Part shown: in pieces, positions 1 to 38,177 of the stretch
Layout of the letters: each line of letters begins with the position of its first letter
How positions within the stretch are numbered: the stretch's first letter is position 1
Assembly: GCA_900696515.1 (NCBI GenBank)
Contig: CAADGK010000073.1
Span: 1-38,177 of the forward strand
Reading direction: 5' to 3'
Source of the DNA: an uncultured Nitrosospira sp.
GTDB taxonomy: Bacteria > Nitrospirota > Nitrospiria > Nitrospirales > Nitrospiraceae
DNA: 38,177 nucleotides
Position numbers and translations under genes: made by a program
The notes under the pieces: generated by a model
What the model saw: only the letters and a program-made list of their open reading frames with translations
Told to the model about the DNA's origin: nothing
Database searches by the model: none

Positions 1-1298
1 ATCAGGCTTTCTGGTCCAAGCTCAATCGTGGTGAGTTCGAATCCGGGGTTTATCCACGTTTGCGGAAAGATGGCAGAGAAGTGTGGATCCAGGCCTCCTA
101 CAACCCGATTCTGGACCTGCAGGGCAAGGTGTACAAAGTGGTGAAGTATGCGACCGATGTGACTGCCCAGAAGGCGGTACAAGTGGAGATGCAGCAACTG
201 GTGCAAGAATCCCAGGCTGTGCTGGGGGCTATTGCCGTGAGCGATCTCACGCACGAGATGACCGGGACCTATCATGGCGAATTGGAGAAGATCAAGGACA
301 GTATCAATGCGGTGGTCCGCAATCTGATTGAGACGGTGTCCACGGTGCGGGAGGTGGTGGAATCCGTGACGAGCGGTGCCGAGGAGATCAACCGGGGCAA
401 CTGCGACTTGTCGCAGCGGACGAGCGAGCAGGCCAGCTCCCTGGAGGAAACCTCCGCGTCGATGGAAGAGATGACCAGCACGGTCAAGCAGAACGCCGAC
501 AATGCCAAACAGGCCAGCCAGCTGGCCGTTGCGGCCCGTGAGACGGCCGACCGGGGCGGCAGTGTGACCACGAGGGCGGTGGCGGCGATGGAGGAAATCA
601 ACAAAAGCAGTAAGCAGATCGCCGATATCATCACGGTGATCGATGAAATCGCGTTCCAGACCAACTTGCTGGCGCTGAACGCCGCGGTGGAAGCGGCGCG
701 GGCAGGCGAGCATGGGCGGGGGTTCGCCGTGGTGGCGGCGGAAGTCAGAAACCTGGCGCAGCGGTCGGCGACGGCGGCCAAAGAGATCAAGGGGTTGATC
801 AACGAGTCGATTGAACGGGTGACGGAAGGCAGTGAGTTGGTCAACCAGTCCGGCAAGACGCTGGGCGAAATCGTCAGCTCCGTGAAACGGGTGAGCGACA
901 TTATCCTTGAGATCAGCGCCGCGTCGCAGGAGCAGGCGAGCGGGATCGATCAGGTCAACAAGGCCATTATGGTCGTGGATGAGACGACGCAACAGAATGC
1001 GGCGCTGGTGGAACAGGTGACGAGCGCGAGCCAGTCGATGAAGAGCCAATCGGAGGAATTACTGCGCCGCATGGCGCTCTTCAAGCTGGAGTTGTCCGAA
1101 GCTGAGAAGGCCGCCAGTCCCGCCATCGCCGGTGTACGGGCAGTGGCGGCCCATGCGATTGCCAAGGCCTATACGCAGGGAACAGAAAAACCTCATGCAC
1201 CTAGGCCCGCCGCCGCCACCGAACAGCCATCCCGGAAGGTCCGGCTGGTCGTCGCCGGTAGCTCCGAGAAGTCGGGCGAGGAGTTTGAGGAATTTTAG
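1..1298 (+). CDS. Methyl-accepting chemotaxis protein with PAS domain (5' end missing)
   Basis: The reading frame is open from base 3, so the start lies upstream of the window and 431 codons are visible. The first ~55 residues are the end of a PAS domain ([12 protein letters not shown], then a TDVT exit motif). A short HAMP-like linker and a full cytoplasmic signalling domain follow. The receptor tip is visible as [20 protein letters not shown] near bases 643-702, flanked by long heptad helices. This tip binds CheA and CheW. The protein ends in EFEEF, which fits the x-[HFYW]-x2-[HFYW] pentapeptide that tethers CheR or CheB in other bacteria. No membrane segment is visible, but the N-terminus is missing. 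It is followed by a second receptor with a nearly identical signalling domain, so the pair probably arose by tandem duplication. The family call is certain; the sensed signal is unknown. Confidence 0.95.
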
Positions 1299-1474
1299 CG
1301 TGAAGCGTCCGAAAGCCGTGAAGCGTGAAGAAAAAGACGTGAAATGTGAAGCGTGAAGCGTCTGAGGTTAGAGGAGGGAGGTTGGAGGTCCGAGGGAGCA
1401 GCTTCCGGCCTCTTCCCTCAAACCTCTCACTCTCCAACGTACGGCGCTTCACGCTTCACGCATGACGCTTCACG
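1299..1474. repeat. Type B hairpin repeat between the two receptor genes
   Basis: Outer arms are GTGAAGCGTGAAGCG on the left and CGCTTCACGCTTCACG on the right. Inner arms are a GAGGTT/GGTTGGAGG stretch near 1361-1390 and a CCTCAAACCTC/CTCCAAC stretch near 1417-1438. Together they would fold as a nested hairpin. It fills most of the 325-base gap, and no gene is seen in it. Confidence 0.8.
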
Positions 1475-1496
1475 TTCCCCCCGTTCCCATCTTATC

Positions 1497-1523
1497 TCAA
1501 GATTTCCTTTCACGGGCCGATAC
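1497..1523 (+). promoter_or_regulatory. Candidate sigma-28 (FliA) promoter for the second receptor
   Basis: TCAAGATT at 1497-1504, an 11-base spacer, then GCCGATAC at 1516-1523. The flagellar/chemotaxis sigma-28 consensus is TAAAGTTT-N11-GCCGATAA, so this matches 6 of 8 and 7 of 8 positions with exact spacing. It lies about 100 bases before a chemoreceptor gene, a classical sigma-28 target. The transcript would begin near 1530. No experimental support is available. Confidence 0.55.
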
Positions 1524-1623
1524 AGTGACGTGAGGGCGTGAGCGCCTTCCACGGGCGTGATCCGATGGACAACGCTCCGCACATCAATGGAACACATCCT
1601 GTGATGTCCAGGCTGGAGGACGT

Positions 1624-4416
1624 ATGCTGAATCGGCTCTACAATCTCTCGACGAGATCGAAGCTCCTGCTCAATGCGGGAATGATCCTGGCGCTCCTGGT
1701 CATCGGGGGCCTCATGTCGATCGGCGGCCTGATGAAGGTGAGCGGCCAGATCGAATCCATCTTCACGATCAACGTGCTCCCACTCAAACAGCTCGGGGAA
1801 CTGCAGGGACATTCACAACGGATGAGCGCCCTGGTGGCCTGGCATATTCTGGCCCGTGACTCCACGACGATGAAAAAATGGACTGAGGCGATCACCAAGC
1901 TCGATGAGGAGATCAAGAAGTTTGAGACGGCCTATGCCCCGATCATCGTCTCCGAGTCGGAACGGAAGACGTTTGAACGGTTCAAGACGAACTGGGTCGA
2001 CTACAAAGAAATCCGCACGAAAGTCTTGAGCCTCAGCGCCAATTTCAGCAAGGACGCGGCGATCGAACTGCAAGACGGCGCGCTGGCGGAGAAACTGTCG
2101 GCGTTGCTCGAGGATGTGGGTGGACTCGTGAAGGAAAACGAGGTCCAGGCGCAGGAGAGTCATGATTCGAGCCAGAGCCTGGCCACCTCGATGACCGTCC
2201 TCATGTTGCTCGGGATCGTCGGCGCGCTCCTGCTGGGCTTCTTCAGCAGTTGGACGGTGACGAAGTTCCTTGTCTCGGGCTTGGAGAATCTCCTGGAGGC
2301 CACGAAACAGCTGCGCGGAGGAAATCTCTCGTTTCGCGCTTCGGTGGCGACGACGGAGGAGATCGGGGCCTTGTCCACGGCCTTCAATCAAATGGCCGAC
2401 GAATTGGCCCAATCCCTGGAAGAGATGAACGCCCGCGTGGATATCATGAATACGACGAGCATTGTGTCGGAGGGCAATCTCAAGGGCGACATCCTCTCGG
2501 CCAACGACAAGTATGTGGAATTGTCCAAATATACGCGGGAGGAATTGATCGGGGCGCCGCACAGCATTACCCGCCACCCGGATGTGTCCAAAGACGTGTT
2601 CAAAAACATGTGGAACACGATCGGGCAGGGGAAACTCTATCGTGGGACCATCAAAAACCGAGCGAAGGACGGCACCCCCTATTACGTGGATGCGGTCATC
2701 AAGCCGGTGATGGGTCCGAACGGGAAGCCGCAGAAGTATCTCAGCGTCCGCTACGACATCACGCAGTTTGAAATCGCCCGCCAGAACATGAAGGGGATTC
2801 TGGACGCGATCAACAAGTGCTACGGCACGATCGAATTCGATCTCAAGGGCAATATTCTGACGGCGAACCAGGTGTTTCTGCAGATGATGGGCTATGAATT
2901 GAATGAACTCGTGGGAAAGCCGCACAGTCTGCTCGTCGAACCGGCCGTGAGTCAGGCGCCGGACTATCGTGCCCTGTGGGACAAGCTGGCGGAAGGCTCC
3001 TATGAGGCCGGGCAATACAAATGTCTCGGGAAGGGCGGCAGGGAGGTGTGGCTGCAGGCCAGCTATAACCCGGTGATGGACGAGGTGGGGCGGACATTCA
3101 AAGTGATCGGGCTCGCCACGGAAGTGACGCAGCAACGGCTGGCGATGGTCGAGGTGGAGAAGTTGATCAAGGCGGCGGCGGTCGGACAATTGTCGCAGCG
3201 CATCAAAACGGATGTCTTTACGGGCGATCTGCGCAATCTGACGGAGTCGGTCAACCGGCTGGTCGATGCCGTCACGCTTCCGTTGCGCGAGGCCCAGGGG
3301 GTGCTCAACGCCCTGGCGTCGAACGACCTGACGACCTGCATGACCGGGGCCTATCAGGGCGAATTCGAGGACATGAAACGGGCGCTCAATCTGGCCCTGA
3401 CGAACCTGACCAACACGATCCAGTCCGTCCATCAGGTAACGCGAGGGGTCCTGTCCGGCGCGGAGACGATCAGCCAGGGGAACGAGAACCTGTCGCAACG
3501 CACCAGCGAACAGGCGGCGGCCCTGGAGGAGACCTCGGCCTCCATGGAGGAAATGACGGCGACCGTCAAACAGAACGCGGACAATGCGAAGCAGGCGGAC
3601 CAATTGGCCATCGCGGCCCGTCAGACGGCCGATGAGGGGACCGAGGTGATTCACAAGGCCGTGGCGGCCATGGGCGAAATCAACCAAAGCAGCAAGAAGA
3701 TCGCCGACATCATCACCGTGATCGACGAGATTGCGTTCCAGACGAATCTTCTGGCGCTGAACGCGGCGGTGGAAGCGGCGCGGGCCGGGGAACATGGACG
3801 GGGCTTTGCCGTGGTGGCGGCGGAGGTCCGCAATCTGGCGCAGCGCTCGGCCCTTGCGGCTAAGGAGATCTCCGGGTTGATCAAAGAGTCGATCCAGCGC
3901 GTCACGGACGGGAGCGCCCTGGTGAATCAATCGGGTCAAACGCTGGAGAACATCGTGAATTCCGTCAAGCGGGTGACGGACATCATCGCGGAGATCAGCG
4001 CGGCGTCGCAGGAGCAGGCGATCGGGATCGATCAGGTCAACAAGGCCATCATGTCGATGGACCAGACGACGCAGCAAAACGTGGGGCTGGTCGAAGCCAC
4101 GACCAGCTCCGCCCAGGCGATGCAACAACAAGCCCAGGGCCTGTTCCAACAGGTGGCCGTCTTTAAGGTCAATGGAACCGGTGACGCGTTCAGCGTGAAG
4201 CCCGCGTCGATGAGTCCGCGAGGCGTGCGTGAAGCGCCGATGACGAGAGGTGGAAGGGTAGAGGGTGGAGGTCTGAGGCCTAAGCCTTCCGCCTCAAACC
4301 TCAAGCCTCCAACTCTCAAACGAACGACGCATCACGCGGCCGGCCCGGCCGTAGGCGCGTCCGTATCAGCCGACAAGGGCGCATCTCTAGCCGAGGATGG
4401 GTTTGAGGAATTCTAG
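1624..4416 (+). CDS. Methyl-accepting chemotaxis protein with two PAS domains
   Basis: A 930-residue transmembrane chemoreceptor. GGAGG at 1615-1619 sets the ATG. TM1 is about residues 13-36, followed by a ~150-residue helical periplasmic sensor and TM2 at about 190-210. HAMP (about 211-265) and two PAS domains (about 275-395 and 397-515) precede the signalling domain (about 590-850), whose tip is the same as in the upstream receptor. PAS2 resembles the PAS of the first receptor ([12 protein letters not shown]). It should bind CheA/CheW and be modified by the CheR, CheB and CheD encoded next. Residues 868-905 are odd: a type B hairpin repeat read in frame. The last residues, GFEEF, form a CheR/CheB-tethering type pentapeptide, so the repeat sits in the flexible tether. 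The ligand is unknown; PAS domains often bind haem, FAD or small ligands. Confidence 0.97.
4225..4336. repeat. Type B hairpin repeat inside a coding region
   Basis: The same design as the gap element at 1299-1474: GCGTGAAGCG outer arm, inner GGTGGAGGTCTGAGGC against GCCTCAAACCTCAAGCCTCC, and a degraded right outer arm (GACGCATCACG). It is read in frame as residues 868-905 of the second chemoreceptor and gives a Pro/Arg/Gly-rich low-complexity stretch. Confidence 0.75.
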
Positions 4417-4419
4417 GAG

Positions 4420-4570
4420 ACGTGAAGCGTGAAGGGTGAAGCGTGAAGGGTGCGCGAGGCACGCGCGACGAGCGAGAGGCGGGACTCGCAAAGATAAGGC
4501 ATCTTGCCCGTCTCGCCAGTCTCGCGTGAAGAACGAGATACGCTTCACGTTTCACGAACGACGCTTCACG
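4420..4570. repeat. Type B hairpin repeat before cheR
   Basis: GTGAAGCGTGAAG arms flank a core with GAGGCGGGACTCGC, ATCTTGCCCGTC and TCTCGCCAGTCTCGCG. The core recurs at about 7810-7872 and 9721-9790. The right arm is CGCTTCACGTTTCACG. It fills the gap between the receptor stop and cheR. Confidence 0.8.
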
Positions 4571-4603
4571 AATTTTGTCCGCGTGTGACTGAGGCGACCG
4601 ACT

Positions 4604-5422
4604 ATGGATATTGAAATCTCGACCGAGGAATTTCAACGGTTCCGGACGTTGATTTATGACGAGAGCGGGATTTCGCTCAATGATCAGAAGCAGGGCCTGG
4701 TGGCGTCCCGGCTGTCGAAGCGTCTGCGTGAGCTGGGGGTCAAGACCTTTTCCGATTACTACGACCGGTTGATGCATGACACGGGACGGGAAGAGTTCAC
4801 CCGGATGTTGGATCTGATCTCGACCAATAAGACGGACTTCTTCCGGGAGCCCAAACACTTCGACTATCTCCGTGAGGAAATTCTGCCGCAACTGGCCCGG
4901 GAGAAAAAGATCCGCATCTGGTCTTCGGCCAGTTCCACCGGGGAGGAGCCCTATACCATTGCCATGACGCTGTATGACGGCGTGGCGGATCCGGCCAATT
5001 GGGATTTCAAAATCCTGGCGTCCGATCTCTCGACGCGCGTGCTGGCCAAAGCAGCCGGCGGGGTCTATGACGCCGATCGTGTGGACGACATGCCGCCGGA
5101 CGTCGTCAGACGGCATTTTCTTCGCGGGAAAGGCGAGCACGAGGGCCGGCTCAAAGTCAAACCGCATCTGACCTCCATGGTGCGGTTTCAACGGATCAAC
5201 CTGATGGACGACCACTTTCCCATCAAGAGCCCGTTGGATCTCATCTTCTGCCGCAACGTCATGATCTATTTCGACCGGCCCACGCAGGAAACGCTGGTCA
5301 ACAAGTTCCATCGCTACTTGAAGCCGGGCGGGTATCTGTTTATCGGGCACTCCGAAAGCCTCCAATGGGTGACCCATCCCTTCAAGTTGATCGGCCCGAC
5401 GATGTATCGGAAGGAAGGGTAA
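4604..5422 (+). CDS. cheR: CheR, chemotaxis protein methyltransferase
   Basis: 272 residues, the normal length for CheR. It transfers methyl groups from S-adenosylmethionine to glutamates on chemoreceptors, working with CheB to set adaptation. The N-terminal helical domain carries NKTDFFREPKHF (residues 75-86), the CheR signature. The Rossmann-type SAM site shows IWSSASSTGEEPYTIA (105-120). A later motif, FCRNVMIYFD, is also typical of the family. The ATG is preceded by a weak GAGG. CheR of this kind docks on C-terminal receptor pentapeptides, and both receptors just upstream carry one. A type B hairpin lies before it and a type A arm follows its stop closely. The call is secure. Confidence 0.97.
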   Translation: MDIEISTEEFQRFRTLIYDESGISLNDQKQGLVASRLSKRLRELGVKTFSDYYDRLMHDTGREEFTRMLDLISTNKTDFFREPKHFDYLREEILPQLAREKKIRIWSSASSTGEEPYTIAMTLYDGVADPANWDFKILASDLSTRVLAKAAGGVYDADRVDDMPPDVVRRHFLRGKGEHEGRLKVKPHLTSMVRFQRINLMDDHFPIKSPLDLIFCRNVMIYFDRPTQETLVNKFHRYLKPGGYLFIGHSESLQWVTHPFKLIGPTMYRKEG

Positions 5423-5427
5423 ATCGT

Positions 5428-5508
5428 CAGGTTTCAAGTTTCAGGTTTCAGGTTTCAAGTTTCTGGTTTCAAGTTAAAAACCAGCTCAAAAAACATGGAA
5501 CTTGAAAC
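5428..5508. repeat. Type A repeat, left arm flanking a four-helix-bundle gene
   Basis: Several tandem TTTCAAG/TTTCAGG units from 5428 to 5475, then an AT-rich stretch and CTTGAAAC at 5501-5508. The arm pairs with the CTTGAAACCTGAAACATG arm at 5923-5952, on the other side of the small gene. Confidence 0.8.
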
Positions 5509-5516
5509 ACGATGGA

Positions 5517-5927
5517 ATGAAGGCAATGCCGACGTTCGAACGGTTTGAGGATATGGAGGTATGGCAGCGTGCTCGCGATCTATGCAGGGAGGTCTATCGC
5601 ATTTCAGGCAAGGGCTCGTTCGGGGCAGACTTCTGGCTACGCGATCAGATGCGCAGGGCAAGCGCCTCGATCATGTCGAACATTGCCGAGGGATTTGAGC
5701 GAAGTGGAAGCGGAGAGTTCATCCAATTTCTGGCAATCGCTAAGGGGTCAGCCGGTGAGCTGCGAAGTCAGCTCTATATCGCTCTCGATCAAAAATATAT
5801 GGAACAAGAGCACTTTCTCCACCTTGTTGGGTTGGCCGTCGATACGACACGGATGATAGCTGGACTCATGAAGTATTTGCGAACATCAGGGGTCAAGGGT
5901 ACGAATTACAAAACACGGCAATCTTGA
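5517..5927 (+). CDS. Four-helix-bundle protein (S23 / 23S rRNA intervening-sequence family)
   Basis: About 136 residues from the ATG at 5517; the ATG at 5526 is also possible. Motifs of the S23/IVP four-helix-bundle family are visible: FEDMEVWQRARDL, then DQMRRASASIMSNIAEGFER, then EFIQFLAIAKGSAGELRSQL. The family is known from ORFs inside intervening sequences of 23S rRNA. It is related to the Avd accessory protein of diversity-generating retroelements, which binds nucleic acid. Its role outside those settings is unknown. Here it interrupts the chemotaxis genes between cheR and cheD and lies between inverted arms of a type A repeat. Its stop codon (5925-5927) is inside the right arm. That placement suggests insertion as part of a repeat element rather than a chemotaxis role. 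The family call is firm. Confidence 0.88.
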   Translation: MKAMPTFERFEDMEVWQRARDLCREVYRISGKGSFGADFWLRDQMRRASASIMSNIAEGFERSGSGEFIQFLAIAKGSAGELRSQLYIALDQKYMEQEHFLHLVGLAVDTTRMIAGLMKYLRTSGVKGTNYKTRQS

Positions 5928-5952
5928 AACCTGAAACATGAAACCTGAAACC
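5923..5952. repeat. Type A repeat, right arm overlapping the cheD start
   Basis: Consecutive CTTGAAAC, CTGAAACATG and AAACCTGAAACC units. They are inverted relative to the arm at 5428-5475. The element supplies both the stop of the preceding gene and the first possible start of cheD at 5938. Confidence 0.8.
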
Positions 5953-6552
5953 GATCTTCAACAATTTTCGCACATCCGCCGGATGCGGGATCACCGCTTC
6001 CCGCATGAGATCGCGGCGATTCTTCCGGGGGAGTACTTCGTGAGCGTCGAACCGATGATCGTGTATACCGTGCTGGGGTCCTGTGTGTCGGCCTGTATCC
6101 GCGATCCGGTGAACGGGATCGGCGGGATGAATCACTTCATGCTGCCCCAGCCGAAGAATCCGGGCGCCGACTCCTGGGGGGAATCGACGCGCTACGGGTC
6201 CTATGCGATGGAATCGCTGATCAACGACATTCTCAAGCGGGGCGGGGTGAAGAGCCGGCTGGAAGTGAAATTGTTCGGCGCCGGGCGGATCTACGAAGGC
6301 AACATCGACGTGGGGGCAAAAAATGCCGAGTGGGTGCTGGAGTATGTCAGGACGGAAGGTCTGACCGCCTGCAAGACGGATCTCGGGGACGTATTGCCGA
6401 GAAAGCTGTATTATTTTACTGAGTCCGGGCGGGTGCTCATGAAGAAAATCGAACGGGTGAAGAACCAGACGATTCTCGAACGCGAACGGGAGTACGCGTC
6501 GAAACTGCACAGCGTGAAACCGGTCGAGACCGAGGATGTGACGCTCTTCTAA
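5938..6552 (+). CDS. cheD: CheD, chemoreceptor glutamine deamidase
   Basis: 204 residues from this start. CheD deamidates glutamines on chemoreceptors and in some species works with CheC. The catalytic Cys is in VLGSCVSAC (Cys49) and the catalytic His in GGMNHFMLP (His66). The conserved block KLFGAGRIYEGNIDVGAKNA also matches the family. The start is unusual: the ATG lies inside a type A repeat with no Shine-Dalgarno sequence, so residues 1-5 (MKPET) are repeat-encoded. The ATG at 5983 (MRDHRF) would give a protein starting closer to the conserved core, but it also lacks a clear ribosome site. The gene lies between the four-helix-bundle gene and cheB, in an adaptation set with cheR. Function secure, start uncertain. 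Confidence 0.95.
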   Translation: MKPETDLQQFSHIRRMRDHRFPHEIAAILPGEYFVSVEPMIVYTVLGSCVSACIRDPVNGIGGMNHFMLPQPKNPGADSWGESTRYGSYAMESLINDILKRGGVKSRLEVKLFGAGRIYEGNIDVGAKNAEWVLEYVRTEGLTACKTDLGDVLPRKLYYFTESGRVLMKKIERVKNQTILEREREYASKLHSVKPVETEDVTLF

Positions 6553-6561
6553 GGGATGGAA

Positions 6562-6630
6562 AGTTTCATGTTGCACGTTTCATGTTTCAAGTTGTCGGAA
6601 AACCTGAAACGTTAAACTTGAAACGTGAAA
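6562..6630. repeat. Type A hairpin repeat between cheD and cheB
   Basis: Left arm of TTTCATG/TTTCAAG units, loop with TTGTCGGAAAA (6592-6602), right arm of CCTGAAAC, CTTGAAACGTGAAA. It is a complete, empty hairpin. Confidence 0.8.
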
Positions 6631-6646
6631 TTCAGAGAGGGAATTC

Positions 6647-7732
6647 ATGGCGAAGATACGCGTGCTGATCGTCGACGACTCGGCCTTGATGCGGCAGGTG
6701 CTGACGGCGCTTCTCGCCAAAGATCCGGAGATCGAGGTGATCGGATCCGCTCCCGATCCGTACATCGCCCGGGAAAAGATCAAGGCCTTGAATCCCGACG
6801 TGCTCACGCTCGACGTGGAGATGCCGAAAATGGACGGGCTCACCTTCCTGGAGAAGCTCATGCGCGGGCATCCCATGCCGGTGGTCATGGTGAGCTCGTT
6901 GACGGAAGCCGGTTGCGACACGACGCTGCGCGCGCTGGAACTGGGCGCGGTCGATTTCATCACCAAGCCCAAGATCGACCTGCGGGAAGGCATGGAGGAG
7001 ATCGCGCAGGACTTGATCGGCAAGGTGAAAGCGGCCGCTTGCGCCAAGATCAAGAGTTCCAAGTTTCAGGTTTCAGGTTCCAAGTCGAATCCGGAACTTG
7101 AAACGTGCAACGTGAAACCTGGAACTGGTTCGGGGGCGATGATCAAGACGACCGATACGATCATCGCGATCGGCGCCTCCACCGGAGGGACGGAGGCGGT
7201 CAAGGATGTCTTGCAGATGCTGCCGCCCAACACACCGCCGATTCTGGTGACCCAGCACATGCCGGAACGGTTCACGAAGACCTGGGCGGACCGGATGAAT
7301 GACCTCTGCCGCATTGCCGTCAAAGAAGCACAAGACGGCGACAGCGTGCTGCCGGGCCATGCCCTGGTGGCTCCCGGCGGGTACCATATGACCTTGGTGC
7401 GGAACGGCGCGCGGTATACTGTACAGATCAACCAGGATCCGCCGGTGAACCGGCACCGCCCCTCCGTGGATGTCACGTTTGCCTCGGTCGCCCGGTATGC
7501 CGGCGCCAATGCGGTCGGTGTGATCCTGACCGGGATGGGCGGCGACGGCGCCAAGGAAATGTTGACGATGAAACAGGCCGGCGCCTTTACCATCGCGCAG
7601 GATGAGGCGAGCTGTGTCGTGTTCGGCATGCCGAAAGAAGCCATCAAAATGGGCGGGGTGGATCAGGTGCTGCCGCTTCAGGACATTGCGGGCGCCATCC
7701 TGGCTCATGTGGGCTACTCAAAAGCCGCGTGA
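6647..7732 (+). CDS. cheB: CheB, receptor methylesterase with receiver domain
   Basis: 361 residues. The receiver domain spans residues 1-125: Asp10/Asp11, phospho-acceptor Asp56 in TLDVEMP, and Lys107. The C-terminal methylesterase domain (about 168-361) carries the triad Ser178 (GASTGG), His204 (VTQHMP) and Asp300 (GMGGDGA). It removes receptor methyl groups and deamidates glutamines when phosphorylated by CheA. AGAGGG before the ATG supports the start. The inter-domain linker is odd: residues 137-160 are a type A hairpin repeat (7055-7126) read in frame. Relative to E. coli CheB, the catalytic Ser is about 14 residues further along, so part of the linker is extra. cheA and cheW are not in the window. 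The call is secure. Confidence 0.98.
   Translation: MAKIRVLIVDDSALMRQVLTALLAKDPEIEVIGSAPDPYIAREKIKALNPDVLTLDVEMPKMDGLTFLEKLMRGHPMPVVMVSSLTEAGCDTTLRALELGAVDFITKPKIDLREGMEEIAQDLIGKVKAAACAKIKSSKFQVSGSKSNPELETCNVKPGTGSGAMIKTTDTIIAIGASTGGTEAVKDVLQMLPPNTPPILVTQHMPERFTKTWADRMNDLCRIAVKEAQDGDSVLPGHALVAPGGYHMTLVRNGARYTVQINQDPPVNRHRPSVDVTFASVARYAGANAVGVILTGMGGDGAKEMLTMKQAGAFTIAQDEASCVVFGMPKEAIKMGGVDQVLPLQDIAGAILAHVGYSKAA
7055..7126. repeat. Type A hairpin repeat inside cheB
   Basis: Left arm AGTTCCAAGTTTCAGG at 7055-7070 continues to 7084. The loop is near 7085-7093. The right arm begins at AACTTGAAACGTG and ends GTGAAACCTGGAACT at 7126. The arms are close to 31 bases each. The whole element stays in frame and has no stop codon. 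Confidence 0.85.
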
Positions 7733-7734
7733 TG

Positions 7735-7872
7735 AGACGTGAGGTGTGAAGCGGCAGGGGACGTGAAGCGTATCTCGTGAAGGGTGAAGCGTGAAGCGAG
7801 ACACGCGCGACAGGCGGGACTCGCGAGGATAGAACATGGTGCCGTCACGCTTTTCTCGCCGGTCTCGCGAGG
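7735..7872. repeat. Type B hairpin repeat after cheB
   Basis: GTGAAGCG-type left arms, then GGCGGGACTCGCGAGGATA at about 7813-7831 and TCTCGCCGGTCTCGCGAG at about 7854-7871. The core matches those at 4476-4525 and 9723-9785. Confidence 0.8.
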
Positions 7873-7889
7873 AAGGATCACCAATCACT

Positions 7890-7947
7890 TCACACAGACC
7901 AAACCGACGAGACGGACCAAACAGACCAAACAAACCCGATAGACCAG
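7890..7947. repeat. Type C repeat before the STAS gene
   Basis: Short repeated units AGACCAAAC, GACGAGACGGACC and AGACCAAACAAAC. The same units recur in the hairpin at 19158-19240. This copy directly abuts the STAS ribosome binding site. Confidence 0.65.
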
Positions 7948-7959
7948 AAGGAGGAAGAT

Positions 7960-8310
7960 ATGGCGATGCAGACGAAAGAACGTCCAGTGCCGAACGGGGT
8001 AATGCTGGAATTGACGGGTGATCTCACCTATGCCAACCGGGAGCAATTCAAAACGGCGGTCGAATCGATTCGGCAGAAAGGCTGCCGGCATTTGATCTTG
8101 AACATGGCCGATGTCCGGTTCGTCGATAGTTCCGGGCTTGGTCTGCTGGCGCTGGTGTCGCAAAACTTCAAACTGAGCCAGGGCAAAGTCAGCATGTTGA
8201 AGCCGCAAAGTTATGTCCGTGAAATCATGAGTCTGGCGAATATCCAGAAACTCATCCCTGTGTATGAGAATGAGCAGGATGCTCTGGCCGGACAGCCGAA
8301 AGCGGCATAG
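7960..8310 (+). CDS. STAS-domain anti-sigma factor antagonist (SpoIIAA/RsbV-like)
   Basis: 116 residues forming a single STAS domain. The motif FVDSSGLGLLAL at residues 54-65 carries Ser57, equivalent to the phosphorylated Ser58 of Bacillus SpoIIAA. Such proteins bind an anti-sigma kinase when dephosphorylated and are switched off by phosphorylation. GAAGGAGGAAGAT just before the ATG is a strong ribosome binding site. The next genes encode a receiver-PP2C phosphatase and a receiver-HATPase kinase, the two enzymes expected to act on this protein, so the set looks like a partner-switching module. No sigma factor gene is in view, so the final target is unknown and could be a chemotaxis or motility component. 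The family call is firm; the partnership is inferred. Confidence 0.92.
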   Translation: MAMQTKERPVPNGVMLELTGDLTYANREQFKTAVESIRQKGCRHLILNMADVRFVDSSGLGLLALVSQNFKLSQGKVSMLKPQSYVREIMSLANIQKLIPVYENEQDALAGQPKAA

Positions 8311-8333
8311 GCGGGAAGGGTCTCTCGGAAAGG

Positions 8334-8430
8334 AGTTTCAAGTGTCAGGTGTGAAGTTTCATGTTGTCGAAAACATGGAATCCGAAACCTGAAATTTGGA
8401 CTTGAAACCTGAAACATGAAACCTGAAACA
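8334..8430. repeat. Type A hairpin repeat overlapping the phosphatase start
   Basis: GTTTCAAGTGTCAGG left side, loop with TTGTCGAAAA at 8364-8373, then CCGAAACCTGAAAT and CTTGAAACCTGAAAC units. The final units hold the ATG at 8416. Confidence 0.8.
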
Positions 8431-9606
8431 TCCGAGGCGCCGCAGACCGTCCTGGTCGTGGACGACGAGCCCACGGCGCGGGTGGCCTTGGCCGCCAGGT
8501 TGAAACGGCTCGGCTATCGGGTGCTCCAGGCCGGGGACGGCAAGGCCGGGCTCGACCTGCTCAGGCGGGAGCGTCCGGATCTGACGATCCTCGACTGGAT
8601 GATGCCGGAAATGGACGGTCCGTCGTTCTGCGAAACGGTTCGCCGGGATCCTACGCTCCTGTCGAGCCAAATTCTCATGATGACGGGCAACGACCAGCCG
8701 GAGCAGATCGCGGAGGGGTTGGCCCGTGGAGCCGACGATTTTCTCAGCAAGGCCGCCAGCAAGTATGAGATCACGGCGCGTGTGCAGGCCGGGATACGGG
8801 CGGCAGGACTGATCCGACGGCTCGAAGATGTCACGGCGGAGATTCGGCAGAAGCAGGAGGCGCTCGAACAGGAGCTGCAGTCCGCCGCGCGCTACGTCGA
8901 AAGCTTGCTCCCCGCATCGGGACCGGTCGTCCCCGGTGTGCGGATGGCGCGTCTCTATCGGCCGTCGCTCGCCTTGGGCGGCGATCTCTTCAATATTGTT
9001 CCCTGGAGCGACGACTTCCTGGGACTCTATCTGCTGGATGCGTCTGGGCACGGCGTCTCCCCGGCGTTGCGGTCTTCCGCCTTTGCCACCTTTCTCCGCC
9101 GGGACAGTTTGATGCGCCACGTCGGCTCGAACGATCCCGGCGCGATCCTGACGGAAGCGAACAAGCAATTCCCGCTGACGGAGAGAGGGCATTACTTCAC
9201 GATCGTCTTTGCGAGCCTTGATCTCCGGTGCCGGATCCTGTCTTACGCGTCGGCCGGGCACGGCGGGGCGCTGCTCCATCGCCGGTCCGGGGAGGTCTGT
9301 TGGTTGGCCCAGCCCAATTTACCCCTGGGGTTCGATCCTTCCACCACCTATGTGACGGCGACGCTTCCGATCGAGCCGGGCGACCGGGTGTACCTGCTGA
9401 GCGACGGGCTCTATGAATTTCCCGCCGCGAACGGGGAACTGTGGGGACAGGAGCGGTTAGAAACGACGATCCGCGCTCTGGCCCAGCAACCGTTGGAGAC
9501 CGTCATTGCCGAAACGATTGCGGAAGCGGTCCGTGCGCAAGGCCATGAGCAATTTCCCGACGACGTGGCGTTGATGGGGGTCGAAATCGAACGCGAGCTT
9601 GGATAG
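8416..9606 (+). CDS. Receiver domain fused to PP2C/SpoIIE-type serine phosphatase (RsbU-like)
   Basis: 396 residues. The receiver domain (about 11-130) has Asp16/Asp17, phospho-acceptor Asp60 (LTILDWMMPEMDG), Thr90 and Lys112. A helical linker (about 130-165) leads to the PP2C domain (about 170-393). Its metal-binding acids are visible: Asp190 in LGGDLF, Asp208 in LLDASGHG, Asp330 in LLSDGLYE and Asp382/383 in FPDDVAL. The expected job is to dephosphorylate the STAS protein encoded just upstream when the receiver is phosphorylated. The ATG sits in a type A repeat without a Shine-Dalgarno site, and the first five residues (MKPET) are identical to those of CheD for that reason. A later start near residue 9-12 is possible but no ATG is available there. 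Domain calls are secure. Confidence 0.95.
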   Translation: MKPETSEAPQTVLVVDDEPTARVALAARLKRLGYRVLQAGDGKAGLDLLRRERPDLTILDWMMPEMDGPSFCETVRRDPTLLSSQILMMTGNDQPEQIAEGLARGADDFLSKAASKYEITARVQAGIRAAGLIRRLEDVTAEIRQKQEALEQELQSAARYVESLLPASGPVVPGVRMARLYRPSLALGGDLFNIVPWSDDFLGLYLLDASGHGVSPALRSSAFATFLRRDSLMRHVGSNDPGAILTEANKQFPLTERGHYFTIVFASLDLRCRILSYASAGHGGALLHRRSGEVCWLAQPNLPLGFDPSTTYVTATLPIEPGDRVYLLSDGLYEFPAANGELWGQERLETTIRALAQQPLETVIAETIAEAVRAQGHEQFPDDVALMGVEIERELG

Positions 9607-9675
9607 GTTTCATGTTTGAAGTTTCAGGTTTCAGGTTTTCCGACAACATGAAACTCGAAACCTGAAACGTGAAAC
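9606..9675. repeat. Type A hairpin repeat after the phosphatase gene
   Basis: GTTTCATGTTTGAAGTTTC left arm, loop with TTTTCCGACAA (9636-9646, the reverse complement of the loop at 6592-6602), and CCTGAAACGTGAAAC right arm. Confidence 0.8.
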
Positions 9676-9680
9676 GGATC

Positions 9681-9795
9681 TCGTGAAGCGTGAAGTGTGA
9701 AGCGAGACAAGCGCGACGCGCGAGAGGCGGGACTCGCGAGGATAGAACATCTTGCCCGTCACGCTTATCTCGCCAGTCTCGCGAGTCTCGCACGG
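9681..9795. repeat. Type B hairpin repeat before the HPt gene
   Basis: GTGAAGCGTGAAG arm, GAGGCGGGACTCGCGAGG at about 9724-9741, CATCTTGCCCGTCACGC, then TCTCGCCAGTCTCGCGAG near 9768-9785. It follows directly after a type A element, so the gap holds two repeats in series. Confidence 0.8.
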
Positions 9796-9832
9796 ATAGA
9801 CGAACGATGTTCCACGCGTGAGGAGTGATCGC

Positions 9833-10192
9833 ATGAGCCAAGACCCTGTCTTCAATCTCGCCGAGGCGCTGGCCCGTGTCGATGACGACCGGGAGACCTT
9901 CCAGATGATGGTCGAATTGTTTCTGGAGCATGGGCCGAAAGATCTGGCCGCCGCACAGGCGGCGCTGGCTGCCTGTGACGCCGCCGGGGTGGCGCGATCG
10001 AGTCATCGGCTGAAGGGCGCGATCTTGCAGTTTTGCGCTCCGGCCGCCCTGCAGGCCTGTAAAGAATTGGAGGAGTCCTCGAAGGCCGGCGATCTCACGC
10101 GGGGCGGAGCACTCTCTGCCACGTTGGAGCGGGAGGTCCAGCGCCTGCTGGCGGAGTTACGTCCGCTCCTCGATCAGGGAATGGCGGCATGA
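9833..10192 (+). CDS. Stand-alone HPt phosphotransfer protein
   Basis: 119 residues, all helical by composition. SSHRLKGA at residues 56-63 is the HPt signature and His58 is the phosphorylated histidine. HPt proteins relay phosphate between receiver domains of hybrid kinases and response regulators. AGGAG eight bases before the ATG supports this start rather than the upstream GTG at 9818. The gene overlaps the next one by four bases (ATGA), which implies translational coupling. It lies between two receiver-domain proteins of the partner-switching set, so it could carry phosphate to either receiver. Its donor kinase is not in the window. The family call is firm; the relay partners are inferred. 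Confidence 0.92.
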   Translation: MSQDPVFNLAEALARVDDDRETFQMMVELFLEHGPKDLAAAQAALAACDAAGVARSSHRLKGAILQFCAPAALQACKELEESSKAGDLTRGGALSATLEREVQRLLAELRPLLDQGMAA

Positions 10193-11088
10193 ACGGGTCC
10201 GCTTCGGCTGAACAGCTCCTGATCATTGATCCCTGTGCGGAGACGCAAGCGCGGATCGCCCGCTATGCCGCAAATAGTGGATTTTCCGTGATAGCCGTGG
10301 CTGATCCCGCGGCGGCCCTGGTGAAGATTCAAGAGGCGGCTCCGGCTCTCGTGATCACCGACATGTTCCTTCCGGACGGCGCCGGGTTGGCATTGGCCAA
10401 GGAACTGAAGGCCCGGCATGAGCCCTGTCCGGTGATCGTCATGGCGAACCAGGCGCCGGAGCCGTTGATCGTTGACGCGTTGCGCGGCGGGGCCGTCGAC
10501 TACCTCCACAAGCCCGTTGCCGAGGACGAACTCATGTCGGTGCTGCAGCGTGTGCAGGACTTCCTGCCTTGTCATCCCATGGCGGTGCCCGGGGCCCGAC
10601 ACTTTTCCTGCGAACTGACCGTTGATTCCGATCCCGCGCACATTCCGGACATCATCTCCTGGCTTCTCAGAACGACGGCTTCCGCTGTGCCGTCCGCCAA
10701 GAGGATGCATATTCAGGGTGCGCTGCAAGAGTTGCTCTTCAATGCCGTGGAGCACGGGAATCTCGAGATTCAGGGGCAGGACAAACAGCAGGCCCTGGCG
10801 GAGGGCTGTTATGAGCAACTGGTGGCGGCACGATTGGCGCAGCCTCGTCTCAGCGAGCGCCGGGTGACGATCCATGTACGGCATGAGCGGAGCCGCAATT
10901 GTCTGGAGTACCGGATCACCGATGAAGGCCAGGGTTTTCCCTGGCGAACCGCGCTGGCGCGATCCCAAGAGGTGTTCGACTTCGAGGGCGCGAGCGGCCG
11001 GGGAATTTTTCTGACGAGAGCCTTCTTTCCGAATCTCACCTACAACGAGCAGGGGAACGAGGTCACGATCACGGTGCCGCTCGAATAG
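10189..11088 (+). CDS. Receiver domain fused to HATPase anti-sigma-type kinase (RsbW/SpoIIAB-like)
   Basis: 299 residues. The receiver domain (about 8-125) has phospho-acceptor Asp58 (VITDMFLPDGAG) and Lys108 (LHKPV). One of the usual paired N-terminal acids seems replaced (IIDPCAE). The C-terminal half is a GHKL ATPase: N-box ELLFNAVEHGN (Glu181, Asn185), G1 box DEGQGF (Asp245) and G2-like GRGIFLTR (270-277). No His-containing dimerisation domain is present, so it resembles serine kinases of the RsbW class rather than a histidine kinase. It would phosphorylate the STAS protein encoded upstream and oppose the PP2C phosphatase. It starts in an ATGA overlap with the HPt gene. The gene end faces gspK across a type A repeat. 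Domain calls are firm; substrate inferred. Confidence 0.92.
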   Translation: MNGSASAEQLLIIDPCAETQARIARYAANSGFSVIAVADPAAALVKIQEAAPALVITDMFLPDGAGLALAKELKARHEPCPVIVMANQAPEPLIVDALRGGAVDYLHKPVAEDELMSVLQRVQDFLPCHPMAVPGARHFSCELTVDSDPAHIPDIISWLLRTTASAVPSAKRMHIQGALQELLFNAVEHGNLEIQGQDKQQALAEGCYEQLVAARLAQPRLSERRVTIHVRHERSRNCLEYRITDEGQGFPWRTALARSQEVFDFEGASGRGIFLTRAFFPNLTYNEQGNEVTITVPLE

Positions 11089-11158
11089 TTTCAAGTTTCA
11101 GGTTGCAAGTTTCAAGTTTTGGGCTTCTTCTTCACCTGAAACCTGAAACCTTGAACCT
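11089..11158. repeat. Type A hairpin repeat between convergent genes
   Basis: TTTCAAGTTTCAGG units on the left and CCTGAAACCTGAAACC on the right, with a TTTTGGGCTTCTTC loop. It lies between two genes that end towards each other and could act as a transcription barrier for both strands. Confidence 0.8.
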
Positions 11159-11165
11159 GTCACTC

Positions 11166-12110
11166 CTACAACACCCTCAGATATTCCACCGTACTGTCTC
11201 CCTTACTGGCGTCCCGTTTCAAGATCACCAGCGAGTGTTTGGTGGTTTCATTGATGGTGATGGCCAGGCGCGCCGAGAAATAATCGGACTTAATGTCGTA
11301 ATCGTTCCGCAGGGTTCGGCCGATTTCTTGAAAGCTGCTGACCCGGTCGAGTTCCACCTTCGTCTTGAAGGGCCGTCCCTGCACGATCTCCATCGCGATG
11401 GACTGGGTGACGGCGGGGTCGAGGGTTTGCAGCACGATCGGATCGGCGGTGTTGACGTTCATGGCCGCGCTGCCCTCCAGCGGGAAGACCGTGACGTAGG
11501 GCGTGAGCCGCTCGATGATCTCCGGCGTAAAGCCCTTGATCAGTCGCAGGTCTCCCAAGCCGGGGAGGGGGCTGTTCGCGGCGCGATACGGGGGCTTGAG
11601 GGATTGATAGTAGAGGCTCTCAGCGCCGGCCGGTTGAGGGGCTTCGTCCTGGTCCACCCAATCGATCAGGGCATCGACCAGGGTGGGGCTGAGTCGGAGC
11701 AGTTCAAAGAGCCGCCTGACCCGGGCGACCTTTTTTTTCTGCTCCAGCTCGCCGCCGGAACTCGACGCGAGATCGTTCAGGTTGACCTTGCCCGTCTCGT
11801 CCTGGATTTTTGCGGTCAGGAACCCGTCGCCGATCGGATACTTGGTGATCGGCATGGCCCAGAGATCGGTCGTACTGTCGTATTTCTGGCCGCTCGTCTT
11901 TTCCCGCAGAAGATCCTGCAGCAGCACGGCCTTGGTGGCCTGGACGGCCGCGCGGGTCAGCATGGTGGCTTTATAGTCGTCGCGAAAAGCCGCGGCGGCC
12001 CGGTATTCCCGTCTGGCCTCCGCGTCGAATTCGAGAATGAGCGCGGTCAGGAGGGTCAAGACTAAGAGCGCGATCAGCAACGCAATGCCGCGTTCATCAG
12101 CTCTTGGCAT
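11166..12110 (-). CDS. gspK: GspK, minor pseudopilin of type II secretion
   Basis: 314 residues. The prepilin-type start ADERG followed by IALLIALLVLTLLTALILEF is seen at residues 4-28. The residue at position 5 of the mature protein is not Glu, as is usual for GspK, the pseudopilin placed at the tip of the pilus. The long body with EYRAAAAFRDDYKA, LNDLASSSG and a helix-hairpin-helix-like segment (SLPGLGDLRLIKGFTPEIIERL type) fits GspK. It forms the tip complex with GspI and GspJ. It overlaps gspM by 14 bases and is the last gene of the operon, whereas in many bacteria it follows gspJ directly. The call is secure. Confidence 0.93.
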   Translation of the reverse strand: MPRADERGIALLIALLVLTLLTALILEFDAEARREYRAAAAFRDDYKATMLTRAAVQATKAVLLQDLLREKTSGQKYDSTTDLWAMPITKYPIGDGFLTAKIQDETGKVNLNDLASSSGGELEQKKKVARVRRLFELLRLSPTLVDALIDWVDQDEAPQPAGAESLYYQSLKPPYRAANSPLPGLGDLRLIKGFTPEIIERLTPYVTVFPLEGSAAMNVNTADPIVLQTLDPAVTQSIAMEIVQGRPFKTKVELDRVSSFQEIGRTLRNDYDIKSDYFSARLAITINETTKHSLVILKRDASKGDSTVEYLRVL

Positions 12111-12645
12111 AGCTTAAGACTTGCACGGTGGCATCGAGGTTGACGGGATTGTCGAATTTCGGGCGGATCTGGAGGCGGCGGACGTGGAGATCATAGGGTG
12201 CGCGGTCGATCACGGCCAGAAAGGCCAGGAGCTCCGGCAGCTGGACGCCTTCCAACCGGAGATCGACGGCCGTTTCCTGGTAGCCCTGCGCCAACGATTG
12301 GACGTGCGGCTGCATGCCGGTGATGCGCTCCCGTACCTGCGCGGTCGTCGCCGCTTCTTCCATAAAGGTCAGGAGGGAGAACCGGCTTCCGGGTTCGGGC
12401 ATGCGGCTTTCGACCTTGCCCAGGCGATCCCGTTTGGCCAGGTAGGATTGGCCGATCTGGGCCAATTCAGCGAGGTCCTTCTGTTTGCGTCCCGCCTGGC
12501 GCTCGAGGCGATCGAGATTATCCAACAGCGGATCCACAATCAAGATGAAGACCAGGCTGAGTCCGAGGACGATCCCGCCCGCGAGGACGAGGGTCCGTTC
12601 CCGCTTCGACATGTGGTACCAGCGTTCCCGGAAGCTCTGCATCAT
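12097..12645 (-). CDS. gspM: GspM-type inner membrane protein of type II secretion
   Basis: 182 residues. A short cytoplasmic start with basic residues, one membrane segment at about 18-37 (TLVLAGGIVLGLSLVFILIV), a coiled-coil stretch (about 38-70) and a small periplasmic domain follow. This layout matches GspM/PilO-type proteins that pair with GspL in the inner membrane platform. The start overlaps the gspL stop by four bases, and it is followed by gspK with a 14-base overlap, so the three are translationally linked. Sequence conservation in this family is low; the call rests on topology and position. Confidence 0.85.
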   Translation of the reverse strand: MMQSFRERWYHMSKRERTLVLAGGIVLGLSLVFILIVDPLLDNLDRLERQAGRKQKDLAELAQIGQSYLAKRDRLGKVESRMPEPGSRFSLLTFMEEAATTAQVRERITGMQPHVQSLAQGYQETAVDLRLEGVQLPELLAFLAVIDRAPYDLHVRRLQIRPKFDNPVNLDATVQVLSYAKS

Positions 12646-14231
12646 GGTTGCTGCACCGTGACGGTCATGCGAAAGACGACTTGATTGGGCGCGGCGCCCA
12701 CGCGGGTTTCCGTGACGGAGACCTCCGTCAAGCGCGGGCTGGCCGTGAAGGTTTGCTTGAGCCGCTCCACGGCGTCGAACGACGTGGTTTCCCCCTCCAT
12801 GAGGATGACCGGTCCGTCCACCGTCAATTCACGGATCTTGATCATCGTGCCGGGCGGCAGTTGCTTCACGAATGTCGAGAGCGTCAAGAGCACTTTTCCG
12901 TCCGTGGCATCGACCAGCCCCAGCGCCTTGTCGAGCACGCCGAGGCGATACTTGGCTTGATCGACTTCCTCGCCGGGCGCGGCGCCCGTCCCTGTGCCGA
13001 AGATCTGCTCGTATTGACGATGGAGGGCGGCTTTCAATCGGGTGACACGCTGGTCTTGCAAGAAATAGTGCACCGAGAAGTCCGCCAGTGCCAGCAGGGC
13101 GATGACCAGCCCCGCGACGGCGGCCAAGCGGCGGTTCTGCTTTACGGTGGCCGCATCCGGCGACGCGGCGTCGGTCACGCTCTTGAGGTCGAGCGCGAGT
13201 CCCAAGGGGGAGGATTTGAAGCGCCACCGGGGGCGGACGATCTTCGGGTGAATGGCCAGTCCGAAGGCGATGGAAAAGGCTCTCGGGCTGTCGGCGCCGA
13301 ACCCCTGTCGCGGCCCGACCGGATAGAGGCCCAATTGCCGGGAGAGATATCCGCCGAGTTCCCCCATCTTCGATCCCCCTCCGCAGATCCAGGCATGGGT
13401 CAACCGGCTGCGCTCGCTTCCCTGATAGGCCTGGAGAGTGATGCGCAGCTCCTTCACGACCGGCTCCAGCAACCCGTTCACCTGGTCCACCGCGAGGGTC
13501 CGTTTACGGCGCTCCGCATCGGCGAAGCTGGAGGCATGCCTGACGGCCAACGCATGCGTGAGATGGTTCCCGCCCCAGAGAATCGTCCGGAGCATGACCG
13601 GGCGTCCCCCTTCGATCAGACAGAGCGTGGTTTTCGACGCGCCGATATCGATGATCGCCAGGTCTTGCGGGACGGCCGCGCCTTCCGCCTGCAGAAATTG
13701 CGTGACGGAATACAGCGCCATGGCATCGACATTGATCGCCGAGGGCTCAATATCGGCCTGGGCCAGGAACCGGAGGTGTTCGGCCACTTTGTCTCTGGGG
13801 GCCGCCGTTACCAGCACCTCGGAGCCCCTGCCGTCGCGGGGCGGTCCTTCCAGGGACAGACCGGGAGGCAGGACGAGGCTGTCAACCGCCAGGTCTTCCA
13901 GCGGCATCGGGACGAGGTTCTCGACTTCAAACGGGACGACTTGGGCGAGTTTCGCCGCATCGTTGAACGGGAACGAGAGGGTGCGGACGAAGAGGTCCTG
14001 ACAGGGAATGGCGGTGACCAATCGATCGGTGGCGTAGAGTCCGTGGCGCCACAGGAAACCGCGCAGGGATTGGACGCGCCGGGCCGGTTCCAGATCCTCG
14101 GGGCGGGAAAAGGGCAAGGGATGTTGAAAATAATCGACGGTTTCGCGCCCGCTCAGCCGACGACGGAACCGGACGGCCTTCAAGCCGGTCTGTCCGATAT
14201 CCAACCCGACACATTCGTTGACAATTGCCAT
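12642..14231 (-). CDS. gspL: GspL, PilM-type actin-like domain plus PilN-like domain
   Basis: 529 residues. The first ~330 residues are an actin-like ATPase fold of PilM/GspL type: GLDIGQTGLKAVRF at 9-22, AIIDIGASKTTLCLI and the ICGGGSKM loop. One membrane segment lies at about 368-390 and a periplasmic ferredoxin-like domain follows (KIRELTVDGPVILMEGET). It anchors the GspE ATPase at the membrane and binds GspM. The actin-like part retains the nucleotide-binding glycine motifs, closer to PilM than to the classical enterobacterial GspL. GGGAG just before the ATG supports the start. It is separated from gspN by a type A repeat. The call is firm. Confidence 0.92.
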   Translation of the reverse strand: MAIVNECVGLDIGQTGLKAVRFRRRLSGRETVDYFQHPLPFSRPEDLEPARRVQSLRGFLWRHGLYATDRLVTAIPCQDLFVRTLSFPFNDAAKLAQVVPFEVENLVPMPLEDLAVDSLVLPPGLSLEGPPRDGRGSEVLVTAAPRDKVAEHLRFLAQADIEPSAINVDAMALYSVTQFLQAEGAAVPQDLAIIDIGASKTTLCLIEGGRPVMLRTILWGGNHLTHALAVRHASSFADAERRKRTLAVDQVNGLLEPVVKELRITLQAYQGSERSRLTHAWICGGGSKMGELGGYLSRQLGLYPVGPRQGFGADSPRAFSIAFGLAIHPKIVRPRWRFKSSPLGLALDLKSVTDAASPDAATVKQNRRLAAVAGLVIALLALADFSVHYFLQDQRVTRLKAALHRQYEQIFGTGTGAAPGEEVDQAKYRLGVLDKALGLVDATDGKVLLTLSTFVKQLPPGTMIKIRELTVDGPVILMEGETTSFDAVERLKQTFTASPRLTEVSVTETRVGAAPNQVVFRMTVTVQQP

Positions 14232-14242
14232 GCATCTCCCTG

Positions 14243-14307
14243 AGTTTCATGTTTGACGTTTCAGGTTTCAAGTATTCCGACAACCTGAAACCTGAAACGT
14301 CAAACTC
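14243..14307. repeat. Type A hairpin repeat between gspN and gspL
   Basis: AGTTTCATGTTTGACGTTTC left arm, loop with ATTCCGACAA (14274-14283), CCTGAAACCTGAAACGTC right arm. Read on the minus strand, the loop core is in the same orientation as at 6592-6602. Confidence 0.85.
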
Positions 14308-14317
14308 TCCGCCTACT

Positions 14318-15202
14318 TTACAACGCGATCCGTGCCTGTGCCAAGGTTCCCACGATCTTGACGGTGATGGGCGTCCCGGGGGGAAACGGCGGGAGGCCCA
14401 GCATTGCCGCCTTGGACGCAAACCCAGGACCTGGAATCAGGGTCACCGTGAGCGCCAGTTGACTGTTCGGAAGCTGTGGGTGCAGCGTGATCCGGCCCTG
14501 GCCTTCAAAGGATCCGTCCGTTCCCTCGCCGCTCAATTGCGTGACATCGCAGGCGAGGTCTCGACAGGAGAGCCCAACTGCGGCCTTGCTGAACGTCAGC
14601 GCAAGTGTTTTGCCGTTGGCCATCGGAATGTGATCGATCTCCAGGTCCGTTGCTTCGGTGGTCCAGGTTCCCTCGCTCTTCAGGCCCTGAGGGGAGGATG
14701 GGTCCGAGTCCACTCGATGGACGAACTCTCCGCTGAGGGTCCCCCGAGTGACGTACCGGGGGATGAGCGCGGGCAGCCCTACCTGCTGGACGTGGCCCTT
14801 GAGCGTCAACGGACCGGGCAGGGCGAACGATGCCGCGGTCAGTCTTCCCTGCACGACGTTGGTGCGGGCCGTCTGCTCGTTCAGCCGGACCAGCATGTCG
14901 AGATCAAGACTCCCGCCGAGCGCCCGCAGGACGCCGAGTTTGGCTTGCAGCACCGCTACGTCGACGGGATCAAGATTCGGTTTGGAGAGGGTCACGTTTT
15001 TCCATTCCAGGCTGAGCGGCAGGCCGATCGTCCAGTCCGCCATGCGGATGTCCAGACCGGTGGCCCGTGTCAGCTCCGCCACCAGCCGGTTCTGGAGCAG
15101 GCCATAGGGAAAGGTGGCGATCAGACAGAGGGTCAGAAGGCCGACTCCGCCGATCGTCCAGGCCAGGATCTCTCGCCATGCTCTGGGCCATGCGATGGTC
15201 AT
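14318..15202 (-). CDS. gspN: GspN, type II secretion protein N
   Basis: 294 residues from the ATG at 15202, whose ATGA overlaps the stop of the preceding 39-codon ORF. One membrane segment at about 12-30 precedes a long beta-rich periplasmic part with repeated short strands (LDIRMADWTIGLPLSLEWKN; LTLKGHVQQVGL). This is the layout of the T2SSN family, an accessory inner membrane protein found in some type II systems. Its exact role is not settled. It sits between gspJ and gspL, an unusual position. Its first ~15 codons are duplicated upstream as part of a 116-base tandem duplication. The family call rests on position, topology and length. Confidence 0.82.
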   Translation of the reverse strand: MTIAWPRAWREILAWTIGGVGLLTLCLIATFPYGLLQNRLVAELTRATGLDIRMADWTIGLPLSLEWKNVTLSKPNLDPVDVAVLQAKLGVLRALGGSLDLDMLVRLNEQTARTNVVQGRLTAASFALPGPLTLKGHVQQVGLPALIPRYVTRGTLSGEFVHRVDSDPSSPQGLKSEGTWTTEATDLEIDHIPMANGKTLALTFSKAAVGLSCRDLACDVTQLSGEGTDGSFEGQGRITLHPQLPNSQLALTVTLIPGPGFASKAAMLGLPPFPPGTPITVKIVGTLAQARIAL

Positions 15203-15388
15203 GATGTTCCGATCGTGATCCATTCACGTACGGTCCAGGGCAGGGCATTGAGGTATTGAAATGTCGCTTTCATCCAAACCAGGATCTTTTCCCATGCGTG
15301 AGGCCAGTTGATGGTCATGATGTTCCGATCGTGACCCATTCCCGTACGGTCCAGGGCGCGGACTCGGGGTACTGAAAGGTCACTTCGA
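15162..15388. repeat. Diverged tandem duplication, offset 116 bases
   Basis: Copy 1 is about 15162-15272 and copy 2 about 15278-15388. The best-conserved block, GATGGTCATGATGTTCCGAT, begins at 15194 and again at 15310. Each copy spans the end of a gspJ-like frame and the start of a gspN-like frame. Confidence 0.9.
15199..15318 (-). CDS. 39-residue chimeric ORF left by the gspJ/gspN duplication
   Basis: A short frame with ATG at 15318 overlapping the gspJ stop (ATGA). Its first 16 residues (MTINWPHAWEKILVWM) copy the GspN start (MTIAWPRAWREILAWT). Its last 22 copy the GspJ end (PWTVREWITIGTS against PWTVREWVTIGTS). Its stop in turn overlaps the gspN start. It therefore keeps the chain of overlapping stop and start codons between gspJ and gspN. 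The reading frame is undamaged despite clear divergence from both parents. It may encode a small peptide, act only as a coupling bridge, or be a relic. Confidence 0.55.
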   Translation of the reverse strand: MTINWPHAWEKILVWMKATFQYLNALPWTVREWITIGTS

Positions 15389-15950
15389 GCAACAGAGCTT
15401 TCGGCAGCTTGGCGGCGTTCGGCCATTCGTCGAGCCAGATCCGGTTCTGCTCATCGTAGTACCGGACATTGAACGCGAGGACGTTGTCGGCCAGTTCCAT
15501 TTGATCGAGCGATTCGTTGGTATCCGTCACGGTGAAAAGATTTTTTCGGACAAACCGGATGAGTCGATCGCGTTCGCGGGTATACACGACCCGGACGGTG
15601 TCGCTCTCCTTGGCCGTGGCCGTTACGGAGATCACTTCCTGGCTCATGGCAAGGATCGCCAGTATATCGGCCGGCTGCCCGTCTTGCGTTCCGTTCATCC
15701 CCACCCACGGGTAGGCGATCGAGCGTTTGCTGAATGCGGTTTCTTCGGCCATCAGGCGGAGAATCTTTCTGACGGTTTGCTCCCTGGTCGCATGGGCTCT
15801 GCCTGCTTCAACGGTCTGGGTCGTCGTCAACAGCGAGGCGAAGACCATGGCCGCAACGGTGCCGAGCAGCGTCACGGCGACCAGGACTTCCACGAGGGTG
15901 AAGCCTTCCTGGACTGTTGCCTTACGAAGGGAGGCGGGTTGCAAGCACAT
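15315..15950 (-). CDS. gspJ: GspJ, minor pseudopilin of type II secretion
   Basis: 211 residues from the ATG at 15950, chosen because GGAGG lies nine bases before it; a GTG at 15983 gives 11 more residues. The 16-residue leader ends VQEG, cut before FTLVEVLVAVTLLGTVAAMVFASLL, with Glu at mature position 5. The globular part has the family's long strand-rich body (VVYTRERDRLIRF). GspJ joins GspI and GspK in the tip of the pseudopilus. The gene overlaps the end of gspI by 29 bases. Its last ~22 codons are duplicated just downstream. The call is secure. Confidence 0.93.
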   Translation of the reverse strand: MCLQPASLRKATVQEGFTLVEVLVAVTLLGTVAAMVFASLLTTTQTVEAGRAHATREQTVRKILRLMAEETAFSKRSIAYPWVGMNGTQDGQPADILAILAMSQEVISVTATAKESDTVRVVYTRERDRLIRFVRKNLFTVTDTNESLDQMELADNVLAFNVRYYDEQNRIWLDEWPNAAKLPKALLLEVTFQYPESAPWTVREWVTIGTS

Positions 15951-16359
15951 AGGTGCTGACCTCCAGAGATTCTTCTCGCTCACCGCGAGGCCATGATATT
16001 TTGATGCGCACCTCCCGAACGAACTCGAGCGGCGTCGGCGCGATGGTGCGTATCCACCGGTAACCGACTGCCCGTGGAACCGCCTGGAGCGCGGTGTGCG
16101 ATCCCAGCGGCAGGGGCGAGAATTCCCCCACGGTTTCGCCGACGGGATACTGGCCGGTAAGTTCGACCTCCAGGAGTTTTTCCTGTGCCAGCAGGGTTGC
16201 GGCGGTGAGCTCGGCGGCTCGGCTTTGGAGATCGAGATCGAAGTTTCTCAGGCCCAGGAGGACAGGCAGTGCGATGGCCAGCAAGGCGATGGCCAGCAGC
16301 ACTTCGAGCAGCGTGAATCCCTGCTCACCGCTTCCGGGGTGGTACGTCGCGGACGTCAT
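15922..16359 (-). CDS. gspI: GspI, minor pseudopilin of type II secretion
   Basis: 145 residues. The leader ends GEQG, followed by FTLLEVLLAIALLAIALPVLLGL with Glu at mature position 5. The size and the downstream ALQAVPRAVGYRW/REVRIKISWPRGE pattern fit GspI, the first pseudopilin of the tip complex. The ATG overlaps the gspH stop by four bases, so the two are coupled. The gene then overlaps gspJ. The call is secure. Confidence 0.93.
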   Translation of the reverse strand: MTSATYHPGSGEQGFTLLEVLLAIALLAIALPVLLGLRNFDLDLQSRAAELTAATLLAQEKLLEVELTGQYPVGETVGEFSPLPLGSHTALQAVPRAVGYRWIRTIAPTPLEFVREVRIKISWPRGEREESLEVSTYVLATRLPS

Positions 16360-17153
16360 CGCGCCGCCCGTGGGGCCGGAGGCCCTCCCTGCGCCGTTCC
16401 ACCGCCAGGCTGGACGCTCGCTTTCAAGAGGATTTTGACGCGATCCGGGATAATACGGTTCGGAGGCGGATCAAAGCGTTCATCGCTGACCCGGATGGCT
16501 CCGGTCAGAGAATCAACCGCCAGGCCTAACAGATTATTTCTGTTGTCCATGAGATACATGGTGACCGGTTCGATCCGCCCGTTGGGAAAGAACGTCACGC
16601 CGACTCGTCCCGACAGGCGTTTGTCCTGTCCGATGGAGATCTCGGTCAAGCGGATCGACTCCGGAAGCGGTCGCGGCAGTTTCCATGCGGGATCCAGCGG
16701 AAGGCGTTCTTCTTTTCCTTCCACCACCATCATCCAGTAGAGTCCCTGGTCCAGATCCAGGTAGAGCTTGAGCGGTGTTTGATCGGTAGACGCCTGGCCC
16801 TGGACGGTGCGAAGCACGCCGACCAGTTTTCTTCCGGTGGAGCGCAGGTCCTCCTCAAAACTGATGCGGGGTAAGACCACGGCCAGGACGCCGCCCAGCA
16901 GAAACAAGGCGATCAGCATTTCCAGAAGAGTAAAGCCGGCGGAAGAGCGTAAGGAGTGAAGGGTGAAGGGTGAAGGGGAATGGGGAATGGAGAATGGAGA
17001 GTGGGGAGTGGAGAGTTGAGAATGGAGAGTGGGGAAAGGAGAATGGATCAGGGACTGGTCGATAGTCCGGCGTGACAAGCGAGAAATGCGCAACTCGCGT
17101 GACGGACAAGTCCGGTCTCTGCCTGTCTCGCTTGTCCCGCCCATCCGGCTCAT
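16356..17153 (-). CDS. gspH: GspH, minor pseudopilin with a repeat-encoded leader
   Basis: The mature part begins FTLLEMLIALFLLGG after SSAG, with Glu at position 5. A ~170-residue body follows with RSTGRKLVGVLRTVQGQAS and LYLDLDQGLYW, typical of GspH. The start is a problem. There is no ATG, GTG or TTG within 30 codons of the cleavage site. The nearest ATGs are at 17144 and 17153, just after the gspG stop, which gives a leader of about 70 residues. Much of that leader (LIHSPFPTLHSQLSTPHSPF and onward) is translated from short tandem repeats. TTG codons nearer the site are alternatives, as are ATT codons within the repeat. The gene overlaps gspI by four bases. The product is sure; the start is not. 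Confidence 0.85.
   Translation of the reverse strand: MSRMGGTSETGRDRTCPSRELRISRLSRRTIDQSLIHSPFPTLHSQLSTPHSPFSIPHSPSPFTLHSLRSSAGFTLLEMLIALFLLGGVLAVVLPRISFEEDLRSTGRKLVGVLRTVQGQASTDQTPLKLYLDLDQGLYWMMVVEGKEERLPLDPAWKLPRPLPESIRLTEISIGQDKRLSGRVGVTFFPNGRIEPVTMYLMDNRNNLLGLAVDSLTGAIRVSDERFDPPPNRIIPDRVKILLKASVQPGGGTAQGGPPAPRAAR
16948..17152. repeat. Low-complexity repeat tract in the gspH leader region
   Basis: GGAGTGAAGGGTGAAGGG and GGAATGGAGAATGGAGAG units from about 16951 to 17045, then a type B-like part (GACAAGCGAGAAATGCGC and CTGTCTCGCTTGTCCCGC) to about 17152. It lies between gspG and the mature part of gspH and is open in the gspH frame. Confidence 0.7.
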
Positions 17154-17206
17154 CTCGCTATAGCGGTCGCATGGCCATCGCCCATCGCCCGTCGGCCATT
17201 GACCTG

Positions 17207-17761
17207 TTACTCTTTGTCCAGATTCCAATTGGTGATGTCGGCGTTGACGCCCTCGCCCCCGACTTCTCCGTCGGTACCGAGCGAGGTGACTTCGTAATCG
17301 AGCTTTTGATCCGCCCGTTGGACTGGGCTGAGATACTTGTAGGGATTTCCCCATGGATCTTCCGGCAATTTGGGGAGATAGCCGCCGATCTTCCATTTCT
17401 TGGGAACGACCCCGACGGATGGTCTTTCAACCAGCGCCTTGAGGCCCTGTTCCGTGGTGGGGTAGATGCCGTTGTCCAGTTTATAGAGCTGGAGCGCCCC
17501 TTCGATATTGCGGATCTGGACTTTGGCCGCCGTGCGCTTGGCATCGTCGGTCCGCCCCATGATGCGGGGGACGACCAGCGCCGCGAGAATGGCCAAAATG
17601 GCCACGACGACCATGATTTCGATGAAGGTAAAGCCGCGATCATCGTAAAGAGGACAGCGTGAGGGGTAAGGGGTGAGGGGTGAGGGGTGAAGGCCGGAAT
17701 CCCCCTGCTTCCGTCCCCGCAGTCCTGCCTGTTGATCGGTGGTCTGTTCTTGTTCGCTCAT
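17207..17761 (-). CDS. gspG: GspG, major pseudopilin of type II secretion
   Basis: 184 residues from the ATG at 17761, chosen because AGGGAGG stands six bases before it; an ATG at 17797 is in frame. The mature part begins FTFIEIMVVVAILAILAALV after DDRG, with Glu5, then PRIMGRTDDAKRTAAKVQI and the DNGIYPTTEQGLKALV block that defines GspG. The C-terminal WGNPYKYLSP and DGEVGGEG segments include the calcium-site region. It polymerises into the pseudopilus that pushes substrates through the outer membrane pore. The 43-residue leader is long for the family (usually under 15), and part of it comes from a GGGGTGAGGGGT repeat. Product secure. Confidence 0.95.
   Translation of the reverse strand: MSEQEQTTDQQAGLRGRKQGDSGLHPSPLTPYPSRCPLYDDRGFTFIEIMVVVAILAILAALVVPRIMGRTDDAKRTAAKVQIRNIEGALQLYKLDNGIYPTTEQGLKALVERPSVGVVPKKWKIGGYLPKLPEDPWGNPYKYLSPVQRADQKLDYEVTSLGTDGEVGGEGVNADITNWNLDKE
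17659..17692. repeat. GGGTGAGG tandem repeat in the gspG leader
   Basis: Tandem GTGAGGGGTAAGG/GGTGAGGGGTGAGG units, four to five copies. On the coding strand they give the HPSPLTPYPS stretch of the GspG leader peptide. Confidence 0.7.
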
Positions 17762-17819
17762 CGAGTGCCTCCCTGTTCCTTTCTGCTCATCACTCATCCC
17801 TGCTCCCTCGGCCCGCTCA

Positions 17820-19058
17820 TTAATGCACCATTTGGCCCATCTCGAAGATGGGCAGCAAAATCGCGACCACGATGAAAAACACGATGACGCCCATCACGAG
17901 AATCATGATCGGTTCCATCAGTGAGGTCAACCGCGTAATAACCCGTTCGACCTCGCCGTCATAGATGTGGCTCACCCGGCGCAGCATTTCCTCCATCTCG
18001 CCGCTCTTCTCTCCGACGGCGATCATGTGTGTGACGAGGGCGGGGAATTCCCCGCTCCGCTTCAACGGATCCGCGATCGTTTCCCCCTCACGGATGTTTT
18101 GTCTGGCGGATTCGACCGTTTCCTCGAGAATCCGGTTGTTCATGACGCGTTTGGAGACATCCAACGCATCGAGCAACTGCACGCCGCTCGCCAACATGGT
18201 GGACAAGGTGCTCGTCAGTCTGGAGATGGACACCATCCGCGCCACGTCTCCGATCAGCGGGAGTTTCAACGTCAGACGGTCCACCGCCATGCGGCCCCGA
18301 TCCGTGCGGGCGAATCGTCGGACCCCGTAGAGTCCGCCGAGCACCAGCCCGATCAGCACCATCCAATAGTCCGAGAAGAACTGGCTGATCGACATCAAGG
18401 CGACCGTCGGCCAGGGCAAGGCCTGTTTTTGCTGGGCGAAGACCTGCGTGATCTTGGGCACGACGAAGGTAATGAGGAAAAACAGGATCACCGTTCCGAT
18501 GACCAGCATGATGACCGGATAGAGCATGGCATTGGTGACTTTGGTCCGGAGGGCTTGCTGTTTTTCCAGAAACTCCGCCAGCCGGAACAAGATCTGATCG
18601 AGGGCGCCGCTCGCTTCACCGGCCCGCACCATGTGGACATAGATGGGCGAAAAGTCCTTGTCGTAGGTTTCCAAGACCGCGCTCAACGCCTTTCCGCCGC
18701 GAACTTGTTCCCGGATGTCGGCGAGGAGGGATTTGATGGGCTTTTTTTCGGCTTGATCGACGAGCACGCCCAGGGCGTCGACCAGCGGCAGGCCGGCGAC
18801 GAGCAGCGTGGCAAACTGCCGGGTGAGCAGAGAGAGGTCGTTGCCCGTGAGGACGGATGACCGGCCGATGATGCGGGATGGTTTCGTGCGACTCGCGGTC
18901 GGTGTCCGAGCGGACGCCTGTCCCTGCTCGACGACGTCGGTCGGGTAGATGCCGTCTTTGCGAAGTTTCAACCGCGCGACTTTGACGTTTTCGGCGTCGA
19001 CGATTCCCGCCGCCGTCCCGCCGTCGCTCCGGTACCCTTGGTACTGATACACAGGCAC
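17820..19058 (-). CDS. gspF: GspF, inner membrane platform protein of type II secretion
   Basis: 412 residues, normal for the family, with a GTG start (MPVYQYQGY). It has two homologous GspF/PilC repeats, at about 68-195 and 270-395, each with a GE.SG.L-type motif (RAGEASGALDQIL; AVGEKSGEMEEML). Membrane segments lie at about 178-202, 228-246 and 383-406. It is the polytopic core of the inner membrane platform and is thought to couple the GspE ATPase to pseudopilus assembly. A repeat-filled gap of 224 bases separates it from gspE. The call is secure. Confidence 0.96.
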   Translation of the reverse strand: MPVYQYQGYRSDGGTAAGIVDAENVKVARLKLRKDGIYPTDVVEQGQASARTPTASRTKPSRIIGRSSVLTGNDLSLLTRQFATLLVAGLPLVDALGVLVDQAEKKPIKSLLADIREQVRGGKALSAVLETYDKDFSPIYVHMVRAGEASGALDQILFRLAEFLEKQQALRTKVTNAMLYPVIMLVIGTVILFFLITFVVPKITQVFAQQKQALPWPTVALMSISQFFSDYWMVLIGLVLGGLYGVRRFARTDRGRMAVDRLTLKLPLIGDVARMVSISRLTSTLSTMLASGVQLLDALDVSKRVMNNRILEETVESARQNIREGETIADPLKRSGEFPALVTHMIAVGEKSGEMEEMLRRVSHIYDGEVERVITRLTSLMEPIMILVMGVIVFFIVVAILLPIFEMGQMVH

Positions 19059-19072
19059 GTTACTGCACTCCG

Positions 19073-19275
19073 GTGTGAGGGGTTATGCGTTGAAGAGTGA
19101 GAGGTCTGAGGTCAGATGCTTCTGCGTCATGCCTCCAACGTCCAATCTCACGCTGTCCCTGGTCGGACTCGTCTGTCTGGTCTCTCTCGTCTATCTTGTC
19201 GACCAAACAGACCAGATAGACGAGACTGACCAGAGAGACCAATACGCTTCACGTTTCACGAATGACGCTTCACGT
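19073..19275. repeat. Type B plus type C hairpins between gspE and gspF
   Basis: A type B-like element with GAGAGGTCTGAGG and GCCTCCAACGTCC lies at 19073-19152. A long type C inverted repeat follows at 19158-19240: GGTCTCTCTCGTCTATCTTG on the left against CAGATAGACGAGACTGACC and AGAGAGACC on the right. It closes with CGCTTCACGTTTCACG, a type B arm. Confidence 0.75.
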
Positions 19276-19282
19276 CGCCTTC

Positions 19283-21061
19283 TCAGACGTCGATTTCCTG
19301 TTGCGTAATCCGCATGACTTCTTCCAGCGTGGTGTGGCCGTGGATGACTCGCTCCACGCCCTCTTGCTTCAACGTCACCATGCCTTTGGCGACCGCCGTC
19401 TGTTTGATGGCCGTCGAGTCCGCCTTGCCGCCGATGAGTCGCCGGATGTCATCGTCCAGCACCATCAACTCAAAGATGCCGGTTCGCCCGCGATAGCCGG
19501 TCTGGGAACAGGCGGGGCAGCCCGCTCCTCGATAGAGTGTCACCGCCGATCCGGGGGGCAAGTCCAGCCGGCTCAGCTCGTCCTCACTGGCCCGATAGGG
19601 GCGCTTGCAATCGGGACAAATTCGCCTGAGTAGCCGTTGGGCAAGCACGGCGACGACCGAGGAGGCGACGAGAAAGGGCTCGATGCCCATGTCGATGAGG
19701 CGCGTGGCTGCGCTCGCGGCGTCGTTCGTATGGAGGGTCGAAAACACCAGATGTCCGGTGAGCGAGGCGTGAATGGCGATTTCCGCCGTTTCACGGTCGC
19801 GGATTTCGCCGATCATGATCACATCGGGATCCTGCCGGAGAATCGACCGCAGCCCGGCGGCGAACGTCAGATTGATCTTCGGGTTGACCTGCATTTGTCC
19901 GATGCCGAGCAGCTGGTATTCGACCGGATCCTCGACGGTGATGATGTTCTTGTCCGGCGAGTTGATGTGGCTCAGCGCGGCATACAGCGTGGTCGTCTTG
20001 CCGCTTCCCGTGGGGCCGGTGACGAGGATGATCCCGTGCGCCAGTTGAATGAGCTGGTGAATGACGGTCAGGCGTTCTTTTGAAAAGCCCATCTCGGAGA
20101 GATTGAGCAGGCGATTTTCTTTTTCCAGCAACCGCAGCACGACCCGTTCGCCATGGGAGGTGGGGAGGACGGATACGCGGAGATCCACGTCCTTTCCGGC
20201 GGTCCGGATCGCGAACCGGCCGTCCTGCGGCAGGCGTTTCTCGGCGATGTTCAGGCCGGCCATGATCTTGAGGCGCGCGATGATGCTGGCTTGCAAATGT
20301 TTGGGCGGCGTGAGGACCGGATAGAGGACGCCGTCGATCCGATAGCGGATCACCAATCCCCGTTCGAACGATTCAAAGTGGATATCGCTGGCCCGTTGCC
20401 GGACGGCTTGAAACAAGACGGAGTTGACCAGCCGGATGATCGGCGCCTCGTCGGTCGCATCGAGCAGGTCTTGCGGCTCGTCCAGCTCGTGGGCCAGCTG
20501 GTCGAGGCTTTCGTTCGCCGCGATGTCTTCCATCACCTCCTCGGCGCCCGCCGGATTCGCAATGTCGTCGTAGGCTCGATTGAGCCTCGCGAGGAGTGCG
20601 ACACTGCTGGTCAGGACCGGCGCGATCGGTTTCCCGAGGAGCAGGCGAAGATCGTCCATGGCGACGGTTTCCAGCGGATCGCTGGATGCCGTGAGGATGG
20701 TCCCGTTTTCCTCGCGCATCGGCAGAACCCGGTATCGCCGGCAAAAGGCGATCGGCACCTTTTTGATGACCTCGTGATCGACGTGGGTGCCGTCGAGATG
20801 GGGGATCCAGGTCATGTCGAATTGCAGGGCCAGCCCTTCCAGCACCTGTTCTTCGCGCAGCGCGCGCAGATGCAGCAGCACCTCTCCCAACCGGCCGCCT
20901 TTCTCCCGCTGGTAGGCGAGGGCTTCCTCCAGCTTCGACTCCGAGAGGCGACATTTCTCCCTGAGAATCTCTCCCAGGCGGGGCCGCGTCACACTGACCG
21001 CGGGTTGTTGCTGTTCGTCTTGTTCAGACACCGGTACCCTGACCTCTTCCCCGTGAGTCAC
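19283..21061 (-). CDS. gspE: GspE, type II secretion ATPase
   Basis: 592 residues from a GTG at 21061; a GTG at 21031 (VSEQDEQQQ) with an AGG-rich upstream is a good alternative. An N-terminal MshEN/T2SSE-N domain (about 25-160, LGEILREKCRLSESKLEEAL) binds GspL. The ATPase part has Walker A GPTGSGKTTT near residue 347, an Asp box (ITVEDPVEYQ), Walker B (DVIMIGEIRDRETAEIA) and a His box (HLVFSTLHTNDA). A tetracysteine zinc site follows (CPDC near 481, CPAC near 515). It powers pseudopilus assembly from the cytoplasm. The zinc site and gene context favour GspE over PilB. A gap of 248 bases to gspC holds a type A repeat and no gspD. The call is secure. Confidence 0.96.
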   Translation of the reverse strand: MTHGEEVRVPVSEQDEQQQPAVSVTRPRLGEILREKCRLSESKLEEALAYQREKGGRLGEVLLHLRALREEQVLEGLALQFDMTWIPHLDGTHVDHEVIKKVPIAFCRRYRVLPMREENGTILTASSDPLETVAMDDLRLLLGKPIAPVLTSSVALLARLNRAYDDIANPAGAEEVMEDIAANESLDQLAHELDEPQDLLDATDEAPIIRLVNSVLFQAVRQRASDIHFESFERGLVIRYRIDGVLYPVLTPPKHLQASIIARLKIMAGLNIAEKRLPQDGRFAIRTAGKDVDLRVSVLPTSHGERVVLRLLEKENRLLNLSEMGFSKERLTVIHQLIQLAHGIILVTGPTGSGKTTTLYAALSHINSPDKNIITVEDPVEYQLLGIGQMQVNPKINLTFAAGLRSILRQDPDVIMIGEIRDRETAEIAIHASLTGHLVFSTLHTNDAASAATRLIDMGIEPFLVASSVVAVLAQRLLRRICPDCKRPYRASEDELSRLDLPPGSAVTLYRGAGCPACSQTGYRGRTGIFELMVLDDDIRRLIGGKADSTAIKQTAVAKGMVTLKQEGVERVIHGHTTLEEVMRITQQEIDV

Positions 21062-21208
21062 GTTCTGGATTGGGGGCGTGCTCTTGGGTCTCTCTCTTTC
21101 TCACGCAAAGATACTCTCCCTGATGACGGCCTGGCAAGGACATGGAGAAATTATTCCAGAAAATCGAGGTGTTAGACATTCCGTTTCTGAGGTGTGGTTG
21201 GTGAAGGC

Positions 21209-21300
21209 TCAAGTTTCAGGTTTCATGTTTCAGGGATTTAGGTATTGATCGGAAAATAAGAAATCCGCAACCTGAAACCTGAAACAACAAACTTGAAATT
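21209..21300. repeat. Type A hairpin repeat between gspC and gspE
   Basis: TCAAGTTTCAGGTTTCATG left arm, loop with TTGATCGGAAAA (21245-21256), CCTGAAACCTGAAAC and CTTGAAAT right arm. It stands where gspD is commonly found. Confidence 0.8.
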
Positions 21301-21309
21301 TGTGTAGGA

Positions 21310-22230
21310 TCAGCGGAGGTCGTACGTGATGGTTGAACGTTGATTGTTTCTGACCAGATCGAGTTTGACCGTTTGCTCGTTCTTGAGTTGCTGAAGCAGG
21401 CTCAGCATGGTACTGGGATCTCGAATATCGACGCCGTTGACGCGCTGCAGCACGTCTCCGGCCTGCACCCCGATCTTTTCGTAAAAACTCGCGGGTGCGA
21501 CATATTCCATACGAAATCCGTTGACGGCTCCGTTGACCGTGTTCGGCACGGCCCGCGCCTGAGAGAGCAGTTTCGGCAGATCGTTCATGGCCTGTTCCAC
21601 TTCACGGCGGTCCACGGTTTTACGGAGCGGCGCCGTGGGGGCGGCGCCCGCCTGGGAATTGGGCATGGTGCCGGGAGGTCCGTTCAGCGCGGCCTGACCG
21701 TCCGGGATTCCCGACTCCAGCACCTCTTCGACGTTGCCTTGACGGATGACGATCCCGTTTCGACGGATTTCGGTGACTTCACCGAGGTCGAGCACGGAGT
21801 CATGCAGGTGATACAACGATTGCTGTTTGGATGCGAGGTCTTCGACGATGGCAAAGACGCCCCGTTCATCGCCGAGTACCGTGCCGATCAAGCGCAGCTT
21901 CGTCGCCAGTCCGAGGGAGGCTCGAACGACCGGGCCGTTGGGGCCGCGTCGGCCGGTCGTGGTGCCACCGGTCGCTCCGGTTTCCGTCGGCGGTGGAAGC
22001 ACAAAGAGGCCGCTGGCACGAATCTGCTCCATGGCCTGTGCCGGCGAATAGGCTGCGAGCAACGGCGCACTTGCGGAGGCGTCACTCCCGGATCCCGCAG
22101 CCCCTTCCGGAATCACATAGAGGGTGTCGGCCACAAACGCGTTGATGGTATGTGCGATCAGCAGGCCGCCGGCGATGAGCGTCAGGGCCAACCCGATCCT
22201 CCGTATCTGTTGAGGGGCGACTGTTGCCAT
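21310..22230 (-). CDS. gspC: GspC, type II secretion protein with PDZ domain
   Basis: 306 residues. A single membrane segment at about 12-36 is followed by a flexible stretch and the HR domain (about 105-170, LRLIGTVLGDERGVFAIVED), which contacts the secretin in known systems. A Pro/Ala linker leads to a C-terminal PDZ domain (about 212-306, KIGVQAGDVLQRVNGVDIRD). It links the inner membrane platform to the outer membrane pore and may help choose substrates. It is the first gene of the operon, read away from gmd across a 167-base gap. The usual next gene, gspD, is missing here. The call is secure. Confidence 0.93.
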   Translation of the reverse strand: MATVAPQQIRRIGLALTLIAGGLLIAHTINAFVADTLYVIPEGAAGSGSDASASAPLLAAYSPAQAMEQIRASGLFVLPPPTETGATGGTTTGRRGPNGPVVRASLGLATKLRLIGTVLGDERGVFAIVEDLASKQQSLYHLHDSVLDLGEVTEIRRNGIVIRQGNVEEVLESGIPDGQAALNGPPGTMPNSQAGAAPTAPLRKTVDRREVEQAMNDLPKLLSQARAVPNTVNGAVNGFRMEYVAPASFYEKIGVQAGDVLQRVNGVDIRDPSTMLSLLQQLKNEQTVKLDLVRNNQRSTITYDLR

Positions 22231-22333
22231 GGACCTGTCTCTATTTCACAGGAGTCTCCGACAGGGTATCGTACTTGGACCCTCCCGAAGACTGCAAGGA
22301 TCTTTTATTAACAATCTGTTTACCTGCTTTCAG

Positions 22334-22362
22334 TAGACAAGTCGATCGAAGCACGTAATAAT
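22334..22362 (+). promoter_or_regulatory. Candidate sigma-70 promoter for gmd
   Basis: TAGACA at 22334-22339 and AATAAT at 22357-22362, 17 bases apart (TAATAA at 22356 gives 16). It lies 36 bases before the GTG start, in the gap between divergent gspC and gmd. Confidence 0.35.
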
Positions 22363-22397
22363 CCGGTCTCCCTTTCCTGCTCAGGGAGACTGCATAC

Positions 22398-23414
22398 GTG
22401 AAAAAAGCATTGATCACCGGCATTACCGGTCAAGACGGGTCCTATCTGTCGGAATTTCTCCTCGGGCGAGGGTACGAAGTCTACGGCATTATCCGCCGCT
22501 CGAGCTCCTTTAATACGGGGCGTATCGATCCGATCTATGAGGATCCGCATGTGCCGCATCGCCGTCTCCATCTGGTCTACGGCGATCTGAACGACGCCAG
22601 CTCCCTGAACCGGATCTTGCGTACCGTCCAGCCGGATGAAATTTACAACCTGGGCGCCCAGAGTCACGTCCGGGTCAGCTTTGATATTCCGGAATATACG
22701 GGCGAGATCACGGGACTCGGCACGATTCGCTTACTCGAAGCCATTCGAGAGTCAGGGCTCAAGCCGAAATTCTACCAGGCCTCCTCCAGCGAGATGTTCG
22801 GCAAGGTGCTGGAGGTGCCGCAGAAGGAAACGACGCCGTTCTATCCCAGAAGTCCGTACGGCGCCGCAAAGGTCTACTCCTACTGGATCACCGTCAATTA
22901 CCGCGAGGCCTACAATCTCTTTGCGTGCAACGGCATTCTCTTCAATCACGAATCGCCGCGGCGCGGGGAAACCTTTGTCACGCGGAAGATCACCAAGGCG
23001 GCCGCCCGGATCAAGCTCGGCATCCAACAAGAGGTGTTTCTCGGTAATCTCGATGCGAAGCGAGACTGGGGCTATGCCGGGGACTATGTCGAGGCGATGT
23101 GGATGATGCTGCAAGCTCCGACTCCCGATGACTATGTCATTGCCACGGGGGAGACTCATACGGTCAAGGAAATGCTTGAACTGGCCTTTGATCGTCTGCA
23201 ACTGGATTGGAAGAAACACGTGAAGATCGATGCGACCTACTACCGCCCGACGGAAGTCGATCTCCTCATCGGGGACGCGAGCAAGGCGAAGACACAACTC
23301 GGCTGGCAGCCCAAAGTCGGATTTGAAGAATTAATCGCCATGATGGTGGATGCGGATTTGACTGCTGAGAAGGAACGGTTGGATGGGACCAGGAAGAGAG
23401 GGTTGGAGGTTTGA
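22398..23414 (+). CDS. gmd: GDP-mannose 4,6-dehydratase
   Basis: 338 residues with a GTG start; CAGGGAGA 8-15 bases before it supports this. It converts GDP-mannose to GDP-4-keto-6-deoxymannose, the first step to GDP-fucose and related sugars. The NADP-binding motif [10 protein letters not shown] is at 8-17. The active site shows SSSEMFG and YGAAK (SDR Tyr-x3-Lys), and [16 protein letters not shown] is a Gmd hallmark. The last residues (RKRGLEV) and the stop come from a repeat arm at 23397-23423, so the original C-terminus may have been altered. GDP-fucose synthase lies downstream, separated by a four-helix-bundle gene. The call is secure. Confidence 0.97.
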
Positions 23415-23423
23415 GGTTGCAGG
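23397..23423. repeat. Type B-like repeat, left arm flanking the second four-helix-bundle gene
   Basis: GGTTGGAGGTTTGAGGTTG at about 23401-23419. It pairs with CCTCAAACCTC and CAACCTCAAAC at 23920-23950. It holds the gmd stop (23412-23414) and the first possible start of the next gene. Confidence 0.75.
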
Positions 23424-23830
23424 AGAAAGAGGGGGCGTCAGTTCCAGGATACATCCTTCCGTTTGAAAAACTTGACGTATGGCAGGAGTCTGTTGATCTT
23501 GCGGATTTCGTCCTGGGGCTCCTGGCGCATGTACCTCAAGGTAGACATTTGCGTTTGATCTCTCAAATGGAAGGGGCGGTGACATCCGTTGCACAAAATA
23601 TCGCTGAAGGGAAAGGTCGCCAACACAGAAAAGAATTCCTGCAGTATCTGAGTATTGCCCAGGGATCTCTCTATGAAGCCGTTACATTAAACGAAGTATT
23701 TGGCAGGCGACTGATCTTTTCTGAAGTTGAGTCAGTGACTATTCGGCTCCGAGCCGAAACGCTTGATCGTAAATTGAATGGATTGATGAATTCCGTAAGA
23801 GGGAAAGGACGAAGGGAAGAAGACCGTTAG
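23411..23830 (+). CDS. Four-helix-bundle protein, second copy (S23 / IVP family)
   Basis: 139 residues from a TTG at 23411 that overlaps the gmd stop (TTGA); a TTG at 23417 is also possible and there is no early ATG. Family motifs are visible: [18 protein letters not shown], then [19 protein letters not shown], then [19 protein letters not shown]. It is clearly the same family as the gene at 5517-5927 but well diverged, so the two are not a recent duplication. Related proteins occur in 23S rRNA intervening sequences, and their cellular role is not established. Like the first copy, it lies between inverted repeat arms and interrupts a pathway gene pair (gmd and the fucose synthase gene). The family call is firm; the start is uncertain. 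Confidence 0.85.
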
Positions 23831-23860
23831 GGGGATTTTGAGGGCGTAACAAGGACGTGG

Positions 23861-23950
23861 GGGTGGAGGGTACATAGTTGGAGGAAACCACCTCGAACCT
23901 CCAACGTCTGTATCTCCAGCCTCAAACCTCTATCCTTCAACCTCAAACTA
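23861..23950. repeat. Type B-like repeat, right arm and local hairpin before the fucose synthase gene
   Basis: A perfect 8-base stem GTTGGAGG (23877-23884) and CCTCCAAC (23898-23905). It is followed by CCAGCCTCAAACCTC and CTTCAACCTCAAACTA, which pair with the arm at 23401-23419 beyond the small gene. Confidence 0.75.
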
Positions 23951-23952
23951 TT

Positions 23953-24915
23953 ATGATGTCGTTCTGGTCCAATCAACGTGTCGTGGTCACCGGAGGAGCC
24001 GGGTTTCTGGGCTCGTTCGTGGTGGACCAGCTTCGCGCTAAAGGCTGTACTGAGATTGTTATCCCGCGGAGCCGAGACTACGACTTGGTGCAGATGGACG
24101 CCGTTCAACAGCTCTACCGCGATGCACAACCGGATCTGGTGATTCATCTGGCCGCGCGTGTCGGCGGCATCGGGGCAAACCAGGCCAACCCCGGTCGATT
24201 CTTCTATGACAATCTGATGATGGGCACGCAGCTGATCGAGGTCGGCCGTCAACGGGGACTGAAGAAATTCGTGGCGCTCGGTACCATCTGCGCCTATCCC
24301 AAGTTCGCGCCCATTCCATTTAAGGAAGACGATATCTGGAACGGCTATCCCGAAGAAACCAATGCGCCGTACGGGTTGGCGAAGAAAATGATGTTGGCGC
24401 AGTCGCAGGCCTACCGCGATCAATATGGGTTTAACTCGATCGTCCTGTTCCCCGTAAACTTGTACGGTCCGCGAGACAACTTTGATTTACAGACGTCGCA
24501 CGTGATCCCGGCCCTGATCCGGAAATGCGTCTCGGCGAAGGAGGAGGGGCGCACGGCGATGACCCTCTGGGGAGACGGATCCCCGACGCGAGAGTTCTTG
24601 TACGTGGAGGATGCCGCCGAAGGGATTGTCCTCGCGGCTGAGCAGTATAATGGGAATCTGCCGGTCAACCTGGGAACAGGAGAGGAAATCGCGATTCGTG
24701 ACCTCGCGGCTGTGATTGCCGCTGAAGTCGGGTTTGCCGGGCAGATTCAGTGGGATGCCACGAAGCCGAACGGCCAACCTCGCCGCTGTCTTGATGTCAG
24801 CCGTGCCAAGCAGCTCTTTGGATTCCAAGCCAAACATGGGTTGCGTGAGGGGGTCAAGAAAACCGTCCGGTGGTTTCAGGCGAACAGTCAGTCGATCCGC
24901 GAAGTGCACTTCTAG
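23953..24915 (+). CDS. fcl: GDP-L-fucose synthase
   Basis: 320 residues from the ATG at 23953; a second ATG follows at once. It epimerises and reduces GDP-4-keto-6-deoxymannose to GDP-L-fucose with NADPH. The NADP-binding motif [10 protein letters not shown], the [12 protein letters not shown] block, [11 protein letters not shown] and [14 protein letters not shown] are all typical of the family. The start sits right after a repeat tract (CCTCAAACTATT) and has no Shine-Dalgarno sequence. A longer frame from a TTG at 23878 would only translate the repeat and is rejected. With gmd upstream it completes GDP-fucose synthesis for the surface polysaccharide genes downstream. The call is secure. Confidence 0.96.
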
Positions 24916-24917
24916 GA

Positions 24918-25001
24918 GCCTGAGGTTGGAAGTTGGAGGTATGTATCTCACGCTTCAAACCTCACCCTCCAGCTCCCCAACGCACGACGCTTGCTTCACG
25001 A
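24918..25001. repeat. Type B-like hairpin repeat between fcl and the epimerase gene
   Basis: CTGAGGTTGGAAGTTGGAGG on the left, then CTTCAAACCTCACCCTCC and CGACGCTTGCTTCACG on the right. It fills most of the 168-base gap. Confidence 0.75.
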
Positions 25002-25083
25002 GATGCGCCTGCCAGGCGGTGTGGTCACGAACTGCCATGAATCATGAGGGTTAGCTGTATAGGTCTGTCACGTGAGGTGTCGA

Positions 25084-26184
25084 GTGAAGCGCATTGATAT
25101 CATTGCGGGGGCACGTCCCAACTTTATGAAAATCGCGCCGATGATCGAGGCGCTCAAGGCCGCTGAGTCTCGCGGAGGACCGCTCCGGTATCGAATGATC
25201 CATACCGGCCAGCATTATGATCGCGCGATGTCCGGCAGCTTTTTTGAAGAACTCGGGATTCCCGACCCGGACATCAATCTCGAGGTGGGATCGGGGACGC
25301 AAGCCGAGCAAACCGCCGGGATTATGGTCGGATACGAGAAAGTCCTGTTACAGGAGAAGAGTGATCTCTGCCTCGTGGTCGGCGATGTCACGTCGACCAT
25401 GGCCTGCTCCATCGTCGCGCGCAAACTGGGTGTGCCGGTGGCGCACGTCGAGGGGGGGATTCGATCCGGTGATTGGACGATGCCGGAGGAAATCAATCGC
25501 GTGGTGACCGACTCGATCACCAACTGGTTTTTTACGACCAGCGAGACCGCCAATGAGAATCTGAGACGTGCCGGTGTCACCGAAGACCGGATCTTCTTCG
25601 TCGGCAACACGATGATCGATACGTTGCTCAGGAATCTGCCGCGGTTGCGGCCTCCGGCCTGTTGGCGAACGCTGAACCTCCAACCGCACGCCTTTTTCGT
25701 GGTAACCCTCCATCGTCCTGCGAATGTCGACGGCGAACAGCAACTGCTTAGGCTGCTGCATGCGATCGCGGACGGGACGCAGGGCCTGCCGGTGATCTTT
25801 CCGGTCCATCCGAGAACCGCCAAGAATCTGCGAGAGGGCGGGCGGCAACTTCCGTCTCTGCACTATATCGATCCGCTGGGCTACCTCGAGTTCAACTACC
25901 TCGTCAAACAGGCCAAAGGCGTGATTACCGATTCCGGAGGGATCACCGAAGAGACGACGGTACTGGGCGTGCCCTGTCTCACGCTCCGGGACAACACGGA
26001 GCGGCCGGAAACGATCACGATCGGCACGAACGAATTGATCGGGACTGATCCGAACAAACTCCCTCCCGCCCTGGCCCGATTGATGGCGGGCCAATGGAAG
26101 AAGGGAATGATCCCACCACGCTGGGACGGGAAGGCGGCGGAGCGGATTGTGACAGAGTTGGAGCGGCTGCTGCTTTCATCGTGA
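25084..26184 (+). CDS. wecB: UDP-N-acetylglucosamine 2-epimerase (non-hydrolysing)
   Basis: 366 residues from the GTG at 25084 (MKRIDIIAGARPNFMK); a GTG at 25072 adds four residues. It interconverts UDP-GlcNAc and UDP-ManNAc for surface polysaccharides. Family motifs are ARPNFMK, HTGQHYDRAMS, VEGGIRSGDWTMPEEINR, TLHRPANVD and VITDSGGITEETTVLGVPCLTLR. The length matches WecB/MnaA. No ManNAc dehydrogenase (wecC) is adjacent, so UDP-ManNAc may be used as such or oxidised by an enzyme encoded elsewhere. A short hairpin follows the stop. The call is secure. Confidence 0.96.
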   Translation: MKRIDIIAGARPNFMKIAPMIEALKAAESRGGPLRYRMIHTGQHYDRAMSGSFFEELGIPDPDINLEVGSGTQAEQTAGIMVGYEKVLLQEKSDLCLVVGDVTSTMACSIVARKLGVPVAHVEGGIRSGDWTMPEEINRVVTDSITNWFFTTSETANENLRRAGVTEDRIFFVGNTMIDTLLRNLPRLRPPACWRTLNLQPHAFFVVTLHRPANVDGEQQLLRLLHAIADGTQGLPVIFPVHPRTAKNLREGGRQLPSLHYIDPLGYLEFNYLVKQAKGVITDSGGITEETTVLGVPCLTLRDNTERPETITIGTNELIGTDPNKLPPALARLMAGQWKKGMIPPRWDGKAAERIVTELERLLLSS

Positions 26185-26208
26185 GTTCAGTGTATTCATA
26201 CGCTGAAC
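26185..26208. terminator. Hairpin directly after wecB
   Basis: GTTCAGTGT at 26185-26193, loop ATTCAT, ACGCTGAAC at 26200-26208: nine pairs including one G-T. No T-run follows, so it may be an RNA-end stabiliser or a weak terminator. Confidence 0.4.
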
Positions 26209-26283
26209 CTGAGTCTCAATCTTGACCATCCTGTTGCCGGAGGATTCAGCTTTCTACCTGCCTCCACCATTCTTCTCCCACGC

Positions 26284-26315
26284 AAACTTGGAACCTGAAA
26301 CGTGGGACTTGAAAC
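26284..26315. repeat. Single type A repeat arm
   Basis: CTTGGAACCTGAAACGTGGG and CTTGAAAC without a matching left arm. It is the last type A sequence in the window. Confidence 0.6.
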
Positions 26316-26420
26316 TCCGTACTCTCAAGCGTGGGACGGCAAAATGGGTTGCATGACTTGCACGGTGATTGCAGATTATCAGCAAGAGAGCGAGGCAGTG
26401 AAAATGGGGTAAAGCAGAAG

Positions 26421-26516
26421 ATGATCGCGTGCCGGACGAAAACCACCTATCGATTGTCCGATGGGACGTGGGTCGTCAACAGCGCCGATGCGCTGAAACG
26501 ATTGGCGTCGGTATGA
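26421..26516 (+). CDS. Possible small protein, unrecognised
   Basis: 31 residues from the ATG at 26421 (MIACRTKTTYRLSDGTWVVN and 11 more). The frame opens further upstream at 26331, but that part looks like chance. The TYRLSDGTWVV stretch looks protein-like, with alternating strands. The ribosome site is weak (GCAGAAG). It stands alone between a repeat arm and a type C repeat. It may be a small gene, a fragment or chance. Confidence 0.25.
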   Translation: MIACRTKTTYRLSDGTWVVNSADALKRLASV

Positions 26517-26568
26517 CGCTGGTGGAGTTCACAGGTGTGTCTTGTTTAGCTAAGGACTCAAGGCAAAC

Positions 26569-26635
26569 GAGGCCAACCATGCAGACCAGAGAGATCAGAT
26601 AACCCAACAGATCAAACAAAGGAGACGGACCAATC
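26569..26635. repeat. Type C repeat, last repeat before the AT-rich region
   Basis: CAGACCAGAGAGATCAGATA and CAGATCAAACAAAGGAGACGG are diverged type C units (compare 7890-7947). Beyond about 26640 no A, B or C repeat was seen. Confidence 0.5.
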
Positions 26636-26639
26636 GCCG

Positions 26640-27345
26640 GGGCGGGTTGTGGAGTGTTTGGAGTCGTTTGCTATTGATGAATTGATAGTAGGGTGGCCGG
26701 GTTTGGGCAGAGCCGCTCTGCAAAGTTTAGTTTTGAGTGACTCTCGAAGTTCTATCCGTTCCAGTTGGTACATTGCTGTACGATCCCGCCTTCGTTCATG
26801 TAAGACTGAATTCTTCGGGTTCACTCACAACGCACGGTTTTATTGCACTAATTAAATCCCGCATGATGGACCAGGTCTTGCTGTTACAAAAGCTGTTTTA
26901 GTTTGTCACTTGTGTCAATCACTCTTATCATCACGGTAATTCCCGTATGCCGATGGAAACTGTCCTTTGCCGCCATGCCCACGTTATTGAGAGAGTATGG
27001 AGAGAGAACGCGTCAGAAACTTATGCCTGCCATTAGGGCATGCAAGGACACACGGACTTTCTGGCTTGTCCGGAGTTTGGTGATTTTACAAAGTGCTTGA
27101 TATACCCGGTGCTGACGCAGAACCGAACATTGAAGCGACAATCGCTTCCGGAGTATCTGCCCCACTCCTATGATAGTGTGGACCTACTTAAGTGGTTTAT
27201 GTGGTATGCACGTGAGTAGTTCCTCTCAGCTCATTGGCAGCTTCCCCGGCTACGTTTTAAGAATGGCCTATGATGTAGTGTCTGATTGTGCAGGCCTTAA
27301 GCTCTTCTTCAGGCGAAGATCCTCCGAATTGGAGAAAGGAAGGTG
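26640..27345. other. AT-richer gap with no recognised gene
   Basis: About 700 bases with only short frames on both strands, none with a good ribosome site or a recognisable motif. A stretch at about 27091-27220 reads YPVLTQNRTLKRQSLPEYLP and onward before a stop. It could be a relic of a lost gene, but I cannot assign it. The gap marks the change from repeat-rich, GC-rich sequence to the AT-richer polysaccharide region. Confidence 0.5.
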
Positions 27346-28269
27346 ATGGCTGGAAAAGAATTGTTTTCTGACGCCAAGCTGCTAGTGCGTTTGTTTCATT
27401 CGAATAACTTGCAGTTTCTTAAATTTGCACCTCCTGGGCACTATTACTCTCCGATCCCGGATCTGTCCGGTATTTCCACCGGCGAGTGGGATTCTCAGTA
27501 TGACGCGGATGTAGGCGTTCCAGGCATTGATCTTGACGAAGCGGGGCAATTGGAATTGATTCACAAATTCGTTCAGTGCTTTGACGAGTTTCCATTCACC
27601 GATTCACCGTCCAGTCAGCATAGGTATTGGCTGGATAATGAATTCTTTAGTTATGGAGACGGAGTTGCACTCTATGGCCTGTTCCGACAGCTCAAACCAC
27701 GAAGGATCGTTGAGATTGGTTCGGGGTACTCGTCCGCTGCCATGCTTGACCTAGACGACATGTTTGCGCATAGCTCAATCGAATTTGTATTTATTGAACC
27801 GTATCCGCAGCGATTGAAAGGTCTTCTTCGGTCATCAGATGTGAATCGGCATGTGATTATTGAGAAACCCGTTCAGGAAGTACCTTTAGAAGTATTTACT
27901 TCCCTTAACATGAACGACATCTTGTTTATCGATTCGTCACATGTCACGAAGTTTAGGAGTGATGTGAATCATCTTATTTTTCAGGTCCTCCCAAGGTTAA
28001 AGCCTGGGGTTGTTGTGCACTTTCACGATATTCCGTGGCCATTCGAGTATCCAGAGCATTGGATCCGATCGGGTAGGGCATGGAACGAAGCGTATCTCGT
28101 CAGGTCCTTTCTCCAATTTAACAGGGCTTTCAAAATACTGTTTTTTGGCCCGTACCTCGCAGCCAGACATTCAGAGATTATCAGAAACAACTTGCCACTG
28201 ATGTTAAAGGTTCCGTCAAGCCACTTTACGTTAGGTAACACGAGTTTGTGGATTATAAAGATAGCCTGA
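27346..28269 (+). CDS. Class I SAM-dependent methyltransferase, sugar or polysaccharide related
   Basis: 307 residues from the ATG at 27346, which has AGGAAGG close upstream. The central Rossmann motif IVEIGSGYSSAAML lies near residues 120-133, followed by an acidic residue after beta-2 (FVFIEPYP) and DILFIDSSHVTKF, as in Methyltransf_24-type enzymes. HFHDIPWPFEYPEHW is also typical of this group. Members in such clusters are often thought to modify glycans, but the substrate here is unknown. There is no signal peptide or membrane segment, so it is cytoplasmic. It is the first gene of the AT-rich polysaccharide region. The fold call is firm; the role is inferred from neighbours. Confidence 0.82.
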   Translation: MAGKELFSDAKLLVRLFHSNNLQFLKFAPPGHYYSPIPDLSGISTGEWDSQYDADVGVPGIDLDEAGQLELIHKFVQCFDEFPFTDSPSSQHRYWLDNEFFSYGDGVALYGLFRQLKPRRIVEIGSGYSSAAMLDLDDMFAHSSIEFVFIEPYPQRLKGLLRSSDVNRHVIIEKPVQEVPLEVFTSLNMNDILFIDSSHVTKFRSDVNHLIFQVLPRLKPGVVVHFHDIPWPFEYPEHWIRSGRAWNEAYLVRSFLQFNRAFKILFFGPYLAARHSEIIRNNLPLMLKVPSSHFTLGNTSLWIIKIA

Positions 28270-28336
28270 ACCAGACTGCAGGTCTCCTCAGCTTGTCAGT
28301 CAAGGAAGACAGTCTCTCATTCAGCAGGAGATCATC

Positions 28337-28385
28337 CATCCGAAAGGATGAGCATGAGAGCAGAGAGTCGCAAGGCGGCTCATGC
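28337..28385 (+). promoter_or_regulatory. Candidate structured leader RNA before the flippase gene
   Basis: CATCC-GAAA-GGATG at 28337-28350 is a small stem with a GNRA loop. It is followed by a 7-base perfect stem GCATGAG (28352-28358) and CTCATGC (28379-28385) that encloses a GTCGCAAGGCGG segment. It lies about 110 bases before the flippase start in a 224-base gap. It does not match a riboswitch class that I can name. Confidence 0.3.
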
Positions 28386-28493
28386 CCAGCATAAAACCCC
28401 AGAATCTATGGTTGTTAGGCGGTAGTTCTTTATCGCTTCTTGGAGTCCTGTCGTATTTGAGGGTGCTCTGCTGGATGGGAGAGAGAAGGAGTC

Positions 28494-29969
28494 GTGAATC
28501 TTAAAACACGTGTAGTATCAAGTATATCTTGGGCACTGGCTCAGGCATGGGGTAGCAAGTGTGTTTCGTTCATCACGTTCTTTCTCATAGCCAGGCTCCT
28601 ATCGCCATCAGAAATAGGTATTGTTGCAACGGCGGCAATTCTTATTGCGTTGCTCGAGTTGGTTGCCGAACAGGGTCTTGGAGATGCGATTGTTCAAAAG
28701 AAGGGGTTAACGGACGTCGAACTCAATAGCGCCTTCGTGCTCTGCAGCATTGTCGGGGTTGTGATGGGCGGTCTGCTCTGGATTGGGGCTCCGGCGATGG
28801 CAGTTCTGTGGGGGATGCCTGCGCTTTCAGACGTTGCTCGCGCATTATGTCTCTCACTGCCGATCACCGCCCTCGGAATTTGCCCTCAAGCAGTACTTCG
28901 AAAAAATCTAGAATACAAAGCGCTCGCCATTCGACTTCTTGTATCGACGGCCCTCTCTGGCCTTCTCGGGATTTGCTTGGCGATAGCTGGATATGGGGTA
29001 TGGAGTTTAGTGGCTCAGGTCTTGAGCATGAGCTCGTTAAATACACTCATGGTGTGGCTGAAGCAGCCTTGGTGTCCAACCGTTGTTCTGCGAGTCCAGT
29101 CTCTTGGTGATCTCTATCGGTATGGATTTAACGTGACTGTCAGTAAAATGCTGCATTTCTTCAGCGTGAGGTATGTCGAACTGCTCGTGAGCTTCTTCTT
29201 GGGAATTGTCGCGCTCGGAGTCTTCTCTGTGGCGTTACGAATCTACCAGATGATGCTGCAGCTACTGAGTCTTTCCATGCTTGATATCTCCCTCAGTATG
29301 TTCTCTTCGATTCGTGGAAACCTCGATCAGGTGCGGTGCGCATACCGGAAGGCGGTAGCGCTCTCCGCACTCATCACGATCCCAGCGTTCCTGATCGTCG
29401 GCACTCTCTCCACCGAGATTTGTCTTGTAGCATTCGGGGAAAAGTGGCGAGATGCCGGAGAGGTTCTTTTCTATCTTTCCATTCTTGGCGCGATTCAATC
29501 CGTCGAAAATCTTAATGTCTCATTGCTGAAATCTTTTGGTAGGGCAGATTTGGATCTCAGGGTCAATTTCGCAAAAGCGGTTGTCGTCACAATAGGGTTT
29601 CTTGTCAGCTATCGCTTTGGTCTCACGGCTGTCGTGGCAGCTCTGCTAACGGCGATGACCGTGGTAACCCCCCTTTCCTACTACTATGTTTATCAGATCA
29701 GTCAAATATCGATGACAGAGGTTATCGAGGAGATCTGGGGAAGTCTCATCAGCGCCATTGGTGCCTGCGGAGTTGTTGTGAAAATAAAACCGTATTTGTT
29801 TGCAGGAAAATCAGAATCGGTGTTGGTTGTAGTCAGTCTTCTGGCAGTAGCCGTCATCGTGTACGGACTGCTTGTGAGCGTCTTGGCAAGGAGGCAACTA
29901 GCGTTTGTATTAGAAGTCCTTGCACGGAGGAGCCCTTCAAGACCCAGCCTCGCAGGAGGCGTGTCGTGA
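28494..29969 (+). CDS. Wzx-type polysaccharide flippase (MOP/PST family)
   Basis: 491 residues with a GTG start supported by GAAGGAG a few bases before it. The N-terminal block (SSISWALAQAWGSKCVSFIT, then LIARLLSPSEIGIVATAAIL) and GLGDAIVQKKGL are typical of WzxC-like polysaccharide transporters. About 12-14 hydrophobic segments can be counted. It should flip lipid-linked oligosaccharide units across the inner membrane. Glycosyltransferase genes follow, as expected for a Wzx/Wzy-type cluster. No obvious Wzz chain-length regulator is in view. The family call is firm; the exact cargo is unknown. Confidence 0.92.
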   Translation: MNLKTRVVSSISWALAQAWGSKCVSFITFFLIARLLSPSEIGIVATAAILIALLELVAEQGLGDAIVQKKGLTDVELNSAFVLCSIVGVVMGGLLWIGAPAMAVLWGMPALSDVARALCLSLPITALGICPQAVLRKNLEYKALAIRLLVSTALSGLLGICLAIAGYGVWSLVAQVLSMSSLNTLMVWLKQPWCPTVVLRVQSLGDLYRYGFNVTVSKMLHFFSVRYVELLVSFFLGIVALGVFSVALRIYQMMLQLLSLSMLDISLSMFSSIRGNLDQVRCAYRKAVALSALITIPAFLIVGTLSTEICLVAFGEKWRDAGEVLFYLSILGAIQSVENLNVSLLKSFGRADLDLRVNFAKAVVVTIGFLVSYRFGLTAVVAALLTAMTVVTPLSYYYVYQISQISMTEVIEEIWGSLISAIGACGVVVKIKPYLFAGKSESVLVVVSLLAVAVIVYGLLVSVLARRQLAFVLEVLARRSPSRPSLAGGVS

Positions 29970-30019
29970 CAGTCTCAAGCCGTTCGATGATGTAATCTGC
30001 TCAGCTTTTCTTGGAATCG

Positions 30020-31159
30020 ATGAAAATCGCACTGATCGCGGTACATTTTTCAGAATACGCCTTCCGTCTTGCTCAAACGTTAGCAATTAATCATGACATA
30101 TTGCTATGCGTCAATAAGAAGAACTTCACGAATGAAGTATCTGCCTCGATTCAGAGAGCACCTGCACCGAGGTGCAGAATTGTATGGCTGCCTGATACCT
30201 GGCTTCGTAGTCCTTTGGAATTTGCAACAGGAGTGACAACGCTCGCTGGGACAATCAGAAAGTTTAAACCAGATATCGTGCATTGCCAAGAAGCCGTGCG
30301 TGACTATCTCATGGTCGCGTTACAACTACTTCCCCGCTACCCGCTGGTGTTGACCATTCACGATCATGTTCCGCATACGGGTCAAGATTCCAACGTTAGT
30401 CAACGGGTTCGGTTTTATAAGTCTTTCTTACGCAAACGGGCGGATCTGGTGATTGTGCATGGAGATCAAATACGCCGCGACTGTGAGCGTCTAATGCCAT
30501 GGCTCACAGGAAGAATTGTATCGATTCCACATGGCCCGCTGGGTGGCAACATGTCTCTCCCCAGAACTCGCTGGAACAACGGCACGCTTTTGTTTTTTGG
30601 ACGTATCGAAGCTTACAAAGGCCTACGGTATCTCATTGAGGCGGTTCGTTTGTTGAAGAAAGACGGTGTCGACGTCAAGGTGATCATAGCAGGAACGGGC
30701 AGTGATCTAGCCTGTCATCGACAAGAAGTCATTACAGAGCCGTCCTTTGAGTTATTGGACCGATACATTGATAAGGAAGAGATCGCTGATCTATTTGCAC
30801 GTGCTGATATCGCCGTTATGCCCTATACCGACGCCACGCAAAGTGGTGTTGCTGCAATAGCATTGAACTACAGGTGCCCCGTCATCGCAACTGATGTTGG
30901 GAGTCTTGCAGAGATGGTTCGCAACGGCAGCAATGGCGTGTTGGTGCCCCCTCGGAATCCCGAGGCACTGGCAGAAGCGATTAGAAGTATCGCATTTGAT
31001 CGAGAGAAGTTGGCCAACATGTCTGCTCATGCAGCGGAGTTAGCGGACAATGACTTTTCCTGGAGTTCTATCGGTCTCCGAACCCAGCTGGCCTACGAGC
31101 GTGTGAGGCGGCGCACTGATGATCGAACAGCGGTCCGATCATACGCTGCGAATGGATAG
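30020..31159 (+). CDS. Glycosyltransferase, GT4-type
   Basis: 379 residues from the ATG at 30020 (a TTG at 30011 is in frame). It is a two-Rossmann GT-B fold: N-terminal MKIALIAVHFSEYAFRLAQT, then KPDIVHCQEA and TIHDHVP. The C-terminal donor domain has LLFFGRIEAYKGLRYLIEAV, VKVIIAGTGSD and SGVAAIALNYRCPVIATDVG. The acidic residue usual at the start of the E-x7-E motif seems replaced (DATQSGVAAIALN), so the donor site is somewhat atypical. It probably adds one sugar to the lipid-linked unit on the cytoplasmic side. The donor and acceptor cannot be read from sequence. Confidence 0.9.
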   Translation: MKIALIAVHFSEYAFRLAQTLAINHDILLCVNKKNFTNEVSASIQRAPAPRCRIVWLPDTWLRSPLEFATGVTTLAGTIRKFKPDIVHCQEAVRDYLMVALQLLPRYPLVLTIHDHVPHTGQDSNVSQRVRFYKSFLRKRADLVIVHGDQIRRDCERLMPWLTGRIVSIPHGPLGGNMSLPRTRWNNGTLLFFGRIEAYKGLRYLIEAVRLLKKDGVDVKVIIAGTGSDLACHRQEVITEPSFELLDRYIDKEEIADLFARADIAVMPYTDATQSGVAAIALNYRCPVIATDVGSLAEMVRNGSNGVLVPPRNPEALAEAIRSIAFDREKLANMSAHAAELADNDFSWSSIGLRTQLAYERVRRRTDDRTAVRSYAANG

Positions 31160-31207
31160 GCACTGCCCTGTGTGTTGAGATCTGGTAAGAATCAAAGAGC
31201 TTAATGC

Positions 31208-32686
31208 ATGAGTCGGGACGCCGCAGATATCTTCAAGTCACCGCTTCTAGATGTGTCTGCTCAAGCAGAGATTGAGGTGCGCAATAGGTTGGTAGAGGCT
31301 CGGTTGTTCGCAGCTGGCCACGTCGCATTGGTGTTCGGACTGGCCGTCGTGTTCACGATGTGTCATGTATTTTGGTCGATGGAGTTTTCCGTTCCGATCA
31401 TCTTCATGTTGTGCGCATTGGGAGGTGCTGTCCTCTCGATCACACTGCTGGAATCTTCCTCAAGCGAACGTGGATATCTGATAAGGGTATTCGCTTGGAC
31501 GTACTCGATCAACGTCATTCTGGCACTCGCGTCCTATTATTACTACGTATCGGATCACGGAACCCCTTTTCTTGCGACGGAGCGGAATCCTCATGATGAT
31601 GCTCATTTTCATAGAATAGGAACCAATCTAGCTGGTGACTGGATTCAGAACACCACCAAGGGCGAGCATCTACTCGCAAACTACACCTACAAAGGATACC
31701 CGTGGCTTCTCGCAGGTGTCTATTATTTCTCGAGCCTCTGGGGTGATGTGAGCCCAATCGCCCCACGCATTGTGAATGCGATGTGTGGAGGGTTATTGGT
31801 TGTAGCCGTATTTGCAGTCGCGACCCTAGCTTATGGCCGGGCTGTGGCCATCAGAGCATCTGTCCTGGGTGCGTTGTTTCCGACCTTCTGGTTGTATTCT
31901 GGAAATACTCTCCGCGATATCGTCATTGCCCTGCTGGTCACGGTCTCTGTCGTGATGGTGATGCGATTGGAGCGCACCACAATGGCCTTGTCCAGGCTTC
32001 TCCTGATGGTGGGATTTGCCTTTTCCCTCTCCGGTGTATTTGTTCTGCGGAGCCTTACCTTCTTCGCATTACTCAGCGCGTTCCTATTGTATTTTGTAAT
32101 GTTTGCCAGAGGGGTGGTGTTAAGAGTCGCTCTGGGAGGGGCGGGGATCGTCCTGCTGACGATCGGAGTTTTCTACGGAAGGGATTTGGGGGCGCCTCCT
32201 GCAGAAAGTCTTCTTGGACAAGCCGATCATTATACGGAAATGATCGTGACGGGTGCGTCTAAAGAATCCTTGGCAATTCAGTACATTTACAGCGCACCTT
32301 CCTATCTATTTGTCCCACTGAATGCGCTCTACACAGCATTAGCCCCGATCCCGCCTGTGAAAAGCATCTATCTTCCTCACATCGTTGAAGGTATGGGCGC
32401 AGTTGTTTGGTACTTTTATCTCCCATTCTGGGTGCTCGGTATGTATTACGGAGTGAGAAACAGGGAGTCTCTACTGTCAGTGATTGTCACAATCGTGTTG
32501 TTCTTAGGCATTGCGACGATTATCGCGAGCGCACGACATAAACTGCAGTTCCAAGGGCTAGCGCTAGTTCATGTGGCTGAAGCATCGATGAGACTGACAG
32601 GAAAGATTCTTCCTGTTAGTGCCGTGGTGATGCTTGTGTTGGGAGTGCTTGCCGTAACCTACATGGTTCTTAAGATGGGAGTGTAG
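31208..32686 (+). CDS. Polytopic membrane protein, candidate GT-C glycosyltransferase or polymerase
   Basis: 492 residues with roughly ten to twelve membrane segments starting near residue 38. A hydrophilic loop near 123-138 has NPHDDAHFHRIG, an acidic pair in the first large external loop, where GT-C enzymes place their catalytic acid. A second loop, SIYLPHIVEGMGAVVWYFYL, precedes the last segments. GT-C enzymes use polyprenyl-phosphate sugars outside the membrane, and a Wzy polymerase is another option. It lies between two GT4 genes in the polysaccharide cluster, which lacks any other polymerase candidate. I do not recognise a specific family. The membrane topology is clear; the function is inferred. 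Confidence 0.7.
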   Translation: MSRDAADIFKSPLLDVSAQAEIEVRNRLVEARLFAAGHVALVFGLAVVFTMCHVFWSMEFSVPIIFMLCALGGAVLSITLLESSSSERGYLIRVFAWTYSINVILALASYYYYVSDHGTPFLATERNPHDDAHFHRIGTNLAGDWIQNTTKGEHLLANYTYKGYPWLLAGVYYFSSLWGDVSPIAPRIVNAMCGGLLVVAVFAVATLAYGRAVAIRASVLGALFPTFWLYSGNTLRDIVIALLVTVSVVMVMRLERTTMALSRLLLMVGFAFSLSGVFVLRSLTFFALLSAFLLYFVMFARGVVLRVALGGAGIVLLTIGVFYGRDLGAPPAESLLGQADHYTEMIVTGASKESLAIQYIYSAPSYLFVPLNALYTALAPIPPVKSIYLPHIVEGMGAVVWYFYLPFWVLGMYYGVRNRESLLSVIVTIVLFLGIATIIASARHKLQFQGLALVHVAEASMRLTGKILPVSAVVMLVLGVLAVTYMVLKMGV

Positions 32687-32762
32687 GTCGGCGAAGCCGA
32701 TCAAGGTGGCAAGAGAATACGCCTCGATATGTAAGTATGCTAAGGAAGTGATGCGATAACGC

Positions 32763-33929
32763 ATGAGAATGAAATTGGCCATTGTGTCAGAATTTCCGCA
32801 CGAACCCGGAGTCATTCGTGGTGGGGTTGAGAGTGTCACACATACTTTGACGAAAGGATTAGGTACGTTCAACGAGCTGGAGTTGCATGTTGTCTCCCCG
32901 ACCTCTCGGAGGGATGACGGAGTAGAAAATAGGGATGGGGTGATAGTGCATTGGCTGGCACTTAACAAATTGCCAGGTTTCGTAAGCTATTGGACGACCA
33001 CTCGGCATGCGATTCACCGGTGTTTACTTCAGATAAACCCACACATCACACATTTCCAGGCGCTCGGTGGATGGACTCTTGGTTATAGCGCTCCATACGT
33101 GTTCACCGTTCACGGTATCGCTGAGAGAGACATACTCTTTCAGAACGGAGCCATGTTAGGGATTCGGAGGAACACAATTGCCGTGGTTGAACGTCAAGGA
33201 CGAAAGCGGTCGCCGCACACCATTCTCATCAGCCCGTACGTGGCGAATGAAATAGGCGATCAGATTGGTGGCAGGAAGTGGAACATTGAAAATCCAGTGA
33301 CTGACGACTTTTTTAGGATTCAACGAGCCTGCACGGAGCCGCGTGTTCTGTATGTCGGGAGATTGAGCCAGCGGAAGAATATCCTTGGTTTACTCAAGGT
33401 ATTCAATCTTCTTCTTAGACGGCACCCATCCGCCCGTCTTTTTCTGGCGGGAGACGCTGATGATCATGCATATCGGATGAGCTGTGAGGAGTTTATTAGT
33501 GAGTGCAAGATGGATGAGAAAGTTCGGTTTGTCGGAAATGTTGATAGGCCGACTCTCTTGCATGAATTATCTCGAGCATCCTGTTTGATACTTATTTCCA
33601 AGCAGGAGACTGCTCCAATGATTGTGATGGAGGCAATGGCCGCAGGAGTTCCTGTGATTGCCTCTAATATTTGTGGGCTACCCTATATGGTAGAGGACGA
33701 AAAGACAGGTTACCTAGTTGATCCAACCGATGAGGAGAAGATTGTACATAGGCTTTCATTATTGCTGTCGAATCAGAACCTCGCGTTGGAGTGTGGACGT
33801 CTGGCCCGTGAGGTCGCTCTGAGTAGATTCCATGTAAATGTCATAGCTAGCAAAACGATGCAAGTCTATTTGGAGATGATAGGTCAGGGAAGGAATGGAT
33901 ACAATGGGTACAACAAATACCCCTCCTGA
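32763..33929 (+). CDS. Glycosyltransferase, GT4-type with E-x7-E motif
   Basis: 388 residues. The GT-B layout is clear: KLAIVSEFPHEPGVIRGGVE with the Gly-rich acceptor loop, HITHFQALGGWTLGY and FTVHGIAERD. The C-terminal half has VLYVGRLSQRKNILGLLKVF, ARLFLAGDADD and QETAPMIVMEAMAAGVPVIA, in which Glu-x7-Glu is intact. It likely transfers a sugar from a nucleotide donor on the cytoplasmic face. The 3' end overlaps the next gene by up to 35 bases. Donor and acceptor are unknown. The family call is firm. Confidence 0.92.
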   Translation: MRMKLAIVSEFPHEPGVIRGGVESVTHTLTKGLGTFNELELHVVSPTSRRDDGVENRDGVIVHWLALNKLPGFVSYWTTTRHAIHRCLLQINPHITHFQALGGWTLGYSAPYVFTVHGIAERDILFQNGAMLGIRRNTIAVVERQGRKRSPHTILISPYVANEIGDQIGGRKWNIENPVTDDFFRIQRACTEPRVLYVGRLSQRKNILGLLKVFNLLLRRHPSARLFLAGDADDHAYRMSCEEFISECKMDEKVRFVGNVDRPTLLHELSRASCLILISKQETAPMIVMEAMAAGVPVIASNICGLPYMVEDEKTGYLVDPTDEEKIVHRLSLLLSNQNLALECGRLAREVALSRFHVNVIASKTMQVYLEMIGQGRNGYNGYNKYPS

Positions 33930-36276
33930 TAATTGCAAGGGGCCTCACACATCAGATAGGGCTCAGTCGATCATTGGGGCATACTTCCGTTACGCGTTGG
34001 CGGTTTGCGTGCAGGTGATCATTTTTACCATATCTCTGGCTCAGGCCAAAGATCTTGGTATAGGTAAATCATACACTGTGGATCCGAAACCTAATTACCA
34101 GGGGACCATGGATCCCTTTGATAGCCGACAACTGACAGACGGAACATATACACCCGGTATGTTTTGGTCTTCAAAAACAACGGTTGGTTGGCAGGAGATA
34201 GGGCCGATTCAGGTTCAAATAGATCTTCAGCGGTCCGCTTCGATAGAGCAAATATGCCTAAATACTGCACGAGGCAACCATGCAGATGTTTCCTTCCCTC
34301 AACGAGTAGAAATCTTCGTCGGCCTCGATCGCAATAATTTCGCCTACGTCGGGAACCTGCTGCAAGGACAGGAGCATGATGACGGGACATATGCTGTCAG
34401 GATGTTTTGTTCAAAAGACATTGTTGCAGAAGGACGCTATCTGTGGCTATTCATTCATCCCAAGGGCCCGTATACATTCATTGATGAGTTGAAAGTCATG
34501 GGAGAAGACTCCACCCTAAGTCATTCTCTACGGTATTCGTTAAAGCGTGAGCAGGTTCAACAATTTGAGAGGAATCTTGCCGCAGTCGGACTAGAAGCAA
34601 ACAATTTGCACTTTGCGACCCGTCGACTGTTGGAGACTCTGGAGAAGGATGTGGGGGACAAACCTTCGTCTAGATCAACGATTGCGAATATTCGTGATCT
34701 GGCGTCGAACCTTCAGCGCGGTGCTTTCGTTAATGAGGAAGAGGTTCGTACGGTTAGAACACAACTTCGGATGGCTCACGCAAAATCTCTCAATGAACGG
34801 TTTAAAGATCCAGTTCTCATATGGCATGACAATCCATGGGCGCCGTTCTCGGCAATGGACACACCAACGACTGAGCAAGCACAAGTCGAAGCTCTAGTAG
34901 TCGATGTACTGAAAAACGGAACGGGATCTGAAGCTATTAATGTGACGAATGCGTCGACTGTTCCTCAAGTTATACGCGTGGCCGTTCAACTTGCTTCTTC
35001 TGGACATCCAATTCCGATGGTTAGGGTATTCGAGGCGCGTCCAGTTGGTACGGCAAGAGGTGAAATGCGAGCCGATCCATTGATTCCATTGGGTGTAGAA
35101 GGACAGCTCAATCTTGATCCCGGGGAGTCAAGGCAGATCTGGCTTTCTGTCTCTGCAGGGAAGTCCACACCTGACGAGTATGCTGGGCAGATCATTGTTG
35201 AGACACAGGCAAGCATGAAGTGGACAAAATATGTCCAATTCAATGTCCGCATCTGGCCAGTGGAAATGCCTACGGTGTCGCACATTACGGTTACCAATTG
35301 GGGATATCTAAATTGGCCGTCGATCGCCAATAAACCGGTGAAAGCAGTCCAAGACATGGTTTCTCACCATACCAATCTGTTTGTCATTCACCCGGCTCAA
35401 CTTCCGTGGCCGAAACGATCAAATGGTCGATTGAAAATTGATTATACTGAATTTGACAAGGTTATGAGGCATTTTCAGAAGACGGACCACTTTCTCTTTT
35501 TCTTGTTCTTTAATGATAAAGCATATCGAACGATGAAGGGCGTGGCACCCTTTATGAGCCAAGACTGGAAGGTACTATTCAGCCAATGGATAATTGATTG
35601 GAGCAAGCACCTTGCGGACTTGGGGATCACCCCGGATCAGTATGCGTTCTATCCAGTTGACGAGCCGAAAAACAGCGAGGAGGAAAATATTCTGTATGAG
35701 ACCGCAAGCCTAATCAAAGGTGTGGATTCCAGTTTGCGGATCTATACTACACATACCGGCATCCCCTCAGACAATCTTGCAAAGTTAACTTCGGTGATTG
35801 ATGTATTTCAGGTTCTGGCTAACAAATTGGCAAGCCCGTTTGCTACCTTGGTCAAATCTTCAAAGCGGGAACTCTGGTCCTACACGGCGGGTGGTGGGGG
35901 TAAAGACGGCGATCCATTAGGTTATTATCGCCATCAGGCGTGGAAGGCCTTCCACGCGGGAGCCACAGGCATAGGGTTTTGGGCCTATGCTGACACCGGA
36001 AGATACGGTAATGCATGGGATGACTTTGACGGGAGTCGTCCAGATTATGCGGTCATTTATGATCATGAGAGCGACATTATTTCAAGTAAACGCTGGGAGG
36101 CATGGCGGGAAGGTGTCGAGGACTATGAGCTCCTGCTGCAGGCAAAAAAACAAGTAGAAGGGACGTCTCGGGAGAGAGATTTTTGGCAATGGATTGACGG
36201 TGTTGTGAAGGCCCCTTTTGATTTTAGGAAGCATCTGGCGGCTCGACGCTGGATGCTCGAAGTCGCGTCGAAATAA
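33895..36276 (+). CDS. Secreted GH123/DUF4091-like glycoside hydrolase
   Basis: 793 residues from the ATG at 33895; the ATG at 33904 has AAGGA nine bases before it and may be the real start. A signal segment (about 30-51, FRYALAVCVQVIIFTISLAQA) ends in a plausible AQA cleavage site. Residues about 55-200 look like a discoidin-type beta-sandwich (DSRQLTDGTYTPG, VQIDLQRSASIEQICLNTARG). The second half is a TIM-barrel of GH123/DUF4091 type: FYPVDEPKNSEE with the acid pair Asp589-Glu590, ATGIGFWAYADTG and RWEAWREGVEDYELL. In GH123 the Asp-Glu pair is catalytic in hexosaminidases that use substrate-assisted chemistry. It may trim or release the polysaccharide made by its neighbours. Fold call likely; substrate unknown. 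Confidence 0.8.
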   Translation: MDTMGTTNTPPDNCKGPHTSDRAQSIIGAYFRYALAVCVQVIIFTISLAQAKDLGIGKSYTVDPKPNYQGTMDPFDSRQLTDGTYTPGMFWSSKTTVGWQEIGPIQVQIDLQRSASIEQICLNTARGNHADVSFPQRVEIFVGLDRNNFAYVGNLLQGQEHDDGTYAVRMFCSKDIVAEGRYLWLFIHPKGPYTFIDELKVMGEDSTLSHSLRYSLKREQVQQFERNLAAVGLEANNLHFATRRLLETLEKDVGDKPSSRSTIANIRDLASNLQRGAFVNEEEVRTVRTQLRMAHAKSLNERFKDPVLIWHDNPWAPFSAMDTPTTEQAQVEALVVDVLKNGTGSEAINVTNASTVPQVIRVAVQLASSGHPIPMVRVFEARPVGTARGEMRADPLIPLGVEGQLNLDPGESRQIWLSVSAGKSTPDEYAGQIIVETQASMKWTKYVQFNVRIWPVEMPTVSHITVTNWGYLNWPSIANKPVKAVQDMVSHHTNLFVIHPAQLPWPKRSNGRLKIDYTEFDKVMRHFQKTDHFLFFLFFNDKAYRTMKGVAPFMSQDWKVLFSQWIIDWSKHLADLGITPDQYAFYPVDEPKNSEEENILYETASLIKGVDSSLRIYTTHTGIPSDNLAKLTSVIDVFQVLANKLASPFATLVKSSKRELWSYTAGGGGKDGDPLGYYRHQAWKAFHAGATGIGFWAYADTGRYGNAWDDFDGSRPDYAVIYDHESDIISSKRWEAWREGVEDYELLLQAKKQVEGTSRERDFWQWIDGVVKAPFDFRKHLAARRWMLEVASK

Positions 36277-36421
36277 GAGATCCTTCTTCCAGAGGCATGA
36301 ACGTATAGAACTGTTTGAGTATGAGATCAAGTGATTAGCTCGTGAAAGTAAGGGCCAACTACGGTGTGTCTTGCGTGATGCTGTGCTCAAGAGTTGCACG
36401 CATGATAAGGCTGAAAAACCC

Positions 36422-37486
36422 ATGTCTAGTTACAAAGTAGTTATTGTAGGCGGCTATCCGCCTCCGTTTGGAGGCATAACGGTGCATATCCAACGGTTAG
36501 CGAGCATCTTGTCTCAGTATTACGACGTCAAGGTGATAGATTTCTATGGAAAGTCTACTGCGGCAGATACGCCTCGGCGCGGTATAGAACTGATCAGAAT
36601 CAAGGGTAATATGTTAGGCAATCTAGTATATGCAATCAGGGAGCTTTGTAATGGGGACGGAATTGTCCATCTGCATATATCGGCAGGCAGTAACCTGCTG
36701 CGGATCTTGTGCTTTTTGAGTGCAAGGATTTCAAAGAAACTGATGCTCACAATTCATAGTGGAAGCTTCGCGGCTCGCCTCTCAGGGCAGGGTGCACTAG
36801 CTAGATCTTTCCTGCGGTGGATGCTGCAGTGGTTTGATCGGATCATTGTGGTCAATCCTGAACAACAACAGATGTTGAAGAGTCTCGGTGTTCTGCCGAG
36901 CAAAGTGGTGATTATCCCCGCATATTTGAAGACAGCCGTAGAACAATTGCCAAGTATTGCTAGAAGAATTGGAGAGATTCGATCGCGCAATCAAGTGATA
37001 GTGATTTCATCAGGATTTGGCCTTCCCCATTACGGTTATCATGTGATCATTCAGGCGTTATCAGTGGTGTGGCAGGATAAGAAAGTGGCTCTTATCCTTG
37101 CCCTGTACAATACGTACGATAGGATATATCTCGATGAGCTGGCCAGTTCTGCGGAAAAGTTAAGACATCTAGAATATGTGGTGCTGAAGGATAGTCAGCC
37201 GGAAGAGTTTAACTATATCTTGGGTCAGTGTGACACGTACATTCGGGCTACCACTGTTGATGGTGATTCGGTTGCCGTCAGAGAAGCATTGCAGCATGGC
37301 GTGAATGTGCTTTGTTCAGATTGCGTGGCACGACCGGAGGGAACTCAGCTGTTTAGCCTTGCCCGCGGAGGAAGTCTGTCTAAAGCGTTAGAGCTTACAA
37401 GTGGTTCCAAGAGACAAGTTTCGCCGCAGCAGGACAATGCCAGAAAACTACTTAACACCTATGCCTCTGTAAGAGGCTCTGATTGA
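36422..37486 (+). CDS. Glycosyltransferase, GT4-like, divergent
   Basis: 354 residues from the ATG at 36422 (a TTG at 36371 would add 17 residues that do not look like the family). The start KVVIVGGYPPPFGGITVHIQ has the GG-loop of GT4 enzymes. HLHISAGSNLLRI and LTIHSGSF follow, then a donor domain with VIVISSGFGLPHYGYHVIIQ, and VDGDSVAVREALQHGVNVLC in place of the usual E-x7-E (Asp/Glu pair present). It probably acts in the cytoplasm on the same glycan. It follows the secreted hydrolase after a 145-base gap and is the last intact gene of the cluster here. Confidence 0.85.
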   Translation: MSSYKVVIVGGYPPPFGGITVHIQRLASILSQYYDVKVIDFYGKSTAADTPRRGIELIRIKGNMLGNLVYAIRELCNGDGIVHLHISAGSNLLRILCFLSARISKKLMLTIHSGSFAARLSGQGALARSFLRWMLQWFDRIIVVNPEQQQMLKSLGVLPSKVVIIPAYLKTAVEQLPSIARRIGEIRSRNQVIVISSGFGLPHYGYHVIIQALSVVWQDKKVALILALYNTYDRIYLDELASSAEKLRHLEYVVLKDSQPEEFNYILGQCDTYIRATTVDGDSVAVREALQHGVNVLCSDCVARPEGTQLFSLARGGSLSKALELTSGSKRQVSPQQDNARKLLNTYASVRGSD

Positions 37487-37564
37487 TGCCTGCTCTCAAA
37501 ATGATGGTGTCTAAGAAATAGAGTGCGACGGAGAATTTAATGGTTGTGGAGAAAGGAGCGACTC

Positions 37565-37884
37565 ATGAAGCGGTCGGCGCTTTCCGAAGATCAGACCGTT
37601 CATGCTCACTGCCAGGCTGCGAGCTATTCAAAAACCTGGGCAGTCTAAAGAAAGAGAATAACCCTACACAATGTCGACTTTGGCCAGGAACTTCTTACAT
37701 GACAGTTAGCAGCTACCGAGACATAAATTGAGGCGATCTTAAAAATGGCGGATGTGGGTTGGCCTGTCTACGCGACTTGGCTTTAGTGTGAGATGAACTC
37801 CAGGATCTATCTGATAAGTGAAAGGCCGAGTATGACGGCTTGGAGGCTTTGGACGTGAACCGGTTGAAAGAGTTGCAACGCTAG
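37565..37884 (+). pseudogene. Decayed IS3-family transposase OrfA
   Basis: Two pieces of the IS3-type OrfA are recognisable. MKRSALSEDQT at 37565 matches the usual MK.S.FTEEQI start. KAEYDGLEALDVNRLKELQR at 37822-37881 matches the family's KYGG(L/M)..SD..RLKELE block after the helix-turn-helix. Stops (TAA at 37646, TAG at 37882) and frame changes separate them, and the middle part is not alignable by eye. No intact OrfB follows. It is a dead insertion-sequence remnant at the edge of the polysaccharide region. Confidence 0.65.
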
Positions 37885-38177
37885 AACAGCGCTGTGGTCA
37901 TATGCAAAGAGAGACAGCTCAAACCAAAACAACGCTTCGTGAGGCAGATGTCTTGGTAGCATGTGCTGATTGTGGGACCTCATCACACAGTGCCTTTTGC
38001 TTTAAGGAAGACTTCTTGCGAACATATGATTTAACTAAGGGGAACCTAATTAGGGAAGGTCTGATTAATTCGTGTTTATGCCAGGAACTCTGTTTTTGAA
38101 TGGATCAACACGGACCCTCAACTGGAAATTCGCTGGTTCGGGAGCATCGTTCTCAAGTGTCGCCTGCTGTCGGGCTG
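37885..38177. other. AT-rich sequence after the IS remnant, no recognised gene
   Basis: A 65-codon frame at 37902-38099 has no ribosome site and no known motif. A frame opening at ATG 38100 (MDQHGPSTGNSLVREHRSQV) runs off the window edge with 26 codons and may be the start of a gene that I cannot identify. Confidence 0.4.

Follow-up and report, generated by a model that had tools for sequence, protein, structure and literature searches.

The gap between cheR (4604-5422) and cheD (5938-6552) in the 38,177-nt stretch of DNA analysed here (the window) is filled by a gene of the S23 family (PF05635), by heptad arms on both sides of it and by a further, inner arm (Table 1). The arms are inverted tandem heptads, GTTTCAN on the left and NTGAAAC on the right, and are referred to as type A. 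An earlier note on this DNA had described an S23-family gene framed by inverted type A arms, with its stop codon inside the right arm, and both statements proved correct: the two arms are present, and the stop codon TGA (5925-5927) is made by the first heptad of the outer 3' arm. The start codon of cheD falls in the third heptad of the same arm, which also supplies the first cheD codons. The start of the S23 gene at 5526 was placed by conservation with relatives (MPTFERFED), an alternative ATG upstream at 5517 being possible. Added here to the earlier description are the inner right arm, a second S23 gene in the window (L008), and a total of nine S23 genes genome-wide.

Table 1. Coordinates of the S23 units and type A hairpins in the window.
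Feature	Position	Strand	Remarks
5' arm	5428..5471	+	about six tandem GTTTCAN heptads; in the fold pairs with both 3' arms
Inner 3' arm AAAACATGGAACTTGAAAC	5490..5508	+	closes a small hairpin 5' of the S23 gene
S23/IVP-family four-helix-bundle gene	5526..5927	+	PF05635, TIGR02436; stop within outer 3' arm
Outer 3' arm	5923..5951	+	four heptads: CTTGAAAC-CTGAAAC-ATGAAAC-CTGAAAC
Empty type A hairpin	6563..6630	.	loop TTGTCGGAAAA; cheD-cheB gap
Type A hairpin within cheB	7056..7125 (7054-7128 as folded)	.	in-frame coding sequence of the linker between the CheB domains
Empty type A hairpin	8335..8429	.	5' of and into the start of a SpoIIE-domain gene (ORF from 8416)
Empty type A hairpin	9607..9675	.	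loop TTTTCCGACAA
Empty type A hairpin	11088..11163	.	
Empty type A hairpin	14244..14305	.	loop TATTCCGACAA
Empty type A hairpin	21204..21299	.	
Second S23 unit of the window (L008)	23401..23948	+	5' arm GGTTGGAGGTTTGAGGTTGCAGG 23401-23423; S23 domain 23465-23782; 3' arm to 23948

Folded as RNA, the whole cheR-cheD element presents the gene as a loop (z -4.63 against 100 shuffles), the outer 5' arm pairing with the outer 3' arm and the inner 5' arm with the short inner arm. The intervening sequences (IVS) of 23S rRNA likewise form an inverted repeat whose loop carries a PF05635 gene, and the earlier note had proposed that the same architecture is used here as an intergenic element. This holds for the gene in a hairpin loop (fold z -4.6) and does not extend to the setting, as the gene lies between cheR and cheD, outside 23S rRNA. 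In contrast to the IVS, units of the present kind occupy gaps of protein operons, and their arms are tandem heptads with a different word for each lineage.

The five empty hairpins that had been placed at 6562, 8334, 9606, 11089 and 14243 are real: together with the hairpin within cheB and that at 21204-21299, they folded as RNA with z-scores between -3.2 and -8.7 relative to dinucleotide shuffles. Palindromes of the same kind as the gene-framing arms are also dispersed in the own genome of the window, where three consecutive GTTTCA heptads (at most one mismatch) gave 96 matches and the reversed pattern none. A pattern built from the loop TTTTCCGACAA between heptads gave 14 strand matches at nine places, of which the stronger strand may be either one, and its reversed control gave none. 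Arm pairs with long loops were rare in 1.48 Mb of DNA from the genus, window included; three had loops of 251-800 nt, all in the window and one of them the che-locus unit, which is too few to tell whether other cargo is carried.

Several further repeats were seen in the window. The arms of L008 (GGTTTGA / CCTCAAA) are unlike type A, and most of the nine PF05635 genes of the genome have inverted arms by eye, with differing repeated words. Nine-letter arrays, GACCAAACA (7903-7936) and GTCTGTCTG (19171-19200), are similar to the arms of another S23 gene of this genome (L005), and a long run of GGGGAAT / GGAGAGT heptads (16947-17058) resembles in make-up the arms of a third (L006). Heptads of a second type (type B, CGTGAAG / CTTCACG), the type which in relatives fills the cheR-cheD gap together with another S23 lineage, occur at 1445-1474, 4417-4453 and 7777-7805. 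In three gaps (4454-4525, 7776-7843 and 9702-9773), heptads adjoin copies of a related repeat, about 70 nt long.

The S23 protein and candidate partner enzymes

So far, S23/IVP proteins have mostly figured as hypothetical four-helix bundles or Avd relatives. The protein encoded in the cheR-cheD gap matched PF05635 (E 8e-34, 116.5 bits against a cut-off of 33.8) and TIGR02436 (E 2.7e-32, 111 bits against a cut-off of 24). PF05635 was the sole domain in the Pfam profile search of the framed gene, with no Y1/HUH transposase domain, and defence-system models gave no match. Residues without change among 43 relatives include N54, I55, E57 and G58. The monomer was predicted to be a four-helix bundle (pLDDT 90.6), and the model was nearest to 2gsc (TM 0.80) and 2rld (TM 0.72), both of which are structures with five chains. 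A pentamer is named in the title of the 2GSC paper as cited in PMC10053308, and by analogy with 2GSC the S23 protein is probably pentameric as well.

The model also resembled Avd of the Bordetella phage retroelement (4dwl; TM 0.71, Foldseek E 0.037), and structures of Avd and of the ribonucleoprotein of diversity-generating retroelements (DGRs) matched it at E 0.04-0.15. The similarity of fold is accompanied by a weak kinship in sequence (phrog_3206, E 4e-5), to be read as kinship and not as function. In a DGR-type retroelement, an S23 protein could act as the Avd for a reverse transcriptase encoded at another locus of the genome. Besides the kinship with Avd, RVT_1 matches in some S23-bearing relatives (for example G001, G016, G061 and G069; some relatives have both RVT_1 and Y1_Tnp matches) are in line with this. 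However, the own genome, with its nine S23 genes, has no RVT_1 match, and nor do six relatives (G003, G019, G024, G029, G064 and G076). On these grounds dependence on a reverse transcriptase was rejected, and a DGR-type explanation is highly improbable.

An analogy with REP/RAYT systems (REPtrons) had also been drawn in the earlier note. It is apt for the layout, in which dispersed short palindromes occur together with a few copies that frame one gene, and it breaks down at the enzyme, as the gene framed here encodes no Y1 transposase; the arms here are, moreover, tandem heptads. A strict version, in which the palindromes are mobilised by a Y1 (HUH) transposase, can draw on the shared layout and on the three Y1_Tnp matches of the own genome, which lie away from the framed gene and leave room for help in trans. 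It was rejected, and has practically no chance of being right, since the framed gene is a PF05635 gene without a Y1 domain and two S23-rich relatives, G003 (seven S23 genes) and G024 (ten), have no Y1_Tnp match. As these same two genomes have no RVT_1 match either, neither a Y1 enzyme nor a reverse transcriptase is required for the presence of S23 genes.

Heptad arms at S23 genes of other genomes

S23 loci were collected from four sources: nine from the own genome, 29 new ones from the genus, 29 new ones from the phylum, and 80 that ranked best among at least 575 confirmed relatives on named contigs, giving a first sample of 147 loci in which no identical S23 gene was counted twice. The genus source comprised 79 genomes, 59 of them with matches (0-10 copies each), and the phylum source 198 genomes, 108 with matches; the loci taken from both were the best-scoring ones, mostly one per genome. 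The 147 loci contain 156 S23 reading frames; the 144 with flanks of 250 nt or more and the 139 with flanks of 300 nt or more were used, and the rest left out. An array was called where, within 300 nt of the gene, 14 of 18 positions repeated at a lag of 7, 8 or 9 after removal of low-complexity runs, a rule which is blind below about 3.6 heptads.

A period of seven was prominent in these flanks. Among autocorrelation lags of 2-15, lag 7 was the best in 129 of 288 flanks, and the runner-up lag in 23. Periods of 7, 8 and 9 were found in 161, 22 and 7 cases, respectively, against 0, 4, 3 and 1 for periods of 5, 6, 10 and 11, and the best arms spanned four to six heptads in 144 of the 161.

Arrays of period 7-9 were present in 185 of 278 S23 flanks. 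They occurred on at least one side of 115 of the 139 genes (both sides in 70, one side in 45), leaving 24 with none, and for the own genome and genus taken together the counts were 25 of 36 on either side and 13 of 36 on both. For spaced control genes, with a gap of 60 nt or more both upstream and downstream and drawn from genus genomes only, the corresponding figures were 25 of 312 and 1 of 312. Random places gave arrays in 72 of 3080 flanks and 6 of 1540 pairs in genus genomes, and in 36 of 378 flanks and 3 of 189 pairs in the S23 loci themselves. Since spaced control genes are so rarely armed, the excess at S23 genes is not a general trait of spaced genes. The check proposed in the earlier note, whether S23 genes are enriched inside hairpins, was thus borne out, matched inverted arms being far commoner there than at control genes or places.

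The own genome alone is insufficient to show a general pattern, as the array rule found arrays on both sides of only two of its nine S23 genes, and a cruder test, in which the left flank was aligned to the complement of the right, found one. The cruder test placed 39 of 144 genes above the 99th percentile of mispaired flanks, a null that included related arms. Eight loci of S23 genes without an array under the rule were inspected by eye, and some had weaker arms that the rule had missed while others had none. At one locus (L407), the S23 gene lies between two tRNA-Met genes, without clear arms.

A second sample consisted of 55 S23 genes from five named genomes (reached via L144, L107, L118, L075 and L085), labelled as Bacteroidota, Verrucomicrobia, WOR-3, Acidobacteriota and Edwardsbacteria; six overlapped with the first sample, leaving 49 new genes. 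Of these, 41 had an array in either flank and 24 in both, and six of the eight with none were in the genome of L085. The period was equal on both sides in 22 of the 24 two-armed genes, and in 18 of these 22 the units agreed within one letter when inverted, compared with two in direct orientation.

Arms of the same gene match each other. In the first sample, unit length was equal on both sides of 69 of the 70 two-armed genes (seven letters in 63, eight in five and nine in one). In 44 of the 63 heptad pairs the left unit differed from the complement of the right by 0-1 letter, against two of 63 in direct orientation; the mean difference was 1.17 letters, compared with 3.12 for mispaired arms, and was reached in none of 2000 permutations. 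The six pairs with units of eight or nine letters fitted less well, being two or three letters apart. A core of RGT was present in 59 of 88 5' arms (opposite sense, 6 of 88); among 97 3' arms, 70 had it in the complement (opposite sense, 4). It was weaker in the second sample, where 11 of 33 5' arms contained it (opposite sense, 2 of 33).

While arms within a locus are complementary, the heptad word varies between loci, and it does so together with the protein. For the 109 genes with a heptad unit, the mean distance between units fell from 3.45 letters at 30-40% S23 identity to 2.76 at 50-60%, 2.26 at 60-70% and 1.15 above 70%. Between different phyla only, with phylum labels assigned by hand, and corrected for composition, unit distance and S23 identity were correlated with r -0.39 (0 of 1000 permutations as strong). 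After removal of 164 pairs with similar neighbouring genes (tblastx, 1e-4) r was -0.37 (0 of 1000), and as the correlation holds without homologous neighbours, arms and gene travel together to unrelated places. The type A repeat itself is therefore not the essence of the system; the heptad differs between S23 lineages, and the rule is an S23 gene plus its own heptad arms.

Similarity at the DNA level was examined for eight cross-phylum pairs (blastn, E 1e-3), six of which matched within the S23 units and arms only, and two also in neighbouring genes. Between L122 (Planctomycetota) and L094 (Desulfacinum), whose S23 proteins are 79% identical, the DNA could be aligned from arm to arm over 496 columns, and outside the unit, in about 6 kb of each, blastn gave no match. 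In a tree of S23 proteins with 80 rows, 41 changes of phylum label were counted for 18 labels, 37 of the 77 inner branches being weak. These results leave the conclusion that S23 genes and their cognate heptad arms form a single inherited, mobile unit well supported.

Variation at the che locus and arrays without S23 genes

A match to CheD was found in 66 of the 79 genus genomes searched, and 30 of the loci were examined at the cheR-cheD gap. Eighteen were empty, with the end of cheR only a few nucleotides (a gap of 1-5 nt) before cheD, seven, including the window, were filled by type A units, and five by type B units. The earlier note had asked whether orthologous gaps differ by the presence or absence of the unit, and they do. 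The type A loci have GTTTCA arms and, in five of them, S23 proteins with 59-76% identity to that of the window; one locus (L177) is without cheR. At the type B loci, the arms are CGTGAAG / CTTCACG and the S23 proteins are only 38-40% identical to the window protein. The first codons of cheD are written by the arm in most filled sites, as judged by eye. It had also been considered that the gene might be kept at this locus without any repeat; by eye, heptads are present in all 12 filled gaps, and the strict rule flags arms in six of them.

Neighbouring sites vary as well. The spoIIE-hpt gap measures 15 nt in G017 and in G015, which are without an S23 gene, compared with 211 nt including arms in the window, and it is also short in several S23-bearing relatives. 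The cheD-cheB gap varies less (63-64 against 94). The hairpin coding for the CheB linker is at the same place in many relatives with several heptad types, again by eye, which indicates a conserved site with a changing word.

Neither a recent jump nor a target-site duplication was identified. Among eight genomes with two to four S23 copies compared in each, near-identical twins were found only in G091, and there the likeness ran on into shared neighbouring repeats. The twin units (L284 and L285) are 95% identical over 532 bp and lie, by eye, beside spaced CRISPR-like repeats; their arms differ in heptads though the gene is nearly unchanged.

Heptad arrays are not confined to genomes with S23 genes. 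The first two S23-free genomes sampled had none, a result that a larger sample did not uphold, as ten arrays were found in 514 kb of S23-free genomes, and one genome, G075, had five in 40 kb. The idea that arrays occur only where S23 genes do was accordingly rejected. Across 31 genomes sampled at 10-200 kb each, array density was not significantly correlated with the number of S23 genes (Spearman 0.20, p 0.28). Of the 33 arrays from genomes with four or more S23 genes, 27 came from G003, the most heavily sampled genome, and some of these 27 may be coding repeats.

Such arrays raise the question of whether slippage of the polymerase and template switches at hairpins create the arms locally, S23 genes being passengers that happen to persist in noncoding gaps of this kind. 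The existence of arrays without S23 genes, the faster change of arm heptads than of the gene in the G091 twins, and the switch of heptad type at one site in the CheB linker are all consistent with such expansion. It fails, however, on co-inheritance, as locus-matched arms track the S23 lineage at unrelated sites, and only 1 of 312 spaced control genes was two-armed. As an account of the units it is very unlikely, and it could survive only as a mode of arm turnover.

A different explanation keeps the link between heptad and protein and does without a mobile element: the S23 protein may bind the arms of its own message, in the manner of TRAP, with the units spreading only by ordinary horizontal transfer and the empty hairpins serving as its regulatory sites. 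Heptad and protein lineages are indeed linked, the start and stop codons are flanked by arms, and hairpins cluster inside the che operon. The protein has also been under selection, judging by dN/dS values of 0.05-0.25 among the type A copies (Nei-Gojobori, with synonymous sites partly saturated and L177 aligned in part), which point to purifying selection; two of the seven type A genes at the gap have in-frame stops, one of them also a deletion. Regulation in cis does not readily account for loci of different phyla that are alike within the unit only, for presence or absence at a gap of 1-5 nt, for hairpins within the CheB coding sequence, or for arrays in S23-free genomes, and this explanation is considered unlikely.

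The proposed element and heptad repeats at large

The explanation that is judged probable is that the che-locus unit represents one insertion of a mobile element, consisting of inverted heptad arms with an S23/IVP/Avd-like gene in the loop. The observations behind it are the architecture of the unit and the excess of arms, the complementarity of the arms, the co-inheritance of protein and word, presence and absence in the orthologous gap, and cross-phylum DNA similarity limited to the unit. The second sample, the arms at plasmid loci and the purifying selection on the type A copies also speak for it. Weighing against it are the failure to find a recent jump or target-site duplication, the arrays in S23-free genomes, the S23 genes without an array, the weaker RGT core of the second sample, the filled cheR-cheD gaps that the rule does not flag, the stops in two type A genes and the poor resolution of the S23 tree.

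How such an element moves can be pictured as follows. RGTNNNN heptads would often make up the 5' arm and their complement the 3' arm, the loop between them carrying the gene. We infer that the S23 protein binds the heptads, and the putative pentamer may do so on the hairpin as RNA or as single-stranded DNA, with about one heptad per subunit. The empty hairpins would be gene-less, non-autonomous copies that probably depend on protein supplied in trans. As the element showed no catalytic domain, cutting and joining are ascribed to the host, whose replication or repair enzymes may perform the insertion. Since stop and start codons can be provided by the arms, insertion would be tolerated in protein linkers and where one operon gene stops and the next starts.

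If true, this would mean that a widespread class of elements moves without an evident encoded catalytic enzyme, and that it rewrites gene starts and protein linkers upon landing; an origin would also be suggested for the Avd protein of diversity-generating retroelements. The results suggest that an overlooked kind of mobile element lies behind heptad repeats that have been puzzling.

In cyanobacteria, heptanucleotide repeats are known as STRR, and repeats of this kind are likewise tandem 7-mers that are mostly intergenic. Heptanucleotide repeats have been reported piecemeal, without an agent, in cyanobacteria, Xanthomonas, Beggiatoaceae and Geobacter, and the pairing described here gives both the repeats and the S23 proteins a partner. 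The heptad of Beggiatoaceae is TAACTGA (PMC4679880), those of Xanthomonas and Nostoc are GGGAATC and GGGGA(T/C)T (PMC4692102), and the class 3 repeat of Geobacter metallireducens, MTYCTGA, was drawn as looped structures (PMC2700814). Inverted heptad pairs were counted in Xanthomonas, with 70 cases in Xcc and 75 in Xac, and the same paper states that the heptads are generally not found with mobile elements (PMC4692102). Text searches matched neither S23 nor four-helix in PMC4679880 and PMC4692102, and did not match four-helix in PMC2700814. No link between heptad repeats and S23, PF05635 or TIGR02436 was recognised in the one open library searched.

A far-reaching generalization is possible but doubtful, and is put forward tentatively: bacterial heptanucleotide repeats may mostly be the arms, or remains of arms, of one mobile class that crosses phyla, in which a pentameric four-helix bundle would read a heptad with an RGT core, one per subunit, in a single-stranded hairpin, its specificity diverging with the word; Avd and the rRNA IVS would then be offshoots.

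S23 genes are also carried by plasmids. Eight of 24 plasmid hits were examined, seven from cyanobacteria and one from Riemerella, and arms were seen by eye at all eight and by the array rule at seven. On a plasmid of Nostoc edaphicum, an S23 gene flanked by AGGGAGT heptads separates two ribonucleotide reductase subunit genes. At another of the loci, on a Pseudanabaena plasmid (L277), the S23 gene has cas6 and cas4 as its neighbours, and upstream of it the heptad AAAAGCT is repeated more than ten times, almost perfectly.
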